Assembly (NCBI GenBank): GCA_020850355.1
Contig: JADZEX010000041.1
Span: 124,001-188,000 of the forward strand
Origin: Fimbriimonadaceae bacterium
GTDB taxonomy: Bacteria > Armatimonadota > UBA10988
Reading direction: 5' to 3'
Length of the DNA: 64,000 bases
Shown: one piece after another, positions 1 to 64,000 of the stretch
Position numbering within the stretch: position 1 is the first letter of the stretch
Layout of the letters: each line of letters starts with the position of its first letter
Notes under the pieces: model-generated
What the model saw: only the letters and a program-made list of their open reading frames with translations
Told to the model about the DNA's origin: nothing
Databases searched by the model: none
Program-made: the position numbers and the translations under genes

Positions 1-219
1 GCCGGGCAGTTGAGCGGCATCCTCAGCCACATCGTGCAGTTGCAGGAGCTGGACGTCACCGACATCGCCCCGACCGCGATGGCCGTCGAGGCGGGCGGCA
101 ACGTCGTGCGCGCCGACGTCCCGACGGCGTCGGCGCCGCAGGATGAGGTGCTCGCCAACGCCGCCGACATCGAGGACGGCTCCTTCCGCGTCCGCGCCAT
201 TCTCGAGGAATCCGCATGA
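1..219 (+). CDS. gatC: GatC subunit of Asp/Glu-tRNA amidotransferase (5' truncated)
   Basis: This is the C-terminal part of GatC, the small scaffold subunit that stabilises GatA in the GatCAB complex. That complex converts misacylated Glu-tRNA(Gln) or Asp-tRNA(Asn) to Gln-tRNA or Asn-tRNA. The frame is open from the first base, so the true start lies outside the window. The visible part has the GatC pattern of a helix ending LSHIVQLQELDVTDIAPT, an acidic and alanine-rich linker with the DVPTASAP segment, and a short tail (FRVRAILEES) that wraps GatA. The stop overlaps the gatA start as ATGA, so the two are translationally coupled. The assignment rests on this pattern plus the neighbouring gatA and gatB. 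Confidence 0.9.
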   Translation, partial: AGQLSGILSHIVQLQELDVTDIAPTAMAVEAGGNVVRADVPTASAPQDEVLANAADIEDGSFRVRAILEESA

Positions 220-1703
220 GCGAGATGTACGAGCTGACCATTGAGCAGGCGGCCATCGCGCTGCGCGTCGGCGCCATCAGCAGCGTCGAGCTGACCCAGG
301 CCGTGCTCGACCGCCTGGCGGCGACCGAGCCGGCCGTGGCGGCGTTCATCGAGCCGACGCCCGAGGTTGCCCTGGCCGGCGCGGCGGCGGCCGACGCGCG
401 ACTTCGGGCCGGCGACGCGCCGCTGCTCTGCGGCATCCCCGGCGCGCTCAAGGACCTGATCGCCACCCGCGGCATCCAGACCACCGCGGGGTCGCAGATG
501 CTGAAGGGCTACCGCCCCATCTACGATGCGCACGTCACCCAGCGTCTGATCGACGCGGGCTACGTTTTGGTCGGTAAGACCAACCTCGACGAGTTTGCGA
601 TGGGTTCCTCGACCGAGACCTCGTCGTACCAGACGACCCGCAATCCGTTCTGTCCCGATTGCGTGCCGGGCGGCTCGTCGGGCGGCTCCGCGGCCTGCGT
701 CGCGGCGGGCTCGGCGTTCTTCAGTCTGGGCACCGACACCGGCGGCAGCATCCGGCAGCCGGCCAGCCTGTGCGGGGTCGTCGGCATGAAGCCGACCTAC
801 GGCCGGGTCAGCCGCTGGGGCGTCATTGCGATGGCCAGCAGCCTCGACCAGGTCGGCCCGTTCGCGCGCACGGTGAAGGACTGTGCGGCGGTCCTGGAGT
901 GCCTCGCCGGACGCGACGAGCGGGACGCCACCAGTTCGAGCCGTGCCGTGCCCAGCTACCGCGAGGCCTGCGGGCGGGACATCGCCGGGCTCAAGCTGGG
1001 GGTGCCGCGGGAGTACTTCATCGACGGCATGGAGCCCGCTGTCGAGCAGAGCATCCGGGCCGCCGTGGCGCAGCTCGAGGGCCTCGGGGCGACGGCCGTC
1101 GAGATCTCGCTGCCGCACACCTCCTACGCCCTGCCGACCTACTACATCATCATGCCCTGCGAGGTCTCGGCCAACCTGGCGCGCTTCGACGGCATCCGGT
1201 ACGGGGTGCCGCAGCCGGGCGAGACGATGTGGGAAGCCTACGCCAAGACCCGCGGCGCCGGGTTCGGGGCCGAGGTCAAGCGGCGCATTATGCTGGGCAC
1301 CTACGCCCTTTCGGCGGGCTACCACGACGCCTACTACGTCCGGGCGCAGAAGGTCCGGACCTTGATCAAGCAGGACTTCGACCAGGCCTTCGAGCAGGTC
1401 GACGCCATCGTCTGCCCCGCCTCGCCGACCACGGCCTTCCCGTTCGGCGCCAAGATGGACGATCCGATCCAGATGTACCTCTCGGACGTCTTCACCCTGG
1501 CCGCCAGCCTGGCCGGGCTGCCCGGGCTGGTGGTGCCCTGCGGGTTCGACGCCGCCAGCAAGCCGATTGGCCTGCAGTTGATCGCGCCGCACTGGCGTGA
1601 GGAGACGCTCTTCCAGGTAGCCCACGCCTTCGAGCAGAGCACTTCCTGGTCGCAACCCCAGAACCGCCACCGGCTGCGCGTCGGGCAGGGAGGTGCGCAA
1701 TGA
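216..1703 (+). CDS. gatA: Asp/Glu-tRNA(Asn/Gln) amidotransferase subunit A
   Basis: GatA hydrolyses glutamine and supplies ammonia to the GatB kinase/amidase site. The 495-residue product has the family's usual length and an intact amidase signature. The Ser-cisSer-Lys triad is visible as Lys79 (GALKDL), Ser154 in the GGSSGG loop and nucleophile Ser178 in GTDTGGSIRQP. These numbers are the same as those I recall for the Staphylococcus aureus enzyme. The start overlaps the gatC stop by ATGA and the stop overlaps gatB in the same way, so the three subunits are translated in a coupled 1:1:1 arrangement. The gene looks complete. Confidence 0.98.
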   Translation: MSEMYELTIEQAAIALRVGAISSVELTQAVLDRLAATEPAVAAFIEPTPEVALAGAAAADARLRAGDAPLLCGIPGALKDLIATRGIQTTAGSQMLKGYRPIYDAHVTQRLIDAGYVLVGKTNLDEFAMGSSTETSSYQTTRNPFCPDCVPGGSSGGSAACVAAGSAFFSLGTDTGGSIRQPASLCGVVGMKPTYGRVSRWGVIAMASSLDQVGPFARTVKDCAAVLECLAGRDERDATSSSRAVPSYREACGRDIAGLKLGVPREYFIDGMEPAVEQSIRAAVAQLEGLGATAVEISLPHTSYALPTYYIIMPCEVSANLARFDGIRYGVPQPGETMWEAYAKTRGAGFGAEVKRRIMLGTYALSAGYHDAYYVRAQKVRTLIKQDFDQAFEQVDAIVCPASPTTAFPFGAKMDDPIQMYLSDVFTLAASLAGLPGLVVPCGFDAASKPIGLQLIAPHWREETLFQVAHAFEQSTSWSQPQNRHRLRVGQGGAQ

Positions 1704-3157
1704 GCGAGTGGTTGACCGTGATCGGCATCGAGGTCCACACGCAGCTCCTGACCCGCAGCAAGATGTTCTGCTCCTGCGACAACAACTACGCCGGCGACGA
1801 GCCGAACACGCACGTCTGCCCGGTCTGCCTGGGCGCACCGGGGATGCTGCCGACGGTCAACGCGCAGGCCCTCGAGTACGGCATCATGGCCGCGCTGGCG
1901 CTCGACTGCAGCGTGCCGGAGTTCAGTTGGTTCGAGCGCAAGAACTACCCCTACCCCGACCTCGTGAAGGGGTTCCAGCTCACCCAGTACGCCTACCCGA
2001 TCGGCGCGCATGGGAAGGTCGACCTCGAGACCGACCACGGTCCGCGGCGGATCGGCGTGCGGCGGGTCCACCTCGAAGAAGACACCGCCAAGAACACCCA
2101 CGTCACGGTCGCTGGCGAGAGCTACAGCCTGGTCGACTGCAACCGCGCGGGCGTGCCGTTGATGGAGATCGTCACCGAACCCGACGCCCGCAGCTCTGAA
2201 GAAGCGGTCGCCTACCTCAAGAAGCTGCGCGACGTGCTGGTCTTCTTGGGCATCGCCTCGGGCAAGATGGAAGAGGGCGCGATGCGGCTGGAGGCCAACA
2301 TCAGCGTCCGAACGCCCGCCGAGGCCGCCGCTGGCGTGTTGCGCAAGCGCTGCGAGGTCAAGAACCTCAACAGCTTCGAGAACGTCCGCGCCGCGCTGGA
2401 GTACGAACGGGAGCGGCAGATTGCCGCCTACGAGGCCGGCGAGGAGATCCAGCAGGCGACGCTCGGTTGGGACTCGGCGGCCGGCCGGACGGTCTACCAG
2501 CGCTCCAAGGAAGAGGCCCAGGACTACCGCTACTTCCCCGAGCCGGACCTGCCGCCGCTGCGTTTCACCGCCGCCGATGTCGACGCGGTGCGGGCCAAAC
2601 TGCCCGAACTGCGGCCGGCCATCATCGCGCGCTACGAGGCGCTGGGGCTGGACCGCTACCGCGCTGAGCTGCTCAGCCAGACCCGCGCCTTGGCGACCTA
2701 CTTCGAGACCGCGCTGGCCGGCGGCGGCAAGGTCGAACGGGTGGCCAACCTGCTGCTGGGCGACCTCCTGGCGCAGGTCAACGAGCGGCAGATCAACCTC
2801 GAAGAGACCACCGCCCTGCCGGCGGCCGGCGAGCTCGGCCGGCTGGCGCAGCAGTGGGAGGCCGGTGAGGTGACCGGCCCGCAGGTCAAGCAGTTGCTGC
2901 CCCGGCTGTTCGAAACCGGCGAGACCGTCGACGCGGCGAAAGCGGCGCTCGGCATCCGCGTGGTCGGCGGCGCCGACGAGCTGTTGCCGATCATCGAGGC
3001 GGTGCTGGCTGCCAACGCCGCTGCCGTCGCCAAGGTCAAGGCCGGCGAGCAGAAGGTGATGGGCTTCCTGGTCGGTCAGGTGATGAAGGCCACCAAGGGC
3101 CAGGGCGCGCCGGGCGAGGTCAACCGCCTGCTGGCCGAGGTGCTGGCCCGCGACTGA
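1700..3157 (+). CDS. gatB: Asp/Glu-tRNA(Asn/Gln) amidotransferase subunit B
   Basis: GatB phosphorylates the misacylated side chain on the tRNA and exchanges it for ammonia delivered from GatA. The 485-residue product starts with the conserved GIEVHTQLLT strand. It carries the zinc-site cysteines Cys24, Cys26, Cys40 and Cys43 (CSCDN...CPVC), the KNYPYPDLVKGFQLTQY segment and the VPLMEIVTEPD motif, and ends in the helical YqeY-like tRNA-binding tail. A GGGAGGTG Shine-Dalgarno sequence lies within the end of gatA, just before the start codon. The gene ends one base before a convergent gene on the other strand. Confidence 0.98.
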   Translation: MSEWLTVIGIEVHTQLLTRSKMFCSCDNNYAGDEPNTHVCPVCLGAPGMLPTVNAQALEYGIMAALALDCSVPEFSWFERKNYPYPDLVKGFQLTQYAYPIGAHGKVDLETDHGPRRIGVRRVHLEEDTAKNTHVTVAGESYSLVDCNRAGVPLMEIVTEPDARSSEEAVAYLKKLRDVLVFLGIASGKMEEGAMRLEANISVRTPAEAAAGVLRKRCEVKNLNSFENVRAALEYERERQIAAYEAGEEIQQATLGWDSAAGRTVYQRSKEEAQDYRYFPEPDLPPLRFTAADVDAVRAKLPELRPAIIARYEALGLDRYRAELLSQTRALATYFETALAGGGKVERVANLLLGDLLAQVNERQINLEETTALPAAGELGRLAQQWEAGEVTGPQVKQLLPRLFETGETVDAAKAALGIRVVGGADELLPIIEAVLAANAAAVAKVKAGEQKVMGFLVGQVMKATKGQGAPGEVNRLLAEVLARD

Positions 3158-4969
3158 TCAGTTCTGCGTCACCGAGAGGTAGACCCACGGCGACGCGTCC
3201 AGCGCGCGGCTGGTGCGGCGGTCCCACACGACGGCCCGCGCCCGCAAGGCATAGGCGCCCGGTTGCGGCAGGTCCAACTCGTCGTAGGGCAGGAAGATCG
3301 GCCAGTCGCGGTAGTCGGCGTTGTCGAACGGCGGCGTGAACTCGGCGAAGGCGGCCACCGAACCGTCGCCGGCACGAAACTTGCTGTTGCGGTCCAGCAG
3401 CGGCCGGCCATCGGCGCGTTGCAGGTAGACCGCCAACTGACAGGCCTGCTCCTTCAACCCACTGACGTCGAAGCGCGTCCGCAGCAGCAGCCCGCGGATG
3501 ATCTCGCGACGGACGTTGTGCTCAATCTTGAAGTCGTAGATGGTCGCCGATTCGGCCGGCTCGGTGACATCGAAGGGCTGCGGCGCCGAGGTCGCCAGCA
3601 GCTTGGCGGGCTGCGCCGCCGGGTCGTAGAGCCGCACCACCGCTTCGATGGGGTGCTTCTTTCCCGGTGAGAGGTGCAGCTCCCGCTGCGGCACGAAGAT
3701 TCGCAGGCCCTTCACCACGGCATGGTCGTACTGCGGCGTGAAGTCGGTGGTCGCGGTGACCAGGCCGGCGGCGTCGCCGTAGTGGCCGTTGAGGTCCTTC
3801 AGCCAGGCCCCGCCGCGGAAGCGGAACTGCACCGCGGCCTGCAGGCGACGACCCTTGAAGCCGTGCACCGTGGCGCTCAGATCGGCGCGGAATCCGAACC
3901 GCCAGTCCTCGGTGACGCCCCACTCGAACTGCACCTGATCAATGCTGTCGAGCGCCTCTTGCGGCGCCTCGCGGCTGGCGGCGGTGCCGGTGGAGAGGAC
4001 CAGGAACTTGGCTTCGCCGCGGTTGCCGGCGAGGTCCACGGCAGTCACGTCGACGTCGGTGAAGCCCCGCTCGGCGACGGGGATGGTGGCCTCGAAGAGC
4101 ATCGTGCGGCCGGCGTAACCCAGCCCATCGAGCGCCGGGTCGGTCGCTCGGCGCAACGTGGCGGGGATCCCGTTGACCACCACACCGTTCAGCAGGCGGT
4201 CGTCGGCGACGATGCCGCGGACGGTCAGCGAGCCAACCGCGTCGAGCAGCACCGGCGCGTCGTCGCTGAGCCGCGGCTCAGTCACCAGCAACAACGGTTC
4301 GAGGCGGTCGGGCGAGGCGGTGCCAAACAGCGGTGTGGCCAGGGCGCGCAGCGGCTGGCCGCTGACCACCACCTGCTCCCGCCCGAGCTGCCCGCGGATG
4401 AACTCGCCGAGCTCGCCGGCATCGACCTGCCCGTCGGCATCGGCGTCGGCCAGCAGCCGCTCCAAGCCGAGGGTGGCGGTCGCCAGAAAGCGCTCATGCC
4501 GGCTGGCCAGCAGGCTGGTCGGTCGCGGCGGATTGCGCAGCGCCGGCAGGCTCAGCACGTCGAGCGGCTGCTGGCGGGCGGCCGGCACCAGTCGCAGCAA
4601 GAGCGTGACGGCCCGCGCCTGGCTGGCGGTGAACAACCCGAGCAGCGGATCCAACGGCACGCCCTCGCCGGCGACCAGCAGCTCGGCGGCGGCGCCGCGC
4701 GACTGCGTGGTGCCAGCCAGCACGACCGTCAGGGTGTCGGCCGAGCCGATCTCCGGCAGACCCGGATCGCCCGCCAGGCCCTCCAGGTCGTCGGCCGTGG
4801 TGGCCACCACCACATCGTCCAGCGGCAGGCCCGCGTCGAGGTAACGCTGGCCCCAGGCCGCGGCAACCTGGTGCAGCGGCTTGTCGACCGCGACAATCAC
4901 CACCACTGGCCGTGCCAGCGCCGAACCAGCCGCCAGCAGCACCGCCAGCAGGCCGCACGCGCGAGGCAC
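3158..4969 (-). CDS. Exported protein with EF-hand/dockerin-type calcium loop (unknown function)
   Basis: I do not recognise a named family. The 603-residue product begins with a short cleavable signal peptide (LLAVLLAAGSALA, about residues 7-19). A block containing a clear 12-residue EF-hand loop follows, D175-A-D-A-D-G-Q-V-D-A-G-E186, so calcium binding is likely. Next comes an Ig-like region (about 230-330; VTAVDLAGNRGEAKFLV is a typical beta-strand end) and a beta-rich C-terminal half with two repeat-like segments (YGDAAGLVTATTDFTPQYD and SVAAFAEFTPPFDNADYRD). The start is GTG, preceded by AGGAG at 8 bases. It lies only 2 bases after the stop of the upstream diguanylate cyclase gene, so the two form an operon. 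A surface or periplasmic role is inferred. Confidence 0.7.
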   Translation of the reverse strand: MPRACGLLAVLLAAGSALARPVVVIVAVDKPLHQVAAAWGQRYLDAGLPLDDVVVATTADDLEGLAGDPGLPEIGSADTLTVVLAGTTQSRGAAAELLVAGEGVPLDPLLGLFTASQARAVTLLLRLVPAARQQPLDVLSLPALRNPPRPTSLLASRHERFLATATLGLERLLADADADGQVDAGELGEFIRGQLGREQVVVSGQPLRALATPLFGTASPDRLEPLLLVTEPRLSDDAPVLLDAVGSLTVRGIVADDRLLNGVVVNGIPATLRRATDPALDGLGYAGRTMLFEATIPVAERGFTDVDVTAVDLAGNRGEAKFLVLSTGTAASREAPQEALDSIDQVQFEWGVTEDWRFGFRADLSATVHGFKGRRLQAAVQFRFRGGAWLKDLNGHYGDAAGLVTATTDFTPQYDHAVVKGLRIFVPQRELHLSPGKKHPIEAVVRLYDPAAQPAKLLATSAPQPFDVTEPAESATIYDFKIEHNVRREIIRGLLLRTRFDVSGLKEQACQLAVYLQRADGRPLLDRNSKFRAGDGSVAAFAEFTPPFDNADYRDWPIFLPYDELDLPQPGAYALRARAVVWDRRTSRALDASPWVYLSVTQN

Positions 4970-4971
4970 GG

Positions 4972-5994
4972 TCAGTCTCCTGTCCAGGTGCAGATCCGGT
5001 TGCGGCCACTCTCTTTGGCCTGGTACAAGGCCATGTCGGCCCGCCGCACCAGCTCGCTTTCGTCCACCATGTTTTCCTGATCGATGGCCGCCACCCCGCC
5101 CGAGATGGTCACCCGTAGCGGCTGGTCTTGCCCGCCGAAGGGCGTCGCCTCGCAGAGTGTGCGGATCCGCTCGGCCACCTCGGCCGCCCCACCGAGGTCG
5201 GTGGCCGGTAGAATCGTCACGAACTCCTCACCGCCGTAGCGACAGGGGACATCGATGCTCTGCCGCACGGCCTGCTTCAGGAGCCGCGCCATGTCGCGCA
5301 GCACACGGTCGCCCTGCTGGTGGCCGTAGGTGTCGTTGAACAGCTTGAAGCGGTCGATGTCGGTCATCAACAGCGCAATGGTGCCGCCGTGGCGGCGCAC
5401 CCGTGCCAGCTCCTCGCTGAGCCGGATCTCGAAGAAGCGGCGGACATAGAGCTCGGTCAGCCCGTCGACGGTGGCCAGCTTGAACAGCCGCGCGTTGTCG
5501 AAAGAGACGGCGATCAGCGTGCTGACCACCCGCAGAACCTGCTTGTCGAGCTCGCTGAGCGGGTCGCCGGCGTCGCGCTCGACGGTGGCCAGGGCCGTCA
5601 GGCGGCTCTGGCTCCCGACCAGCGGCAAGCAGAGGCACTCCCGCCCCGGCTCGCCGCCGCTGGTCACCGGCAACGGCAGCCGCTCCTGCCGCAGCACCTC
5701 GAAGACGGTCGCCTGGCGGGACTGGATCACGGTCTCCAGCGCGGTGCCACGGTACGGGATGTGCCGTTCGGGGTCTTCCAGCCCGTAGCGGTCGAGCTGG
5801 CCGGCAACTTCCAAGGTCTCGGCGTCTTCATCGAGTCGCAGCAGCGCCACGCGTTGCCCGCGCGCGAAGTCGGCCAGCACATCGAGGGCTCGGTCGATCA
5901 ACTGGCCGGTGTCGAGCTCGGCGGCCAGCAGGCGCGTGGCGTAGTTGAGGGTCTGCAGAGTGACCTCAAAGTCGACGCCGGTTGGATCGGCCAT
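4972..5994 (-). CDS. GAF-GGDEF diguanylate cyclase
   Basis: This enzyme is predicted to make cyclic di-GMP from two GTP. Residues about 25-165 form a GAF-like sensor domain. The GGDEF domain follows (about 175-340), beginning at ATVDGLTELYVRRFF and containing DIDRFKLFNDTYGHQQGD and the active-site GGEEF at 254-258. The I-site position five residues before GGEEF has Asp248, but Gln replaces the Arg needed for RxxD, so product inhibition is probably absent or altered. I chose ATG at 5994 over an in-frame TTG nine bases upstream. A promoter lies about 32 bases upstream, and the next gene follows after 2 bases. Confidence 0.95.
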   Translation of the reverse strand: MADPTGVDFEVTLQTLNYATRLLAAELDTGQLIDRALDVLADFARGQRVALLRLDEDAETLEVAGQLDRYGLEDPERHIPYRGTALETVIQSRQATVFEVLRQERLPLPVTSGGEPGRECLCLPLVGSQSRLTALATVERDAGDPLSELDKQVLRVVSTLIAVSFDNARLFKLATVDGLTELYVRRFFEIRLSEELARVRRHGGTIALLMTDIDRFKLFNDTYGHQQGDRVLRDMARLLKQAVRQSIDVPCRYGGEEFVTILPATDLGGAAEVAERIRTLCEATPFGGQDQPLRVTISGGVAAIDQENMVDESELVRRADMALYQAKESGRNRICTWTGD

Positions 5995-6025
5995 GCTCCA
6001 CAAACTCCGCGGCCGGGTAGGTCGC

Positions 6026-6055
6026 AGTCTACCACGCCGCCGATGGGCACGTCAA
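6026..6055 (-). promoter_or_regulatory. Sigma70-type promoter for the diguanylate cyclase operon
   Basis: Read on the minus strand: -35 TTGACG, an 18-base spacer and -10 TAGACT. It sits upstream of the diguanylate cyclase start and back to back with the argF promoter. Seen in the sequence only; the transcription start was not determined. Confidence 0.65.
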
Positions 6056-6071
6056 CGGAACAGCGCCGCGC

Positions 6072-6100
6072 TTGACCGCAGCCGACGGCAGTGCTATGCT
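6072..6100 (+). promoter_or_regulatory. Sigma70-type promoter for argF
   Basis: -35 TTGACC, a 17-base spacer and -10 TATGCT lie in the divergent intergenic region. Transcription from about 6107 would give a 44-base leader before the argF start at 6151. It also rules out an in-frame upstream ATG at 6091, which lies inside the promoter. Confidence 0.75.
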
Positions 6101-6150
6101 CCCGCCTTTCTGCCGCGGGGAGGCTGTCAGAGCCCCGCCGGGTGAAGGAC

Positions 6151-7050
6151 ATGAGGATGCCAGGACGGTCGTTTGTGAGTGCCGCCGACTTCAGTCGGAC
6201 GGAGGTGCTGGAGCTGCTGGCCACCGCCAAGGCCCTGAAGGCCGACCCGCGTGGCGCCCGGCCGCTCGACCGTCGAGTGCTGGCGATGATCTTTGAGAAG
6301 CCGTCGCTGCGGACCCGCGTGAGCTTCGAGACCGGCATGGTGCAACTCGGCGGAGCGACCATCAACCTGGCGCCGAGCGACATCAGGATGGGTGCCCGTG
6401 AAGCGGTCGCGGATGTCGCCCGCGTGATGGGCCGGCTGTGCGACGGCATCATGGCGCGGGTCTTCGCCCACGACACCGTGGTGCAGTTGGCCACCCACGC
6501 CGGCGTCCCGGTGATCAACGGGCTCAGCGACCTGGAGCATCCCTGCCAGGCGCTGGCCGATTTCCTCACCATCGACGAGCACAAGGACCTGGCCAGCCAG
6601 CCGGTGGTGGCCTACGTCGGCGATGGCAACAACGTCTGTCACTCGCTGCTGTTGCTCGGCGAGATCCTCGGCCTGGAAGTCCGCGTCGGCTGCCCGCCCG
6701 GCTACGAGCCGGCCGCCGAGATCGTCGCGCGCTGCCCGCGGGCCGCGGTCACCAACGACCCGCGCGCCGCGGTGGCCGGGGCCGATGTGGTCTACACCGA
6801 TGTCTGGGCCTCGATGGGACAGGAAGACAGCGCGGCCGAGCGGCGGCGGCTGTTCCGCGACTACCAGGTCAACGAAGCGCTCTTCGCGCTGGCCGCTCCG
6901 CAGGCGATCTTCTTGCACTGCCTGCCTGCCCACCGCGGCGAGGAGGTCACGGACCAGGTGCTGGACGGTCCGCAGTCGCAGGTGCTGGATCAGGCGGAGA
7001 ATCGGCTGCACGCCCAGAAAGCGGTGCTGGCCACGCTGCTGACGGCGTAG
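6151..7050 (+). CDS. argF: Ornithine carbamoyltransferase
   Basis: Catalyses carbamoyl phosphate + ornithine to citrulline in arginine synthesis. The 299-residue protein has the carbamoyl-phosphate motif SLRTR (52-56, the STRTR equivalent), DLEHPCQALAD (HPCQ at 130-133), the ornithine-side FLHCLPAHRGEEV (HCLP at 256-259) and a normal C-terminal helix. I chose ATG at 6151, preceded by a GTGAAGGA Shine-Dalgarno, because the longer in-frame start overlaps the promoter and adds unconserved sequence. No other arg genes are in the window. The last 104 bases overlap the 3' end of a convergent lipoprotein gene. Confidence 0.96.
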   Translation: MRMPGRSFVSAADFSRTEVLELLATAKALKADPRGARPLDRRVLAMIFEKPSLRTRVSFETGMVQLGGATINLAPSDIRMGAREAVADVARVMGRLCDGIMARVFAHDTVVQLATHAGVPVINGLSDLEHPCQALADFLTIDEHKDLASQPVVAYVGDGNNVCHSLLLLGEILGLEVRVGCPPGYEPAAEIVARCPRAAVTNDPRAAVAGADVVYTDVWASMGQEDSAAERRRLFRDYQVNEALFALAAPQAIFLHCLPAHRGEEVTDQVLDGPQSQVLDQAENRLHAQKAVLATLLTA

Positions 7051-7594
7051 CGTCGCCGGCGGCGGTGGTCGGGCTGGGCTCCCCGGCGCTGCCGGCGGGT
7101 GGCTCCGCTGGCGGCGTCTCGTCGCTGGGCGCGCTGCTGGCCGGGGCTGGCTCCGTGGCCGGCGGCGGGTTGCCGACGGTGATCGTTGGGACCTTCACCG
7201 TCACGAAGTGGAAGTTGCTCAGCGAGACATCGAGGTCGCCCGCGTAGCGTCCCTCCACCGCGCCCAGCAGGTCGATCGTCACGTACGCCTCACCGCCGGC
7301 GGGGACTTCCAGGTTGATGGTCTCGACCAGGTAGTCGCGCAGCTTGGCTTCCGAGACGGCCGGCGGCGAGACCTGCACCAGGGTCAGGCCCTGCAACAGC
7401 GCGGCGCTGAAGTCGAGGTCGGTGACTTTGATCGGCTGTTGCCCGGTGTTCTGCACCAGCAGTTGCAGCCGCGCGATCTGGCCGACCGCCACCTGCGGCG
7501 GTGCCAGCACCTCGGCGCGCAGGCCGGACAACTGCTTCGGAGTGGAGCAGCCGGCCAACAGCAGCAGCAGTCCGCAACACTTGATCAGACGCAT
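6947..7594 (-). CDS. Lipoprotein with proline/alanine-rich tail (unknown function)
   Basis: The 215-residue product starts MRLIKCCGLLLLLAGC. It therefore has a lipoprotein signal with lipobox LAGC and Cys16 as the lipidation site. Residues about 20-135 form a beta-rich Ig-like or CARDB-like domain (LQLLVQNTGQQPIKVTDLD, EVPAGGEAYVTIDLLG). The rest is a low-complexity Pro/Ala/Ser/Thr tail. The frame has no stop until it is 104 bases inside the convergent argF gene, so the tail is partly antisense to argF. This may reflect stop-codon loss. The gene follows the spermidine-synthase-like gene after 32 bases and is probably in its operon. Function unknown. Confidence 0.7.
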   Translation of the reverse strand: MRLIKCCGLLLLLAGCSTPKQLSGLRAEVLAPPQVAVGQIARLQLLVQNTGQQPIKVTDLDFSAALLQGLTLVQVSPPAVSEAKLRDYLVETINLEVPAGGEAYVTIDLLGAVEGRYAGDLDVSLSNFHFVTVKVPTITVGNPPPATEPAPASSAPSDETPPAEPPAGSAGEPSPTTAAGDATPSAAWPAPLSGRAADSPPDPAPATADRPAPGP

Positions 7595-7626
7595 GGCTCT
7601 CACCCTAGCGCTCCCGGCGCTCGGCG

Positions 7627-9732
7627 TCAACGCAGCAGCACCTGGTAGAGATTCGTGAAGCTGTCGGTCCAGAGGATCGGCGCCGCACCGTCCGGCCAGG
7701 GCGTCACCCGCCGGCGGACCTCTGGGTCGTTCAGGAAGGCCGAGTTGCTGGTCGCCACCACCCAGCGGCTGTTGAAGGTGCCGCTGGCGGGGTCGCCGGG
7801 CACGTTGAAGTAGAGGGCTTCCTTGCCGTGCTGCAGCGCCAGCTGGCGGATCACCGGCGCGATGTCGAGGTAGCGGTTGGTACACTGCATCGCCAGGATG
7901 CCGTCGGGTTGCAGGTGCTGCCAGTAGAGCGCGGCGCACTCCTGGGTCAGCAGGTGGGTCGGAATCGCATCGCTGGAGAAGGCGTCGGCCACCAGCACGT
8001 CGAAGCGCTGCGCCTCGCCGCGGGCCAACTGCTGTTCCATCACAATCCGACCGTCGCCGATCAGCTCGACCACCTCGGCGCCCCGTTCGCGCGCCCGGTG
8101 CAGCGTCGTGAAGTAGCGCGAGGTCAGCTCGTTGACCAGCGGGTTGATTTCGTAGAACACCAGGGAGTCCTGGCGCTGCGCGTAGACCGCCAGGGTGCCG
8201 GCGCCGAGGCCGATCACCCCCAGCCGCAAGGGCCGCTGGCCGCGCCGCGGGTGCCGCGTGATGGCCGTGCCGACACCGCTCTGGGGGCCAAAGTAGGCGG
8301 TCGGCCAGTCCTGCCTGGTGGGGTCCAGGAACTGGTAGCCGTGGCGGGTCTGGCCGTGACACAGGATGTGCTGCCGCTGCAACGGGTCGTCGCGATACTC
8401 GTCGAGCACCTGCAGCGTGCCGTAGAAGTTGCGCACGGCGGCGATGGAGTTGAGCTGGCTGCCACGCACGTTGGTCAGCAGGCCGTCGGCCAGGAACCAC
8501 AGCCCGACCAGCCCCACCAGCCCGAACAGCGCGGCGTTGGCGCGGCCCACCGGAGTCAGCGTCGGCCAGGTGGTCCGGCGGCGCTGCCAGCCGTCGCGCG
8601 CAGCGAGGGCGGCCAGCAGCAAGCTGATCAGCCAAGCGCCGAGGTGTAACTCCCAGTAGCCGCGGAAGATCCGCGGGGCCACCAGCGCCACGGCCACGCC
8701 GCCCAACGCGCCGCCGGCCGAGACCAGCAGGTAGAACAACGTCAGGTGCCGCGGCGCCGGCTTGAGCTTCACCAGTTCACCATGGCAGACCATGCAGCAG
8801 GTGAACGTGAGGCCGCAATAGAGGGCGATCTGGGTGGTGAGCGACAACGCCGTGCGGTTGAGCAGCGCCTGCAGCAGACCGACCATCGAGAGCGCCAGCA
8901 GCAGCCCCCAAACCCGCCGGTCGTAGAACCGCTCATACTCGAAGCAGAGGATGAAGCTGAGCAGGTAGAGGCTGAGCGGAGCGACCCACAGGAACGGCAC
9001 CACCGCAACGTCCTGGCACATGTGGTTGGTCACTGCCAGCAGCATCAGCGAGCCGCCGCCGCTGAGCAGCAGCCAGAGCAGCAGCCGCCCCGCGGTTGGG
9101 CGCGGGCTGTCCGCCGCGGTGGCCGTCCCGTCCGGCAGAGGCTCGCTGAGCGCCGTGCGGCGCAGCCCGATCGCCACCGCACCGCAGCTCAGCACGAACA
9201 GCAGGTAGGTGCCGCTCCACAGCCAGACCTGCGTCGGCAGCCGCAGATAACGCTCGAAGAGCACCGGATAGGTCAGCAGCGCCAGCAAGGAGCCGATGTT
9301 GCTGAGCGCGTACAACCGGTAGGGCGATTGGCCCGAGTTGGCTCGTGCAAACCAGCCCTGCAGCAACGGACCAGTGGTCGACAACAGCAGGTAGGGCAGC
9401 CCGACCGTGGCCGCCAGCAGACCCAGGATGCGGCCGACGGGGTTGGCCGCGTCGACTGGCTTCCAGGCTTCCGACGGGATGATCGGCATCGTCGCCGCGG
9501 CCAGCAGCAGCAGCCCCAGATGCACGCCGCCCTGCTGCCGTGGCCGCAAGCGGCTGACCACCAGATGGGCGTAGGCGTAGCCCCCCAGCAGGGCGAGTTG
9601 GAAGAACAGCAGGCAGGTGGTCCAGACCCCGGGCGTGCCGCCGAACCAGGGCAGGATGTACTTGCCGATCAGCGGCTGCACCTGGAACAGCAGGAACGCG
9701 CTGAGGAAGATGGTCACCGCATACAACGCCAC
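7627..9732 (-). CDS. Fused membrane protein/spermidine synthase-like protein
   Basis: The 701-residue product joins an N-terminal membrane domain (about 1-420, at least ten hydrophobic segments; start MALYAVTIFLSAFLLFQVQPLIGKY is typical of the fused MFS/spermidine synthase family) to a Rossmann domain. In the latter, residues about 500-640 carry the nucleotide-loop GVIGLGAGTLA (G508-G512), the acidic strand-end FYEINP (Glu528) and VADAFSSDAIPTHL. The family resembles polyamine aminopropyltransferases, but its substrate is generally not established. The start is GTG with a GAGGAG Shine-Dalgarno at 6 bases. It lies 43 bases downstream of the SGNH gene and is likely cotranscribed with it. Confidence 0.88.
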   Translation of the reverse strand: MALYAVTIFLSAFLLFQVQPLIGKYILPWFGGTPGVWTTCLLFFQLALLGGYAYAHLVVSRLRPRQQGGVHLGLLLLAAATMPIIPSEAWKPVDAANPVGRILGLLAATVGLPYLLLSTTGPLLQGWFARANSGQSPYRLYALSNIGSLLALLTYPVLFERYLRLPTQVWLWSGTYLLFVLSCGAVAIGLRRTALSEPLPDGTATAADSPRPTAGRLLLWLLLSGGGSLMLLAVTNHMCQDVAVVPFLWVAPLSLYLLSFILCFEYERFYDRRVWGLLLALSMVGLLQALLNRTALSLTTQIALYCGLTFTCCMVCHGELVKLKPAPRHLTLFYLLVSAGGALGGVAVALVAPRIFRGYWELHLGAWLISLLLAALAARDGWQRRRTTWPTLTPVGRANAALFGLVGLVGLWFLADGLLTNVRGSQLNSIAAVRNFYGTLQVLDEYRDDPLQRQHILCHGQTRHGYQFLDPTRQDWPTAYFGPQSGVGTAITRHPRRGQRPLRLGVIGLGAGTLAVYAQRQDSLVFYEINPLVNELTSRYFTTLHRARERGAEVVELIGDGRIVMEQQLARGEAQRFDVLVADAFSSDAIPTHLLTQECAALYWQHLQPDGILAMQCTNRYLDIAPVIRQLALQHGKEALYFNVPGDPASGTFNSRWVVATSNSAFLNDPEVRRRVTPWPDGAAPILWTDSFTNLYQVLLR

Positions 9733-9775
9733 GTCGGGCTCCTCGCCGCACGCGGCCTAGTATGGCGCCAGGCCC

Positions 9776-11323
9776 TTACGGCGACGCTAACGACCGCAGC
9801 ACCGCCAGCGCCACCAGGCGGTTGCCGGCCACCGTCAGGTGGACGCCGTCGGGCCAGAACAGCTCGGCTCGCGCGGCGTGTTGCCGGGTCGGCGTGTAGA
9901 CATCGAGCCAGCGGCAGGCGGTCTCTTGGGCCACCGCCGCTGCGGCGCGGTTGTAGGTCTCCAGCACCTCCGGCTTGCCGAACAAGCTGGCCCCGCGCCC
10001 CGCCGCCACCGTCTTCGCGGCGTTGGCTTCGCAGACTTCGAACAGCGACGCGGTGCTGGAGAGCAAGGTGATCTGCGCCGCGCCGGCCGCCCGCAGCGTC
10101 GGCACCACGGCCCGCAGCCCGGCTTCGAAGTCGGGCAGGCTGACATACGGGTCGCGGTAACCCGAGCCGCTAGAGAGCTTCGTGTCGTTGTGCCCGACGA
10201 AGACGTAAGCCCGCGTCGGTGGCGTCGCGAAGAGGTCGCGATAGTCGGCCAGCCGGTGGACGGTCGGCTCGCCGGCCAGCCGCTGCCGGATCCGCACGAT
10301 GGTGTCACCGCCGATGCCGGCATTCTGCACGCTGACCGCCGGGCCGTGGGCGCGTTGCAGCCAGTAGCCGACCATGTCGACGTAGTTGCGGCCCCGTAGG
10401 AAGTCCGTCAGGCTGTCCCCCAGGAACAGCAGGTGCGCCGGGCGCTCGGCCAGCCTGGCGGCCGCGGCGGCGGCTTCGAAGGCGGCGTACTCGCCTGGCT
10501 CGACGACGTCGACGAAGCTGCTGGCGACGGCGCCGAGGTCGCCATCGACGACGTCGACCCGCTGCAGGCCGAGCGCCGTGGCGGCCACGCGGACGGTCGC
10601 CGCACCAGCGGTGAGGGCCAGCGGCTGGCCCGTCGGCACCGCCGTCTCGGTGGCCCCGGCCGGGTTGGAGGGACTCTGCAGCAGCAGCACCTGCGAACTG
10701 CCGGCGGCGGCGACTCGCAACTCGGCGGTCTGCCCCGCTGGCAGCATCTGGTAGCCAGGCTGCAGGGCGACGCTGCCTGCGCGGCGGCGCACCACGGCGA
10801 ACGAGCCGTCGTCGATCCGGGCCGCGGTGTCCAGACCCTCGACCTGGTAGGCCAGCGCAACGGTCCGCACGTCGGGCTGCTCGACGAGGTACTCCAGCAC
10901 CACCTCGCGCCAGTCGGCGCTGAGCGGCTGGGGATCCTGCCAGAGGTAGCTGTAGGCGGCGCTGCCGGTCTGGCCGGCGTGGTAGCGGATGATCGCCAGC
11001 TTGAAGGTCCCCTGGCCCTGCACCCAGGCGGCGAAGCGGTAACGCAGACCGGGCTGCACCGCCGTCTGGCTGCCCAACAGGCGGCCCCAGTGCTTGCCGT
11101 CCTGGGTGGCAGCCCGCAGCTCGAGCGCCGCCTGGCCGCTGTGGGCCTGCGCCGCGGGCAGCCGGAGTGCGCTGCCGATCCAGTACGAGGGGACCTGCCA
11201 GCCGGCGGCGGCGACCCCCTCGGCGACGCTCTCGAAGCCCGGATTGCGGAGCAGGTTGTCCTGCCCCGTCGCGACGCGCAGGCAGAGCAGCAGGCCGAGC
11301 AGCGCGTGGGTCTGACGCATCAT
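9776..11323 (-). CDS. Exported SGNH/GDSL hydrolase with N-terminal carbohydrate-binding-like domain
   Basis: The 515-residue product has a signal peptide (MMRQTHALLGLLLCLRVATG). A CBM-like jelly roll follows (about 22-180; DNLLRNPGFESV...GWQVPSYW), then a linker/Ig-like region and a C-terminal SGNH esterase domain (about 295-515). All four SGNH blocks are present: LGDSLTD (nucleophile Ser304), NAGIGGD, GHND and WPDGVH. It is probably an extracellular carbohydrate esterase or lipase; the substrate cannot be read. The start overlaps the stop of the upstream M14 peptidase gene (ATGA), with a GAGG Shine-Dalgarno inside that gene's end. Confidence 0.9.
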   Translation of the reverse strand: MMRQTHALLGLLLCLRVATGQDNLLRNPGFESVAEGVAAAGWQVPSYWIGSALRLPAAQAHSGQAALELRAATQDGKHWGRLLGSQTAVQPGLRYRFAAWVQGQGTFKLAIIRYHAGQTGSAAYSYLWQDPQPLSADWREVVLEYLVEQPDVRTVALAYQVEGLDTAARIDDGSFAVVRRRAGSVALQPGYQMLPAGQTAELRVAAAGSSQVLLLQSPSNPAGATETAVPTGQPLALTAGAATVRVAATALGLQRVDVVDGDLGAVASSFVDVVEPGEYAAFEAAAAAARLAERPAHLLFLGDSLTDFLRGRNYVDMVGYWLQRAHGPAVSVQNAGIGGDTIVRIRQRLAGEPTVHRLADYRDLFATPPTRAYVFVGHNDTKLSSGSGYRDPYVSLPDFEAGLRAVVPTLRAAGAAQITLLSSTASLFEVCEANAAKTVAAGRGASLFGKPEVLETYNRAAAAVAQETACRWLDVYTPTRQHAARAELFWPDGVHLTVAGNRLVALAVLRSLASP

Positions 11324-12540
11324 CGTGCCCTCGGCCGGGTGCCGCGGTAGAACGCCGCGAGGCTCTGCAGAATGGCCACCCCGCTGGCCTCGTTGGCTTC
11401 CTGAGTGTCGATCTGGCCGGCGCCTTCGCAGAGGATCGTGGTGATCCCAAACTGTTCGTGCGGGCCAGCGGTCCAGGTCACCGCGCCGAGGTTGCCTGGC
11501 TTGTCGAGCGCCAGGGGTTTCACCAGCTTCCGCGGGTCCAACCCAACGAGCAGGTCGCGCCAGGCGGTCCAGGGGCCGACCGCTCGCTCGAACTCCGGTC
11601 CGCGGGTCAGCAGCGGCTCGACCACCCCACCCCAGGTGTGCATCGACCAGAGCGTGGTCACCGGCGCCGGGCTGGCCATTAGGGCTTCCAGGTCGCGCTG
11701 CACCAGCATCGCCTCGAGGGCCTGCTCGGCCGAGGAGCCGGCGGCGCGGTAGGAGCGGTTCATATCGACGCCCTGCGCGTTGACGCGGTACCAGCCCTGG
11801 CTCGGCGCGTCGGGGCTGGTGAAGAACACGAAGTGGCAGATGCTGCGCCGCCGCAGATCGGTGCCGGCCGGGCTGAGCAGCCAGTCGAGCATGCCGACCA
11901 TTCGCCACTGCGCGTTGTGCTCGCCGGGGTGCTGATTGTAGAAAGCGTGCACCCAACGCTCTGCCGGCGGCACCTCGCCGGCCTCGGCGACCTCCAGGCG
12001 TCGCAACGGCCGGCCGCCCAGCGACTGGCCGAGGTCGACCACCCGCACCGCCGGGTGTTGCCGCCAGGCGGCGGTCCGCCGCTCGCTCTCCTCGAAGCTG
12101 AACGGCACCTGGTGGCCCACGACGACGCGGTCGGCAGTGAACTCGGGGAACTCCAGCGTGTCCTGCAACGGCGAGTCGCGGTAGCCGCGCTGCCAATGCA
12201 CCGGCTGCCAGGAGCGCTCGTCGTAACTGTACGAGGCATGGTACTCGTTGAGCGCCATGCCACGACCGCTCGGGAAGCGCACCTCGAGGTGTAGCCGATG
12301 GCCCAGCGCGTGCTGTCGGATCGTGAACTGCAGCTTGTTGCACCACTCCGGATGCTGCGGCGCGGCGCCGAGTTGGACCGCGAAGTGGTCCGGCCCGAGC
12401 CGCTGGATGGCGGTCCCGGCGCTGCCCAACGGGCCGCGGAAGTCGAAGTCGTCAACGGTCAGCTCGGCCGGCGCCGCGCCGAGCAGCAAGGGGGCCAGGA
12501 GACTCCACACTGCCGTGCTCCGCCTGCTACGATAGCACAT
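11320..12540 (-). CDS. Exported M14 family zinc carboxypeptidase (cytosolic-carboxypeptidase-like)
   Basis: The 406-residue product has a hydrophobic N-terminus (VWSLLAPLLLGAAPA, about 11-25), likely a signal peptide. A beta domain follows (about 30-160) like the N-domain of cytosolic-carboxypeptidase (AGBL) relatives, then a metallocarboxypeptidase domain. Zinc ligands are His204-x-x-Glu207 (QHPGEHNAQW) and His301 (MHTWGG), and the catalytic Glu372 sits in TILCEGAG. It should remove C-terminal residues from peptides. ATG at 12540 lacks a good Shine-Dalgarno, and a GTG ten codons later is also possible. It is the first gene of a run that continues to 6947. Confidence 0.88.
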   Translation of the reverse strand: MCYRSRRSTAVWSLLAPLLLGAAPAELTVDDFDFRGPLGSAGTAIQRLGPDHFAVQLGAAPQHPEWCNKLQFTIRQHALGHRLHLEVRFPSGRGMALNEYHASYSYDERSWQPVHWQRGYRDSPLQDTLEFPEFTADRVVVGHQVPFSFEESERRTAAWRQHPAVRVVDLGQSLGGRPLRRLEVAEAGEVPPAERWVHAFYNQHPGEHNAQWRMVGMLDWLLSPAGTDLRRRSICHFVFFTSPDAPSQGWYRVNAQGVDMNRSYRAAGSSAEQALEAMLVQRDLEALMASPAPVTTLWSMHTWGGVVEPLLTRGPEFERAVGPWTAWRDLLVGLDPRKLVKPLALDKPGNLGAVTWTAGPHEQFGITTILCEGAGQIDTQEANEASGVAILQSLAAFYRGTRPRAR

Positions 12541-12557
12541 CGCGCGGCGGGCGACGA

Positions 12558-12587
12558 TTGACGAGGCCCGGCCGCGGCGGCTATACT
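12558..12587 (+). promoter_or_regulatory. Sigma70-type promoter for the C45-like gene
   Basis: -35 TTGACG, an 18-base spacer and -10 TATACT end 22 bases before the ATG at 12610. A GGTGGAG ribosome-binding site lies between. This is one of the closest consensus matches in the window. Confidence 0.8.
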
Positions 12588-12609
12588 CGCCGGGCGGTGG
12601 AGCCGCTCG

Positions 12610-13827
12610 ATGCCTGACTCCCCGGCCCCAGAGCCGCCGCGGCCCGACCGTCGCGGCCTGGTCTCGTCGCTGATTCTGCTGCTGTTGGCCGCCGCGCTGG
12701 TCAACGGCGTGCTCCGTCGCGCCCAGCACCAGCCCCGCCCCGGGGTCGGTCAGCCGCCCGCCGCCAGTCCCGCCGCAGCCCCCGCGGAGCCGTTGCGCAA
12801 CCTGTTCTTGAACGGCTCCCCGCTGGCGATGGGCCGGACCTACGGCAGCACCTGCAAGACCGCGATTCTGGCTTCCTGGGCTGCTGCCGAGCAGGCCTGG
12901 GAGCGGGCTGGCTGCGGTCCGACGGAGCGCGCGACCGCGGTCGCCGCACTGCAACGCCAGCTGCCACAGACGACCGTCGACCTGCTGGCTGGCCTGGCCG
13001 CCGGCAGTGGCTTGGAGCCGGCGCAGGTGCTCGCGCTACAGGCCTGGCCGGAGCTGCAACTGCGGCAGACGAGTTGTGCCTTTGCGGCGGCGCCGCCGGC
13101 GACGCGGGACCAGGAACTGTTGACCGGCACCGCCTTCCAGGCTCCGCCGCTGGGCAGTGACAGCCCGGAGCCGCTGCTGCTGACGGTTCGTGAAGAGGGC
13201 ATGACCGCCTACTGCGGCCTGACCTGGCCCGGCCTGGTGGCCCCGCTGGCCGGGCTCAACCAGCAGGGCCTGACGGTGGCGCTGCTGGCAGCCGACGACC
13301 CGGCGGCGGCCCCGGCGGGCGTGCCGGCGGTGATTCTGGCGCGGCGGCTGCTGCAGGAAGCCGGCGACCTGAAGGCCGCGACGGCCCTGCTCGGGCAACG
13401 GTCCAGTCCGGCCGCGGTCAGCTTCGTGCTGGGCCAGGCCCACCCCCAGCCGGCCGCGCTGGTCTGGGAGCAGCGGGGCCAGCGCCACGCCGAGCGCCCG
13501 CTCGAACGTGGTGTGGTGGTCGTCACGAACCACCTCCGGGCGGTCCGCGAGAAGCCCCTCGAGGGCACCGGCGCCGGGGTCTGCCGGCGCTACGATCTGC
13601 TCCGCAGTTGGCTCTTGGACCATGCCGGCGGCCTCAGTCGGCTGTCGCAACCGTTGCAGCAGGCCGGGTGTCTGGGCGAGAGCAACACCTGGCAGATCCA
13701 GCTCGAACCCGGCGTGCAACGGTTGGAGGTGGGGCGCAGCGTGGCCGGGCAGGCAACTCCCAGCATGTCCTATGTTTGGCAGCCGGCCGCCGGCGCGCCG
13801 CGGGCGGCGACCGGCACGACGCCATGA
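12610..13827 (+). CDS. Membrane-anchored C45/acyltransferase-like Ntn hydrolase
   Basis: The 405-residue product starts with a proline-rich cytoplasmic tail, one transmembrane anchor (about 17-33, LVSSLILLLLAAALVNG) and an Ala/Pro linker. The rest resembles peptidase family C45 and the isopenicillin N acyltransferase group. These are Ntn hydrolases whose nucleophilic Cys follows a conserved helix. The candidate nucleophile is Cys156 (RQTSCAFAA), followed by the ELLTGTAFQ strand, and later strands are GLNQQGLTVALLA and VVVTNH. If self-cleavage occurred before Cys156 it would release the catalytic domain from the anchor; this is inference. It is coupled to the next gene by an ATGA overlap. Confidence 0.65.
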   Translation: MPDSPAPEPPRPDRRGLVSSLILLLLAAALVNGVLRRAQHQPRPGVGQPPAASPAAAPAEPLRNLFLNGSPLAMGRTYGSTCKTAILASWAAAEQAWERAGCGPTERATAVAALQRQLPQTTVDLLAGLAAGSGLEPAQVLALQAWPELQLRQTSCAFAAAPPATRDQELLTGTAFQAPPLGSDSPEPLLLTVREEGMTAYCGLTWPGLVAPLAGLNQQGLTVALLAADDPAAAPAGVPAVILARRLLQEAGDLKAATALLGQRSSPAAVSFVLGQAHPQPAALVWEQRGQRHAERPLERGVVVVTNHLRAVREKPLEGTGAGVCRRYDLLRSWLLDHAGGLSRLSQPLQQAGCLGESNTWQIQLEPGVQRLEVGRSVAGQATPSMSYVWQPAAGAPRAATGTTP

Positions 13828-15023
13828 GCTGGCTCGACGGGGGCCTGGCGCTGGCTGGCTTGCTGGCCGCCGGCGGCTTGACGCTGGCCGAAGTTGCCGG
13901 TTACCGGGACAGTCGAGTGGTCCGCCCGCACGCTCTGATCTTGCGGCGCGCCCCACTGCGGGCGCTGGCCCTGGCGCTGGTGGCGATCCACCTGCAACGC
14001 CTGCTGCTGACGGCTTCGTTGGCGGTGCGGCATGACCTGGACGTCTTCCTGCTGCGCCGCCCGCTGCCCGCCAGCGCGCCAGATCTGGGCTGGACCTGGC
14101 TGTTGGTGCGGCTGGGGTGCAGCCTGCTGTTGGCCGCCCTGACTCTGCCGCGGGCGGCCGGCGCGGCGCTCTTGAGCGGGGTCGCCTGGGCGCTGCCCAG
14201 CGCCGCGCTCGCCGCGGCCTGGCTGCTGCCGCTGCGTGACGGTCACGGGCGGCTGGGACTGCTGTTGGCCAGCGCGGTGGCGCTACCCGCCGCGCTGTTG
14301 GCGAACCGCCTCTGGCGGACCTGCCTGTCGGCGCGCGACGCCGAGCCAGAGCTGCTGGCGACCGCCCTCAACCGTCTGTCGCGGCGCCTGCTGGTGGTGC
14401 TGCTGCCGGCCGGGGTCTGGCTGCTGCGGCCGGTCTGGCAGTCGGCCTGGCTGCCCGCGACGATCGCCGCGCTGACCACCGCGGTCGCCCTCGGCGCAAG
14501 TTGGCGCGTGGTCCGCCGCGCCTGGCAGCGCGGCGGCGGCGAACGCGGCGAGCTGGCCCGCTTCGTCTGGGGCGCCGGCCGGCGGGTCGCCTGGCGCTAC
14601 CTGACCGTGGTGGCGCTGATCCTGCACTGGGGCCTGCTGGGCAGCCTGCTGCCCGCGGCCGCCGCGGGGGCGCAAGCGGCCCAACAAGACATCACCCGCT
14701 GGCCGCAGCTCCTGACCGGCCGCGCCGAGCCGACCAGCGGGGACTGGGAACGCGCCGCGCTGCGGCTGGCCGAGTTGCGCCGCCGCTACGCCCCGCACCC
14801 CTGGTGCGGGCAATGGATGTTGCTGGAAGCCTGGATCCAGGGCTGGCGGCTGCACCGCAGCCAGACCACGCGCCTGCTGCTCAGCGAGGCCAGCCACCAG
14901 TACCGCCGGGCCCCGGCGGTGCCGCCCCCAGGCTGGCCGGCCGGCCGGCGGGTCGGCGAGCTGGCGGCCGCCGCGTTGCGGCAGTGGGGCGAGGTGCTCG
15001 AGCCCGGCGCCGGCCCGGCCTGA
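13824..15023 (+). CDS. Integral membrane protein (unknown)
   Basis: I do not recognise a family. The 399-residue product is very Leu/Ala/Arg-rich, with about eight to nine hydrophobic segments. The first two are at about 5-20 and 45-65, and others include LVRLGCSLLLAALTL, LLSGVAWALPSAALAAAWLL and VVALILHWGLLGSLL. A soluble C-terminal stretch of about 110 residues contains Trp/Arg motifs (PHPWCGQWMLLEAWIQGWRLHRSQ). No transporter signature or catalytic motif is visible. The ATGA overlap with the C45-like gene suggests the two act together, perhaps with the membrane protein as partner or host of the anchored hydrolase. Confidence 0.6.
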   Translation: MSWLDGGLALAGLLAAGGLTLAEVAGYRDSRVVRPHALILRRAPLRALALALVAIHLQRLLLTASLAVRHDLDVFLLRRPLPASAPDLGWTWLLVRLGCSLLLAALTLPRAAGAALLSGVAWALPSAALAAAWLLPLRDGHGRLGLLLASAVALPAALLANRLWRTCLSARDAEPELLATALNRLSRRLLVVLLPAGVWLLRPVWQSAWLPATIAALTTAVALGASWRVVRRAWQRGGGERGELARFVWGAGRRVAWRYLTVVALILHWGLLGSLLPAAAAGAQAAQQDITRWPQLLTGRAEPTSGDWERAALRLAELRRRYAPHPWCGQWMLLEAWIQGWRLHRSQTTRLLLSEASHQYRRAPAVPPPGWPAGRRVGELAAAALRQWGEVLEPGAGPA

Positions 15024-15030
15024 ACCCGGC

Positions 15031-16200
15031 TCAGCCGCGGTCGGGCAACGGGCAGCCGGCCTCGCATGGCCGGTCCGCCAGCTCCGCCACCCCGGCCAGG
15101 ATCACCTCCCGCGCCGCGCGCAGCTCGTGGAGCGACGTGTCGGGTCCCATCGAGAGCCGGATAGTGCCCCGCAGGGCAGGCTCGTCCAGGCCAATCGCCT
15201 CCAGCACTTCGCTGCGGCGGCCGGCGCAGCAAGCGCTGCCCGGCGAGACCGCGACGCCGTGCCGGCCGAGCCACTCGACCAGCGCGGTCGCCTCGATCCC
15301 GCGGAAGGCCAGCGAGACGGTGTTGGCCAGCGTCGCCGTGCCGTGGCCGTTGACCCGCGCGAGGGGCAGTCGCTCGGCGATCTCCAGCAGCTCCGGCCGC
15401 AGCAGCAGCCAGCGCTGCTGCACCTGCGGTTGCCGGGCCACGGCGCGCTCGGCGGCCAGGGCGCAGCCGACGGCGCCAGCGACGTGCTCGGTGCCGCTGC
15501 GCAGCCCGCCCTCCTGCCCGCCGCCGTGCAACAGCGGCGCCAGCTCGCGGCCGCGCCGAACCACCAGCGCCCCGCTGCCCTTCGGGCCGCCCACCTTGTG
15601 GGCCGAGAAGGCCAGGAAGTCGGCCGCCTGGACCGCCTCACCAAGCGGCACCTTGCCGAGGGCCTGGACCGCGTCGACCAGCAACGGCACGCCCGCCCGG
15701 CGGCAGGTCTCGCCGACCGCGGCCACCGGCTGCAGCGTGCCGAGCTCGTTGTTGGCGGCCTGCAAGGCCACCAGGCAGGTCTCGCGACGCAGCGCCGCGG
15801 CGACCGCCGCCGCCGGCACGAGCCCGGTGCGCTGCGGTCGGACGAGCGTCACGTCACACCCGAGCGTCGCCAGCCAGCCGGCACAGCGCCGCACCGCGGC
15901 GTGTTCGACCCCACCGATCACCAGATGCCCGCCGCCGCCGGCCAGAGCTGGCAGGGCGACGGCCTGCAGCACGTGGTTCAGCGCCTCGGTGCCGCCACTG
16001 GTGAAGACCACCTCGCCCGGCGGCACCGCCAGCGCCGCGGCGAACTGCTCGCGCGCCGCTTCGAGGGCCGCCCGGACCGCCCGCGCCGCCGGGTAGCTAC
16101 CGCTCGGGTTGGCGTAGTCGAGCTGCCCAAACCGCGCCATCGCCGAGGCGACGGCCGGGTCCAGCGGGCTGGTGGCATTGTGGTCGAGGTAGACGTCCAA
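15031..16200 (-). CDS. Cysteine desulfurase (NifS/IscS family)
   Basis: This PLP enzyme releases sulfur from cysteine for Fe-S clusters, thiamine or tRNA thiolation. The 389-residue protein has the N-terminal YLDHNATSPLDP, the SGGTEALNH cofactor-phosphate motif, VDAVQALGK, the Schiff-base Lys202 in SAHKVGGPKG and RSGTEHVAG. The mobile-loop catalytic Cys324 is in SPGSACCAG, which is unusual in having a second Cys next to it. The start is TTG with a GAGAG Shine-Dalgarno. It has its own promoter in the short gap behind the nitrilase gene, so it is not strictly dependent on that operon. No iscU or mnmA lies nearby. Confidence 0.95.
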   Translation of the reverse strand: MDVYLDHNATSPLDPAVASAMARFGQLDYANPSGSYPAARAVRAALEAAREQFAAALAVPPGEVVFTSGGTEALNHVLQAVALPALAGGGGHLVIGGVEHAAVRRCAGWLATLGCDVTLVRPQRTGLVPAAAVAAALRRETCLVALQAANNELGTLQPVAAVGETCRRAGVPLLVDAVQALGKVPLGEAVQAADFLAFSAHKVGGPKGSGALVVRRGRELAPLLHGGGQEGGLRSGTEHVAGAVGCALAAERAVARQPQVQQRWLLLRPELLEIAERLPLARVNGHGTATLANTVSLAFRGIEATALVEWLGRHGVAVSPGSACCAGRRSEVLEAIGLDEPALRGTIRLSMGPDTSLHELRAAREVILAGVAELADRPCEAGCPLPDRG

Positions 16201-16217
16201 GCACGCTCTCGCCGGGC

Positions 16218-16246
16218 ATCGTAGCAGCGGCTCCGGTGCGGGTCAA
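16218..16246 (-). promoter_or_regulatory. Sigma70-type promoter for the cysteine desulfurase gene
   Basis: On the minus strand: -35 TTGACC, a 17-base spacer and -10 TACGAT. The -35 overlaps the stop codon of the upstream nitrilase-like gene. The leader to the TTG start would be about 10 bases. Confidence 0.65.
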
Positions 16247-17514
16247 CGCACCTCGTCAGGGCAATGGCGCGGCCACTCGGCGCGGAAGTCGCCGAGGCTG
16301 CCCCAGAGCAACGGCCGGGCCAGGTCGACCGACGCGACGGCGACCGGCGCCGCCGGGGTCGCCTGGGCCAGCAGTTGGCCCTCGTGGTCGTAGACTCCCG
16401 AGACCATCCAGCCCAGCTCCGGTGGGCAGTAGGTGCTGCTGACGAGGTAGACGTGGTTCTCGATCGCCCGCGCCGCGGCCAGCCGGGGGTTACAGCCCCA
16501 GACCGGGAAGGCGATGATCTCGGCGCCAGCCAGCGCCAGCCGGCGGGCCGGTTCGGGGAAGAAGCCGTCGTAGCAGATCATCATCCCAATCCGACCGATC
16601 CGGGTCTCGAAGACCGGGAAGCTGTCGCCCGGCTGGATCCCCGCGTCGCACTCGCCGCGCGGCAGGGTCACTTTGCGGTACCGCCCCACCACCGCGCCGT
16701 TGGGGTCGAGCAGCACGGCGGTGTTGTAGAGCAGGTGGCGGTCCCGTTCGATCAGCGGCAGCACGAGGTGCGTGCGGTGCTCGCGCGCCAGCGCCGCGAA
16801 GTAGGCTGTGCTGGGCCCAGGCACCGGCTCGGCGGCCTCCGCGAAGCTGAGCCCGGTACCGGCGTGCGTGAAGCACTCGCCGAGCACCACCAGATCGGCG
16901 CCCTGGCCCGCGGCCTGGGCCACCAGCGGCACCGCCTGGGCGCAGTTCTCGGCGACACGGTGGCCGCCCTGCGGCAGGTGGTGGATCGTCGCCAGCCGCA
17001 CCACCCGCGGCGCTGGCGGGGCAGCCGGGGTGAGACCCACCGCCGCCCACTCCACCCGACTGCTGGGCGCCCAGCGCAGCCACAGTTCGAGGTCGGCCGC
17101 CACCGCGGCGCGGGGGGCCGGGTAGACCGCCTCGACGACGCTCCAACCGGCGGCATCGGCCGCGCCGGTGGCCGGGTACTCCGGCTCGGAGACGGGCGCC
17201 TGGCCGGGCCACAGGGTGCTGGTCATCGCCTCGTCGCGCTGCGCGCGCTGGCCCGCGGCGTTCAGCCAGACCAGCCGCGGCTGAACCTGCCGCCGCGGCA
17301 CGGGCACTCCGGCGGTGCGCAAGAGTGCCCGAAAGCGGTAGTGCTGCCCGCCGTGCACCGGCACGCGGCTCGACCACCAGCCGACCAGGCCATCGCGCGC
17401 GTCGGCGACGATTCGCAGCACCCCGGCGCCGTCGGGCCCGCCCCGCGGATCCTGCTCAAAGTGCGGCCGAACCTCATCGCGCGGCGCGTGCGCCTGCCAG
17501 TCGTGCAGTTGCAT
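16243..17514 (-). CDS. Carbon-nitrogen hydrolase (nitrilase superfamily)
   Basis: The 423-residue protein has an added N-terminal beta-sandwich-like domain (about 1-165) before a nitrilase-superfamily amidase domain (about 170-415). The Glu-Lys-Cys triad is intact: Glu213 (VVLGECF), Lys281 (RYRKVTLP) and Cys314 (MICYDGFFPE). It should hydrolyse an amide or carbamoyl group; the substrate is not readable. There is no signal peptide, which contrasts with its exported neighbours. The ATG overlaps the stop of the DUF6259-like gene by one base (TGATG). The likely role is processing a nitrogen-containing product released by the upstream hydrolases, which is inference from context. Confidence 0.9.
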   Translation of the reverse strand: MQLHDWQAHAPRDEVRPHFEQDPRGGPDGAGVLRIVADARDGLVGWWSSRVPVHGGQHYRFRALLRTAGVPVPRRQVQPRLVWLNAAGQRAQRDEAMTSTLWPGQAPVSEPEYPATGAADAAGWSVVEAVYPAPRAAVAADLELWLRWAPSSRVEWAAVGLTPAAPPAPRVVRLATIHHLPQGGHRVAENCAQAVPLVAQAAGQGADLVVLGECFTHAGTGLSFAEAAEPVPGPSTAYFAALAREHRTHLVLPLIERDRHLLYNTAVLLDPNGAVVGRYRKVTLPRGECDAGIQPGDSFPVFETRIGRIGMMICYDGFFPEPARRLALAGAEIIAFPVWGCNPRLAAARAIENHVYLVSSTYCPPELGWMVSGVYDHEGQLLAQATPAAPVAVASVDLARPLLWGSLGDFRAEWPRHCPDEVR

Positions 17515-20500
17515 CAGGGCTTCCTCTGGGCTGCCAGGCAGCCGATCTGCTTCGGTCCCAGTTCCAACGCCAGCTCGGCCACGTTGCCCGCGATGCGCGG
17601 CTGCAGCGGCCGCTGCGTCCAGGCGTCGAGGTAAGTCGTCCCGGCGACGTGCGGCACCCGCAGCAGGCCGCCGCGGACGGAGCGACCGTTGGCGTTGTAG
17701 AGCGTCCAGACGGTCTCTTTCGGGGCGCTGAAGCGATTGGCGTAGACACCGGGCTGCAGGGTCGGCACGAGCGGCTCGAGGTCTGCCGCGGCGAACGCCG
17801 CGCGGTGTTCACAGAGCACCTGCACCGCCCGTCGTTGCAGCGCCAGGGCTGGCTCATCGTAGCCGTCGGGCAGCCCCGGCTCGCCGATGTAGTAGGTCTC
17901 GCCATTGAAGAACGGGAACTTCACCGGCCACCAGTTGCCAGCCCGGTAGGCCGCGTAGTGGATGATATGGAGCTGCTTGAAGGCGGGGAAGCAGAACCGC
18001 GCCAGGTTCACGAAGTGCGGTGCCAGCTCCTCTTCGTCGGCCCCCCAGACCGCCTGGTAGGTGATCGACCCGTCGAGGATCTGCCGGCTGACCTCGGCCG
18101 GGGGATACTCGCTGAAGAGCGCCACCTGCGGCCCGACGGCGGCGCGGATCTGGCGCAACATCGCCACCTCGCCGGCGTAGTTGATCTCCGGCCGGTTGTG
18201 GCCGTGGTCGCGCGACCAGCAGGTCCAGCGGCCGTCGGTCGCGCCGAACTCGTCGACGTAGAGCACCTGCGGGGCCAGCTCGCGGACGATCCGGGCGTAG
18301 ACGCTGGCGAGGTAGTCGCGCCACGGCGCGACCTCGGGGCACTGGTTGTAGGCATCGTAGGTCGGCACGTACCACGGCTTGCCATCCCGCGTGTGCATCG
18401 CCCACTCGGCCGCCTTGGCGCCGACCTGTTGGCCCTTGCCGCTGGACAGGAAGCCGTCCAAGTAAAGCGACACGGCGACCCCGTCGGCCTGGGTCTCGGC
18501 GATGTTGCGGCGGAAGCGCTCCAGGCCGCCGACCGTCTCGTCGTAGTGGCCGTAGTCGCCCCAGTCGCCGTAGGTCGGGTGTGAAGACCAGCCGAAGTTG
18601 TGGAGCACGTCGAGGTGGCCAAAGACCGCCCGGACCTTCTCGACGGTCGGCCGCAGCGCGCCCCGGACTTCCGGGGTGCGCCCGCCGTCGTAATGCGCGA
18701 AGCGGCTGACGACCGCCTGCGCCTGCTCCCAGAAGGGCTTCGCCAGCGGCGGCTGGTACCAGCTCGCCAACCACGCCTGGTAACGCCGCAAGATGGCGCG
18801 CCAATCGCCGGGCAGGACCTCCAGCCGGGCCGGCGTGGTGACGAAGGTCGCGCCCGGAGCGAGCTCGCGGTCCGGGTACTCGATCGACCAGGAGCCCCCG
18901 CGGTCGTCCTTGCCGAGCCGCACGAAGTGGTGCTGCGCGACGGTGTCGAGCGTGTAGCAGCCCAGCGCCAGCCCGCGCGCGGGGTCGAAGAAGCCGTCGC
19001 ACTGCAGCGCGTGAAGCTGGCCGAGGGGGTCCCGGAACTGCGCCGGCAGCCGGTTGATCACCCCGCCACGGTGGCCGCTGAGGTACCAGACATCGGCGTT
19101 GTCAGCGCAGCGCAGGCCGCTGACCGCCGGCAGCTCCAGCGTCGCCACCCGCGCGGTCGGGCCGAGGTTGCGCAGTTGCCCACGCAGCTCGCCGTTGGTC
19201 AGCACGTCGACCTGCAGCAGCCAGTCGGCGGTCCGCAGGTTGAACCGCCGCCCACCGTCGATGGCGCTCGCCGGGCTGGCCTGCCAGGCCGTGTCGGGCA
19301 ACGGCTGGCCAGCGACAGTGACCCGGAAGATCAGGCCCGGCGCCGCCTGCCAGGGCTGCCCGGCGGCCCGCCACAGAGGGCGATCGCCCGTGGTGTCGAC
19401 CAGCGGCGTGGTCGCCAGATCGGCCACTGGCCGCGCCGGCCAGGCGGTCACGGCCACCTGCGGCGCAGCCACCCGCGGGGCGCCACGCCAGGCCGCGGCG
19501 CCGACGATGGCGAACGAGGCGGTCTGCATCCGGTCGCGCAACACCACCTCGCGCGGCGTGCGGCCCGCGGCCGGGTGCACCACCTGCACCGCCAGCCCGC
19601 GCTGCACGCCGTACTTGCCGCTGGCCAGGTCGACCGGCAGCAGCGCGTCGGGCGGGCCAGCAGTGTAGTGGACTTCGGCGAAGACCTGCTCCGGCTGATC
19701 CAGCCGCTCGACCGGCCGCGGGTGGGTGCTGTCGACCCCAAACGGCATGCTCGGCGGTGCCGCGGTGGCCGTCAGCAAGTAGACCTCGCGCGCGTCCGGC
19801 GGCACCGCCAGGCGCAACTTGCCGAACTCGGCGGTGCCGCTCTGGCGCAGCGTCGTCGGCATGGCGGGCACGCGGAACGGCACCCCCGCGACGTCGATTT
19901 CGGCGGCGGTGAACCAGTCCGAGAGCGCCAGCTTGCGCTGCAACGTGCTGCCGTCGCGCCCGCCGCTGGCCGGGTCGAGTAGCGTCCAGGCCGCCGCCGG
20001 GGCAGCGGCACGCGGCGCATACTGCAGCGACTCGGCCAAGGTCAGGTCGGGCAGCGCCGTGCCGAAGTCGAGCGGGCCGCAGCTCAGCTCGGCCGGCTCG
20101 CCATCGCACTCCAGCCCAATCGCGAAGTGCGTCGCGGTGAAGTCGGCGGTCAGCTGCTTGGTCAGCCGGTGCCACTGCCCGTCCACCTTCAGCTCGCCCG
20201 CCGTGATCGCCACCACGGAGTGCTGCCCACTGCCCGAGGCCGCGTCGCCCAGCCAGACCGCGTAGGTGTTCGACCCGACCCCACCGCGGGCACGGTAACG
20301 CCACGAGAGGTAGGGCAGCTCCTTGAGATTGAGCGGCTGCGGCAGCGCCGACCGCCAGCGCATGCCCTTGGCGGCGCCCGCCGCGGTGAAGGTGGCCAGG
20401 CCGTCGGCCACGAGGTGCTTGTACTCGGTGGCCGGACTGAGCGTCCAGCCGGTCATCGCCTCCGGCGGCGCCGCCTCCCAGGCGACCCGCACCGTGCGCG

Positions 20501-21014
20501 ACTCCGGGGCGCTCTGGCGCGAGACTCGGGTGCCCGGCGGCAGGGCGTCGACGAAGCGGCAGGCGCTAACCCACACCCGCGCCCGGCCGGCCGGGCCGAC
20601 CCGCACCTTGAGCGCAAGCTGGGTCACCGCTTGGGTCACCCGCAAGGCGTTCAAATCGACTGCCAGCGCCTGCGGGGTGCCGTCACTGACCGCCTCGTCG
20701 CCACCCGCGAAGGTGCGGCCGCCGACGGTGCCCTCCCAGCCGTGCAGGAAGTAGTTGCCGCCGGTGGTGAGCAGCCCCTCGGCGCGGTACTGCAGCAGCA
20801 GGTAGCGCGCGTCGGCGTCGGCCTCGCTGTCGCGGAGAACCAGCACAAAAGGGATCTCGCCGCCGGCGCCGACGGCCTCGAAGACCAGTTGGCCGGCCTC
20901 GGCGGTGACGCCGAAACTGGTCGGCCGGTTGGTCACCCAGCCGGTGTTGGCGGTCCAGCGGCTGGCGCTCTCGGCGGTGATGGGGCTGGCCAACAGCAGC
21001 AGCGCGAGCAGCAT
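17514..21014 (-). CDS. Very large exported glycoside hydrolase-like protein (DUF6259-like)
   Basis: The 1166-residue product has a signal peptide (MLLALLLLASPITA), two jelly-roll/Ig-like regions in the first 700 residues, and a TIM-barrel-like region (about 740-1030). The latter contains FGHLDVLHNFGWSSHP, AVSLYLDGFLSSGKG and VLYVDEFGATDG, where Asp921 or Glu922 at a strand end is a good catalytic candidate. A beta domain closes the protein (VWTLYNANGRSVRGG). The barrel resembles DUF6259, a family placed among GH-like barrels. Activity is unproven. A GGAG Shine-Dalgarno precedes the start, and the gene lies 52 bases after the GH5-like gene and one base over the nitrilase gene. Confidence 0.78.
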   Translation of the reverse strand: MLLALLLLASPITAESASRWTANTGWVTNRPTSFGVTAEAGQLVFEAVGAGGEIPFVLVLRDSEADADARYLLLQYRAEGLLTTGGNYFLHGWEGTVGGRTFAGGDEAVSDGTPQALAVDLNALRVTQAVTQLALKVRVGPAGRARVWVSACRFVDALPPGTRVSRQSAPESRTVRVAWEAAPPEAMTGWTLSPATEYKHLVADGLATFTAAGAAKGMRWRSALPQPLNLKELPYLSWRYRARGGVGSNTYAVWLGDAASGSGQHSVVAITAGELKVDGQWHRLTKQLTADFTATHFAIGLECDGEPAELSCGPLDFGTALPDLTLAESLQYAPRAAAPAAAWTLLDPASGGRDGSTLQRKLALSDWFTAAEIDVAGVPFRVPAMPTTLRQSGTAEFGKLRLAVPPDAREVYLLTATAAPPSMPFGVDSTHPRPVERLDQPEQVFAEVHYTAGPPDALLPVDLASGKYGVQRGLAVQVVHPAAGRTPREVVLRDRMQTASFAIVGAAAWRGAPRVAAPQVAVTAWPARPVADLATTPLVDTTGDRPLWRAAGQPWQAAPGLIFRVTVAGQPLPDTAWQASPASAIDGGRRFNLRTADWLLQVDVLTNGELRGQLRNLGPTARVATLELPAVSGLRCADNADVWYLSGHRGGVINRLPAQFRDPLGQLHALQCDGFFDPARGLALGCYTLDTVAQHHFVRLGKDDRGGSWSIEYPDRELAPGATFVTTPARLEVLPGDWRAILRRYQAWLASWYQPPLAKPFWEQAQAVVSRFAHYDGGRTPEVRGALRPTVEKVRAVFGHLDVLHNFGWSSHPTYGDWGDYGHYDETVGGLERFRRNIAETQADGVAVSLYLDGFLSSGKGQQVGAKAAEWAMHTRDGKPWYVPTYDAYNQCPEVAPWRDYLASVYARIVRELAPQVLYVDEFGATDGRWTCWSRDHGHNRPEINYAGEVAMLRQIRAAVGPQVALFSEYPPAEVSRQILDGSITYQAVWGADEEELAPHFVNLARFCFPAFKQLHIIHYAAYRAGNWWPVKFPFFNGETYYIGEPGLPDGYDEPALALQRRAVQVLCEHRAAFAAADLEPLVPTLQPGVYANRFSAPKETVWTLYNANGRSVRGGLLRVPHVAGTTYLDAWTQRPLQPRIAGNVAELALELGPKQIGCLAAQRKP

Positions 21015-21066
21015 CGTGGCTCTCCGCCGGGGCCCTTCGGCCTTCGTCCGGGGGCTCCTGCCGGCG

Positions 21067-23241
21067 TCACTGCACGGGTCGCGTCAACCAGACCGCACCG
21101 ACCTGCACCGAGCCCTCGGGCAGCAAGCGCAGAAAGACCCCCTGCAGCGAGGTGGGCTTGCGCCGCGGCTCGAACTGCGCCAAGGGGATGCTGATCTGCT
21201 GCCACTCGGGCGATGGTCGGATCGCCAGCGTCGCCAGGGCGATGTCGTTGGCCCCGTGCAGTTCGACCTGCAGCGCGCTGGTGCCGCGGCTGGTCAGCCG
21301 CAGCAGCAGATCCAGGCTGGCGCCGGTGATCTCGCGCCAGGGCAGCAGCTCGACCGGCTGGTGGTTGTCGAAGTTGAACCCGCCCGCCTCCAGCCGGCCG
21401 TTGCTGCGCACCTGCAACACCTCACGGCCTTCTTCGGAGCGCAGCAGCTGCGCCTCGCCGCCGGACCAGCCGGCGGCCCACCGCCCGCGGGTCGGCCCGT
21501 GATCGTAGAGCGGCAAGAGCACCGGCAGGTTGACCACGGTCCGCGGCCGACCGTCGGCGGCCAGCGCCGGCAGCGGGTCGTTGGGCTTCAGCAGCGCCAG
21601 GTCGCGGCTGCCGAAGGGCGGCAACTCCAACCGCACCAGGTCGTCGGCCACCGGCAACAGCTCGCCGCGGAGCCGGTCGGCGACCCGCTGCCAGGTCCAG
21701 ACTTCGTGGCTGTAAGCCTGCTTCTCGGCCGTGCGGTTGAACACCGCCAACCGGTCACCCGCCTCGAAGGCCCAGACATTGACCGGCGAACCGCCGACCT
21801 TCAGGCCGGCGTCGCGCAGGAAGATCCGCAGGCGGTCGTCCGGCAGGGCGTCGTCGGCCAGCTCCAGCCGCGGCACCCCGCTGGCCCGACAGGCCGCCAG
21901 GGCAGCCGGGGCCAGGTCCGGCTGGTAGACCAGCAGGGCGCGGTACTGCGACAGCACCGCCGGCTGCGCCACCACCTGTTCCTCGAACAGGCTGTCGAAC
22001 GGCGCGGCGCCGACGTTCAGCAGCGCCGCGGCGATCCGCAGCAGGTCGCGGCCCTGACCGTACTGGCTGCGCCGCCCCTTGTCGAGCACCACCGCCACCG
22101 CGCCACGCCCCCGGTGAGGCGCCTGACTCAGCGGCGCGAGGTACTTCAGCATGGTCAGCGAATCGCTCCCGACGCGGTGCCGCTTGCCCTCGTCGTCGAT
22201 CCCCTTGTCCCAGGCCCAGCGCAGCGCCCCGGCGACGCCGTTGGCGTACCACCCGGCCAGACAGGCGTCGTGCAGCCGCGGCACGATCTGGTCGCTGTCG
22301 TCGTAGGTCTGCCACTGGGGATGGGCGCTGTGCGCCGGTCCGTACTCACCGACCACCAGCGGCTTCCCGGCGCCGCGGTACCAGCTCAGCCAACTGGCCG
22401 GCGCCACGCCGTAGGCGTCGGCGATGGTCGCCGACTTGCTGTGCATGCCCAGGTAGAAGTGCGGCGCCAGGGCGTCGATCTCGGGGGCCAGGTCCCAGAC
22501 GAAGCTGTCGCTCAGCTCGTTGACGCCAGCGCCCCAGTCGCCGGTTGCCAGGAACACCAGCCGCTGGGGATCGGCCTGTTTGACCGCCCGCGCACACTCC
22601 CCCGCAAAGGCCTTGAAGCCGTCCCCGCGCTCCCAGTCGCCGCGCCCGTGGGGCTCGTTGTACGGCACCTCGAAGCCGGCCAGCGCAGTGCGTCCGCGCC
22701 ACCGCGCAGCCAGCCAGGCGAGCAGGCGTGGCGCCTGCTGGCGCCAGGTCGCCGGGTCCTGCGCCCAGCTCAGCCCGCCGCCGGGCCGCCCGCTGCTACG
22801 GTCCTTCTCCTCACCGCCGGTGAACCAGCGGTACGCGTCGCCGGGCCACTCGTGAAGCTCGGGCAGGACCCACACGCCGACCTTGTCGGCCGTCGCGGCG
22901 ACCTGGTCCAACAGCGCCGGGTAGCCCGGGTTGAGGCCGTGCTCCTTGAGCTTCGCAGCGTAGCCCGGATCGTCCGGCAGCATCCCCGGCGCCGGCATCA
23001 GCAGGCCACCATTGAGCGGCAGCCGCACGCAGTTGAAGCCCAGCGCCGCGACCTGGGCCAGCGCTTCGCGTGCTTCGTCGACGTTCTGCAACCGGGCCCA
23101 CATCATGTGGCCCTGGTAGAGGTTCACCCCGACCAGGCCGACCGGCTGCCCGGCGGCCGCGAAGCCACCATCCTGCACCCCCAGGGGCGGCGTGGCGCGG
23201 GCCAGGCTGAGGCAGCAGAGCAGCCATCCGAGGTGTCGCAT
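21067..23241 (-). CDS. Exported GH5-like (cellulase-fold) glycoside hydrolase
   Basis: The 724-residue product has a short signal peptide (MRHLGWLLCCLSLARA). A (beta/alpha)8 barrel follows with VGVNLYQGHMMW and FNCVRLPLNGGLL. The acid/base Glu196 is in VPYNEPHG and the nucleophile Glu299 in VVGEYGPA. This is the usual GH5/clan A pair of Glu residues at the ends of strands 4 and 7. Residues about 340-600 include a Rossmann-like domain, and a C-terminal jelly roll (about 600-724) looks like a carbohydrate-binding module. The start overlaps the ribF stop (TAATG), so its translation is coupled to a housekeeping gene. Confidence 0.87.
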   Translation of the reverse strand: MRHLGWLLCCLSLARATPPLGVQDGGFAAAGQPVGLVGVNLYQGHMMWARLQNVDEAREALAQVAALGFNCVRLPLNGGLLMPAPGMLPDDPGYAAKLKEHGLNPGYPALLDQVAATADKVGVWVLPELHEWPGDAYRWFTGGEEKDRSSGRPGGGLSWAQDPATWRQQAPRLLAWLAARWRGRTALAGFEVPYNEPHGRGDWERGDGFKAFAGECARAVKQADPQRLVFLATGDWGAGVNELSDSFVWDLAPEIDALAPHFYLGMHSKSATIADAYGVAPASWLSWYRGAGKPLVVGEYGPAHSAHPQWQTYDDSDQIVPRLHDACLAGWYANGVAGALRWAWDKGIDDEGKRHRVGSDSLTMLKYLAPLSQAPHRGRGAVAVVLDKGRRSQYGQGRDLLRIAAALLNVGAAPFDSLFEEQVVAQPAVLSQYRALLVYQPDLAPAALAACRASGVPRLELADDALPDDRLRIFLRDAGLKVGGSPVNVWAFEAGDRLAVFNRTAEKQAYSHEVWTWQRVADRLRGELLPVADDLVRLELPPFGSRDLALLKPNDPLPALAADGRPRTVVNLPVLLPLYDHGPTRGRWAAGWSGGEAQLLRSEEGREVLQVRSNGRLEAGGFNFDNHQPVELLPWREITGASLDLLLRLTSRGTSALQVELHGANDIALATLAIRPSPEWQQISIPLAQFEPRRKPTSLQGVFLRLLPEGSVQVGAVWLTRPVQ

Positions 23242-24149
23242 TACGTCGTCTCCGCCAGCGCGGCCCGGGCCGCTGCCACGTCCCGCGCAATCTGCGCCTG
23301 CAGCGCCGGCAAACCGTCGAAACGCTGCTCGGCCCGCAGCCGCGCCAGCAGGTCGAGCGTCAGGGTACGCCCGTAGAGGTCGCCCGTCCAATCGAGCAGG
23401 TGCGCTTCGATGCTCAGCCCCACCCCGCTGACCGTCGGCCGCACCCCGACGTTGAGCACCGCCGCGGCCGCCAGCTCGTCGGCCCCGCTGGCCCGCACCG
23501 CGTAGACCCCGTGGGCCGGCAACACCTTGCGCGGGTCGACCGCCAGGTTGGCCGTCGGGAAGCCGATCTGCCGGCCAAGCTGCTGCCCCTGGACGACCTC
23601 GCCGCTGAGCCGGTAGGGACGACCCAGCAGACTCGCTGCCAGCGTCACCTGACCCGCCTCGATGGCCTCCCGGATGGCCCGGCTGCCGACCTTGCTGCCG
23701 TCGGCGGCGAGCAGCTCGACCGCCTCCACCGCGACCTGCTGCCGGGCGGCGCAAGCGGTCAGCTCGGCGACGCCACAGGCCCGCTGCCGGCCGAACCGGA
23801 AGTCGTGCCCGACCAGGATCCGCGCCGGCCGCAGGTCGGCCACCAGCCGTTCGACGAACGCTGCGCCGCTCTGCTGGGCGAACTCCGCGGTGAACGGGTA
23901 GACCTCCACCCGCTGCAGCCCCGCCGCGCGCAGCGCCGCAACCTTCTCGGCGGTGGTCAGAATCGTGCGCAGCGGGCCGCGGCCGTGGACCACTTCCAGG
24001 CTGTGCAGGTCAAAGGTCACCGCCGCCGGCACCAGGCCCGCGCCCCGCGCCACGGCGACGACGCGCTGCAGCAGTTGCTGGTGGCCGCGATGCACGCCGT
24101 CGAAGAAGCCGATCGTCACCACCGTCGCTGCGCCGTCTGCCACCGTCAA
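23241..24149 (-). CDS. ribF: Bifunctional riboflavin kinase/FAD synthetase
   Basis: Makes FMN from riboflavin and FAD from FMN. The 302-residue length is normal. The N-terminal nucleotidyltransferase has GFFDGVHRGHQ (14-24), ILVGHDFRFG and GSKVGSRAIREAI. The C-terminal kinase domain has GRQIGFPTANL, NVGVRPTV and catalytic Glu248 in EAHLLDW. The start is TTG, supported by a GGAGGG Shine-Dalgarno at 6 bases. It heads a run of four overlapping or close genes of unrelated, mostly exported hydrolases. Its promoter must lie in the 59-base gap shared with the divergent GH20-like gene; I see no convincing match there. Confidence 0.96.
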   Translation of the reverse strand: MTVADGAATVVTIGFFDGVHRGHQQLLQRVVAVARGAGLVPAAVTFDLHSLEVVHGRGPLRTILTTAEKVAALRAAGLQRVEVYPFTAEFAQQSGAAFVERLVADLRPARILVGHDFRFGRQRACGVAELTACAARQQVAVEAVELLAADGSKVGSRAIREAIEAGQVTLAASLLGRPYRLSGEVVQGQQLGRQIGFPTANLAVDPRKVLPAHGVYAVRASGADELAAAAVLNVGVRPTVSGVGLSIEAHLLDWTGDLYGRTLTLDLLARLRAEQRFDGLPALQAQIARDVAAARAALAETT

Positions 24150-24208
24150 TGCTGCCCTCCGGCAGGAGTGTTGGGCGGCGCGGGCAACTGTCCTTCCGGA
24201 GCCTGGCC

Positions 24209-26497
24209 ATGCTCGTCATCTGGGGTTGTCTGTTGCTGACCGCCACGCCGCCGCCCGACGCTGTGGTGCTGGACCACCTGCTGCCGCGTCCGCGGCAAGT
24301 CCAGCTCCACGGCTGGCGCCCGTTACCGGCCGGTCTGGGCTACCGCGGGGCCAACCTGGGTGCCGCCGTCGCCGCCGTGGCGTGGCCGCTGCGACAGTAC
24401 AACGCCACCCGGACCACCGACGTGGCAAGGCTGGAGCTGCGTCTGTCCGCCGACGGGCTGCCCTCGGCCGCCGGCGCCTACCGCATCGAGCCGACCGCCG
24501 ACGGCCTGCGGCTGCAGGCGCGCGAGGTCGGCGGCCTGGTCAACGCGGCGCAGACCATCGCCCAACTGATCGCCGCCCGCGGCGAGCCCTGGAGCTTGCC
24601 GCAGGTCACCGTGCTGGACTGGCCGGCCCTCCCGGAGCGCGGCTTCTGGGGCGGCGATGCCAGCAGCGACCTCGACTGGCTGGCGGCGCGCAAGTTCAAC
24701 CTGCTCGAAGTCCACGGCGAACTCGGCTTTGCCGCCGACGGCACGCCGACTGCCAAGCTGCCGCCCGCCCTGTTGGAGAAGGCCCGCCTGAGCGGCATTC
24801 AGGTCGTGCCGATCCTCCACCACCTCGAGCAGCTCGCGCCGACCGGCCTCTTTCGAGTGCATCCCGAGCTCGCCGGCGGCGGCGCCCATGGCGGCAGCAC
24901 CGGCCAGACGCTGGTACGGCTCGATCACCCCAATCTGGCGCCGGTGATCACCCGCTGGATGAGCGACTTGCTGCGCCTGCCTGACGTCCGCGCGCTGACG
25001 GTTTGGCTGGCCGAAGAGGGCTCCGGCAATGCGCTGCAGGATGCCACGCAGAACCCGTTCGTCTACGAGGCGCTGCTGGTCGAGCGCTGTTTCGCGGCGG
25101 CCGCCGCCGCGGCGGGCAAGCCGCAGGCCCAGCTGCGGGTGCTCACGACGCAGGCCAGCTTCAAGCACAACGAAGCGATTCTGGCGGCCCTGGCGCCGCG
25201 CACCGCGGTGATCCACTACGACGGTGGGCGGACCTATAACAGCGCCCGCAAACCGGTCTTGGAGCCCTACTTCCAGCCCTGGGCCGCCGCGGGGCACCAT
25301 CTTGGCGTGTGCCCCATCCTGACGGCCGACTGGCGCGGCGTGGCGCCCTGGCACGGCGCCGAGTTCATCCAGGAGCGCTTCCGCAACTTCGCGGCGTGCG
25401 CGGTCCAGACGCTGGTCGGCTACGCCCCCCCGGCCCGGCGGTTCTACGACTTCCTGCTGGAGGCGTCGGCGCAGTACGCCTGGAACCCCGAGGCGATGTC
25501 GCCCGCCGAGTTCGCCCGCGCCTATGCCGTGCGCCACAACCTGCGCGACGCCGCGGCCTTCGCCGAGTGGGCGACGCTGACCGGGCCGATCGGCCAGGAC
25601 CTGTACGGCTCGCGCGTGATCGTCTCGTGGTGCTACGGCAGCTCGATCGGCACGGCCAATCGCGGCGGGCTGAAGTTCGGCGAGGGTGTTCTGGCCGAGT
25701 ACCGCGATGCAGCGCACCTGGCCGACAACCTCACCAAACTACGGCGCGCCGCGGCCCTGGCCGACCAGCTCGGGATGCCGCAGTTGCAGCACGAGACCGC
25801 CGTGCTGAGCGGCTGGACCAGCCTGCTGGAACTGCTCTGGCAGCTCAACGCCCTGCTCCCGCAGGCCGCCAAGCTTGAGCCGGCCCAACGCCAGCAGGTC
25901 GCCGATCTGCTCCGCCGCTTCGACGACACCGCCGACGCCACCAAGGCTGCCCTCCACGCCTGGGGCCTGGGCGTGCTGGCAGCCGGCGAGGCCGCGCCCA
26001 GCCGCTGGGAAGACACCCAGGACGCCATCGCCAAACAGGCCACCGAGCTGGCTGCGCTGGGCGAAGCGCTGGGCTTCCCCGACACCAAGAAGGCCTACCG
26101 CCGGACCAAGATCGGCGGCTGGAAGACCGCCGACTTCAACGCCGGTGAAGCCAGGCTGAGCCTCGACGTCACCAGTCGGGTGGTCGACGCCGGGACCTAC
26201 GAGGCCGAGTTCCAGTGGAGCAACGGCCTGCTCGGCCTGAACGTCCGCGAGGTCACCCTGCAGGCCCTGCGCGGCGATGACGAAACGACGCTGCAGGTGC
26301 TCGCCACGGACCGCCACGACAGCCACTGCGGCGCCTGGAACAAAGGCCACCTCTACCGTCTGCCGCTGGCCAAGGTTGAGCCCGGTACCACGTACCGCCT
26401 GCTGATCCGCTGCGTGGCCGGCGATCCGCAGCGGCCCGAAGCCGACCGCACCAGCAATGGCGACGTCTTCTTCCGCAAGCTACCCGCAGCGCCGTAA
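24209..26497 (+). CDS. Exported GH20-like protein (chitobiase N-domain plus TIM barrel)
   Basis: The 762-residue product has a signal peptide (MLVIWGCLLLTATPPPDA). Next comes a GH20b-like alpha/beta domain (about 18-135; GAYRIEPTADGLRLQAREVGG and NAAQTIAQLI are typical), then a barrel starting WPALPERGFWGGDAS and a helical region. A C-terminal beta domain closes the protein. The usual GH20 HxGGDE motif is absent, and the only acidic pair at the expected place is in VWLAEEGSG. It may act on another hexosaminide or be non-catalytic. I chose ATG at 24209 because CCGGAG lies 7 bases upstream. An in-frame ATG 60 bases earlier would overlap ribF's start. Confidence 0.82.
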   Translation: MLVIWGCLLLTATPPPDAVVLDHLLPRPRQVQLHGWRPLPAGLGYRGANLGAAVAAVAWPLRQYNATRTTDVARLELRLSADGLPSAAGAYRIEPTADGLRLQAREVGGLVNAAQTIAQLIAARGEPWSLPQVTVLDWPALPERGFWGGDASSDLDWLAARKFNLLEVHGELGFAADGTPTAKLPPALLEKARLSGIQVVPILHHLEQLAPTGLFRVHPELAGGGAHGGSTGQTLVRLDHPNLAPVITRWMSDLLRLPDVRALTVWLAEEGSGNALQDATQNPFVYEALLVERCFAAAAAAAGKPQAQLRVLTTQASFKHNEAILAALAPRTAVIHYDGGRTYNSARKPVLEPYFQPWAAAGHHLGVCPILTADWRGVAPWHGAEFIQERFRNFAACAVQTLVGYAPPARRFYDFLLEASAQYAWNPEAMSPAEFARAYAVRHNLRDAAAFAEWATLTGPIGQDLYGSRVIVSWCYGSSIGTANRGGLKFGEGVLAEYRDAAHLADNLTKLRRAAALADQLGMPQLQHETAVLSGWTSLLELLWQLNALLPQAAKLEPAQRQQVADLLRRFDDTADATKAALHAWGLGVLAAGEAAPSRWEDTQDAIAKQATELAALGEALGFPDTKKAYRRTKIGGWKTADFNAGEARLSLDVTSRVVDAGTYEAEFQWSNGLLGLNVREVTLQALRGDDETTLQVLATDRHDSHCGAWNKGHLYRLPLAKVEPGTTYRLLIRCVAGDPQRPEADRTSNGDVFFRKLPAAP

Positions 26498-26650
26498 CGC
26501 GGCGCACCAGCTCCACCAACGGGGATCACCAGCCTCCGGCGGCGTCGCGCCGAAGGGCGACGGTGTCCAACGGCCGGCTGGCGCAATACCGGCACGGCCG
26601 GGCGGGAACGCCCGTTTCGGCGAGGGACTGGCCGGGGCTGGCCGGGGTGG

Positions 26651-26956
26651 CTAAGCCGGCGAGCTGACGCCGTCGGTCTGCCCGGCCGCCCGCACCAGCG
26701 TCTCGTACTGCGCCGCGTGCTGGGCCCAGAGGCGGTCAGCCAGCTTGATGCGCTGCAGACGCGGCGTGGTGGCGTGGGCCAAGTCGACGGCAGTGTAAAA
26801 CGGCTCAGTGTGGTAACCCAACTCACGGCGCTGGCGCCAGCGCGCCCGTGTCTGCGCGATGGCCGCCGCCGCCTGGTCCGGCGATAAGCCGAGAATCTCC
26901 ACCAGACAGATCTCGACCAGCCTCCAATAGCGCTCTTGTTGCTGTCGCTCAGTCAT
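26651..26956 (-). CDS. Small partner protein of the DUF3990 gene (candidate antitoxin)
   Basis: The 101-residue soluble, mostly helical protein overlaps the end of the ADP-ribosyltransferase-like gene by 8 bases. It has its own GAGGA Shine-Dalgarno inside that gene. It contains ICLVEILGLSPDQAAAAI and YHTEPFYTAVDLAH. This order (a helix, then a short Phe/Tyr-rich turn) loosely resembles the DUF3791 partners known to sit beside DUF3990 genes, but the match is too weak for a family call. There is no DNA-binding motif. The overlap and order (toxin first, partner second) suggest an antitoxin or immunity role, which is inference. Confidence 0.65.
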   Translation of the reverse strand: MTERQQQERYWRLVEICLVEILGLSPDQAAAAIAQTRARWRQRRELGYHTEPFYTAVDLAHATTPRLQRIKLADRLWAQHAAQYETLVRAAGQTDGVSSPA

Positions 26957-27512
26957 CGGTCGTCCTCAGCGGCTGCCGGCACAGGATGCCCTTGGGTGCA
27001 GTATCGAGCAATCGCGCCGCGGCGGCGGTGTGAATCGAGACCTGGTCGAAGCCTGCAAAGGCTTGGCGTCGGCGCCAGTCCCGCGACACCGGGCCGCCGA
27101 TCAGATCATACCACGGCTCGTCGCTGCCTGGACGATGCGAACCACCGTCACGACAGTGTGCGACGAGGCGCCAGTAGTCGGCGGCGGCGGGGCCGGCGTG
27201 CAGTAGGAAGAACATGACCTGCAGCAGAGCTGCCGCGTCTCTCGCCACTTCAAACCAGACCACTGCCGGCGGCGACTTGGCCCCTTCTTCGAAGGCCGCC
27301 CGGCGGGCCCAGTGCCAGGCCTGCCGCAGGTTGGTGGTGGTATAGAAGCCGCGGCCGAAGTCCAGACTGTCGCGCCCCACCTCGAGATCGATCCCAGCCA
27401 CGACGCTGTCCGCACAGCTTCGTGTGGTGCCGTGGTAGAGCAGCCAGTTCGGGACCGGCGGCCTGGTTGGTTCGTTGGCAGACAACTCCACCACTCCGAT
27501 CGCATCGCCCAT
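26949..27512 (-). CDS. DUF3990-like ADP-ribosyltransferase-fold protein (candidate toxin)
   Basis: The 187-residue protein matches the DUF3990 pattern, a family of the ADP-ribosyltransferase clan. It has LYHGTT with His27, LDFGRGFYTTTNLRQAWHWA with Tyr57, the WYDLIGGPVSRD segment (compare the family's VIGPVADD) and FDQVSIHTAAA with Gln157. These give an H-Y-Q triad. It would transfer ADP-ribose from NAD to an unknown target. ATG at 27512 is favoured over GTG at 27521 because GGAGGTG sits six bases before it. There is no signal peptide, so it acts in the cytoplasm. The next gene overlaps its 3' end, as in toxin-antitoxin operons. Confidence 0.8.
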   Translation of the reverse strand: MGDAIGVVELSANEPTRPPVPNWLLYHGTTRSCADSVVAGIDLEVGRDSLDFGRGFYTTTNLRQAWHWARRAAFEEGAKSPPAVVWFEVARDAAALLQVMFFLLHAGPAAADYWRLVAHCRDGGSHRPGSDEPWYDLIGGPVSRDWRRRQAFAGFDQVSIHTAAAARLLDTAPKGILCRQPLRTTDD

Positions 27513-27637
27513 CGGGCGCACCTCCGGCGAACCAGCTTGTCGGGACGCTGCCCGCCTGGCCAGCCGCGTCCGCGATCGCCCGGAGTAGCCTCTGCGCGGT
27601 CGTTAGCAGCAATGCCACACCCGGCTAGTCCACGGTC

Positions 27638-30517
27638 TCACCGCCCGTCCACCACCACCGGCCGCGATACCACGCGGGTGCCGTCCGCCAGGGCCGAGAC
27701 CAGCCGTAGAATCTGCGGGCCGCGGGGGAGCTTGGCCAGGTCGACTTCCAGCGCTGCCGGCGGGGCGGGCCAGGTGCCGAGGGCCAGGTCGCCAGCGACC
27801 AAGGTCAGTTGCGCCTGCCGCAACTCCTCGGCGACTGCCACGTCGAGGCGCAGCGGGCCGCTGGCGGTGAGGCTGGACGGGACGCCCGCCAGGCCTAGCT
27901 CGGGGCCGGGCGTGACGGTCACCCAGGCTGGTCCTCCCGGCAAATCGAGCCGCCAGGTACCCACCGGCGGCGCCCAGACGGCCGTCGCGAGCGGACCCGG
28001 CGCCAGCAGCGGCTGCGGGCCGAGGGCCGCCCGGTCGGGCAACTGGCCGAACGCCAGGCGGTCACCCAGCGCGATCCGCACCTGCCGCGGCGCCGGCAGC
28101 GGTGAGGTGTCCAGTCGCAGCGCCAGGCTGCTGGCCGGCGGGAGCGGCGCTGCTGTCCACGGCACGGGCCAGGGCATCAGGCGCAGCGGACCGGCCGCCG
28201 GCAGCGCCCGCACCCCGTCGCGCGGTTGGCCGGCGACCGTCAGCAGCGGGCCGCTGGCCGGGAACACCTGGGGCGCCTCACCCTCCCCGGCCGTCGCGAC
28301 GACCGGCACCCGCACCGCCACGGGTGGGCTGAGCAGCCGCTCGGTGCCGCGCTCGACGATGGCCGTGATCTCGTGCTCGCCGGGTGCCAGCCGGGCCGCG
28401 TCGAGCAGCAGCGCCCCACTGGCCGCGGCGCGCTGCCAGGGGATGCCGTCGACCAGCAGCAGCACCGTCTCGCCACCGGCCGCGCCGACCAGCAGCGGCG
28501 TGCTGCCAGCCAGTAGACTGCCGGCCAGCGGTGCCAGGATCCAGGCCGGAGGGGCGTCGACGACGGCCACCGCGGCGGTCCGCGTCGCCAGCGGCGTCCC
28601 ATCGCGGAGGGTCGCCGTGACCCCGATGGTCAGCGCGCCGGCGCTCGGGGTCGGCACCTCGAGCCGGTACGGCGGCTGCTCGGCGCGCTGCTCGCCAACC
28701 TGCACCGCGGCCAACTGCCCGGCCCGCGCAAACCAGTGGCCACCCACGACCTGCAGCCGCGTGCCGCGCAGCACCGTCAGCGCCTCGTCCGCTGCGACCA
28801 TCACGGCGCCTGGCAGCAGGCCGGCCGGCGGGGCGCCCGGCCGCAGGCAGGGACGCTCCTCGCGCGGCGGCACGGGCAGTTCGCAGGCCGCCGTGACGAC
28901 ATTGTCGTAGCGGTCGCGCAGCTCCAGGTCCCAACGGTGCAGGCCGCTCGGCAGCCGGCCGAGGTCGCAGGTGAGCAACGTGCTGCCCGCCAGTTCGGCG
29001 ACCTGCTGTGCGGCCTGGCGCAGCAGCAGCCGCAGCCCTGGTGAATCGTCCTGTGCCTGGATCACCCGCTGCGCCAGCAGGCCCTGCACCTGCCACTCGC
29101 CAAGGCGCAGCTCCGGCGGGTTCAGCTCGATCCCCAGCAGGCGCCCGGTCTCGGCGACCTCGGCCGGCCAGGTCGGCCGCACCTCGCGCAGGATGTTGGC
29201 TGCTGCGGCGAGGTCGCCGGCCGTCGCCAACGCCCGCGCCTGGCTGGTGGCCCAGACCGGTTGCTGCGGCTCCGCCCGGCGCAGCACGGCGTACTGCTCG
29301 GCGGCCTGGCGCGGGACCCCGGCCTCCAGCAGCGCCCGGGCCAGGGCCTGCCGACTGGCGGTGTCGTCCGGCCGGGCGCGGACGGTCTGCTCCAGCAGCG
29401 CAACCGGCCCGAAGTCCTTCCAGGCGGTCAGGTACCGCCCGACCAGTGGGTGCTGTGGATCGCGGCGCTGGATCTCGAGCAACAGCCGCCAGGCTTCGCC
29501 GACGGCGCCGCTGGCCGCCGCCTCGCGAGCGCGGTCGAGCAGCACGCGCAGGTCGGCCGGGAGGGCACTGCGCTCCAGGCGGTCGAGCAGCTCCTGGTGT
29601 TTCTGCCGCTGCGCGGCGTCGGCGTAGCTCCAGGCGCGGCGCACCGTGCGGAGGGCCTCGTCGGGCAGGCCGTCGCGCTCGTAGCGGGCCGCGTCGGCGA
29701 ACAGGTTGGCCGCCGCCACGGTCATGTCGACCCGGCTGTACTGCGCCGCCAACCGCATCGCGCTGAGGTCGTTGGGTACCAGCTCGCAGAGGTTGTCGAG
29801 CGCCAGGCGGGCCGCCGACCAGTTCCGCTCGGCTTCGGCCTGCCGGGCGGCCTGGTACAGTGTCAGCATCCGGTCGTACCGCTCACCCTCCGGCCCCTCG
29901 GTGCCGAAGGCCTCGAAGAACGCCTCGCCGGCGTTGCGGATCAGCACCACCCGCAGCCGACGCGCAGTGTCGAGGGCCAGCGCCGCGGGCGCCGGTGCAC
30001 CGTCGGCCGGGATGCAACAGGTCTTCATCCCCGCCACGATGGCCGCCGGCAGCTTGCGGTCGATGCCGCCGACCGGCAGCACGTGGCCCTGCGGGTCGAC
30101 CGCCCCGGTGAAGGCCACATCGCCGCGCACCGGCTTGTCGAGCAGCGCCGAATAGGCCGCTACCGCCACCGCCAGGCCGGCCGACGGCCCGCCGCGGGGC
30201 TGGTCGGGGTCGGGCCACGAGAAGTACAGGTCGTGCTGCTTCCAGGCCCGGTCGAAGCCGGGCGCGTCCTCGGAATGGGTCGCCAGCCAGCGCATCGCGG
30301 CGGCGATGCACCACGCCAGGTCCCGCTGCGCGATGTACCCGCCGATGGTGTACAAGCCACCGCCGGGCCGCCGGCGGGCCTGGAACGGCTCGACCCAGGC
30401 GAGGTTGCGCTCGGGAACCACCCACAGCGTGTTGGCTTCGCCGACCACGCTGTTGGCTGCCGGTACACCGGACAGGACCCCGAGCCAGGCGACCAGACCG
30501 CAGAGCATGCGCTTCAT
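27638..30517 (-). CDS. Exported Lon-type (S16) serine protease with TPR-like and Ig-like regions
   Basis: The 959-residue product starts with a signal peptide (MKRMLCGLVAWLGVLSG). Residues about 55-200 form a Lon proteolytic domain: GGPSAGLAVAVAAYSAL with Ser112, TGAVDPQGHVLPVGGIDRK with Lys155, and GMKTCCIP. The Ser-Lys spacing of 43 equals that of E. coli Lon (Ser679/Lys722). No AAA+ ATPase precedes it. A helical repeat region (about 215-460, TPR-like, e.g. ALARALLEAGVPRQAAEQYAVL) and several beta-sandwich domains follow. It is probably a periplasmic or surface ATP-independent protease. The start has only a weak Shine-Dalgarno, and ATG at 30508 is an alternative. Confidence 0.85.
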   Translation of the reverse strand: MKRMLCGLVAWLGVLSGVPAANSVVGEANTLWVVPERNLAWVEPFQARRRPGGGLYTIGGYIAQRDLAWCIAAAMRWLATHSEDAPGFDRAWKQHDLYFSWPDPDQPRGGPSAGLAVAVAAYSALLDKPVRGDVAFTGAVDPQGHVLPVGGIDRKLPAAIVAGMKTCCIPADGAPAPAALALDTARRLRVVLIRNAGEAFFEAFGTEGPEGERYDRMLTLYQAARQAEAERNWSAARLALDNLCELVPNDLSAMRLAAQYSRVDMTVAAANLFADAARYERDGLPDEALRTVRRAWSYADAAQRQKHQELLDRLERSALPADLRVLLDRAREAAASGAVGEAWRLLLEIQRRDPQHPLVGRYLTAWKDFGPVALLEQTVRARPDDTASRQALARALLEAGVPRQAAEQYAVLRRAEPQQPVWATSQARALATAGDLAAAANILREVRPTWPAEVAETGRLLGIELNPPELRLGEWQVQGLLAQRVIQAQDDSPGLRLLLRQAAQQVAELAGSTLLTCDLGRLPSGLHRWDLELRDRYDNVVTAACELPVPPREERPCLRPGAPPAGLLPGAVMVAADEALTVLRGTRLQVVGGHWFARAGQLAAVQVGEQRAEQPPYRLEVPTPSAGALTIGVTATLRDGTPLATRTAAVAVVDAPPAWILAPLAGSLLAGSTPLLVGAAGGETVLLLVDGIPWQRAAASGALLLDAARLAPGEHEITAIVERGTERLLSPPVAVRVPVVATAGEGEAPQVFPASGPLLTVAGQPRDGVRALPAAGPLRLMPWPVPWTAAPLPPASSLALRLDTSPLPAPRQVRIALGDRLAFGQLPDRAALGPQPLLAPGPLATAVWAPPVGTWRLDLPGGPAWVTVTPGPELGLAGVPSSLTASGPLRLDVAVAEELRQAQLTLVAGDLALGTWPAPPAALEVDLAKLPRGPQILRLVSALADGTRVVSRPVVVDGR

Positions 30518-30565
30518 GGGCCGCTGATTCGCAACCACCGTGGGCAGCCCTTCCCCCAAAGGCAG

Positions 30566-30593
30566 TCGGGCCCGGGACCGGTCCCGGGCCCGA
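30566..30593. repeat. Perfect 28-base palindrome
   Basis: Each half is 14 bases (TCGGGCCCGGGACC and its exact complement) with no loop. It lies between the 3' end of the Cys-rich small protein gene and the start of the S16 protease gene. It could be part of a GC-rich terminator, or a binding site for a dimeric regulator of the protease gene. Confidence 0.8.
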
Positions 30594-30598
30594 CCGAC

Positions 30599-30620
30599 GC
30601 GCTGCCGCAGGCGGCAGCGC
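30599..30620 (-). terminator. GC-rich stem-loop downstream of the Cys-rich protein gene
   Basis: A perfect inverted repeat with two 10-base arms (GCGCTGCCGC) and a 2-base centre lies 17 bases past the stop codon at 30638. There is no U-run, so it may act as a 3' stabiliser or a Rho-assisted terminator together with the adjoining 28-base palindrome. Confidence 0.5.
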
Positions 30621-30637
30621 TGTGAGCGTCCGAAACT

Positions 30638-31030
30638 CTACTGCAGGGGCGCCGCCGCCAGCACCGGGCCGGCCTTCGCCAGCTTGTCGGCGCTCAGCGC
30701 CGCGACCGCGTTGCCCGCCGTCACCCGCGCCGCCAGGCGCACCTTCAAGGCGCCGCCGACGTTGGCGAGCTGGGAGCGCACGGCGTCGCGGTCGGCCTCG
30801 CTGGCGGTGTCGCTGTAGGTCAACTCATGAAGCTGCCAGCGCAGGGCCACCCGCTTCGACTCGAGGTCCTTCAGGCTGCAGGCGCTCAGCGCACCATCGG
30901 CGCAGCCGCCGCCGGGGCAAGCCTGGACTTCCTTGACCGGTTCGCTCTGACAACCGCCGCAGCCGCCCGCGTAACTCGGCAGCGTCGCCACCAGCACCGC
31001 CGCCAGTCCGAACCAGTTGCCCCGCTTCAT
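30638..31030 (-). CDS. Small exported cysteine-rich protein (unknown)
   Basis: The 130-residue product has a signal peptide (about 1-21, GNWFGLAAVLVATLPSYAG). A cysteine/glycine cluster follows with GGCGGCQ, CPGGGCADG and SAC, giving five Cys within about 35 residues. The C-terminal half is an alpha-helical segment (residues about 55-120) with Leu/Ala heptad-like spacing. The cluster could bind a metal or form disulfides. No family recognised. The start is well supported by GAGGAG at 7 bases; upstream in-frame ATGs give no signal peptide. It stands alone, with hairpins at its 3' side. Confidence 0.65.
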   Translation of the reverse strand: MKRGNWFGLAAVLVATLPSYAGGCGGCQSEPVKEVQACPGGGCADGALSACSLKDLESKRVALRWQLHELTYSDTASEADRDAVRSQLANVGGALKVRLAARVTAGNAVAALSADKLAKAGPVLAAAPLQ

Positions 31031-31123
31031 CCCGGTCTCCTCATCGCTCGCGCTCGTCCTCGCGTCGTCAATCGCTGACCTGTGTGTCCACGTATTGTGC
31101 ACCACCAGCGACGGCTGTCCGGG

Positions 31124-31145
31124 ATCTCTTGCGCCGCTTCGCAAG
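31124..31145. repeat. Inverted repeat (8-base stem, 6-base loop)
   Basis: CTCTTGCG and CGCAAGAG flank a 6-base loop, about 85 bases downstream of the LarA-like gene and about 95 bases upstream of the Cys-rich gene. It may be a terminator for the first (no U-run) or an operator for the second. Confidence 0.5.
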
Positions 31146-31230
31146 AGTCTCGCAACAATATTTCCTGGCGGTGTAGCGCCGCGCCGGCCGTTGAGTAAGC
31201 CGGTCAGAGAGCGGGATCACGCGATGCGCG

Positions 31231-32520
31231 TCAGGGGTGCGTGAGGGGATTCGGCAGGTCGGGTAGCATGCCGGTGGCGTCGAACCGCATCGGTTGCGGG
31301 TCGCTCAACACCTGACACCGCGGGTGGTCCATCAGCTCGGGCAGCAGCGCCTCGCTGGCCCACAGCCGGTCCACCGCCAGGGTGCTGTGGACACGGATCA
31401 GCCGCAGATCGGCCGGGGCGGTGAGTCCGGTGGTGCGGCTCGCGGCGTGCAACATCCGCTGGTCAGTGGCGTAGACCAGGGGACAGCGGCCGCTCTCGGG
31501 GGCCGCGCCACAAAGCACGTTGGTGGCGGTGACCTCCCAGTCGATCTCGTCGTAGAGGCGCCGCAGGATGAAGTCGGCGAGTCCGACGCCCGTCCCGTTG
31601 CCGTGGCTCTCGGCCGTCAGGCCGCGCACCAGCACGCGCAGGATGCGCGGGACCGGCGGCGCGGAGTGGGTCTTGGCCGTGACGATGCCGGTAACGTTGG
31701 GGTCGAGCCCCGCGCCGCTGATGTTCTTGCCCATCCAATCCACCAGCAGCACGTGCAGGAACTCGCACGGCAGGCTGCCGAAGACCTCGTAGGCGTAGCG
31801 CAGCAGCGCACGCTCGTCGGCCTCGTGCGAGGCGGGCCGCACCGCGCCGACCCGCACGGTCTGGTCGTGCCCGTTTTCGACCAGGCCGATCCCCCCGAGC
31901 ACCGGCAGGGCCTCCCAGAGGGCGTCACCAACCTCCTGGAGCACGGCCGGGTAGCCGCGCTCGACGACGCGGCGGTGGGTGTCCTCAGCCGAGTGGTGTT
32001 TGCCGAGGCCGATCGCCAGCATCTTGCTGGGTCCGCTCTCAACCGGGCCCGAGAAGTCGGTATGGGGCTTGACGCGGTTGATCACCAGCAAGTGGTCCGC
32101 CGCGTGGGCCAACTGGTCGCACCACAAGGGGATCCCGCTGACGGTCCGGCCGACCGCCACGACTTCGCCTTGCGAGAGCACCGCTGCGCCGACCGCCGCG
32201 GGGGTGATGCCGTAGCTGTGAAGCACTTCCAGTTGCCCAGCCGGGGTCGCGCCGCCGTGGGAGCCCATGCACGGAAACACGAACGGCTCGGCGCCCAACG
32301 CCCGCACCTGCCGCACGGCGGCCGCGGTCACGGCGACGATGTTGGCAACGCCGCGGCTGCCTGCGGTGATCGCCACGCGCTGTCCCGACCGGATGCGCTG
32401 GGCGGCCTGCAAAGCTGCCAAGGCCTCGGCCACGGCGGCCTCCAGGTCGGCGACCGGCGTCCCGGGAAAGGTCTGCCGGACCTCAGCCAGGCGCGGCCAG
32501 GGGATCGATTGCGACGACAT
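31231..32520 (-). CDS. LarA-like (DUF2088) lactate racemase-domain protein
   Basis: The 429-residue product resembles the lactate racemase LarA superfamily. It has an N-terminal nucleotide-like region (VAITAGSRGVANI), FPCMGSHGGATP with His88, and INRVKPHTDFSGP with His153. These are followed by ESGPSKMLAIGLGKHH with Lys166 and His175/His176. They correspond in order to the His, His, Lys and His that hold the nickel-pincer cofactor in LarA. No larB, larC or larE is in the window, and the natural substrate may be another 2-hydroxy acid. A GAGGTG Shine-Dalgarno lies in the 15-base gap after the GH2 gene, so the two are cotranscribed. Confidence 0.72.
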   Translation of the reverse strand: MSSQSIPWPRLAEVRQTFPGTPVADLEAAVAEALAALQAAQRIRSGQRVAITAGSRGVANIVAVTAAAVRQVRALGAEPFVFPCMGSHGGATPAGQLEVLHSYGITPAAVGAAVLSQGEVVAVGRTVSGIPLWCDQLAHAADHLLVINRVKPHTDFSGPVESGPSKMLAIGLGKHHSAEDTHRRVVERGYPAVLQEVGDALWEALPVLGGIGLVENGHDQTVRVGAVRPASHEADERALLRYAYEVFGSLPCEFLHVLLVDWMGKNISGAGLDPNVTGIVTAKTHSAPPVPRILRVLVRGLTAESHGNGTGVGLADFILRRLYDEIDWEVTATNVLCGAAPESGRCPLVYATDQRMLHAASRTTGLTAPADLRLIRVHSTLAVDRLWASEALLPELMDHPRCQVLSDPQPMRFDATGMLPDLPNPLTHP

Positions 32521-32535
32521 CAGCGCACCTCGCGG

Positions 32536-35500
32536 TCAGGCTGCGGGCTCAAACAGCAGCTTGTCGACATACAGATTGCGGTCCTGGCCCCGGACCTGGT
32601 CCCAGAGGTCGTTCTGGTAGTCGATCCGAAGCGTATGGCGACCGGCCGGCAACTCGACGATCAGGGTCCGGTCGCACCAACTGGCGGAGTCGACCTTCAG
32701 CTCGCCCAACGGCTGTCCGTCCAGCAACAGCCTGGCGACCGGCCAGTCCTCGGCGGCCGGCGCGCCGCGCGCGACGAGCGTCAGCCGGTAGCGGCCGGCT
32801 TGCGCCACGTCGACCGGCGTCTCGCACCAGCAGGCCTGCACCATCGCCATGTGATCGCCGGTGGGCCGGCTCCACTGCAGGCCCGGCTGCAGCGCCATCG
32901 TCTCGGCCTCGACCGCCCAGCCGCCCTGCCCCGCGCGGCAACTGGCGCCGACCGCGGTGAGCAGGCTGGCGAGGTACCGCCGGGCCTTCGACTCGTTGCC
33001 AATGGCCTGATCCCAGCGCAGTGACTCGACCACCAGCAAGCCCTTGCCAACCGGTCGCAGCAACACCGCCGCGGGGGAGGTCAGTTCGACCAGCCCGGCA
33101 GCCGCCGGCGCGGCCGGCGCCAGGTTGACCTGCACCAGCGTCGCATTGCGATCCTCGTGGGCGTTGCTGGCGTCGTTGGTGAAGCGTAGCTCGAGAGCCT
33201 GTTCACCGGCCGCCAGCGTGGCCCGCAGACCGTAGGTGGCGGTCTCGGCGGAGCCCAGGTAGACCTCCCCGAGCCGCCGACCATTGACGCTCACCGCCAC
33301 CAGCGGCCAGGTCTGGTCGACCGGTGAACCGGAGCCGGTCACGCCGATCACCCAGTCGCCGGCGCGCGGCACGCGGACTGTGCCGCGGACCGTGCCGCTG
33401 CTGGCCAGCAGGGTGCTCTCCGGCGTCTGCCTGACGACCGCGCCCTCGGCCAGCATCGCCGCGCAGGAGTAGACCGTGCCGGCGGACGGATCCACTTGTG
33501 GTTGCGCCACGGCAACCGTCTGGCCCGCCGCGCGCGAGCGGTCGGACCAACTGAAGCCGCTGGGCGGCGGGCCCAACCAGTAGAGGTCCTCGCGGAGCAA
33601 CTGCTCGGCGAACGGGCCACCGACACCCTCCCGCTTGACGACCGCCGCGGCGGCTGTCGAGAGCGTCACACCCGACATGCCCAGCGCCGCCAACTCCGGC
33701 CCGCGCGCGGCCGCCAGTTGAGCCAGCAGCACCTTGCCGCCGCGCTGCAGGAAGGGCTGCAGGGCCGGCGTCCAGGGCACCAGACTGGGCGGGTCCACCA
33801 GCACCAGCGTGTCGAGCCCGTCCAAGTCGCCCGGCGCCGCCGGGGCTGCGGGGATGCTCCGCGCCTCCAGGCCGACCGTCTCGAGCACCGCGCGCCGCGC
33901 CGTGTCGGCGCACCACAGGCCGGTCCGCTGCGGCGCGGCACGGTAGCCGTCGAGGTAGCGCCAGGCGGCCTGCAGCAGCCGGCCGGCGACCGGCTCGGCG
34001 GTCAGCTTGTCAGTCAGCCGCAAGGTGCAGAAGAGCGCCGTGCCCTGGCCCTGGCGGACCTCCAGGAGCGCACAGGTGTTGACCCCGGCCTGGCTGCCGG
34101 TGACGATCAGCGGCAACGTCTGGCCGCGCGCCGGCCGCACGATCTCGTGCCGCGTGACGAGGTGATCGCCACGCCAGAACTGCAGGTCGGCGGCGGTCAG
34201 GCCCTGCAGCAGCGGATGCGACGGCTGCGTGGCGAAGGCCATCGTGGAGTCGCGGTTGACGACGCTGAGGCCGAAGAGGTCCTGCGGCAGCCTGGTCTGA
34301 CTCAGGACGAGCAGCCGCCCGCCGGCACGCACATGGCCGGCCAGCCGCGCGCCCGGCCCTGGCGCACCACCGATCTGGGGCACTGCCGGCGTCGTCCCGG
34401 CCGCCAGCAGCGCGTCGGGGGCCACCACCAGCAGCCGCGGCAACGGCGCGGTCAGATCGCGCACGGCCGGCAGTTTGAGCATCGCCGCCGTGCCTTGCGG
34501 GTCGTACAAACCAATGTCGCGCGGCGGTTGGAGCGCTGGCCGGGCCGCGATGGTCACCGCGAAGCGGTCCTCGAAGACCACCTGGCCGCGCTCCTCGACC
34601 GCCAGCCGCAGGATGCTCGGCCCGGCCTTGCGCGGTGCCGTCAGGCTAACCTGCCCGGCCTGTCGCCCGGCGCCGAGCAGCGGCCTGGCCGTCCAGCGCG
34701 CGCTGCCGCCGCCGCTGAAGCTGATCACCACGGTCGGCTGCGTCTCGCGGAGCACATTGGTGACCAGGTCGAACTGCCGCGTCACGGTCTCGCCGGCAAA
34801 GAACCGGCGGTCCCACTCGCGGCCGAACACCGCAATCGGGCGATAGGCCCGCTGGTGCGCCAGCCAGGTCGGGTTGCTTTCGTCCAGCGCGCCATGCTCG
34901 ATAGTCGTCCAGGGCGACATCCCGCTGACGCCGGCGCGGCGGTAGGCTTGAATCTGCATCTCCCAGGAGAGCGCCTTGGCGGTCGCCCGCGAGCGGTGGT
35001 AGTCGGCGTAGGCCGCGTCGCCCAAGAAGATCGTCGACCAGTCCGGGTTGTTGGACGGGATCCACAGGAACTCGCCGATGTAGAGCGGTTTCTGACGAGT
35101 CCACAGAAACGGTTGGCCGTCCCAGAACCCACCGCCGCCGCCGCTGGTTGGGATCGGCTTGTCGAGCCAGTCGGCGCAGTTCGGCCAGAGGTGCTGCGCG
35201 GGCCACTCGTTGGGATAGTGCAGGCCAATCACGTCGGCCTTGAAGCCCGGGTCGAGGTCGCTCTCGTAGGTCACCGGCCGGGTCGGGTCGGCTGTCCGCA
35301 CCACCTCGGACAGCGCGGCCAGATTGCTCTCGCGTTCTGGTGTGGCGTCGCTCAGGCGGTTGCCGGCAAACTCGTTTTCGAGGCTCCAGAGCACCACCGA
35401 CGGGTGGTTCTTGAGCTGCCGCACCATCGCTTGCAGGTGCTCGCGATAGTGGTCCCAGAAGCGCGGGTCGTCGAGACGATAGACGCCGTCGTCGTTCCAG

Positions 35501-36606
35501 ACCGCTGCCTCGGGGATCATCAGGATCCCCAACTCGTCAGCGAGGCGGTACCAGTTCCGCGGCCAGGGCTGCGTGTGGGTCCGGAACATGTGGGTGTTGG
35601 CCCGCTTCAGCGCCAGCAACTGGGCGCGGACCTGGTCGTCGCTGGCCGGCGGCTGCGGCGGCCACCAACTGCTCGCCAGAAACTGCAGCGGCCAGCCGTT
35701 CAGCAGAAACTCGTCCCGCCGGACCCGCAGCTCTCGGAAGCCGAAGCGGATCGTCTGCTGGTCGCTCGGCGCGGCGTCGCCGGCCGGGGTGACCGTCAAC
35801 TGCAGATCATAGAGATAGGGGTCTTCGTGCGACCAGAGCCGTGGGTTCGGCCAGTCGACCGCCAGGTCGGCGATCGGCGCGACGCCCTGCTGGGTCGCCA
35901 CCTCCACGGCGGGCAACGCCAGGACCGGCTGACCGCTGGCCCGGTCCAGCACCTGGCCGCTGACGGTGGCCGCGGCCCCAACGCCGAACTGCACCGTCGC
36001 GCTCACCCGCAGCCGCTTCTCGCGAACGCTGGTCTGAACCGTGACGTCGCTGGCATAGACCGGCGCCACGGCCTCCAGCTCGACGGTGTCCCAGATCCCG
36101 AAGCTGGTGACATGCCCGCCGATCGGCGCCAGCACCCGGTCGAGCGGCTGGTCTCGCACATCGACGCCGTTCTCCCAAACGACCGGCGGCTGGACCGGGT
36201 CGAAGACGCCCGTGAGATCGTGGCAGCCGACCCGCAGGCTGTTGACCTGCCCGGGCCGGACGGCCCTGCTGATGTCGAGCGTGAAGGCGTCGAAGCCGTT
36301 GAAGCAGCCCCCGACCGGCTGGTCGTTGACGACCACTCGGCTGTTCCAGCGCACGCCGCCAAAGTGCAGCAGCAGCGTCCGCCCGGCCCAACCAGCGGGC
36401 ACCTCAAAGGTCCGCCGGAACCAGGCTGCTGCGTAACGGTACCCCGGAATCGTACTTGGCACGGCCAGCGGCTGCCAGCCTTCAGCGGGCAGTTGGTCGA
36501 GCGAGCTGGTCCGGGCGTACTCCCAAGTTCCGCTGAGGTCGACGCGCTCGCGCTCCATCGCCGGGGCGGCGGACACCAGGGCCAGCAGCAGCAGTGCGGC
36601 ACGCAT
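32536..36606 (-). CDS. Large exported GH2-family glycoside hydrolase
   Basis: The 1356-residue product has a signal peptide (MRAALLLLALVSAAPA). The GH2 sugar-binding jelly roll follows (about 20-180; LSGTWEY, YAAAWFRRTFEVP), then an Ig-like domain (about 180-295) and a TIM barrel (about 296-620). The latter has acid/base Glu412 in LWSLENE and nucleophile Glu512 in YIGEFLW. The C-terminal 700 residues hold a ThuA/glutamine-amidotransferase-like region and two carbohydrate-binding-like beta domains. It probably acts as a beta-glycosidase (galactosidase, glucuronidase or mannosidase); which one cannot be read. A GGGAG Shine-Dalgarno precedes the ATG. It is first in an operon with the LarA-like gene. 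Confidence 0.9.
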   Translation of the reverse strand: MRAALLLLALVSAAPAMERERVDLSGTWEYARTSSLDQLPAEGWQPLAVPSTIPGYRYAAAWFRRTFEVPAGWAGRTLLLHFGGVRWNSRVVVNDQPVGGCFNGFDAFTLDISRAVRPGQVNSLRVGCHDLTGVFDPVQPPVVWENGVDVRDQPLDRVLAPIGGHVTSFGIWDTVELEAVAPVYASDVTVQTSVREKRLRVSATVQFGVGAAATVSGQVLDRASGQPVLALPAVEVATQQGVAPIADLAVDWPNPRLWSHEDPYLYDLQLTVTPAGDAAPSDQQTIRFGFRELRVRRDEFLLNGWPLQFLASSWWPPQPPASDDQVRAQLLALKRANTHMFRTHTQPWPRNWYRLADELGILMIPEAAVWNDDGVYRLDDPRFWDHYREHLQAMVRQLKNHPSVVLWSLENEFAGNRLSDATPERESNLAALSEVVRTADPTRPVTYESDLDPGFKADVIGLHYPNEWPAQHLWPNCADWLDKPIPTSGGGGGFWDGQPFLWTRQKPLYIGEFLWIPSNNPDWSTIFLGDAAYADYHRSRATAKALSWEMQIQAYRRAGVSGMSPWTTIEHGALDESNPTWLAHQRAYRPIAVFGREWDRRFFAGETVTRQFDLVTNVLRETQPTVVISFSGGGSARWTARPLLGAGRQAGQVSLTAPRKAGPSILRLAVEERGQVVFEDRFAVTIAARPALQPPRDIGLYDPQGTAAMLKLPAVRDLTAPLPRLLVVAPDALLAAGTTPAVPQIGGAPGPGARLAGHVRAGGRLLVLSQTRLPQDLFGLSVVNRDSTMAFATQPSHPLLQGLTAADLQFWRGDHLVTRHEIVRPARGQTLPLIVTGSQAGVNTCALLEVRQGQGTALFCTLRLTDKLTAEPVAGRLLQAAWRYLDGYRAAPQRTGLWCADTARRAVLETVGLEARSIPAAPAAPGDLDGLDTLVLVDPPSLVPWTPALQPFLQRGGKVLLAQLAAARGPELAALGMSGVTLSTAAAAVVKREGVGGPFAEQLLREDLYWLGPPPSGFSWSDRSRAAGQTVAVAQPQVDPSAGTVYSCAAMLAEGAVVRQTPESTLLASSGTVRGTVRVPRAGDWVIGVTGSGSPVDQTWPLVAVSVNGRRLGEVYLGSAETATYGLRATLAAGEQALELRFTNDASNAHEDRNATLVQVNLAPAAPAAAGLVELTSPAAVLLRPVGKGLLVVESLRWDQAIGNESKARRYLASLLTAVGASCRAGQGGWAVEAETMALQPGLQWSRPTGDHMAMVQACWCETPVDVAQAGRYRLTLVARGAPAAEDWPVARLLLDGQPLGELKVDSASWCDRTLIVELPAGRHTLRIDYQNDLWDQVRGQDRNLYVDKLLFEPAA

Positions 36607-36680
36607 CACGGGCTCCCGACAGATGGTTCGGCAGGCCGCTGCCGAGTCCTCGCCAGCGCGGCGCGGGGCCGGCCCCAATG

Positions 36681-36717
36681 CAGAGCGACCGGCCCCGCGC
36701 GGGGACCGGTCGCTCTG
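36681..36717 (-). terminator. Stem-loop downstream of the DUF6935-like gene
   Basis: Two arms of about 18 bases (beginning CAGAGCGACCGG) pair with one bulged base. The hairpin lies 27 bases past the stop codon. It has no U-run, a feature shared by other hairpins in this window. Confidence 0.6.
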
Positions 36718-36744
36718 GGCTTCGCGCCAGCTCGGGGGGGTGGT

Positions 36745-37323
36745 CTAGCCGAAGGTCTCCTTGTTCGGATCAACCGGCGGCCGAATCCCGGTGTAGACGT
36801 TGGTGTGCAGGTTCATGTACCAGAGGCCCGACTGTTTGCTCTTCATCAGGTAGACCGGCCGCGGCGTGTCAGCGCCGCCGCTGCGCAGGTAGACCTGGAT
36901 CCCGCGGCCTTCGACGCCGGGCGGGTTGAGGTTCACCTTCTCGATGTTGAGCTCGTAGTTCTCGGGGTCCATTTGGTAGTTGTTATCCGGCTTGGCGCCC
37001 TTGGCGTAGCTCCGGATGATGTACTGCTGCTCCTTGAGAGCGCGCACGAAGTAGGTCTGGCCCTGCGATCGATCCCAGCCGGGTTCGTCCTTCAGCGGAA
37101 TCGTCAGCCACTGGATCATCTTGCGACCCTCGTCGCGCGTTTCTTCGTTGATGTAGACGAAGCAGGCGTCGAACCACAGCTTCGACAGGCCCTCGGGCGT
37201 CTTGCCGGCTTCCTTGTGCTGCTCCTGCAGCTCCTCCAGAGTCTTCGGCAGCGCCGCCTGACCCGGCAGTGCCGTCAGCAGCAGCCCCATTGCCAGTGCC
37301 AGCCAGCCAGTCCGTGTGCGCAT
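36745..37323 (-). CDS. Exported DUF6935-like protein
   Basis: The 192-residue product has a signal peptide (about 1-23, TGWLALAMGLLLTALPGQA). A compact alpha/beta domain follows. The order LPKTLEEL, ...ALKEQQYIIRSYAKGAKPDNNY, SGGADTPRPVYL, SGLWYMN and GIRPP matches what I recall of DUF6935 proteins (SYFEGATPENNY ... SGADSPRP ... GQWFLWE ... IRPP). The family has no established function. The ATG is supported by AAGGA at 9 bases, and an upstream in-frame ATG adds only a short charged extension. A terminator-like hairpin follows and an inverted repeat precedes it. Confidence 0.75.
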   Translation of the reverse strand: MRTRTGWLALAMGLLLTALPGQAALPKTLEELQEQHKEAGKTPEGLSKLWFDACFVYINEETRDEGRKMIQWLTIPLKDEPGWDRSQGQTYFVRALKEQQYIIRSYAKGAKPDNNYQMDPENYELNIEKVNLNPPGVEGRGIQVYLRSGGADTPRPVYLMKSKQSGLWYMNLHTNVYTGIRPPVDPNKETFG

Positions 37324-37420
37324 CCTCGTCGTCCTTTCCACCCTCCCCCACGGGCCCTACCCCGCGGGTAACGGGTACGTGCCATGCGCGGCCACCGGCG
37401 CAGATGACCGCTGCCCTACT

Positions 37421-37449
37421 TTCTGGTTACGGTGATGCTTCAACCAGAA
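37421..37449. repeat. Inverted repeat upstream of the DUF6935-like gene
   Basis: TTCTGGTT and AACCAGAA are separated by 13 bases, about 100 bases upstream of the DUF6935-like start and just beyond the leuA terminator hairpin. It could be an operator or an extra terminator stem. Confidence 0.45.
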
Positions 37450-37453
37450 CGCC

Positions 37454-37485
37454 GACAGCCCGCGGCGTTTCCACCGCGGGCTGTC
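37454..37485 (-). terminator. leuA terminator-like hairpin
   Basis: A perfect 12-base stem (GACAGCCCGCGG) with an 8-base loop lies 20 bases past the leuA stop codon. No U-run follows it on the minus strand. Confidence 0.7.
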
Positions 37486-37505
37486 CGGGAGTCACAGACC
37501 GGCGC

Positions 37506-39068
37506 TCAGGCGGCGCCGCCGCTGCCCTTGGCGCGCTGCTCTTCCAGCCAGCTCACCTTGTTGATGGCGTCGAGCAGGGCCTTCGCGCTGGCCTCAAAGA
37601 CGTCCGTGCTGGCGCCGCGGCCGGTGGTCTGGCGGCCCTGGTACATCACCTTGACCGTCGCCTGACCCATTGCGTCGGTGCCGCCGGTGACGCCCCGAAG
37701 CTGGAAGTCGGCGAGGTCGACCGTCACGCCGGTGGCGCGTTCAATCGCCCGGTAGAGCGCGTCGACGCCGCCGTCGCCGATCGCCGCGTCCTTGATCACC
37801 TCGCCGTCGGCCTCGATCACCACCACCGCGGTCGGCAGGGAGTCGGTCGCGGTGCTGGTGGTCACCTGGGCCTGCAGCAACTTGAACTTCGCGGGCACCC
37901 CGCGCACGGCGTCGTCCATCAGCGCCGCCAGGTCCTCGTCGAAGACCTCCTTCTTGCGCTCGGCGATCTTCAGGAACTGCTCGTAGGTCTGGTCCAGCTC
38001 GGCTTCGGCCAGGTGGTAGCCCAGCTCCTCCAGCCGTGCCTTCAGGGCGTGCCGGCCGCTGCGGCGACCCAGCGTCAGGCGGCTCTCGGGTACCCCGACA
38101 TCGGCCGGCGACATGATCTCGTAGGTGCTGGCGTCCTTCAACATCCCGTCCTGGTGGATCCCGGCTTCGTGCAGGAAGGCGTTCATCCCGACAATCGCCT
38201 TGTTGCGCTGCACCGCCATGCCGGTCAGCTTCGAGACCAGTTGGCTGGTCCGGTAGAGCTCCGTGGTGACCACGCTGCTGGCGGCCTGGTAGTGGTCCCG
38301 GCGCACCTTGAGCGCCATCACGACTTCTTCCAGCGACGCATTGCCCGCCCGTTCGCCCAGCCCATTGATGGTGCACTCGACCTGCCGCGCCCCGGCCTCG
38401 ACGCCCGCCAGCGAGTTGGCCACCGCCAGCCCCAGGTCGTCGTGGCAGTGCACCGAGACGATCCGCTCGCGCAGCAGCGGGATGCGCTCCAGCAGCGTCG
38501 CGATGATCCGGTGGAAGTGCGGCGGCGTGGCGATCCCGACGGTGTCCGGGATGTTGACGACATCGGCACCGGCCTCGACCGTCGCGGCGACCACATCGAT
38601 CAGGTACTCGAGGTCGGTCCGCACGGCGTCTTCGGTGCTGAACTCGACGGTGCAGTTGCCATGCTCGGCCGCCAGCGACCGCGCGAAGCGCACGCCGTCG
38701 ACGGCCATTGCCAGAACTTCCTCGCGCGACTTCCGCAGCTTCTTCTCGGTGTGTACCTGGCTGGTGGCGATGACGGTGTGGATGCGCGCCCGCGGCGACG
38801 CCTTGACCGCGTCGTAGGCGCGCTGGATGTCCTCCTGCCGGACCCGGCTGAGACCGCAGATCTCCGGCCCGCGCACCTCCTCGGCAATCTGCCGCACCGC
38901 CTCGAAGTCACCGGGCGACGAGATCGGGAAGCCGGCCTCGATCACATCGACCCCGAGTTTGGCGAGTTGCTGGGCGATCTGCAGCTTCTCCGGGCGGCTC
39001 AGGCTGGCGCCCGGCGACTGCTCGCCATCACGCAGCGTGGTGTCGAAAACCAGGATCCGATCGCTCAT
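37506..39068 (-). CDS. leuA: 2-isopropylmalate synthase
   Basis: Condenses acetyl-CoA with 2-oxoisovalerate in the first committed step of leucine synthesis. The 520-residue protein has the HMGL-type barrel motif FDTTLRDGEQSPG at the start and the metal-binding VHCHDDLGLAVANS. GLGERAGNASLEEVVMAL and EAGIHQDGML also match LeuA. The C-terminal LeuA regulatory domain (about 390-510) mediates leucine feedback inhibition. ATG at 39068 has a GGAGGAG Shine-Dalgarno at 6 bases. Expression is controlled by the leucine T-box leader described separately. No leuB, leuC or leuD is in the window; ilvD lies 15 kb away. Confidence 0.97.
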   Translation of the reverse strand: MSDRILVFDTTLRDGEQSPGASLSRPEKLQIAQQLAKLGVDVIEAGFPISSPGDFEAVRQIAEEVRGPEICGLSRVRQEDIQRAYDAVKASPRARIHTVIATSQVHTEKKLRKSREEVLAMAVDGVRFARSLAAEHGNCTVEFSTEDAVRTDLEYLIDVVAATVEAGADVVNIPDTVGIATPPHFHRIIATLLERIPLLRERIVSVHCHDDLGLAVANSLAGVEAGARQVECTINGLGERAGNASLEEVVMALKVRRDHYQAASSVVTTELYRTSQLVSKLTGMAVQRNKAIVGMNAFLHEAGIHQDGMLKDASTYEIMSPADVGVPESRLTLGRRSGRHALKARLEELGYHLAEAELDQTYEQFLKIAERKKEVFDEDLAALMDDAVRGVPAKFKLLQAQVTTSTATDSLPTAVVVIEADGEVIKDAAIGDGGVDALYRAIERATGVTVDLADFQLRGVTGGTDAMGQATVKVMYQGRQTTGRGASTDVFEASAKALLDAINKVSWLEEQRAKGSGGAA

Positions 39069-39123
39069 CACTCGCTCCTCCGGCGGCCGCGCCAACGCGC
39101 CGCTCACAGCCTGCCCCAAAACG

Positions 39124-39155
39124 AAAAAGCCTCCATCTCGAACGAGACGGAAGCT
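39124..39155 (-). terminator. Regulated intrinsic terminator of the leuA T-box
   Basis: A 12-base stem (AGCTTCCGTCTC with GAGATGGAGGCT, two G-U or mismatch positions), a GTTC loop and a TTTTT run form a textbook intrinsic terminator. Its 5' arm directly follows the T-box sequence, so antiterminator formation excludes it. Confidence 0.93.
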
Positions 39156-39423
39156 CCGCGGTACCACTCGCATTGCCGCGCCCGGCCGGGCGCGACCACT
39201 CGGTCCGACAGCGCAGGCAGGCGGCCGCGCGATCGGCGGTCAGGGTAACGGGCGACCTGCCCGGCTGGCTCTACTACGCCCATGGGCGGTTCAAGCAGCG
39301 GCTCCGAGGGGAGGTTCGACCAGCAACGGCACCGGGCTTGCACCATCCCCGGCTCGCTGGACCCGCAGCACGGTCTACTGAGTCCTCATCAACGCCTTTG
39401 ACGTATCCGGTGGCCGAAGCCAC
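39124..39423 (-). ncRNA. T-box riboswitch (leucine) controlling leuA
   Basis: The roughly 300-base leader contains the T-box AGTGGTACCGCGG (39168-39156). Its UGGU can pair with the ACCA 3' end of an uncharged tRNA having discriminator A. Stem I marks are in order: GTTGATGAGGA...AGTA, the AGCGAG bulge, GGGGATGGTGCAAGCCC near the distal loop, and GAAC followed by CTC (39313-39311), then TCGGAGC. CTC reads leucine and fits the downstream leuA gene. The leader starts with a TTCG-capped hairpin (39423-39410) and ends in an intrinsic terminator. When leucyl-tRNA is uncharged it should pair and allow readthrough. This block and the promoter occupy most of the 454-base gap between leuA and ridA. Confidence 0.94.
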
Positions 39424-39429
39424 GCGGTC

Positions 39430-39458
39430 ATGGTAGGGCGCCGCCGGGGGGCTGTCAA
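39430..39458 (-). promoter_or_regulatory. Promoter of the leuA T-box transcript
   Basis: On the minus strand: -35 TTGACA (perfect), a 17-base spacer and -10 TACCAT. The predicted start at about 39423 coincides with the first hairpin of the T-box leader. Confidence 0.8.
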
Positions 39459-39522
39459 GGACAACTTTGCGGCGGCAGCAGGGAACGCCACGGCGACGGG
39501 CAAGCCGCCGGCGGAGCCGCCA

Positions 39523-39942
39523 ATGCCCGCTGATCCACCGCGCACCGCCTACTTTCTACCCGGCGCCGACCCGGACGCCTGGCCCTACAGCGAAGCCCTG
39601 CGGGTCGGCGAGTGGGTCTTCATTGCCGGTCAGGGACCGGTCGCCCCGCAGACCCAGCAGGCCGTCCTGGGCAGCATCGAGAGCGAGACGAGGCTGGTCT
39701 TGGAGCACACCCGCGCCCTGCTGGAGCTGGCCGGCTCGTCGCTCGCCGAGGTCGTCAAGGTGACCGTCCACCTCGCCGACATCGCCGACTTCGCGGCCTA
39801 CAACGCGGTCTATCGCGAGTACTTCAGCAGCTCCCCGCGGCCGACCCGGATCACCGTCCAGAGCGGCCTCTGGGGCGGCATCAAGATCGAGTTGGAGTGT
39901 ACTGCCTACAGTCCCCAGGCCGCCGCAGGAGCGTCACGATGA
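39523..39942 (+). CDS. RidA family (YjgF/UK114) protein
   Basis: RidA proteins hydrolyse reactive enamine/imine intermediates or act in related deaminations, and are small trimers. The 139-residue product has the family order GEWVFIAGQGPV, ETRLVLEHTRALLELAGSSLAEVVKVTVHLADIADF and YNAVYREYF, ending PTRITVQSG...IELECTAY. The Arg of PTR occupies the usual substrate-carboxylate position. ATG at 39523 has CGGAG at 6 bases; a longer frame beginning at 39430 overlaps the divergent leuA promoter and is low-complexity. The stop overlaps the GH4 gene start (ATGA), so this may be a pathway-specific member. Confidence 0.92.
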   Translation: MPADPPRTAYFLPGADPDAWPYSEALRVGEWVFIAGQGPVAPQTQQAVLGSIESETRLVLEHTRALLELAGSSLAEVVKVTVHLADIADFAAYNAVYREYFSSSPRPTRITVQSGLWGGIKIELECTAYSPQAAAGASR

Positions 39943-41213
39943 GGCAGGTCACGCTGGTTGGGGCCGGTAGCTTCGACTTCACTGGCCCGCTGTTGCGGTC
40001 ACTGCTACCGGTGGCCGCCGAGTACGGTCTGCGGCTCTGCCTCTGCGATCACGACGCCGGCGCGCGCAGCGACATGGCCGCCATCGCACTGCGGCTGGCC
40101 GCCGCGCTGGAGCTGCCGCTGGAGCTGTGCGAGGCCGCCACGCTGGAAGCCGGTCTGGAGCAGGCGGACTTCGCCGTGCTGACGCTCAACGCCGGCGGGC
40201 AGGCGGCCGATGTCGCCGACTTCGCTGCCGCCGTCGGCGCGGGGTTCCTGCCGAAGCACGTTGACACCATCGGACCGGCCGGCTGGCTGCGCGCTCTGCG
40301 GATGGGGGCGCTGGTCCGCCGGGTGCTCGCCGCGCTGCCGCCGCAGGCGACCTTGCTGAACCTCTCCAACCCGCTGGCGTTGATCGTCCGGATGGCGGCC
40401 CGGCGGGGCGTCCGGGCGGTCGGCTTCTGCCACGGCGCCCACAACCGCGCGGCGATGTACGCACCCTGGCTCGGGCTGGACGCCCCACCGCACCTTGCGG
40501 TCTGGGGCACCAACCACCTCTCCTGGCTGCTCGAACTGCACCACCACGGGACCGACCTGCTGCCCCGGTTGTACGACGAGCTGGCCCGGCCGGAGCGGCT
40601 GGCGTGGCGGCTGAACCGCGAGCTGCTGGCCCGCCACGGCCTGCTGCCGGTGCTGGAGGACCAGCACAACGCGGACTTCTTCGAGGGGTTCAACGACTTC
40701 GCGACGCTGCGCGCCTACGGCCTCACGCCGTGGGACCCCTGGCACTGGGAGCACGGCCCGAGCCGCAGCCAGCGCCGGGCCGCGCTCGCTGCGGGGCAGC
40801 GCCCGCTGAGCTCGCTGCCGGCCAGCGCCGAGGGCGTCGAGCGGGTGATCGCGGCGCTGCTGGGCGGGCCGCCGGCGCGGGGCATCTACAACACGCCCCT
40901 CGCCGCGCCGGCCAACGGCGCCCCGGCGGGGGCCGTGATCGAAAGCTGGACCGCCATCGCCGGTGGGACGCTGCAACAGGACCCGCCACCGGCCCTGCCG
41001 CCAGCTCTCGCGGAGCAGTTGCAGCGGATCACCACCCAACAGGACCTGGCCGCCGCGGCCTGCCTGGACGATCAGCCCGAACGGCTGGTCGACGCCCTGG
41101 CCGCCGAACCGAACGTCACCGACCGCGCCGTCGCCACCAACCTGTTGCGGGCCGCCGCCCGGCGCCACGCCAACCTGCTGCGCCCGGTCTGGCACGACTG
41201 GGCGACCACCTGA
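39939..41213 (+). CDS. Family 4 glycoside hydrolase
   Basis: GH4 enzymes cleave alpha- or beta-glycosides by an NAD- and metal-dependent redox mechanism in the cytoplasm. The 424-residue product has a Rossmann start ([11 protein letters not shown]) and [10 protein letters not shown]. It carries the metal pair Cys164 (GFCHGAHN) and His193 (GTNHLSW), with the same 29-residue spacing I recall for the Thermotoga AglA pair Cys174/His203. Substrate class (phosphorylated or not, alpha or beta) cannot be assigned. An AGGAG Shine-Dalgarno lies inside ridA, whose stop overlaps the start. No PTS or transporter gene adjoins it. Confidence 0.9.
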
Positions 41214-41413
41214 CGACCAAACCGCGGACAATCAGATACTCTAGTAAAGTGAACTGGCGCCGGGCATTTTCGATCAACGGGCCGGCTGGTCAGGAGGTAT
41301 TCTGTCGGCACGGCGAATCGCCTGGCTGGAGCGTGTGCCGCAGGCGGGTCTGGGCCGGGCGAGGGCCGCACGACACCGGTCTGAAGGCGGGTGTCGCAGG
41401 GAGAATGTCGACA

Positions 41414-42163
41414 ATGAGGCGAACCCCTCGGGCGTTCACGTTGATCGAGCTGCTGGTCGTCATCGCGATCATTGCGATTCTAGCAGCGATTTTGTTCCCG
41501 GTTTTCGCGAAGGCTCGCGAAAAGGCGCGGATGAGCAGTTGCCAGAGCAATCTGAAGCAGTACTCGTTGAGTATGACCCAGTACGTGCAGGACTACGACG
41601 AAAAGTATCCGATGAGCATCTACCCGTCGTCGATCGGGTTGATGACCGTCTACGACGTGGTCACGCCGTACGTCAAGAACTTCCAGATCATGCAGTGCCC
41701 CTCCGACAGCGACCGGATCACCACCGCGGCGATCAGCGCGGCGTTCGGTGGGGCGCCGTTGGCGGGGAGCTGGCAGGCCAGCTACGCCCCGAACTTCGGC
41801 GTGATCGAAGACGGGCCGGGCATCCCGGGGGTCACCACCCCGCATCAGGTGATTGCCGAGAACCAGCTCAAGTACCCGGCCGAGACCGCGCTCTGGGGTG
41901 ACGCCGCCTTGCAGCCGAACCTCACCGGGACGGCCCCGGGCGGCACCGCGCCGGTGATCGGCCGACACAATGAGCAGGCCAACCTGTCGTACTGCGATGG
42001 CCATGTCAAGGCGGCCAGCGCCAGCCGGACCACGACCACCTTCACCAGTGTGACGGGGCCGGGGCGCTACCTCTATACGATCGGCTCAACCGGCGGTCGC
42101 TACTCCGGAATGACCCACTTCAAGGGCATTGTGACCGACGCCGGTTTGGTGATCGATCCATAA
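41414..42163 (+). CDS. Type IV prepilin-like/H-X9-DG family protein
   Basis: The 249-residue product has a short basic leader (MRRTPRA), then [24 protein letters not shown], the classic prepilin N-terminus cleaved before Phe8 by prepilin peptidase. [19 protein letters not shown] follows. The C-terminal half has the [13 protein letters not shown] motif, the H-X9-DG block of a family heavily expanded in Armatimonadota and Planctomycetes. It is likely a pseudopilin or surface fibre protein. Two in-frame ATGs exist; 41414 is favoured because GGGAG lies 10 bases before it, while only one base separates it from 41405. It stands alone, with a terminator behind it. Confidence 0.93.
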
Positions 42164-42174
42164 TGCAGTCGGCT

Positions 42175-42203
42175 CGGGGAGCGGCCGGCGCGGTCGCTCC
42201 CCG
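42175..42203 (+). terminator. Stem-loop after the prepilin-like gene
   Basis: A 9-base perfect stem (CGGGGAGCG/CGCTCCCCG) with an 11-base loop lies 11 bases past the stop. It has no T-run. Confidence 0.65.
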
Positions 42204-42242
42204 GCAGTCTGCGGTCGGTGCCACGGGCGGATCGGAGGTCGC

Positions 42243-43550
42243 ATGATCCAGACTCCGGGCCTCGCTCGGCGGCGGTTCTGCCAGTTGGTCGCCGGCAGCA
42301 CGCTCGCCAGCCGGTTGCCGGCTGCACCGCCGCCCAACGTGGTGCTGATCGTCTCGGACGACCACGGCTGGCGCGACTACGGCTGGCAGGGCCATCCCCA
42401 CCTGCGCACCCCGCACCTCGACCGGCTGGCGGCCGACAGCCTGACCTTCCCGCGGGGCTATCTCCCCGCCCCGCTCTGCTGTCCGAGTCTGGCCAGCCTG
42501 ATCACCGGGCTCCACCCCCACCAGCACAAGATCGTCGGCAACGATCCCCCGCGGCCAGCGGAGGCTGCCAAACTGCCGCTGGGCGACTACACCAAGACTG
42601 CCGCCTTCCGCGAAGGCCGCGAGGTGCTCTGCCAACACCTCGACGCCGTCCCGACCTTGCCGCGGTTGCTGGCCGCGCAGGGCTACCTGAGCCTGCAGAC
42701 CGGCAAGTGGTGGCAAGGCGACTATCGCCGTGGTGGTTTCACCCACGGCATGACGACCGGCGGTCGCCACGGTGACGACGGTCTGGTGATCGGTCGGCAG
42801 ACGATGCAGCCGATCGCCGACTTCCTCGACCTGACGCAGCGCGAGAGCCGGCCGTTCCTGCTGTGGTACGCGCCGATGCTGCCGCACCAGCCGCACAACC
42901 CGCCGGAGCGGCTGCTGGCCCACTATCGCGAACGGACCGACTCCCTCCACCTGGCGCGCTACTGGGCGATGGTTGAGTGGTTCGACGAGACCTGCGGCCA
43001 GCTCCTGGACCTGTTGCAGGCGCGCGGGCTGGCAGCCAACACCGTGGTCGCCTACCTCGCCGACAACGGGTGGACCCAACGCCCGGATGCCCCGGGCGCG
43101 GTGAAGTCGAAGCTGACGCCGTACGACGGGGGTGTGCGGACCCCGCTGCTGCTGCGCTGGCCGGGCAGGATCGCCGCGGCCCGCAGCAACGTCCCGGTCT
43201 CGTCGATCGATCTGCTGCCGACGCTCCTGCGCGCCACGGGCACGCCGCTGCCAGCCGGGCTGCCCGGCCTGGACCTGCGCGACGCGCCAGCCGTGGCGGC
43301 CCGCAATGCCGTCAACGGCGCCTGCTACACCCACGACATCGTCGATCTGCAGGTCCCGGCGCGCAGCCTGCAACACCGCTGGCGGGTCGAGGGCGACCAG
43401 AAGGTGATCTTGCCGACGAAGCCCGGCGCGGCGCCGGAGTTGTACGACCTGGCCGCCGACCCTGACGAGACTACCACCCTCGCCTCGCAGCGCCCGGCCG
43501 AGGTGGCCCGGCTGCGGGCAGCGCTGGATGCCTGGTGGACTCCAGCCTGA
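42243..43550 (+). CDS. Sulfatase family protein with altered active-site motif
   Basis: The 435-residue protein has a Tat-like leader (LARRRFCQLVAGSTLASRLPAAP). The alkaline phosphatase-fold sulfatase start NVVLIVSDDHGWRDYGWQG follows, with metal ligands Asp39/Asp40, the active-site loop APLCCPSLASLITGLHP, and the later LADNGWT metal pair. The formylglycine motif should read C-x-P-S-R. Cys79, Pro81 and Ser82 are present, but Leu83 replaces Arg, so maturation or activity is uncertain. A GGAGG Shine-Dalgarno precedes the ATG. No sulfatase-maturating radical SAM enzyme is in the window. It is probably aimed at sulfated glycans if active. Confidence 0.88.
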   Translation: MIQTPGLARRRFCQLVAGSTLASRLPAAPPPNVVLIVSDDHGWRDYGWQGHPHLRTPHLDRLAADSLTFPRGYLPAPLCCPSLASLITGLHPHQHKIVGNDPPRPAEAAKLPLGDYTKTAAFREGREVLCQHLDAVPTLPRLLAAQGYLSLQTGKWWQGDYRRGGFTHGMTTGGRHGDDGLVIGRQTMQPIADFLDLTQRESRPFLLWYAPMLPHQPHNPPERLLAHYRERTDSLHLARYWAMVEWFDETCGQLLDLLQARGLAANTVVAYLADNGWTQRPDAPGAVKSKLTPYDGGVRTPLLLRWPGRIAAARSNVPVSSIDLLPTLLRATGTPLPAGLPGLDLRDAPAVAARNAVNGACYTHDIVDLQVPARSLQHRWRVEGDQKVILPTKPGAAPELYDLAADPDETTTLASQRPAEVARLRAALDAWWTPA

Positions 43551-43605
43551 CCCGCGCGGTTCACAGACCGCCCAACGCCAGGTGCGCGAGCGGAGGCCCA
43601 GCCGC

Positions 43606-45072
43606 TCAGAGGCCCACCGAGACCATCTTGGTCTCGAGGTACTCGTAGATCCCCTCGGCGCCCATCTCGCGACCGAGGCCGCTTTCCTTCATGCCTCCGA
43701 AGGGCATCTGCGGCGTCGCCGGCACCGGGTCGTTGAGGCCGATGATGCCGTACTCGAGGCCCTCGGCGCAGCGGATCGCGGTGCTCAGGTCGCGCGTCAA
43801 GACATACGCCGCCAGCCCGTAGGTCGTGTCGTTGGCCGCCGCCAGCACCTCGTCGACGGTGTCGAAGGTCAGCAGCGGCAGGATCGGCCCAAAGACCTCC
43901 TCGCAGGTCAGGCGCATCGTGCGATCGATCTGGTCCAGCACGGTCGGCTCGTACCAGTAGCCGCGGTCAAAGCCGGGCGGACGGCGCCCGCCGGCCAGCA
44001 CCCGCGCGCCCTTGGCGACGGCGTCGGCCACGAAGCGCTCGACGGACTCGACATTGCGCCGCTCGAACAGCGGCCCCGCCTCGCAGCCTGGGGTCAGCGG
44101 GTCACCCAGCTTAAGCTGCTGCACCGCCGCCACCACGGCCGCCGTGAACTCCTCGCGGATGCTGCGGTGGACGTAGAAGCGGGTCGGGCTGATGCAGACC
44201 TGACCCATGTTGCGGAACTTGCCGACGACGCACTCCTTGGCCGCCGCCGCCACGTCGACATCCGGGAAGACCAGCACCGGGGCGTGGCCGCCCAGCTCCA
44301 GCTCCAGCTTCTTGAGCTGCGGCGCGCAGCGCTGTAGCAGCTCCTTACCCACCGCGGTGCTGCCGGTGAAGCTGATCTTGCGACACACCGGGTGATCGAT
44401 GAACTCACCCACGACGGTGTCGGGCGGGCCGGCCACGAGGTTGATCACCCCCGGTGGAAAGCCCGCCTCGTGGAGGCAACTGAACCAGGCCATGGTGCAC
44501 AGCGGCGTGCCCGAGGCCGGCCGCGAGACGGTGGTACAGCCGGCCGCCAGGGCCGCGCCGAGTTTGCGCGACTGCAACGCGATGGGGAAGTTCCAGGGCG
44601 TCACCGCGGCCACCACGCCGATCGGCTGATGCAGCACCCAGAGCCGCTTGCTGCCGACGCTCGGCGGCACAATCCGCCCGTAGACGCGCTTGCCCTCTTC
44701 GGCAAACCAGTCGAGCGTGGCGGCGGCCTGCAAGACTTCAGCCCGCGCGCCGGCGAGGGTCTTGCCCTCCTCCAAACTCATCAACAAGGCGATCTCATCG
44801 CACCGCTCGCGGGTCAGCTCCCCCGCCCGCCGCAGCAGCGCGCCCCGGTCGTAGGCGGTCAGCTCGCGCCACCCCGGCCCCGCCGCCGCCGCTGCCTCGA
44901 GCGCCCGCCGCGCCTCGGCCTGCCCGCCGTACGGCACGCTCGCCAGAACCTCTTCATTGGCCGGATTGATCACCTCAATCCGCCGCCCATCGGCCGCCTG
45001 GCACCACTGCCCACCCACATACAATCCAAACCGCTCGGCAGGCGTCGCCAGGGCGTGTCCGGCAACCAACAT
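43606..45072 (-). CDS. NAD(P)-dependent aldehyde dehydrogenase (SSADH-like)
   Basis: The 488-residue protein oxidises an aldehyde to an acid. It has TPWNFPIAL, the FTGST nucleotide-site motif, the general-base Glu in LELGGHAP and the catalytic Cys in NMGQVCISP. The late EEVFGPILPLLTFD and PFGGMKESGLGREMG are closest to succinate-semialdehyde dehydrogenases. The usual cofactor-side KPA motif is SRPAS here, an Arg for Lys change. The ATG has a GGAG Shine-Dalgarno at 9 bases. The gene lies directly behind a REP-like repeat at the RAYT stop, and ends 55 bases from the convergent sulfatase gene. Confidence 0.93.
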   Translation of the reverse strand: MLVAGHALATPAERFGLYVGGQWCQAADGRRIEVINPANEEVLASVPYGGQAEARRALEAAAAAGPGWRELTAYDRGALLRRAGELTRERCDEIALLMSLEEGKTLAGARAEVLQAAATLDWFAEEGKRVYGRIVPPSVGSKRLWVLHQPIGVVAAVTPWNFPIALQSRKLGAALAAGCTTVSRPASGTPLCTMAWFSCLHEAGFPPGVINLVAGPPDTVVGEFIDHPVCRKISFTGSTAVGKELLQRCAPQLKKLELELGGHAPVLVFPDVDVAAAAKECVVGKFRNMGQVCISPTRFYVHRSIREEFTAAVVAAVQQLKLGDPLTPGCEAGPLFERRNVESVERFVADAVAKGARVLAGGRRPPGFDRGYWYEPTVLDQIDRTMRLTCEEVFGPILPLLTFDTVDEVLAAANDTTYGLAAYVLTRDLSTAIRCAEGLEYGIIGLNDPVPATPQMPFGGMKESGLGREMGAEGIYEYLETKMVSVGL

Positions 45073-45085
45073 GGTCGGGCTCCAG

Positions 45086-45106
45086 AAAGGGGTCAGGACC
45101 CTTTTT
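45086..45106. repeat. REP-like motif, RAYT 3' side
   Basis: AAAGGGGTCAGGACCC plus a five-T run. The core GGGTCAGGACCC is an imperfect palindrome (5-base arms around AG). The RAYT stop codon TGA lies inside it on the minus strand, and the orientation is opposite to the copy upstream of RAYT. Confidence 0.85.
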
Positions 45107-45779
45107 CGGCTGTGCGGCGGGGCCGGCCCCGGTCGCGGAGGGCGCTGGTGAGGCCCAGGCGTTGGGCGGTGCTGGCGACCCAGGTGGGGTCGCCGAACGG
45201 TCCGCCGCGCTGGGCGCAACGGCGCAGGGCGTCGAGTTCGCGGTCGCTGAGGGGCTCGTTGATCCAGTCCGGCGAGTCCGTCGGCGGGCTGACCGGCCAG
45301 GATGTCAGCCAGGCGCGGTCGGCGTCGTGGTCGGAGAGCCGCCGCCAGAGGCTGGACCATTGCCAGTCCTGCGCCTGCGGCACCAGACCGGCGCGCAGCG
45401 GGTTGCGTTCGACATAGCGGCAGACGGTCAGCAGGTACTCGTCGTCCTGCACCGGAAAGCTCTTGAAACGGCTCTGGTAGAGCGGCCCCTGCCCGATCGT
45501 GCCGTGGGCGGTGTGCCAGCGCTGGACGTGGGTCTTGCTGAGCCAGCCAACGAACTGCGACAGCGCGCCGTCGGTCTCCGGCCAGACCACCAGGTGCCAG
45601 TGGTTCGGCATCACGCAGTAACTCAAGAGCCGCAGCGGCTGGCGCTCCAGGGCGCGCTGCAGGACGGTCTCGAAGGCCGTGTAGTCGAACTCGGTCTGGA
45701 ACAGGGGCAGGTGCGCCACCGCGCGATTGAGCACGTGGTAGACCAGCCCGCCCTCGGCGTTGCGGAGTCGTCGTGGCAT
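45093..45779 (-). CDS. REP-associated tyrosine transposase (RAYT, Y1/HUH)
   Basis: The 228-residue single-strand HUH endonuclease is predicted to nick and mobilise REP/REPIN sequences. It has the start RLRNAEGGLVYHVLNRA and the HUH motif His60-Trp61-His62 in CVMPNHWHLVVWP. GPLYQSRFKSFPV follows, with the tyrosine candidate Tyr122 in CRYVERNPLRAGLV. Its stop codon is formed by the 3' REP motif. The promoter ends 5 bases before the ATG and starts next to the upstream REP copy. The gene looks intact, so it may still act on the solo REP copy at 57829. Confidence 0.93.
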   Translation of the reverse strand: MPRRLRNAEGGLVYHVLNRAVAHLPLFQTEFDYTAFETVLQRALERQPLRLLSYCVMPNHWHLVVWPETDGALSQFVGWLSKTHVQRWHTAHGTIGQGPLYQSRFKSFPVQDDEYLLTVCRYVERNPLRAGLVPQAQDWQWSSLWRRLSDHDADRAWLTSWPVSPPTDSPDWINEPLSDRELDALRRCAQRGGPFGDPTWVASTAQRLGLTSALRDRGRPRRTAEKGS

Positions 45780-45784
45780 ACTCG

Positions 45785-45814
45785 ATTGTAGCCGCGAGCG
45801 GTTGGCCGTGTCAA
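45785..45814 (-). promoter_or_regulatory. RAYT promoter, apparently leaderless
   Basis: On the minus strand: -35 TTGACA (perfect), an 18-base spacer and -10 TACAAT, ending 5 bases before the ATG. Transcription would begin at or next to the start codon. The -35 lies one base from the REP motif. Confidence 0.78.
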
Positions 45815-45815
45815 C

Positions 45816-45836
45816 AAAGGGTCCTGACCCGTTTGC
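45816..45836. repeat. REP-like motif, RAYT 5' side
   Basis: AAAGGGTCCTGACCCGTTTGC, whose core GGGTCCTGACCC is the exact reverse complement of the core at the RAYT 3' side. The two form an inverted pair bracketing the gene. Confidence 0.83.
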
Positions 45837-45849
45837 GGTGGAGCACACC

Positions 45850-48060
45850 ATGATCGGCCTCGTGGCGGTGATGCTGGTGGGGGCGCCGACCGTTGGGGAA
45901 CCGCAGCTCGCTCGCCGCAGCGTGCCGTGTGGCGAGTGCTTGGAGGTGCGGCTGCCGTTGACCGCGCAGTACGGCAACCCGTTCGACCGGCGCCAGGTTG
46001 AGGTTGGCGGTGAGTTCCGCGGGCCGGGCGGCGAGACCCGCCGGGTGGGTGGCTTCTACTACCAGGCCGCGCAGCGCAGCAGCGACAACGCCGGCCGGGA
46101 GAGCGTCGAGCTGGTCAGCGAGGGCTGCTGGCTGCTACGGTTCGCGGCGCCGCGGCCGGGGACCTGGCAGGTCCGTGGGCAGGTCCGCGACTCCACAGGC
46201 GAGGTCTGGAGCATACCGGCGGCCTTCGAGGCCACCCCCGCCACGGGCCATGGCGTGATCCGCCGCGCCGCCGGGACCCGCTACTTCGAGTACGCTGACG
46301 GCACGCCGTTCTACCCGATCGGCCACAACATCGCCTGGGCGCACCAGGGCGGTGTGGCCGACTTCGAGCGCTGGCTGGCCCCGCTGCCGGCGGTCGGGGT
46401 GAATCTGGCACGGATCTGGTTGCAGTGGGACCGCACCCTGTCCATCGAGTACCACGGCCCGCGGTCTGGGGCGGGGCGCTACGACCTGGCCAACGCCTGG
46501 CGCGTCGATCAGGTCCTGGCGACCTGTCGGCGGCTCGGCGTCAAGGTCTTCTTCACCCTCGATTCGCCGGAGCCCTACCAGCGGGAGCATTACTGGCTCG
46601 GAAAGCTGACCGCCCGGCCCTGGACCGACTTCTGCGCCCACAACGCAGCCAATGGCGGGCCGCTGGCGGAGCCGCGGGAGTTCTACACGACCGCAGCCGG
46701 CCGCGAGCTGATCCGCCAGCGGTTGGCCTAAATCGTCGCCCGCTGGGGCTGGGACGACAACTTGTTCTGTTGGGAGCTGTGGAACGAGCTCAACTGCTTC
46801 CCAGAGTGGGACAAGCTGCTGCCGGAGATCACCGCCTGGCACCGCGAGATGGCGGGCCTCGTGCGGTCGCTGGACCCGCAAGGGCACCTGATCAGCACCA
46901 GCTTTGGCAACGCCGAAGGCGCGGAGGCGGTGTGGCGGTTGCCGGAGCTCGACTTCGTGCAGTCGCACGTCTACGGCTCGGTGGACCTGGCCGGCGAGCA
47001 GGCGCCGGTCACGCGCCAGATGGCCGACCGGTACGACCGGCCGCACCTGTTCGGCGAGTTCGGTACGCGGTTCGACTGGCTCAGCCAGTTGGGGCAGCGC
47101 GACCCGCAGGGCGTTCATGTTCACAACCTGCTCTGGTCGGCGGTCCACAACGGCTCGGCTGGGACGCCGCTAAGCTGGTGCTGGGAGTACCTCCACGACG
47201 CCCAGGTGTACCAGCGGTACCAGCAGCTTTCGCGCTATGTGGCGGGTGTGCGGTGGCCGGCGGAGCAGTTCCAGCCGCTGCTGCCGCGGTTCGGCTACGC
47301 CGCTGGCGCCACCCCGGCCGCGCCACGCGACCTGGTGCTGTCGTGCGGCGGCGGCGCTCCGGTCGGCGACCGCCTGGAGCTGGACCTGCAGGATCCGCCC
47401 ACCGCGCTGGGACGGTTCTACCTCTACGGTCGCGCCCAGCCGGCGCAGCAACGGCCGCGGGTGCTGGTGGTCGACCTGCCGACTCCCTCGCGCCTGATCC
47501 TGCGGATCGGCCGGGTCTGGGTGCGCGGTGAGTTGGAGGTCCGCCTGGATGGTCGGCTGCTGCTCCAGCGCAGTCTCCCGGCCGGGCCGCCGGGTGAGGG
47601 CCGGTATGCCCGCAGCGAGTGGTCCGAGGAGTGGCGCATCTGGGGCGTCGACTACGACCTCGACGTGAGCTGTGACCTGCCGGCCGGGCACCACGAGGTC
47701 GCGCTGTCCAACGCTGGCGCCGACGGCATCACGATCGACCGGTTGACGATCCCGGCCTGCCTCCGCGGCCCGCAACAACTCGCCCGTGGCTACGGCCTGC
47801 GCGGCCGCACGGTCGCGCTGGTCTGGTTGCAGAACCGCGAGCACTGCCTGCGCAACGTCGCGGCGCAGCAACCGGTCCGCCCCGCTGAGCAGTTGGCGGT
47901 GACGTTGCCCGGCCTGCCGTCCGGGCCCTGCCGGCTGGAATGGTGGGATCCCTGGTCGCTCGAGCCGCCGCGCCGGGAGACGACCACCGCGACCGCCGCG
48001 GGGCTCGTGGTGGTGGTGCCGCGGCTGGAGCGCGACGTGGCGCTGCAGGTACGCTGGTAG
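45850..48060 (+). pseudogene. DUF5060-type exported glycoside hydrolase interrupted by an in-frame stop
   Basis: One frame runs the full length except for TAA at codon 294 (46729-46731). Before it are a short signal peptide (MIGLVAVMLVGAPT), a DUF5060-like beta domain and the first half of a barrel (TPFYPIGHNIAWAH, GVNLARIWLQWDR). After it the barrel continues in the same frame, IVARWGWDDNLFCWELWNELN with the acid/base Glu, then LFGEFGTRF with the nucleophile candidate. A C-terminal beta region follows. Relatives have a Tyr just before IVARWG, so TAC or TAT to TAA is the simplest change. Downstream reading stays coding, suggesting a recent mutation, a sequencing error or readthrough. Truncation would remove both catalytic residues. 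Confidence 0.88.
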
Positions 48061-48124
48061 GCCGCCCGTCGCGCGGGGCGCCGCCGTGACCGGGGGTCGC
48101 CCAGCGCGACGGCTACGAGCGGGC

Positions 48125-49180
48125 CTAGACCGGCACTTCGCGGCCTTCGGCGCTGGAGCGGTAGATGGCGTCGAGCATCTTCTGCAGCACGACACCCTGC
48201 GCGCCGTCGGTGCGCAGCGCCTTGGCCGGGTCGCGGATGCAGTCGATCAGATGCGCATGCTCCGCGGCGTAGGCGTCGGGCTTCGGGTAGAGCGGGCTGA
48301 TGTCGGCGATGGCGCCGTTGTCCTCGGTGAACAGCTTCACACTGCTGCCGGGGCTCAGCTCCAGGCCGCCCTTGTCGCCCATCAGGCGGATGTTGCCGCC
48401 CTCGGAGGTGTTGGCGGCCCAGGAGACCTGCAGCACCAGCGACGCGCCGTTGGCAAAGCGCACGAAGGCGGCGGCGAGGTCGTCGACATCGAACGGCCCG
48501 CCCGGCACGCGGGTGCCCCACATGCTGAGGTAGTTGTAGGTCTCGGGGTTGTTGCCAAAGCGGGCGTGGGTCAGCGCCGAGATGGCCACCGGCTGCGGCT
48601 GGCCCATCAGGTAATGGGTCAGGTCCAGGATGTGGACGCCGATGTCGATCAGCGCGCCGCCGCCGGAGATGGCCTTGGTGGTGAACCAGGACCCGAGCCC
48701 CGGAATGCCGCGACGACGGAAGAGCATCACCGAGGCGTGGTAGACCTCGCCGAGGCGGCCGTTGTCGAGGTACGACCGGGCAACGTCGCTCTCGCCCTGG
48801 AAGCGCATGTTGAGGCCGTAGAGCAGCCGCTTGCCGTTGGCCGCGGCGGCGTCGGCCATCTGCTGGGCCTGCGCGGCGTTGAGCGCCGGGGGCTTCTCGC
48901 AGAGCACATGGCAGCCGGCCTCGAGCGCGGCGATGGCCGCCGGGGCGTGGTACGCGTTGGGCACCGCCACGACCACCACATCCAGGTTCTCCTGGGCGAT
49001 CATGTCGGCGAACTGAGCGTAGCGTCCCGGGATCTTGAACTTGTCCGCCGAGGCCTGCACCGGACCCTCAGCGGGGTCGGCGATGGCCGCCAGCTCCACA
49101 TCGTCCCGCTGCACGAGACGCTCCGCATGGGTGCGCATGATGGCACCCGCTCCGACAAACCCGTACCGTAGTTTCGACAT
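48125..49180 (-). CDS. Gfo/Idh/MocA family oxidoreductase
   Basis: The 351-residue NAD(P)-dependent oxidoreductase has the Rossmann start GFVGAGAIMRTHAERL, VVVAVPNAYHA and the catalytic Lys motif HVLCEKPPALNAAQA. The C-terminal domain has GGGALIDIGVHILDLTHYLMG, with the Asp and His typical of the active site. Such enzymes act on sugars, inositols or sugar acids; the substrate is not readable. The ATG has GAGGGAAG just upstream. The gene faces the broken glycosidase (convergent ends 64 bases apart) and is probably part of the same sugar-use repertoire. A modest promoter is listed separately. Confidence 0.94.
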   Translation of the reverse strand: MSKLRYGFVGAGAIMRTHAERLVQRDDVELAAIADPAEGPVQASADKFKIPGRYAQFADMIAQENLDVVVVAVPNAYHAPAAIAALEAGCHVLCEKPPALNAAQAQQMADAAAANGKRLLYGLNMRFQGESDVARSYLDNGRLGEVYHASVMLFRRRGIPGLGSWFTTKAISGGGALIDIGVHILDLTHYLMGQPQPVAISALTHARFGNNPETYNYLSMWGTRVPGGPFDVDDLAAAFVRFANGASLVLQVSWAANTSEGGNIRLMGDKGGLELSPGSSVKLFTEDNGAIADISPLYPKPDAYAAEHAHLIDCIRDPAKALRTDGAQGVVLQKMLDAIYRSSAEGREVPV

Positions 49181-49225
49181 GCTTCCCTCTGAATCCGTCC
49201 CCGGCGAACTGCACCGGGCGCGCTC

Positions 49226-49253
49226 AGTGTAGCAGGCCAGGCCAGTGCCGCAA
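49226..49253 (-). promoter_or_regulatory. Probable promoter of the Gfo/Idh gene
   Basis: On the minus strand: -35 TTGCGG, a 16-base spacer (17 if CTTGCG is used) and -10 TACACT, about 45 bases upstream of the start. Confidence 0.5.
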
Positions 49254-49280
49254 GCGCTTTGGGCCGCGCCGGGCCGGCCG

Positions 49281-49309
49281 TTGACGGGCCGGATCGCCCG
49301 ACGTAAACT
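49281..49309 (+). promoter_or_regulatory. Leaderless-type promoter of the BatA/VWA gene
   Basis: -35 TTGACG, a 17-base spacer and -10 TAAACT, ending 6 bases before the ATG at 49316, which has no Shine-Dalgarno. The predicted transcription start is at or next to the A of the start codon. Confidence 0.8.
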
Positions 49310-49315
49310 GCGGTC

Positions 49316-51169
49316 ATGGGGCTGCTCAACCCGCTCGGGCTGGCCTGGTTGGCGCTGGCGGTACCGATTCTGCTGCTCTACCTGTTGCGCCTCCGGCGGC
49401 GCGAGCAGGTCGTGGCGTCGGTGCTCTTCTGGGAGCACGCCATCGACGACCTGCAGGCCAACGCGCCGTTCCAGCGACTCCGCCGCAACCTGCTGCTCTA
49501 CCTCCAACTACTGGTCCTGCTGTGCGCGGTCCTGGCGGCGGCGCGGCCCTTCCGGCGGACCCACCAGCTCGGTGGCGGCACCGTCATCGCGGTGCTCGAT
49601 GTGTCGGCTTCGATGGCGGCGCCGCTGGCCGGCAGCAGCCGCTTCGAGGTCGCCCGGCAACGGGTCGGCGCGCTGATCGACGGCCTGGCGCGCGGCGAGG
49701 AGCTGATGCTGGTGACCGCCAGCGATCGCCCGCTGGTGGTCCATGGCCTCTCGGCCGACCGCCGCTCGCTGCAGCGGGCGTTGGCGGCGGTGCGGCTGAC
49801 CGATCGGCCGACCGACCTCCGCGACGCCCTGGCGCTGGCCAGCTCGGTGGCCCGCTCCCGCGGCGAGGCGGCGCGGGTCTACCTGCTCAGCGACGCCGCC
49901 GGGCCACCGCAGGAAGCGGTGGCCGCCGACTTGGCGAAGGTCGAGCTGGTGCCATGCGGCGCAGCGGTCGACAACGTCGGAATCACTGCGCTGCAGATGC
50001 GGCGGACCTTCGACGACCGGCCGCGGCCGCAGGTCCTGTTGGCGCTCGAGGCCAGCGGCCCCAGCCGCGCGCCGCGCGAAGTCGAAGTTGAGCTGCGGGC
50101 CGACAACCGGCTGTTCGACATACGCCGCTACACGCTCACGCCTGGGCAGCCGCGGAGCCTGATCCTGGAGGACCTGCCCAGCGACCGTGGCCGGCTGGAA
50201 GTGCGGCTGACCGGCCAGGATGCCCTGCCGGGCGACGACCGGGCCTACGTCAGCCTCGGCGCGGCGCGGCGGACCGAGGTCGGCCTGGTTGGGCAGCCGG
50301 ACCGATTCCTCGAGCAGGCGCTCCGGCTGGAGCCCGGGCTGGACCTGGTGAAGTACGACAGCGCCACCTTCACTGCCGCCCTGGCGCAGGACCGCGTCGC
50401 CGCCGGAACGCTGCTAGTGTTCTGCGGCAATGCCCCCAGCGCCGATCCGCAGCGGCCGGCGATCTACCTCAACTGCGGCGGCGAGGGGGCCCCGGTGGAG
50501 TTGCTGGGCGAGGTCAGCCAGCCAACGGTAGTGGATTGGGCGACCCAGCACCCGGTGACCAGCTTCGTGGACTTCAACGAGGTGGCCATCGCCAAAGCCC
50601 GCCGGGCGAGGGCCAGGCCGTGGGCGCGGGTGCTGCTGGACAGCACTGCGACCCCGCTGCTGGTGGTCGGCGAGCGTGACGGCCGGCGGGTCGCCTGGCT
50701 CGGCTTCGACCTGCTCGACAGCGATCTGCCGCTGCGGGCGGGCTTCCCGATCCTGATCGGCAACCTGGTTCGCTGGTTGACCGCCGGCACCGCCCAGGGC
50801 GAGGCGCTGGCGGTGCAAGCTGGCGAGACGGTGACCCTGGAGCTGCCCAACGGGCCGGCGGTGGTGACGACTCCGGACCAGCGCCAGGAGCATCTGACGG
50901 TGACTGGCGGCCGGCTGGCTTACGGGGACACCGACCGCGTCGGCGTTTACACCGTGCGCGCCGGCGACCAGGAACGCGAGTTCGCGGTGAGCCTGCTGGC
51001 AGCCGCCGAGAGCAACGCCACGCCGCAGCAGGAACTGCGCTTTGGTCGCGCCAAAGTGCTGCCGCCAAGCGAGCAGACCTTGCGGGTGCGCGAGCTCTGG
51101 CGGTGGTTGGTGGCCGCCGCGCTGGCGTTCCTGCTGCTGGAGTGGTGGTGGTACCACCGTCGCGGCTGA
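49316..51169 (+). CDS. BatA/VWA-domain membrane protein
   Basis: The 617-residue protein begins with the BatA N-terminal domain: two membrane helices (about 6-26 and 57-77) around a basic loop (LLRLRRREQVVASVLFWEHA). A von Willebrand A domain follows with the MIDAS motif Asp95-x-Ser97-x-Ser99 (LDVSASM). A long beta-rich region and a final membrane helix (about 596-612) close the protein. Such proteins are linked to metal-dependent surface complexes or aerotolerance operons. It lacks the MoxR ATPase and DUF58 neighbours usually seen. No ribosome-binding site precedes the ATG; the promoter position suggests leaderless translation. Confidence 0.88.
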   Translation: MGLLNPLGLAWLALAVPILLLYLLRLRRREQVVASVLFWEHAIDDLQANAPFQRLRRNLLLYLQLLVLLCAVLAAARPFRRTHQLGGGTVIAVLDVSASMAAPLAGSSRFEVARQRVGALIDGLARGEELMLVTASDRPLVVHGLSADRRSLQRALAAVRLTDRPTDLRDALALASSVARSRGEAARVYLLSDAAGPPQEAVAADLAKVELVPCGAAVDNVGITALQMRRTFDDRPRPQVLLALEASGPSRAPREVEVELRADNRLFDIRRYTLTPGQPRSLILEDLPSDRGRLEVRLTGQDALPGDDRAYVSLGAARRTEVGLVGQPDRFLEQALRLEPGLDLVKYDSATFTAALAQDRVAAGTLLVFCGNAPSADPQRPAIYLNCGGEGAPVELLGEVSQPTVVDWATQHPVTSFVDFNEVAIAKARRARARPWARVLLDSTATPLLVVGERDGRRVAWLGFDLLDSDLPLRAGFPILIGNLVRWLTAGTAQGEALAVQAGETVTLELPNGPAVVTTPDQRQEHLTVTGGRLAYGDTDRVGVYTVRAGDQEREFAVSLLAAAESNATPQQELRFGRAKVLPPSEQTLRVRELWRWLVAAALAFLLLEWWWYHRRG

Positions 51170-51209
51170 AGCAGAACTCGCCTCAAGGTGTGAACGGGCC
51201 GGCCGATCC

Positions 51210-51932
51210 ATGAGTATCGACCCCAGAGTTGTCGTCGAGCGGCTCCCCGCGGCTCTGCTGGTGAACAGCGCGTTGGGCCTGCTGGGCTGGCGGGTGGGGG
51301 CGATCACCCCCAGCGGGGTCCTCGCCGGGGCAGTCTACGGACTGCTGATCTACCTCGGCGCCGGGCCGGTGGCTTACGCCGTGCTGGCGCTGTTGGTGGT
51401 GGCCGGTAGCGGGTTCACGCGGCTGGGTTACCGGCGCAAGGTGGCGCTCGGCGCGGCGCAGGAGCGGCGCGGCGCGCGCACCTGGCGCAACGCCACGGCG
51501 AACTGCGCGGTGGCCGCGGCGGCCGCGGTGGGCAGCGCGGTCGGCTGGGGCGACGCCTGGTTGGCGGCCTGTCTCGGCGCGCTGGCGGCGGCGCTGGCCG
51601 ACACCACGGAGTCGGAGTTGGGCATGCTGGCGGGCCGCCGGGCCTACCTGCTGCTGCCGCCGCGGCGGGTGGCTCCGGGCACCGAAGGCGCCGTCTCGCT
51701 GGAGGGCAGCCTGCTGGGCTGGCTGGCCGCCGCGCTGGCCCTGGCGGTGGCCTGCGCCGGCGGTCTGCTGCCTTGGGCGGCGTTGCCGCTGCTGGCTACC
51801 GCGGCCTGGTTGGGGACGGTTACGGAGAGCTTACTGGCGGGCGGGAGAGCGCTGAACAACGAGCTCTTGAACACCGTCACTACCCTCACCGGGGCGGTGC
51901 TGGCAGGTTTCGCCAGCGGCCTGTGGTGGTAA
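51210..51932 (+). CDS. DUF92 family membrane protein (phytol/polyprenol phosphate kinase-like)
   Basis: The 240-residue integral membrane protein has about six hydrophobic segments. It has the DUF92 pattern: GVLAGAVYGLLIYLG, FTRLGYRRKVALGAAQERRGARTWRNATAN, AALADTTESELGMLAG and PGTEGAVSLEGSLLGW. Plant members (VTE6) act as phytyl-phosphate kinases; the bacterial role is generally unproven. The loop after the fourth segment carries the conserved acidic ADTTESE block. It lies 40 bases after the BatA gene and is probably cotranscribed. No clear ribosome-binding site is visible; the nearest purine run (CTCAAGG) lies about 20 bases upstream of the ATG. Confidence 0.88.
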   Translation: MSIDPRVVVERLPAALLVNSALGLLGWRVGAITPSGVLAGAVYGLLIYLGAGPVAYAVLALLVVAGSGFTRLGYRRKVALGAAQERRGARTWRNATANCAVAAAAAVGSAVGWGDAWLAACLGALAAALADTTESELGMLAGRRAYLLLPPRRVAPGTEGAVSLEGSLLGWLAAALALAVACAGGLLPWAALPLLATAAWLGTVTESLLAGGRALNNELLNTVTTLTGAVLAGFASGLWW

Positions 51933-51992
51933 GGAACTTGGTTCGGGCGCCTTTGGTTTGGTTCTGGCGTGGCTGCGCGAGGGAGCGCTTCG

Positions 51993-52358
51993 ATGGACAT
52001 CATTTTGGCCGAAGACGACCGCAACAACCGCTTTGTGATCGCGGCCCATCTGCAACTGCACGGGCACACCGTGCGGACGGCCACCAACGGCGCCGAGGCG
52101 GTCGACCTGGTGCGGCAACAGCGCCCCGACGTGGTCTTGATGGACCTCATGATGCCGGTGATGGACGGCTTCGAGGCGGCCACGATGATCCACCGCGAGC
52201 ACCACGGCCGGACGCCGCGGATGGTGGCGGTCTCCGCCCTGGACGGTATCGTCGAGCGCGCCGAGCGCTCCGGCGCGCACTTCGACGCGGTGCTGGCGAA
52301 GCCGTTCAGTGTCGAGCAGTTGGTCCACGCCCTGGCGCCGGCGGCGGCCTGCGCTTAG
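51993..52358 (+). CDS. Single-domain response regulator
   Basis: The 121-residue receiver domain has no output domain. Acidic Asp8/Asp9 (LAEDDRNN), phospho-acceptor Asp51 (VVLMDLMMPVMDG), Ser81 (VAVSALDG) and Lys103 (LAKPFS) are all present, so it should be phosphorylatable. It could act like CheY or Spo0F, or relay to a kinase elsewhere; no histidine kinase is in the window. ATG at 51993 has GAGGGAG at 8 bases, which favours it over GTG at 51969. Its stop overlaps the queE stop on the other strand by four bases. Confidence 0.95.
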   Translation: MDIILAEDDRNNRFVIAAHLQLHGHTVRTATNGAEAVDLVRQQRPDVVLMDLMMPVMDGFEAATMIHREHHGRTPRMVAVSALDGIVERAERSGAHFDAVLAKPFSVEQLVHALAPAAACA

Positions 52359-53056
52359 CCTCCCTCGGCGGTGCCGCGGAGGGCCGCCGGCCAGAGCAGG
52401 CGGTGCAGTTGCAGGCCCAACGCCGCCGGGCTGGCGTCGGCCAGCATCCAGGCGGCGAGGTCGCAGGCCAACGGCCAGGGCGCCGCCGGCAGCTCCACTG
52501 GGGTCACCGGTGACAGCACCACCCGACAGCGCTGCGCCAGCCGGTACCGCGCGATGACCGCGCGCGCCCACTCGTAGTCGCCCCGGTCGGCAATCACGAT
52601 CTTGACCTCGTCGCGATCCGCCCGCAGCCGGTCCAGGTTGGCCCACTCGTTCCGCGCGGCATGGCCACTGCCAGGCGCCTTGAGGTCCATCATCACCGCC
52701 ACGCGCGGATCGACGGCGTCCAACGGCATCGTGCCCGAGGTGTCCAGCAGGACCTCGAAGCCAGCGTCGCAAAGCGCGCCGAGCAACGCCGGGGTGGCCG
52801 TCTGCAGCAACGGCTCGCCGCCGGTCACCTCGACCAGCGGCAAGCCCGCCGCAGTGGCCGCGGCCAGCAGCGCCGGCAGCTCGTGGCGCTGCTTGTCGGC
52901 GGCGGTGACCGCGCCCGGCCGCCAGGTGTAGGGCGTGTCGCACCAGGGGCAACTAAGGTGGCAGCCGGCCAGGCGGATGAAGAAGCAGGGCCGCCCGGCG
53001 TGGCGGCCCTCGCCCTGCAGGCTGCGGAACAACTCGGCCACCAGCAGGCTCGGCAC
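52355..53056 (-). CDS. queE: 7-carboxy-7-deazaguanine synthase
   Basis: This radical SAM enzyme converts carboxytetrahydropterin to 7-carboxy-7-deazaguanine for queuosine and other 7-deazapurines. The 233-residue product has the FRSLQGEG start, the cluster motif CHLSCPWCDT (CX3CX2C), VTGGEPLLQ and MDLKAPGSG. I chose GTG at 53056 because an AGGGTG Shine-Dalgarno lies 5-6 bases before it and it gives the usual short N-terminus; GTG at 53065 is possible. It starts just after queC, so both enzymes of the preQ0 branch are together. queD and queF are not in the window. Confidence 0.95.
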   Translation of the reverse strand: MPSLLVAELFRSLQGEGRHAGRPCFFIRLAGCHLSCPWCDTPYTWRPGAVTAADKQRHELPALLAAATAAGLPLVEVTGGEPLLQTATPALLGALCDAGFEVLLDTSGTMPLDAVDPRVAVMMDLKAPGSGHAARNEWANLDRLRADRDEVKIVIADRGDYEWARAVIARYRLAQRCRVVLSPVTPVELPAAPWPLACDLAAWMLADASPAALGLQLHRLLWPAALRGTAEGG

Positions 53057-53066
53057 AGCCCCCACC

Positions 53067-53744
53067 CTAGCGCTCCAGGTACGGCAGAGGATCGCTCGCG
53101 CCGTTCGCGGCGAAGCCTTGCAGACGGAGCTGACAACTGTCACAGACTCCGCAGGCGCGGTCCTCGCGCTGGTAGCAGCTCCAGGTCAGCTCCAGCGGCG
53201 CGCCCAGCGCCAGGCCCTGCGCGACGATCTGACCCTTGGTGAGGTGGATCAGCGGCGTGACGATGCGCGGGTCGGGGTGATCGTCGTGGTTGCCCTCGCC
53301 GATGGCGCGCTCCAGCGCATCGCAGAAGCTGCGGCGGCAGTCTGGGTAGCCCGAGGCATCTTCTTCGACCATGCCGGTCCAGATGCTCTCGGCGTGCAGC
53401 ACCTCGGCCCAGGCGGCAGCAATCAGCAGCAGGTTGCCGTTGCGCTGGGGGACGTAGCTGACCGGGATGCCGGCCCGGTGCGGGTCTTCACCCAGCGGCA
53501 GTGCCAGCGTCGGGTCGGTCAGCGCCGAGCCGCCGAACTCGCGCAGATGGGCGATGCTGGCGTGGTGGCGCAGCCTGATGCCGAGGGCGTCACAGACCGC
53601 CTCGAAAGCCTGGTGCTCGCGGCGGGCGGTGAGCTGGCCGTAACTGACGTGCAGCGCCGCAAGCTGCTCGCCAGCGTGGAGCGCCAAGGCCGCGGTGACG
53701 CAGCTATCCAGCCCGCCGCTCATCGCCACCACGGCCAGCGGCAT
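53067..53744 (-). CDS. queC: 7-cyano-7-deazaguanine (preQ0) synthase
   Basis: Converts 7-carboxy-7-deazaguanine to preQ0 with ATP and ammonia. The 225-residue protein has the PP-loop AMSGGLDSCVTAALAL at its start, HVSYGQLTARREHQAF, YVPQRNGNLLLIAAAWAE and TWSCYQ. The zinc cysteines are in CYQREDRACGVCDSCQLR (C-x7-C-x2-C-x2-C). The ATG lies 2 bases after the ilvD stop, and queE follows, so ilvD-queC-queE form one transcript although the pathways are unrelated. Confidence 0.96.
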   Translation of the reverse strand: MPLAVVAMSGGLDSCVTAALALHAGEQLAALHVSYGQLTARREHQAFEAVCDALGIRLRHHASIAHLREFGGSALTDPTLALPLGEDPHRAGIPVSYVPQRNGNLLLIAAAWAEVLHAESIWTGMVEEDASGYPDCRRSFCDALERAIGEGNHDDHPDPRIVTPLIHLTKGQIVAQGLALGAPLELTWSCYQREDRACGVCDSCQLRLQGFAANGASDPLPYLER

Positions 53745-53746
53745 GG

Positions 53747-55912
53747 TCAGTCCTTCACCTGCAGCACGCCACCGCTGGAGGCACTGGTGGCCAGCGCGGT
53801 GTAGCGCGCCAGGTAGCCCCGCGTGAAGCGCGGAGCTGGCGGCGTCCAGGCCGCGCGGCGCGCCGCCAGGGTGGCCTCGTCCACTTCGAGCGTCAGGCTG
53901 CCGGCCGGGATGTCGATGGCAATCCGGTCGCCCGGCTCGACCAGCCCCAGCAGCCCCCCGGAGGCGGCCTCCGGGCTGATGTGGCCGATGCACGCGCCGG
54001 CGGTGCCGCCGCTGAAGCGGCCATCGGTGATCAGCGCCACGCTGCTGTCGAGCTTCATGCCTTTGATGTAGCTGGTCGGCGCTAGCATCTCCTGCATCCC
54101 CGGCCCGCCGCGGGGGCCTTCGTAGCGGATCACCACCACGTCGCCGGCCTTCACCTGACCGCCCAGGATGCCACTGCAGGCCTCTTCCTGCGACTCGAAG
54201 ACGACCGCCGGGCCGCTGTGGCAGAGCATTCCGGGCAGCACCCCGGCGGTCTTCACGACGGCGCCATCGGGGCAGAGGTTGCCGAACAAAATGGTCAGCC
54301 CGCCGGTCGCGCTGTACGGGTTGCTGGCCGGTCGGATGCAGTCAAACGCGTCCAGGTTCAGCCACTGCGCGCCGGCCGTCGGCTGGGCCGAGCGGAGCGC
54401 CTCGCCACCGAGCTGCACGGCGATGTGGCCGACCTGGTCGTTGACGACCTGGTCGAAGACCGCGACCGCGACGCGCTCCGGCGCGGCCTCGGGTTTGACC
54501 GCCCAGGCCAGCACCGCGCCCAGATCGCCGACCCGGGCGGGGGTCGCCACGACCTTCGCCCCGAAGGCCTCGGCGGCGCCGGTCAGCCAGGTGGCGACCG
54601 GCTCGACGCCCTCCACCGGCTCCGGGTCGCCTGCCTCGAGCAACTGCACCCCCGGCGTCAGCAGCGACCGGAAGGCTGCGGTGTTGCGGGCGTTCCAGGC
54701 CGCCGCCACGCAGCGCGCCAGGGTGTCGACGCCGTTCGAGATGGGCTCCGCGGCCTGCAGGCTGTCGGCGACGCTGCTCTGGCGGCCGAGCGGCGCCTCG
54801 CCACCGAGGACGTACATCTCGCGGGCGCGGTTGCTGATCTGCGGGCCGCGCAGGTCGTACTCCGCGATGTTCTCGCCCAGCGTCCGACCCGTCACGGTGG
54901 GACAGTCGAGGTGCAGCAGGCTCGGATCGGTGCGCACCAGCTCGCCGAGGATGGTGTGGATGCCGCCGGCCACATGGACGTCCTGCACGTGGTAGCTCGA
55001 CGAGGGCGAGACTTTGCAGAGCGTCGGCGTGGTCTGGCCGAGGCGGTCGATCCGCGCGATGTCGTAGTCCAGCTCGGCTTCGTGGGCGATCGCCAGGGTG
55101 TGCAGAATGGTGTTGGTCGACCCGCCCATCGCGACGTCCAGCCGCAGGGCGTTGTCGATGCTGGCGACGGTGACGATGTCGCGCGGCTTGAGGTCTTGCT
55201 CGACCAGCCGGACGATCTGCTGCGCCGCGCGATCGTAGAGCAGGCGGCGGGAGGGGGAGGTCGCCAGGACGGTGCCGTTGCCCGGCAGCGCCAGACCGAG
55301 CGCTTCGCACAGGCAGTTCATGCTGTTGGCGGTGAACATCCCGCTGCAGGAACCGCAGGTCGGGCAGGCTGCTTCTTCCAGGTCAGCCAGCTCGGCTGCG
55401 CTGATCGCGCCGAGGCTGTGCTGCGCGACGCCGTAGAAGACCGAGATCAGGTCGCTGCCGCCGGCGCCTGCCGCCATTGGCCCGCCGCTGACAAAGATCG
55501 TCGGGAGGTTGCAGCGGACCGCGGCCATCATCATGCCGGGGACGATCTTGTCGCAGTTCGGGATGCAGACCATGCCGTCGAAGCAGTGCGCTTCGAGCAT
55601 CGTCTCGACGCTGTCAGCGATCAGCTCGCGCGAGGGCAACGAGAACTTCATCCCGCGGTGGCCCATCGCGATGCCGTCGTCGACGCCGATCGTGTTGAAC
55701 AAGAAGGGCACGCCCCCGGCGGCGCGGACGGCCTGTTTGACGTACTGCCCCACTTCCAGCAGGTGCGTGTGGCCCGGAATGATGTCGATGTGGCTGTTGG
55801 CGATGGCGATGAAGGGCTTGCCGCGGTCGGCATCGCTGTAGTTACCGGTCGCCTTCAGGAGGCTGCGGTGCGGGGCGCGTTCGAAGCCCAGCCGCACGGT
55901 GTCGCTTCGCAT
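53747..55912 (-). CDS. ilvD: Dihydroxy-acid dehydratase with an inserted NTF2/SnoaL-like domain
   Basis: Dehydrates 2,3-dihydroxy acids to 2-oxo acids in isoleucine/valine synthesis. Conserved blocks are [10 protein letters not shown] (as in Fe4S4-type enzymes), [10 protein letters not shown] (Cys120), [18 protein letters not shown] (183-200), [24 protein letters not shown] (339-350), [20 protein letters not shown] and TDGRFSGGT. The protein is 721 residues against about 560 for the family. The excess is residues about 352-521, exactly between two conserved blocks that normally adjoin. Its centre (about 392-508; [55 protein letters not shown]) looks like an NTF2/SnoaL fold. The rest is intact, so it is likely functional. 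Own promoter; followed by queC after 2 bases. Confidence 0.95.
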
Positions 55913-55935
55913 CAGAGGTCACTCCGGGACCTTGC

Positions 55936-55964
55936 ATGGTAGCGCAGAGACCGCCGACAGGCAA
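55936..55964 (-). promoter_or_regulatory. Promoter of ilvD-queC-queE
   Basis: On the minus strand: -35 TTGCCT, a 17-base spacer and -10 TACCAT, giving a leader of about 17 bases. It shares its -10 sequence with the leuA promoter. No T-box or attenuator fits in the leader. Confidence 0.65.
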
Positions 55965-56072
55965 GCGCCCGGCTGGCCCGGCCGGAGCTGGCTCTTCCCA
56001 CAAAGGCCGGGCTATGGCATGCTCAGGGAGCCACCCGGCCGAGGCCCACCGGGTGGCCGAAAGCTGGGCTAG

Positions 56073-57830
56073 TTGGACCGCACGCCAGACGCCGCCGGGA
56101 CCGCGCCGCCACCGGCCACGACGAGTTCGTCGGGCGGGCTGCGGGCCTTTCTGCCCCACCTCCGTGAACAGCGCGGGCGAATCCTCACGGCGGTCGTGCT
56201 GGCCCTCGGCGTCAGCGCCTTCAACCTGGCGGTGCCGTGGTTGTTCAAGCGGCTGACCGAGGATGTGCTGGTTGGCCAGCGACCAACCGAGCAGCGGCTG
56301 CACCTGCTCGGCTGGATCCTGCTGTGGGTGATGCTTTGCTTCGTCGGCCGCCGGATCTGCCAGTCGCTGAGCAGCTACCTGGCCCTCTCGGTGACCCAGC
56401 GCCTGGCCGTGGCGGTCCGACGTGATGTCTACAACCACCTGCATCGCCTGCGGCTGGAGTTCTTCGACGACCAGCGCACCGGCGTGCTGGTCAGCAACGT
56501 CACCAACGACGTCACGGCCCTGCAATACCTGCTGCACGACGGCCTGGTGCAGGTCTTCACCAGCCCGGTCACGGTGCTCGGTTCGATCGTCTTGATCTTC
56601 CGGATGGACGCCATCCTGGGCCTGCTGACGCTACTGGTCTTCCCGCTGCTCTACCTGCTGGTCTCACGCACCCGCGACCGCGTGCGGCAGATCAACGAGG
56701 AAAACCAGACAGCGCTCTCGCATCTCACCACGCTCTTCCTGGAAGCGGTCTGGAACATCCGCATCGTGCGCGCCTTCCAGCGGCAGGAGCACGAGATCGC
56801 CAAGTTCGAGGCCAGCAACCGCGACAGCCTGCGCCTGCGCCTGCGCAACGCCGCGCTGAATGTCTGGATCGAGTTCATCACCGAGAGCACCATCCTGGTC
56901 GGCTTCGCCGCCGTGCTCTGGATCATCGGCTACCGCATCGCCACCGGGCAGATTGAGCTGAGCGCCCTGATTGCGATGGTGGCTTACCTCCAGATGATGC
57001 GCTCGTCGCTGATCAACCTGTCGACCGCCTACGCCCGCTACCAGATGGCCAGCGGCGCGGCAACCCGGCTGCTGGCGTTGCTGCACGAGCCGGCGCTGCC
57101 GCCGCCGCCGCGGCTGACCACCAGCCTGCCGCCAACCTGGCGCGGCGAGCTGGACATCCGCGGCCTGCACTTCGCCTATCCCGACGGCACGGTGATCTTC
57201 GCCGGCGCCGATCTGCAGATCGCCGCCGGTCAGAAGGTCGCCCTGATCGGCGCCAGCGGGACCGGTAAGTCGACCCTCGCCACGTTGTTGTTGGGGCTCT
57301 ACCGCCCCCAGGCCGGCACCCTGCGGCTGGACGGCGTGGACCTCGCCGAACTGCCGCCCGAGGTGCTGCTGCACGTCGTCAGCATCGTGCCACAGGATGT
57401 CGGGCTGTTCAGCGGCACGGTCCGCGAGAACATCGCCTACGCCAAGCTGGAGGCGAGCGACCAGGAAGTGATCGCCGCCGCCGAGGCCGCCAACGCCCAC
57501 GGCTTCATCGGCAGCCTCGCCGCGGGCTACGAGACCTTCGTCGGTGACCAGGGCGTGAAGCTGTCAGGCGGCCAGAAACAGCGCCTCGCCATCGCCCGCG
57601 CGATGCTCCGCAACCCGCGCCTGCTGATCCTCGACGAAGCCACCAGCCACATCGACCCCGAGACCGAAGCCCTGGTGCAAGAGGCCCTCGAACACCTGAT
57701 GACCGACCGCACGGTGATCGTGATCGCCCACCAGGCCTCCGCCCTGAAGGGCGTCGACCGCGTCCTGGAGCTGCGCGGCGGCCGCTTCGTCGACCTCGGC
57801 CCGCCCGGCCCCCACCTGCTCGGCCGATAA
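56073..57830 (+). CDS. ABC exporter, fused permease-ATPase (MsbA-like)
   Basis: The 585-residue half-transporter has six membrane segments in residues about 35-320 and an ATPase domain (about 355-580). The latter has Walker A GASGTGKST (393-401), signature LSGGQ (497-501), Walker B LLILDEATSHID (517 on) and H-loop His in VIAHQ. It likely exports lipid or a hydrophobic molecule as a homodimer. The best start is TTG at 56073; no ATG is available before the first membrane helix and the Shine-Dalgarno is weak. Its stop codon overlaps the solo REP copy. It is divergent from ilvD. Confidence 0.93.
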   Translation: MDRTPDAAGTAPPPATTSSSGGLRAFLPHLREQRGRILTAVVLALGVSAFNLAVPWLFKRLTEDVLVGQRPTEQRLHLLGWILLWVMLCFVGRRICQSLSSYLALSVTQRLAVAVRRDVYNHLHRLRLEFFDDQRTGVLVSNVTNDVTALQYLLHDGLVQVFTSPVTVLGSIVLIFRMDAILGLLTLLVFPLLYLLVSRTRDRVRQINEENQTALSHLTTLFLEAVWNIRIVRAFQRQEHEIAKFEASNRDSLRLRLRNAALNVWIEFITESTILVGFAAVLWIIGYRIATGQIELSALIAMVAYLQMMRSSLINLSTAYARYQMASGAATRLLALLHEPALPPPPRLTTSLPPTWRGELDIRGLHFAYPDGTVIFAGADLQIAAGQKVALIGASGTGKSTLATLLLGLYRPQAGTLRLDGVDLAELPPEVLLHVVSIVPQDVGLFSGTVRENIAYAKLEASDQEVIAAAEAANAHGFIGSLAAGYETFVGDQGVKLSGGQKQRLAIARAMLRNPRLLILDEATSHIDPETEALVQEALEHLMTDRTVIVIAHQASALKGVDRVLELRGGRFVDLGPPGPHLLGR

Positions 57831-57849
57831 AGGGGTCAGGACCCTTTTT
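57829..57849. repeat. Solo REP-like motif away from RAYT
   Basis: AAAGGGGTCAGGACCC plus a five-T run, identical over 21 bases to the motif at 45086. It begins inside the stop codon of the ABC exporter gene and ends in the gap before hemW. Its stem plus T-run could also serve as terminator for the exporter gene. Confidence 0.85.
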
Positions 57850-57865
57850 GCTGTGGGGTCGACGC

Positions 57866-59011
57866 CTACACGAACTCCAGGAAGACCTGATTCGAGAGCA
57901 GCACCCCTTGCCGGGTGAGCCGCCAGTGGGTCGGAGTTCGTTCGACCCAGCCCTTGGCCTGCAGGCGTTGCCACTCCGCGGCGAAGGTGGCGTCGAGCGG
58001 GCTGCCGAAGCGCTGTTCGAAGCGGGCCACCTCCAGGCCGTCGCGCATTCGCAGGCCGAGGTAGACGGTCTCGCGCTGCTCCTCGGCCAGACTGCGTTGC
58101 TCGTGCTCTGCCACCGGATCGCCGCCGTTCAGGACCGCCGCGGCGTAAGCCTCGCTGGCGGCCAGGTTGGTCCAGCGGCGGCGGGCGACGTAGCTGGCGG
58201 CGCCTGGCCCGAAGCCGCGGTACTCCTCGTTACGCCAGTAGACCTGATTGTGTTGCCCGCGACGGCCAGGGCGGGCGAAGCTGGCAATCTCGTAGGCCTC
58301 CCAACCCTGGGCTGGCAGCCAGTCGAGCGCCCACTCGTACATGTCCGCGGCCAGATCCTCGTCGAGCAGTTGCACGCGCCCGCTGGCGACCAGTTGCTCC
58401 AGCGGGGTCCCGGCCTCGACCGCCAAGCCGTAGAGCGAGAGATGCGGCGGGCCGAGGTCGACCGCCCGTTGCAGCGCCCGTTGCCAATCGGCGAGGCTTT
58501 GGCCGGGCAGTGCAAACATCAGGTCGAGGCTGTAGTTGTCGAACCCGGCGGCCCGCGCCAGGTCCACCGCTCGCACGGCCTGGGCCACGTCGTGCGTTCG
58601 GCCGAGCGCCTGCAGCAGCCGGTCGTCGAAGCTCTGTACCCCGAGGCTGAGGCGGTTGAAACCGGCCGCGCGCAGCGTGCCGAAGAGGTCGGCCTCCGCG
58701 GTGGTTGGGTTGGCTTCGATGGTCACCTCGGCGTCAGGGAGCAGGCCGCCGTGGTCGCGGATTTGGTCCAGCAGTCCGGTCAGCACCGCAGCCGGCACGG
58801 TGGTCGGCGTCCCGCCGCCGAAGAACACGGAGCTGGCCGGGCGCGGTGGGCTGCTGGCCAACTCGGCCTGCACGGCCTGGTGCCAGCGCTGCACGCGGGC
58901 GGTGCGTTCGGCGGGGTGCAGACTCAGCGCCGCCGTGGCGAAGTCGCAGTAGTGGCAGCGGCGCACGCAGAACGGGACGTGCAGGTAGACCGCCCAGGGC
59001 AGGCCGCTCAC
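57866..59011 (-). CDS. hemW: HemW-like radical SAM protein (heme chaperone)
   Basis: The 381-residue protein was long annotated as oxygen-independent coproporphyrinogen oxidase. Members lacking the extra HemN region are heme chaperones. It has YLHVPFCVRRCHYCDF (CX3CX2C), FFGGGTPT, EANP, RLSLGVQSFDDRLLQALGR and the heme-region motif NQVYWRNEEYRGFGPGAAS. The C-terminal HemW domain (about 300-381) includes GLRMRDGLEV. The start is GTG and overlaps the stop of the small membrane protein gene upstream (GTGA), so it depends on coupled translation, because no good Shine-Dalgarno is present. Confidence 0.93.
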   Translation of the reverse strand: MSGLPWAVYLHVPFCVRRCHYCDFATAALSLHPAERTARVQRWHQAVQAELASSPPRPASSVFFGGGTPTTVPAAVLTGLLDQIRDHGGLLPDAEVTIEANPTTAEADLFGTLRAAGFNRLSLGVQSFDDRLLQALGRTHDVAQAVRAVDLARAAGFDNYSLDLMFALPGQSLADWQRALQRAVDLGPPHLSLYGLAVEAGTPLEQLVASGRVQLLDEDLAADMYEWALDWLPAQGWEAYEIASFARPGRRGQHNQVYWRNEEYRGFGPGAASYVARRRWTNLAASEAYAAAVLNGGDPVAEHEQRSLAEEQRETVYLGLRMRDGLEVARFEQRFGSPLDATFAAEWQRLQAKGWVERTPTHWRLTRQGVLLSNQVFLEFV

Positions 59012-59238
59012 CGGCCGCGCGGCGGCGGCGGCGGCGGCAGGGGGCCGTCGGTCAGGGGCAGCGCCCGCAGGTCCGGCCGGCCGCGCGACAGCCTGTACTG
59101 CCAGACCGTCGCCAGGAGCTGCGCCGCCAGGGCCAGCAGCCAGATCAGCGCCACGGCTTGGGCGCAGCGCTGCCCGATCCGCGGCTGGTCACCGAAGTGG
59201 AGTCGCCCGTTCGCCCGCTCCCAGCGTCGCGGCACCAT
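59008..59238 (-). CDS. Small single-span membrane protein upstream of hemW (unknown)
   Basis: The 76-residue protein has a basic N-terminal part and one membrane helix (about 28-46, AVALIWLLALAAQLLATVW). Its tail is Pro/Arg-rich and ends in a polyproline run. No family recognised. The start has GAGGG at about 5 bases, and the stop overlaps the hemW GTG start. The coupling and spacing argue that it is real, and that it may tether or regulate HemW; this is inference. Confidence 0.6.
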   Translation of the reverse strand: MVPRRWERANGRLHFGDQPRIGQRCAQAVALIWLLALAAQLLATVWQYRLSRGRPDLRALPLTDGPLPPPPPPRGR

Positions 59239-59304
59239 GCCGGCCCTCGCTCTGCGAGGATGCTACCACATTCGGCCCCGGCGCGGGACAACCGGGCGGA
59301 CGCT

Positions 59305-59640
59305 TCACGCCGTGACTTGCTGCACCGGCTGACCCGGTTTGGTTCGAGCCAGCAGCCGGGACGGCAGGTCAGCCAGGTCGGCGGTCTCGGCAGGCAGCCA
59401 CCGCCGGGCGTCCGCAGGTCGCAGCAACAGCCGACGCCAGGCGCGGTCGTGGCAGTACGGGCAGTTTCCGAAGCACTGCAGGTTGTGCTTGTGGAAACGG
59501 TGCGGCTCCGCCAGTTCTCGGGCTGCCAGCAGCGCCAGCAGGCGCGAGCTGGCCTTGGCCAGCGCCTGCTGGCGAGCCGCCCATCGGCGCTGCACCCACC
59601 GCTCCGTCTGCGTCCGTCGCCACTGCCTGGTCCGCTGCAT
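59305..59640 (-). CDS. Small basic protein with CX3CX2C cluster (unknown)
   Basis: The 111-residue product is Arg-rich at the N-terminus (MQRTRQWRRTQTERWVQRR), then helical. It has a central HRFHKHNLQCFGNCPYCHDRAWRR segment in which three Cys have the spacing CX3CX2C, with flanking His. The tail is basic. The cluster could bind zinc or a metal cofactor; a radical SAM fold is excluded by size. The layout loosely resembles short Arg-rich proteins ending in a CxxC-type knuckle that occur singly in many bacteria. A GGGGAG Shine-Dalgarno at 7 bases supports the ATG. Confidence 0.55.
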   Translation of the reverse strand: MQRTRQWRRTQTERWVQRRWAARQQALAKASSRLLALLAARELAEPHRFHKHNLQCFGNCPYCHDRAWRRLLLRPADARRWLPAETADLADLPSRLLARTKPGQPVQQVTA

Positions 59641-59777
59641 CGCGGCGCTCCCCAAGGCCTGTTGAGAGCCCAACCCTGGCACCGTGCAGCAGGTTCCGGC
59701 GGCCTGCCCGTTGACACCCCCGTAAGGTTGTCCAAGACCACGCCTGGGTATCACTCTGCCGTTGGCTGGAGGTGGAC

Positions 59778-60629
59778 ATGGCACGTTGGTTGAGGCTGGG
59801 GGCGTGGGGTTGGGGGGCGACCGTGGGACTGCTGGCGATCAGCGGGTGTCGCGCGGAGGAAGCGCCGGCGCCGCGGCAGGCTGCCGGCGCCGCGGCCAGC
59901 GTCGCGATGGTGGTGGACCACACCTGCACCGATCCGCAGGACCAGCAGATCCCGATGCAGGCGCTGGACCGGGCGCGGCAACTGAAGGTGCTGTTCGGAC
60001 ACCAGTCGGTCGGGTTCGACGTGATTCGGACCCTGGAGACGATGGCTCGCAACAACCCGCGGTACCGCATGGGCCTGCAGCACATGATCGAGCCCTGGTG
60101 GTTCCAGCGCAACACCGGCCTCGGCGAGTTCTTCCTGTCGACCAATGGCCAGCCGAATGCCAAGGTCGATGCCTTCGTGCAGAAGGTCCGCGGCGGCTGC
60201 GGGGAGCTGGTCAACGTCGCGATGATGAAGTTCTGCTACGCCGACATCATCGAGCGCACCGACGAAGCCGCGGCTTTCAACTACTGGAAGGGCCGCTACG
60301 AAGAACTCGAGCGGGCCCATCCTCGGGTGCGCTTCGTCTGGTGGACGGTGCCGGTGGTGCAGTCGAGCCGGCTGGGCGACAAACGGACGCGCATCAACAC
60401 GGCGATCCGCGACTACTGCCGGCAGAGCGGGCGACCGCTGCTCGACATCGCCGACATCGAGTCGCACCGTCCCGACGGCAGCCACTTCGTTCAGAACGGG
60501 GCCGAGATGCTGGTCCCGGAGTACGGTCGCGACCAGGGCGGTCATCTCAACGAGCAGGGCGCCAGTCGGGTCGGGCGGGCCTACTGGTGGTTGCTCTGCC
60601 GCCTCAGCGGCTGGGCCGGCCCGGACTAG
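59778..60629 (+). CDS. SGNH-like lipoprotein (putative hydrolase)
   Basis: The 283-residue product has a lipoprotein signal (WGATVGLLAISGC), so it should be anchored in a membrane. The mature part contains VLFGHQSVGFDVIRTL, with Ser of HQSVG as nucleophile candidate. VNVAMMKFCYADII and VRFVWWTVPVVQSS follow, and a C-terminal DQGGHLNEQGASRVG block carries a His at the usual SGNH catalytic position. The strict GDS motif is absent. The ATG has a GGAGG Shine-Dalgarno at 6 bases and is favoured over GTG two codons earlier. Function is probably an esterase-type activity but is uncertain. Confidence 0.75.
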   Translation: MARWLRLGAWGWGATVGLLAISGCRAEEAPAPRQAAGAAASVAMVVDHTCTDPQDQQIPMQALDRARQLKVLFGHQSVGFDVIRTLETMARNNPRYRMGLQHMIEPWWFQRNTGLGEFFLSTNGQPNAKVDAFVQKVRGGCGELVNVAMMKFCYADIIERTDEAAAFNYWKGRYEELERAHPRVRFVWWTVPVVQSSRLGDKRTRINTAIRDYCRQSGRPLLDIADIESHRPDGSHFVQNGAEMLVPEYGRDQGGHLNEQGASRVGRAYWWLLCRLSGWAGPD

Positions 60630-60683
60630 CGCCGGGTTGACGCTCCGCGCCGCGGGCCGTACCATGCGGCGCGGAGCACTGCC

Positions 60684-61709
60684 CTGCAAGCCGCTGTCTT
60701 CCACGGTCCCGGACGCTTCGAGGTGGGTGACGTGGCCCCCCCCACCTGCCCCGCTGGCGGGTTGCTGCTGACGGTTGAGGCCTGCGCGGTCTGCGGCACG
60801 GATGCCAAGATTGTGGCCCATGGCAATCGCAAGGTGCCGGTGCCGCAGGTGCTGGGGCACGAAGTGGTTGGCGTGGTCTCGGCCAGCGACGCCGCAGTAG
60901 CGGTCGGCACCCGTGTCGCGGTGGCCCCGGCGGTCGGCTGCGGCCATTGCCGTTACTGCGCCGCCGGCCGCAGCAACCGCTGTCCCGATCTGCGCACCAT
61001 CGGTTACTACTGGCCCGGAGCATTCGCCGAGCTGCTGGCGGTGCCGGCCGCGGCGGTGGTCAATGGCAATGTCCATGAAGTGCCCGCGGGCCTCGAGGCG
61101 GGCGCGGCGGCGCTGGCCGAGCCGGCCGCCTGCTGCCTGAACGGTCAGGAGCTGGCCGCGGTCAGCGCGGGCGATGTCGTGGTGGTGGTCGGCCTGGGGC
61201 CGATCGGCTGGCTGCACGCCCGGATCGCCCGGCTGCGTGGCGCGGCGCAGGTGCTCCTGCTGGAGACGCGGCCCGACCGTTGCGAGCGCGCCGCGGCGGC
61301 GGAGCTGGGAACCCTGCTGCCGCCCGACGAAGTGGGCGCGGCGGTCCGCGAGGCGACCGGCGGCAGCGGGGCCGATGTGGTGATCGTCGCCGCGCCGGCC
61401 GCCGCGGTGCAGCAGGCGGCGCTCGACTGGCTGGCACCTGGGGGGCGGCTAAGCTGGTTCGCCGGCCTCCCGGCGGACAGCCCGCCGCTCCGCATCGAGA
61501 GCAACCAGGTCCATTACGGCGAGTTCCAGATTGTCGGCGCGCACGCCAGCACGCCGGCTCAGAACCGCCGTACGATGGCCTGGATCGCCGCTGGCGAGCT
61601 CCGCGTGGACGACCTGATCAGCGCCCGCGTGCCGCTGGCCGAGGCCCCCGCGGCGGTGGCGGCGACGGCGCGTGGGGAGGGTCTCAAGCAGATCGTGGTG
61701 CCGCGCTGA
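60684..61709 (+). CDS. Zinc-dependent alcohol dehydrogenase (MDR family), CTG start
   Basis: The 341-residue medium-chain dehydrogenase has catalytic zinc ligands Cys37 (CAVCGTD) and His59-Glu60 (GHEVVG). The structural zinc cysteines 86, 89, 92 and 100 are in the GCGHCRYC...RC loop, and the Rossmann motif is VVVGLGPIGWLH. It oxidises an alcohol or polyol with NAD(P). The conserved N-terminal strand (QAAVFHGPGRFEV) extends upstream of the first GTG at 60723, and no ATG, GTG or TTG precedes it. CTG at 60684 has CGGAG at 8 bases and is the best start. The gene is alone between a lipoprotein and an ABC operon. Confidence 0.88.
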   Translation: MQAAVFHGPGRFEVGDVAPPTCPAGGLLLTVEACAVCGTDAKIVAHGNRKVPVPQVLGHEVVGVVSASDAAVAVGTRVAVAPAVGCGHCRYCAAGRSNRCPDLRTIGYYWPGAFAELLAVPAAAVVNGNVHEVPAGLEAGAAALAEPAACCLNGQELAAVSAGDVVVVVGLGPIGWLHARIARLRGAAQVLLLETRPDRCERAAAAELGTLLPPDEVGAAVREATGGSGADVVIVAAPAAAVQQAALDWLAPGGRLSWFAGLPADSPPLRIESNQVHYGEFQIVGAHASTPAQNRRTMAWIAAGELRVDDLISARVPLAEAPAAVAATARGEGLKQIVVPR

Positions 61710-61828
61710 GCGGCGACCCGCAGAAAGATCCCGGCGGGGCGTAACAGCCGCCGGCCGCGAAAGCACTGCAAGCAGCTATCATCCGCCGCCTTCGGCAACC
61801 CGGAAGGCCGGCAAGAGGAGTCGCCCGT

Positions 61829-62929
61829 ATGGCCATGGTGGAAACGCCGCTGGTCGCCAACCCGGTGGCTGGCACCGGCCAGGAGACCGTGATCTCCTGC
61901 GAACGGTTGCACAAGACCTACACCACGGCGTTCGGTGAGTTGTTCAGACTGCCGGGCGTGACGGCGCTGTCGGACCTCAACATGGAGGTCTTCCGCGGCG
62001 AAGTGTTTGCGATGATCGGCCCCAACGGATCGGGCAAGACGACCACCCTGAAGCTGTTGATGGGGCTGATCTTCCCAACCCGTGGCGCCTGCCGGCTGTT
62101 CGGCCGGAACCCCAAGCGCGATGTCTCGGTGAAGCGCCGGATCGGCTTCATGCCCGACGGGCCGTACTTCTACGGGCACCTCAACGGGTTCGAGTTGCTG
62201 GAGTTCTACGCCAACCTGTTGGGCATGGACGCGGCGCGGCGGAAGCGCCGGATCCCCGAGTTGCTCGACATGGTTGGCATGACCAACCGCGCCAAGAACC
62301 GCCTGCGCACCTACTCCAAGGGCATGGTGCAGCGGATCGGCCTGGCCCATGCCCTGCTGAACGACCCCGAGATCGTCTTCCTCGACGAGCCCACCAGCGG
62401 CCTCGACCCGATCGGGGCGCGGGACATCCGCGACGTGGTCGTGCGGATGAAGGCCGAGGGCAAGACGGTCTTCCTGTGCAGCCACTTCCTGACCGAAATC
62501 GAAAACCTCTGCGACCGCGTGATTCTGCTCGATCGTGGGCGCACGCTGCGCTACGGGGCGCTCGAAGAGCTGCTCGTCGAACCGGGCAAGATGCGGCTGA
62601 CGGTGTCCGGCGCGAGCGACGCCCTGAAGGACCAGCTTGGCAAGGTCGGTCGCCTGCGGCGCAGCTCCGAGAACCGGCCGTCGACCGACCTGATCCTGAA
62701 GGACGGCCCGGACATCGGGGCCGCGGTGAAGCTGATTCAGGACGCCGGGGCCCACCTGGACAGTATCCTGCCGATGCGCCGGACGCTGGAAGACGTGTTC
62801 ATGGAAGCGGTCCAGCGCACCCAGGCCGACCGCCCGTGGGACGCAATCGACGCCGACGACGCCGAGGACTCGCCGGCGGCCCCGGCCGAGACGCCTGTCG
62901 CCACCGCCGACGGCAGTGAGGAGAGCTGA
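61829..62929 (+). CDS. ABC transporter ATP-binding protein (ABC-2 type exporter)
   Basis: The 366-residue ATPase has Walker A IGPNGSGKTTT (about 63-73), signature YSKGMVQR (S-K-G in place of S-G-G), Walker B VFLDEPTSGLDP and H-loop SHFLTEIE. The C-terminal extension (about 250-366) includes a short domain (RRTLEDVFMEAV, usual for this group) and an acidic Ala-rich tail. It energises the permease encoded 3 bases downstream. The ATG has GAGGAG about 8 bases before it. The substrate cannot be inferred. Confidence 0.93.
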   Translation: MAMVETPLVANPVAGTGQETVISCERLHKTYTTAFGELFRLPGVTALSDLNMEVFRGEVFAMIGPNGSGKTTTLKLLMGLIFPTRGACRLFGRNPKRDVSVKRRIGFMPDGPYFYGHLNGFELLEFYANLLGMDAARRKRRIPELLDMVGMTNRAKNRLRTYSKGMVQRIGLAHALLNDPEIVFLDEPTSGLDPIGARDIRDVVVRMKAEGKTVFLCSHFLTEIENLCDRVILLDRGRTLRYGALEELLVEPGKMRLTVSGASDALKDQLGKVGRLRRSSENRPSTDLILKDGPDIGAAVKLIQDAGAHLDSILPMRRTLEDVFMEAVQRTQADRPWDAIDADDAEDSPAAPAETPVATADGSEES

Positions 62930-62932
62930 GCG

Positions 62933-63709
62933 ATGGGTGTGATCTGGGCGATCGCCAAAGCCACGTACCGCGAGAGCATCCGGCAGCGCGTGCTGTTCGT
63001 GGTGCTGCTGCTCGGGCTGCTGCTGATTGGCGTGACCGTCGCCTTCTCGTACCTCTCGACCGGCGAGGAGTTCCGCTTCGTGGTCGACTTCGGCCTGGTC
63101 GGGATCACCCTGATCGGGTTGGGGCTGGCGGTGATCCTCGGCGGGTTCATGATCCCCAATGAGGTCGACCGCCGGGTGATCTTCACGATCCTGTCGAAAC
63201 CGGTCTCGCGCTGGCAGTACCTCTTCGGCAAGTTCGTCGGCGCGGCGGGCGTCATTCTGATGCTCGACCTGCTGATGGGCATCGCCTTCAGCGTGGCCTA
63301 CTGCGTCAAGCATCCGCTGGGCTTCGGTGGCTTCACCTACATGGTGCCGATGGCGTTGTTCGCGATCTACCTGCAGACGCTGATCCTGCTGGCGGTGGCG
63401 CTGGCGCTGTCGACCATCGCGACTCCAATCTTCACGATCTTCGCGACTGGTTTCGTGTACGTCCTGGGCGCGGTCAACAGCCAGGTGACCTACCTCGGCA
63501 ACCGCGCCGAATCGACCGGCACCAAGCTGGTCTTCCTGCTCCTCTCCAAGCTCATCCCGGCCTTCACCAACTTCGACTTGCGCTCGGCGCTGCTCAACAA
63601 CCAGCCCGTGGAACCCGCCGCGATGCTCAATGTGGTGGGCTACACGGCGCTCTACGCGGGCCTGGTGCTGGGCATCTCGTGGATCCTGTTCCACGAGCGC
63701 GAGTTCTGA
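62933..63709 (+). CDS. ABC-2 type permease
   Basis: The 258-residue integral membrane protein has about six hydrophobic helices (for example VLFVVLLLGLLLIGVTVAF, FAIYLQTLILLAVALALS and MLNVVGYTALYAGLVLGISWILF). It has the loop EVDRRVIFTILSKPVSRWQYLFGKFVG, which matches the coupling helix of ABC-2 permeases. It starts 3 bases after the ATPase gene stop (TGAGCGATG) and is followed by a third gene after 9 bases, so all three are one operon. Confidence 0.93.
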   Translation: MGVIWAIAKATYRESIRQRVLFVVLLLGLLLIGVTVAFSYLSTGEEFRFVVDFGLVGITLIGLGLAVILGGFMIPNEVDRRVIFTILSKPVSRWQYLFGKFVGAAGVILMLDLLMGIAFSVAYCVKHPLGFGGFTYMVPMALFAIYLQTLILLAVALALSTIATPIFTIFATGFVYVLGAVNSQVTYLGNRAESTGTKLVFLLLSKLIPAFTNFDLRSALLNNQPVEPAAMLNVVGYTALYAGLVLGISWILFHEREF

Positions 63710-63718
63710 GGAACCGTA

Positions 63719-64000
63719 ATGACCGACGGACGACAACGCCTCGTGGCCTGGATCCTGATCGGAATCGCCTTCGTCGGCCTGATTCCGCTGCAGGGCAGCA
63801 TCGACCGCTACCGCAATACCTTCCGCGTGTCGTTCTACGACTACGCCACCGACGACGCGCTGCGGCAGGTGGAGCAGGAGCTCGCGAAGCGCGGCCTGCA
63901 GCCGCGGCGCACCACCGGCCGCAACGCCGAGGGCCAGGAGGTGCGCCTGGTGGAGGCCGCGGTGCCGCCGAAGGAGTGGGGCAAGGACCTCTTCACCTAC
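63719..64000 (+). CDS. Membrane-anchored protein, third gene of the exporter operon (3' truncated)
   Basis: Only 94 residues are visible. They are a short cytoplasmic start (MTDGRQR), one membrane segment (about 8-26, LVAWILIGIAFVGLIPLQG), then a charged soluble region (about 30-94) starting SIDRYRNTFRVSFYDYATDD. No family recognised. The ATG has GAGGA at about 7 bases and lies 9 bases after the permease stop. The layout fits an auxiliary subunit or accessory factor of the exporter. Confidence 0.65.
   Translation, partial: MTDGRQRLVAWILIGIAFVGLIPLQGSIDRYRNTFRVSFYDYATDDALRQVEQELAKRGLQPRRTTGRNAEGQEVRLVEAAVPPKEWGKDLFTY

Follow-up and report, generated by a model that had tools for sequence, protein, structure and literature searches.

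The leader of leuA in the window analyzed here (64,000 nt of a Fimbriimonadaceae genome, phylum Armatimonadota) is almost certainly a canonical class I T-box riboswitch, i.e., a transcription-attenuating element with a full-length stem I, specific for tRNA-Leu(GAG). When the minus strand was searched with the Rfam T-box covariance model (RF00230), positions 39401-39140 matched model positions 1-219 of 219 at 76.2 bits, with an E value of 1.1e-16 for the 701 bases searched and of 2.5e-16 for the whole genome. A preliminary description of this DNA had proposed that a promoter, stem I marks, a CTC specifier, the invariant T-box core and a U-tailed terminator lie upstream of leuA, and all of these were recovered (Table 1). 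The promoter agrees with the consensus at 10 of 12 bases, a level at which shuffled sequences yielded 0.0 +/- 0.2 sites in the region; the stem I motifs and the CUC specifier, the latter within a GAA-N-XXX loop, were placed by the RF00230 alignment; the T-box bulge, UGGUACC, occupies 39166-39160; and the terminator segment has a predicted folding energy of -21.4 kcal/mol (ViennaRNA). The gene directly 3' of the leader is indeed leuA, its product scoring 722.7 bits with NF002086 and 679.8 bits with TIGR00973, both LeuA family models of NCBIfam.

Table 1. Features of the leuA leader and gene, from promoter to coding sequence (window coordinates).
Feature	Start	End	Strand	Basis
Sigma-70-type promoter: -35 TTGACA, 17-nt spacer, -10 TACCAT	39430	39458	-	Consensus match
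Stem I: GUUGAUGAGG kink-turn region, specifier loop, apical motifs AGUA, AGCGA and GGUGCAAG	39301	39395	-	RF00230 alignment
Specifier codon CUC (Leu) in GAA-C-CUC-C; partner, tRNA-Leu anticodon GAG	39311	39313	-	RF00230 alignment
Stem II (AGUA motif) and IIA/B element, the latter with a CCGUUA end	39246	39299	-	RF00230 alignment
Stem III hairpin, GUCGCGC ... GCGCGGC	39175	39196	-	RF00230 alignment
Antiterminator: helices CGAG/CUCG and GCGGA/UCCGU flanking the T-box bulge	39143	39170	-	Alignment, folding, compensating changes
Intrinsic terminator: hairpin of 14 bp at 39157-39126, then tail TTTTTCGTTTT	39118	39157	-	Folding
leuA (2-isopropylmalate synthase, 520 aa); start codon ATG at 39068, preceded by GGAGGAGCG	37506	39068	-	NCBIfam

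Although all 219 positions of RF00230 were matched, the score lies below the curated cut-off of the model (Rfam gathering score, 93 bits), and since 76.2 bits falls short of this value, a default Rfam scan of the window at that cut-off reported no match. The preliminary description had held that a covariance score below threshold would speak against a T-box, and the score is, literally, below threshold. However, leuA T-boxes from the same family (n = 3) likewise score less than 93 bits (88.1, 69.8, and 67.2), and among five well-known control genomes with T-box matches, two have matches above the cut-off and three only below it. Since same-family leaders and three of the five controls share this property, we infer that the sub-threshold score reflects the threshold itself and is no sign of a false match; together with these relatives and controls, the E value of 1.1e-16, which we consider decisive, outweighs it. 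The leader departs from the model in its apical motif, which is AGCGA in place of AGAGA, in several non-standard pairs of stem I, and in a GC-rich linker between the stem IIA/B element and stem III that RF00230 leaves unmatched. In the whole-genome search with RF00230, the leuA element ranked third among the genome's five T-boxes.

Besides the leuA leader, the genome has T-boxes before four genes, ilvB, ileS, valS, and pheS. Read in the same register, specifier and gene agree in all five cases (CUC-leuA, GUC-ilvB, AUC-ileS, GUC-valS, and UUC-pheS), and the agreement of the other four is a strong internal control for the leuA assignment. The preliminary reading had been made to depend on a tRNA-Leu with anticodon GAG, and the gene for this tRNA is present in the genome. 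Its encoded 3' end (...CCUCGGC-A) carries discriminator A, complementary to the U of UGGU. An earlier suggestion that the UGGU bulge fits a tRNA-Leu was borne out as regards the discriminator but not as a mark of leucine: because all five T-boxes of the genome have UGGU, the bulge adds no leucine specificity, which comes from the specifier instead. Genes for tRNA-Val(GAC) and tRNA-Phe(GAA) were also found, while tRNA-Ile(GAU) is missing from the genome's list of 44 tRNAs, an absence attributed to incomplete assembly. Some variation was seen among T-boxes of the aminoacyl-tRNA synthetase genes. Those of pheS (L005, L170, L172, and L173) match the model weakly (32-52 bits), with the apical motif changed to AGGGAGG and the shorter ones seemingly without stem II, and two of valS (L042 in genome G284 and L053 in G033) have the bulge UGGC, not UGGU, despite their valine specifier, GUC.

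By analogy with the known T-box family, in which tRNA binding and charge-dependent antitermination are the rule, the leader most likely turns on leuA as uncharged leucine tRNA accumulates. Transcription would start just downstream of 39430, and the nascent leader would form stem I, with its CUC specifier pairing with the GAG anticodon. The free ACCA end of uncharged tRNA-Leu would pair with UGGU (39166-39163) and hold the antiterminator in place, permitting transcription of leuA; with charged tRNA, the terminator hairpin would form and transcription would stop before the gene. Only one of the two hairpins can exist at a time, since a segment of the terminator's 5' strand, 39151-39143, is also part of the antiterminator. 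When the leader was folded alone (ViennaRNA), the antiterminator was not in the minimum-energy fold (-122.7 kcal/mol constrained vs. -128.6 kcal/mol free), as would be expected if tRNA is needed to form it, although the calculation gives no positive support.

The relatives of the leader bear on whether this structure has been kept. Among 48 T-boxes of the phylum, the antiterminator helices have 8 or 9 of 9 positions paired in all 48, and 9 of 9 in 34, across 14 different types of 5' arm, e.g., CGAG-GCGGA with UCCGUCUCG and AGGG-GCGGG with CUCGCCCCU. When arms were swapped, i.e., set against the 3' region of another T-box, 9 pairs were obtained in 22% of combinations and at least 8 in 69%, in a control that is lenient because the 3' partner was the best of many offsets. 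The helix therefore appears, from this comparison of sequences, to be maintained by compensating changes across the 48 T-boxes. The lowish covariance score (76 bits) and the non-standard pairs of stem I might be taken to indicate a decayed T-box, with leuA in practice constitutive or expressed from another start. We consider this very unlikely, since the promoter is intact and since T-box core, antiterminator, strong terminator and CUC specifier all persist, not only in the present leader but also in those of three leuA genes from the same family (L160, L166, and L168).

Translational T-boxes occur in Actinobacteria, and on that precedent the leader might act on translation, by masking the ribosome-binding site, and not on termination. 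This is more improbable still: the 14-bp hairpin and its U tail end ~45 nt upstream of the Shine-Dalgarno sequence, which lies outside the hairpin, and stem I is of full length. The presence of a terminator, the free Shine-Dalgarno sequence, and the full stem I also set the leader apart from the translational T-boxes that TBDB names class II (PMC7778990), while the sequence and structural features of class I were found, i.e., a full-length match to the model, a specifier fitting the gene, a UGGNACC bulge within an antiterminator that overlaps a terminator, and a matching tRNA. A peptide-type leucine attenuator or a chance match has the least to recommend it, and its probability is close to negligible given the E value of the RF00230 match and the four further T-boxes in the genome; moreover, no hit to the Rfam Leu leader was obtained in the leuA leader region at E values up to 1.

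As a class I T-box, the leuA switch itself is of a textbook kind, and what is useful about it concerns taxonomic spread and the evolution of T-boxes. One survey tabulated T-boxes in Firmicutes, Actinobacteria, Chloroflexi, Deinococcus-Thermus, and two delta-proteobacteria, the last with leuA T-boxes in Geobacter and Pelobacter (PMC2494555), and another described their range as "rather limited," comprising Firmicutes, Actinobacteria, Chloroflexi, Deinococcus-Thermus, and Geobacter (PMC3766115). We found no report of T-box riboswitches in Armatimonadetes or Armatimonadota in the open-licence papers searched, although such sequences may already be present in Rfam or TBDB. The preliminary description had remarked that a leucine T-box driving leuA in a non-Firmicute would bear on the spread of the family, and this proved well founded: while the phylum is absent from both surveys, T-boxes at E up to 0.001 were found in 151 of the 291 genomes of the phylum that were searched, about half, with 96 genomes above the curated cut-off. 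Counted from the genome table, the positive genomes belong to 33 of the 45 families of the phylum, and the leuA T-box recurs in many of them. Families f14-f20 have LeuA relatives, yet none of their genomes is among the T-box-positive ones. At the loci examined, the targets were leuA with CUC, sometimes CUG; ilvB and ilvD with GUC or CUC; valS with GUC; ileS with AUC; pheS with UUC; and a cimA-like gene with AUC, so named from its sequence and a 31% LeuA match rather than from a family scan. The ilvB T-box carries a valine specifier in the window's own order and a leucine specifier in several other families, meaning that the specificity of a single gene's T-box has changed. The leuA T-box is in itself an ordinary representative of its well-known family, and switches of this kind are common across Armatimonadota.

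Among the 79 named LeuA homologues from other phyla for which 300 nt or more of upstream sequence was available, 4 have a T-box ahead of leuA: two from Geobacteraceae (L140 and L144; 104.9 and 114.6 bits), one from a Nitrospinae MAG (L077; 101.2 bits), and one from an unplaced bacterium. The genome of a further locus, L066 (G303, Elusimicrobia), has two T-boxes, of 131.9 and 91.7 bits. Neither Elusimicrobia nor Nitrospinae is among the phyla named in the two surveys (PMC2494555; PMC3766115). The leuA T-boxes of Geobacteraceae (Geobacter sulfurreducens and Pelobacter; PMC2494555) resemble the present one in being a single CUC T-box directly before leuA; however, there is one T-box per genome there and five here, and the leuA proteins fall in different parts of the tree. 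As far as the cited account of it goes, the system of Marta et al. (1996; cited in PMC2494555) shares with ours CUC, tRNA-Leu, branched-chain genes, and control by termination, whereas in the present genome leuA is served by a leucine T-box of its own and ilvB by a separate one for valine (GUC), and the leader is GC-rich.

Whether T-boxes arose in Firmicutes and were transferred or go back to common ancestry has been left open (PMC3766115). It is possible, at a little short of an even chance, that the T-boxes of branched-chain amino acid genes (and of phenylalanine) are old in Armatimonadota, vertically inherited, and lost in Fimbriimonadia-like families, with no recent import from Firmicutes. 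If so, then together with the T-boxes of Elusimicrobiota and Nitrospinota, this would make the T-box family older and wider than the surveys state (PMC2494555; PMC3766115). Joint transfer of leuA and its T-box from Firmicutes was considered and is not favored, as T-box-bearing leuA stands apart from Bacillota in a protein tree of 22 rows from the phylum (12 with a T-box) and two from Bacillota, and the eight leuA of the phylum that do cluster with Bacillota all lack a T-box directly upstream. This case against transfer is only an indication, because support for the deep grouping is weak (83), Bacillota are represented by two rows, and, in some genomes (e.g., G223 and L055), a leuA without a directly upstream T-box is accompanied by a CUC T-box that precedes ilvD ~5 kb upstream of it. 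The phylum, in which 33 of 45 families have T-boxes and the targets are coherent, offers good material for testing ancestry against transfer.

Several observations concern the surroundings of the leader. The leuA start given in the list of open reading frames, 39173, falls within the riboswitch and does not appear to be the true start. Divergent from the leader lies a gene of the Rid family (enamine/imine deaminase; 39430-39942, plus strand), whose listed start overlaps the leuA promoter, so that this gene probably starts further inside the listed frame. Elsewhere, the window codes for a prepilin bearing a sequence motif associated with Armatimonadetes, in keeping with the phylum. Finally, a split U tract followed by GGG (TTTTT(C)G-TTTT-GGG and close variants) was seen 3' of the terminators of all five T-boxes of the genome (L001-L005), and the site at leuA, 39128-39115, is unique within the window.

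Follow-up and report, generated by a model that had tools for sequence, protein, structure and literature searches.

The window analysed here is a stretch of 64,000 nucleotides from a Fimbriimonadaceae bacterium, and it carries a Y1 transposase gene packed between two inverted repeats. The features of this element, which measures 749 bp as the gene plus its ends, are listed below together with a third copy of the repeat in the same window.

45086..45106, plus strand: 3' terminal inverted repeat, AAAGGGGTCAGGACCCTTTTT on the plus strand, containing the transposase TGA; a copy of the 20-mer family described below
45093..45095, minus strand: transposase stop codon TGA, within the 3' repeat
45096..45779, minus strand: Y1 transposase coding sequence (TIRYT/RAYT-like), 228 codons and 228 amino acids, assigned from PF01797, NF047646 and AlphaFold/Foldseek
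45785..45790, minus strand: -10 box TACAAT, with an 18-nt spacer and 5 nt to the ATG (45779)
45809..45814, minus strand: -35 box TTGACA, one base off the 19-nt arm of the 5' repeat
45815..45834, minus strand: 5' terminal inverted repeat, AAACGGGTCAGGACCCTTTG on the minus strand
57829..57849, plus strand: third repeat copy, AAAGGGGTCAGGACCCTTTTT, with the exact core at 57833-57844

As claimed in an initial annotation of this DNA, the transposase gene is bracketed by inverted cores: exact copies of GGGTCAGGACCC occur at 45090-45101 on the plus strand and 45819-45830 on the minus strand, and the inverted arms reach a score of 16, the highest value among 30 shuffles being 10. The gene closes with ...AAA GGG TCC TGA, with the TGA (45095-45093) falling within the core, and at the other end a single base separates the 19-nt minus-strand arm AAACGGGTCAGGACCCTTT (45834-45816) from TTGACA (45814-45809). 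The earlier observation is thus confirmed, both for the stop codon within the 3' copy and for the -35 box at a distance of one base from the 5' copy. Its interpretation was partly supported. The stop within the repeat renders the gene self-contained, and the proposal that this would preserve the reading frame on transposition goes further than that. The promoter boxes and the distance of 5 nt to the ATG suggest that the transposase mRNA may be leaderless. In the stretch 57828-57849, which holds the third copy, the first bases of the repeat are overlapped by the TAA (57828-57830) of the upstream gene, the sequence of which carries an ABC-ATPase signature.

Within the window the core is only weakly enriched (19 sites at up to two mismatches vs 11.55 expected, a count reached in 3 of 100 shuffles), and the case for its enrichment therefore rests on the whole genome. 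In the 6.67 Mb genome to which the window belongs (G000), with the reversed pattern as control, 23 exact core sites were found vs 3, the 20-mer AAAGGGGTCAGGACCNTTTT gave 83 sites vs 1 at up to three mismatches, and the 15-mer AAAGGGGTCAGGACC gave 88 sites vs 1 at up to one mismatch. These controls rule out chance as the source of the repeat family, and they go against the one outcome that the initial annotation had named as fatal to its reading, a core no commoner than chance. The tabulation of orientation, spacing and gene association which it had proposed describes a dispersed family whose members are often paired. A stricter scan of 45 stretches yielded 70 copies of two main types, with position 16 being A in 47 and C in 22. 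Among 27 cases of neighbouring copies within 150 bp, 14 were convergent, 5 divergent and 8 tandem, and 7 of the 14 convergent pairs showed the conserved spacing of REPINs in the form of an 8-bp loop of related sequence, so that convergent pairs look like a unit of approximately 50 bp. With respect to genes, 34 of 43 repeat clusters lie between called genes and 2 within genes, which places 34 of the 36 classifiable clusters (the other 7 being at contig ends or lacking a flanking gene) in intergenic DNA, as against a called coding fraction of 87.8% at the same loci. Seven gene stops overlap a repeat, namely that of the transposase and six others.

The repeat begins with AAAGGGGTCAGG, its 5' part being AAAGGGGTCAG. 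As DNA, a single copy forms a weak fold, unlike classic REPs, which speaks against the explanation favoured here: it reaches -3.9 kcal/mol, which 24 of 200 shuffles match, and the more frequent A type at position 16 reaches only -0.8 kcal/mol. Several copies in G000 (contigs C9, C13, C28, C48, C66, C104 and C109) lie within approximately 200 bp of contig starts, which indicates that the assembly breaks there and that the copy number may be undercounted. Besides the transposase, a host gene (L187, 3019-4281) uses the TGA within a repeat as its stop, and does so in the transposase's frame. Around a repeat variant, tggtggca..AGGGTCAGGACCAT..gtaccaatagtccagaccc.., lies a longer conserved unit with eight copies (L191, L202, L215, L217 and L218; contigs C39, C75, C95 and C109), which may be a further miniature element descended from an old pair.

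The protein encoded at the locus contains a Y1_Tnp domain (PF01797, E=3.8e-13 in Pfam), with a HuH motif in which H60 and H62 are invariant and a catalytic tyrosine, Y122, present in at least 90% of 38 alignment rows. It also possesses an RYVERNP motif and helices beyond residue 143, which may set it beside subclass 2.1 by the published description. The initial annotation had named it a RAYT with REP motifs, which is right at the level of the superfamily. The AlphaFold model (mean pLDDT 92.7) has E. coli TnpAREP (PDB 4er8) as its top PDB match, with a Foldseek E-value of 7.4e-9, and the same protein is the first solved structure matched by a profile of eight relatives, which makes it the best solved relative by both sequence and fold. 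The NCBIfam REP-transposase model recovers the whole of the set A1, eight members, at E<=0.01, and the convergent repeat pairs resemble REPINs. Taken strictly, as a canonical RAYT with GTAG-tagged REPs, that wording is nonetheless improbable: the repeat is without a GT[AG]G foot, the window protein scores 69.1 bits against REP_Tyr_transpos (NF047646), under the cut-off of 80, and its catalytic neighbourhood reads YQ, when compared to the WQ or WE listed for canonical RAYTs in Table 1 of PMC6006769. On these three grounds the label of GTAG-REP RAYT was rejected. GTAG-tagged hairpins do occur in this genome, where they adjoin a different Y1 gene instead. This second gene, the only other Y1 gene of the genome, is found on contig C85 (L024, G000:C85:1-2271) beside hairpins such as GGTAGCCCAGGGCATCGCCCTGGGC, and together they constitute a canonical REPtron sharing the genome with the element described here.

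As the GTAG foot is lacking and the NCBIfam cut-off is missed, the better label is TIRYT/TIRtron, after the branch of RAYT-like elements described by Di Nocera, De Gregorio and Rocco (2013, PMC3733652). The inverted repeats at the ends of the gene bear no relation to GTAG REPs, and the TIRtron motif GGGGWSAS is fitted by GGGGTCAG of the 3' copy, with CGGGTCAG of the 5' copy one base off at a position which is G in 55 of 70 genome copies.

The repeat is private to its genome. The G000 15-mer, at up to one mismatch, has no sites in each of three genomes of the same family and at most two in each of 57 others, and the transposase protein was matched in 24 of the 61 genomes near the window's own. 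In G001, where the transposase is 58% identical, 69 sites of a repeat of its own were found, with none in G000, G002 or G003. G002, with a transposase 49% identical, holds 37 sites of its own repeat, which has no sites in G001 or G003 and 10 matches in G000, every one of them at three mismatches. In an NC10 relative (L086) the repeat is barely amplified, with three sites, two of them beside its transposase. Such private repeats indicate that amplification is a matter of the lineage and goes with the local transposase, and we infer from this co-occurrence in the sequences that the transposase moves the repeat. Two contigs of G002 (L219 and L220) carry the same transposase 3' end and the same downstream flank, the gene being 82% identical and the 24-bp repeats identical, and they are probably two strains in one bin.

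Movement of gene and ends as a whole, as in an ordinary insertion sequence resembling IS200/IS605, would account for the Y1 fold, which is common to the IS608 and ISDra2 transposases, and for the packing of the gene, which lies between inverted ends and has its promoter and stop next to them. Many insertion sequences are packed in this way. This explanation is given very little credence here, since several near-identical whole elements would be expected of it and the gene is the sole match to its own protein in the genome (E<=0.001), one copy vs 88 copies of the repeat, the multicopy part being the short repeats. The shared downstream flank of the two G002 contigs also looks like one locus in two strains.

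The packing of gene and repeats was followed among the best 80 of 484 relatives of the transposase, mostly from Planctomycetota and also from NC10, Nitrospira, Geobacter, Pseudomonas and others, of which 71 were analysed and nine were dropped as truncated or lying at contig ends. A flanking inverted repeat beating 40 shuffles was detected in 50 of these 71 best relatives. The stop lies inside the 3' arm in 22 of the 50 and overlaps it in 6, while the arm starts no more than 5 bp past the stop in 6, 6-30 bp past it in 11, more than 30 bp past it in 4 and before it in 1. With a stricter score, a strong flanking inverted repeat was found at 46 of 71 transposase genes vs 2 of 82 other ORFs at the same loci. 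Among these 46 relatives the stop is wholly inside the 3' arm in 22, vs 5.4 expected from uniform placement, and inside or overlapping it in 28, vs 6.3 expected, figures for which a binomial reading has to allow for sister relatives being non-independent. All three stop codons (TGA, TAA and TAG) are represented, at a variety of offsets. On a quick tree of 52 proteins, in which 20 of 49 inner branches are weakly supported, the stop-in-repeat state requires no fewer than 15 changes. This trait is not fixed in the transposase family, and it arises repeatedly because most repeat sequence types hold a stop in a reachable frame. Exceptions such as L057 and L081, without a 3' repeat by the arm-score test, and L060/L082, with a 3' repeat 19 bp past the stop, indicate that the architecture is not obligatory. 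As for the promoter, TTGAC within 200 bp upstream of 69 genes falls at -40 to -31 from the ATG in 16 of 25 occurrences, and it lies near the end of the 5' arm in 13 of 50 repeat-flanked genes, the remaining 37 not having it there.

An additional property concerns the DNA beyond the repeats, as convergent pairs often lie within longer palindromes whose flank sequence is different at each locus. Symmetry was measured as the run of matching flank bases and compared with flanks paired across loci, using 10,000 permutations. For 30 pairs of G001 (one more, L229, was dropped because it runs into a contig end), runs extend from 3 to 30 bp with a mean of 9.8 vs 2.08 across loci, a value reached in none of the 10,000 permutations. 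The seven G000 pairs with an 8-bp loop behave similarly, with a mean run of 6.1 vs 1.5 (2 of 10,000). No symmetry was detected for the eight G000 pairs with other loops (1.75 vs 1.61; 4161 of 10,000), and none of significance for the seven pairs of G002 (2.29 vs 1.74). To see whether classic REPINs share the property, four 50-kb stretches of E. coli MG1655 were scanned and contained 39 REP heads, forming 6 outward and 10 inward pairs, and the 6 outward pairs were without flank symmetry (0.67 vs 0.93). A Pseudomonas GI 16-mer had a single copy in the L141 genome. The arms of G001 pairs are likewise more alike within pairs than between them, differing by 0.50 vs 2.27 bases (none of 10,000 permutations), with 19 of 30 pairs having identical arms; no significant link was observed between identical arms and longer symmetric flanks (P=0.19).

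As the flanks differ at each locus and belong to no element, they serve as a neutral witness of what befalls the pairs. It has been considered that REPIN-like hairpins drive local template switching, in which one flank is copied onto the other, hairpin symmetry is kept by replication and not by selection only, and the spill rewrites the last codons of neighbouring genes; we judge the chances of this proposal to be evenly balanced. At L250 the 28 symmetric bases correspond to the ends of two convergent genes belonging to different families, covering the final eight codons plus the stop (DVVVYRGR*) in each. Homologues of the left gene end in QLPDGGDVALYGRV (G002) and LLADGGSVDVWRREG (G003), and a homologue of the right gene ends in CEFAQVEVYAR (G002), with both L250 genes aligning with their homologues almost to the last codons; the left gene was uncalled on the plus strand by the gene caller and rests on homologues at 48-52% identity. 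The two tails were perhaps somewhat alike earlier, and the present identity of their DNA calls for copying across the pair. Template switching in a hairpin, which makes arms identical and extends them, is consistent with the sharply ended runs, with borders free of loop bases and with the coding sequence involved at L250.

The main rival to template switching is that the pairs were inserted at the centres of pre-existing palindromes such as terminator stems, which we regard as a less probable, though not negligible, origin of the symmetry. The pairs are mostly intergenic, with 12 of 31 G001 pairs lying between convergent genes, and an older repeat pair is seen in some flanks, which indicates that nested insertion occurs. 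Prior palindromes sit less easily with a symmetry that begins at the border with no leftover loop bases and runs for at least 3 bases in 30 of 30 G001 pairs. At L250, moreover, the 28 bp in question encode the C-terminal ends of two unrelated proteins and are no terminator. When G001 pairs with a second repeat core in their flanks were excluded, the effect survived in the remaining 18 pairs (9.33 vs 2.80; none of 10,000), and flank positions 5-8 all matched in 12 of these 18 vs 3 of 306 combinations across loci. An empty or pre-switch site for L250, L224 and L252 was sought in G003, G002 and G000, which gave homologues of individual flanking genes and no syntenic site lacking the pair, the nearest genomes belonging to other genera; of these comparisons, only that of the L250 gene tails was informative. 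Misassembly of palindromic repeats would also produce symmetric flanks, and the genomes are indeed many-contig drafts in which L229 reaches a contig end, but we find such an artefact highly improbable given that the runs span a mere 3 to 30 bp and are sharply ended, with different genes beyond each side, and that both genes at L250 match homologues almost to their last codons.

Taken together, these data support with good confidence an explanation in which a TIRtron has its repeats mobilised in trans, with enzyme and repeat changing together, followed by template switching on the pairs. The single-domain HUH/Y1 transposase gene packed between two inverted repeats of approximately 21 bp is the TIRtron itself, and its ending inside a repeat makes the element self-contained and compact. 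The transposase would recognise the folded repeat in single-stranded DNA and cut and join there, probably acting in trans on repeat pairs, the REPIN-like units of approximately 50 bp, so that the repeats rather than the gene would be multiplied. An own repeat together with an own transposase variant in each genome would be expected if enzyme and repeat change together. In a second, host-driven step, the hairpin may let the replication polymerase switch template, which would copy one flank onto the other, keep the arms alike and extend the palindrome into neighbouring DNA.

The element extends a little-studied TIRtron branch with a clear case in which promoter and stop stand at its repeats, and the same packing of gene and repeat recurs in distant relatives. 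A private amplified repeat in each genome of one family constitutes a ready system for studying enzyme-repeat specificity. Flank symmetry bears on an open question regarding REPINs, namely why the hairpin halves stay alike, and if template switching is true, compensatory changes in such hairpins would alone be no evidence of selection for structure. The element belongs to the known TIRtrons, and repeats overlapping such genes and REPs supplying stop codons are already in print. The part that did not turn up in the open-access literature searched, passages of PMC3116915 and PMC8049555 included, is the flank symmetry of REPINs.

Template switching at quasipalindromes is known to make inverted-repeat arms identical and to extend them by polymerase, as would be the case here, but the descriptions covered here deal with test loci in E. 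coli and yeast, with genes of yeast and with hairpins in RNA, and REPIN-like elements do not appear in them (PMC7202029, PMC3820800, PMC8604942, PMC8794818). With the REPIN/RAYT system, as presented in the relevant portions of Bertels and Rainey (2011, PMC3116915), the present family shares intergenic convergent pairs able to form one hairpin, covarying arms and one matching transposase; it differs in its non-GTAG repeat, its units of approximately 50 bp and the symmetric flanks of the G001 pairs and of one G000 subset. According to the sections concerned of Quentin et al. (2018, PMC6006769), TnpAY1 subclass 2.1 is the equivalent of Bertels group 1 and takes in 20 of 26 TIRYTs. A possible resemblance to this subclass lies in a length of approximately 238 aa, the Y-x-x-x-NP motif, an N at the HuH (NHxH) and an extra C-terminal part, whereas the HuH reads NHWH here, YQ stands in place of W[EQ]/FQ, and the repeats are amplified, in contrast to the lack of REP-like sequences near 2.1 genes in those sections. 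The closest counterpart is the TIRtron, for which the corresponding passages (PMC3733652) mention no -35 box next to the repeat, do not say where in the 3' repeat the stop falls and report no symmetry of the flanks, and from the motif of which the 5' copy here, CGGGTCAG, departs. The same passages describe a RAYT-like gene flanked by inverted non-GTAG repeats, the motif GGGGWSAS that is matched here by the 3' copy, repeats overlapping the 3' end of the gene (marked '3'ov') and moderately abundant repeat families with many dimers or clusters, all of which are shared by the element in the window.
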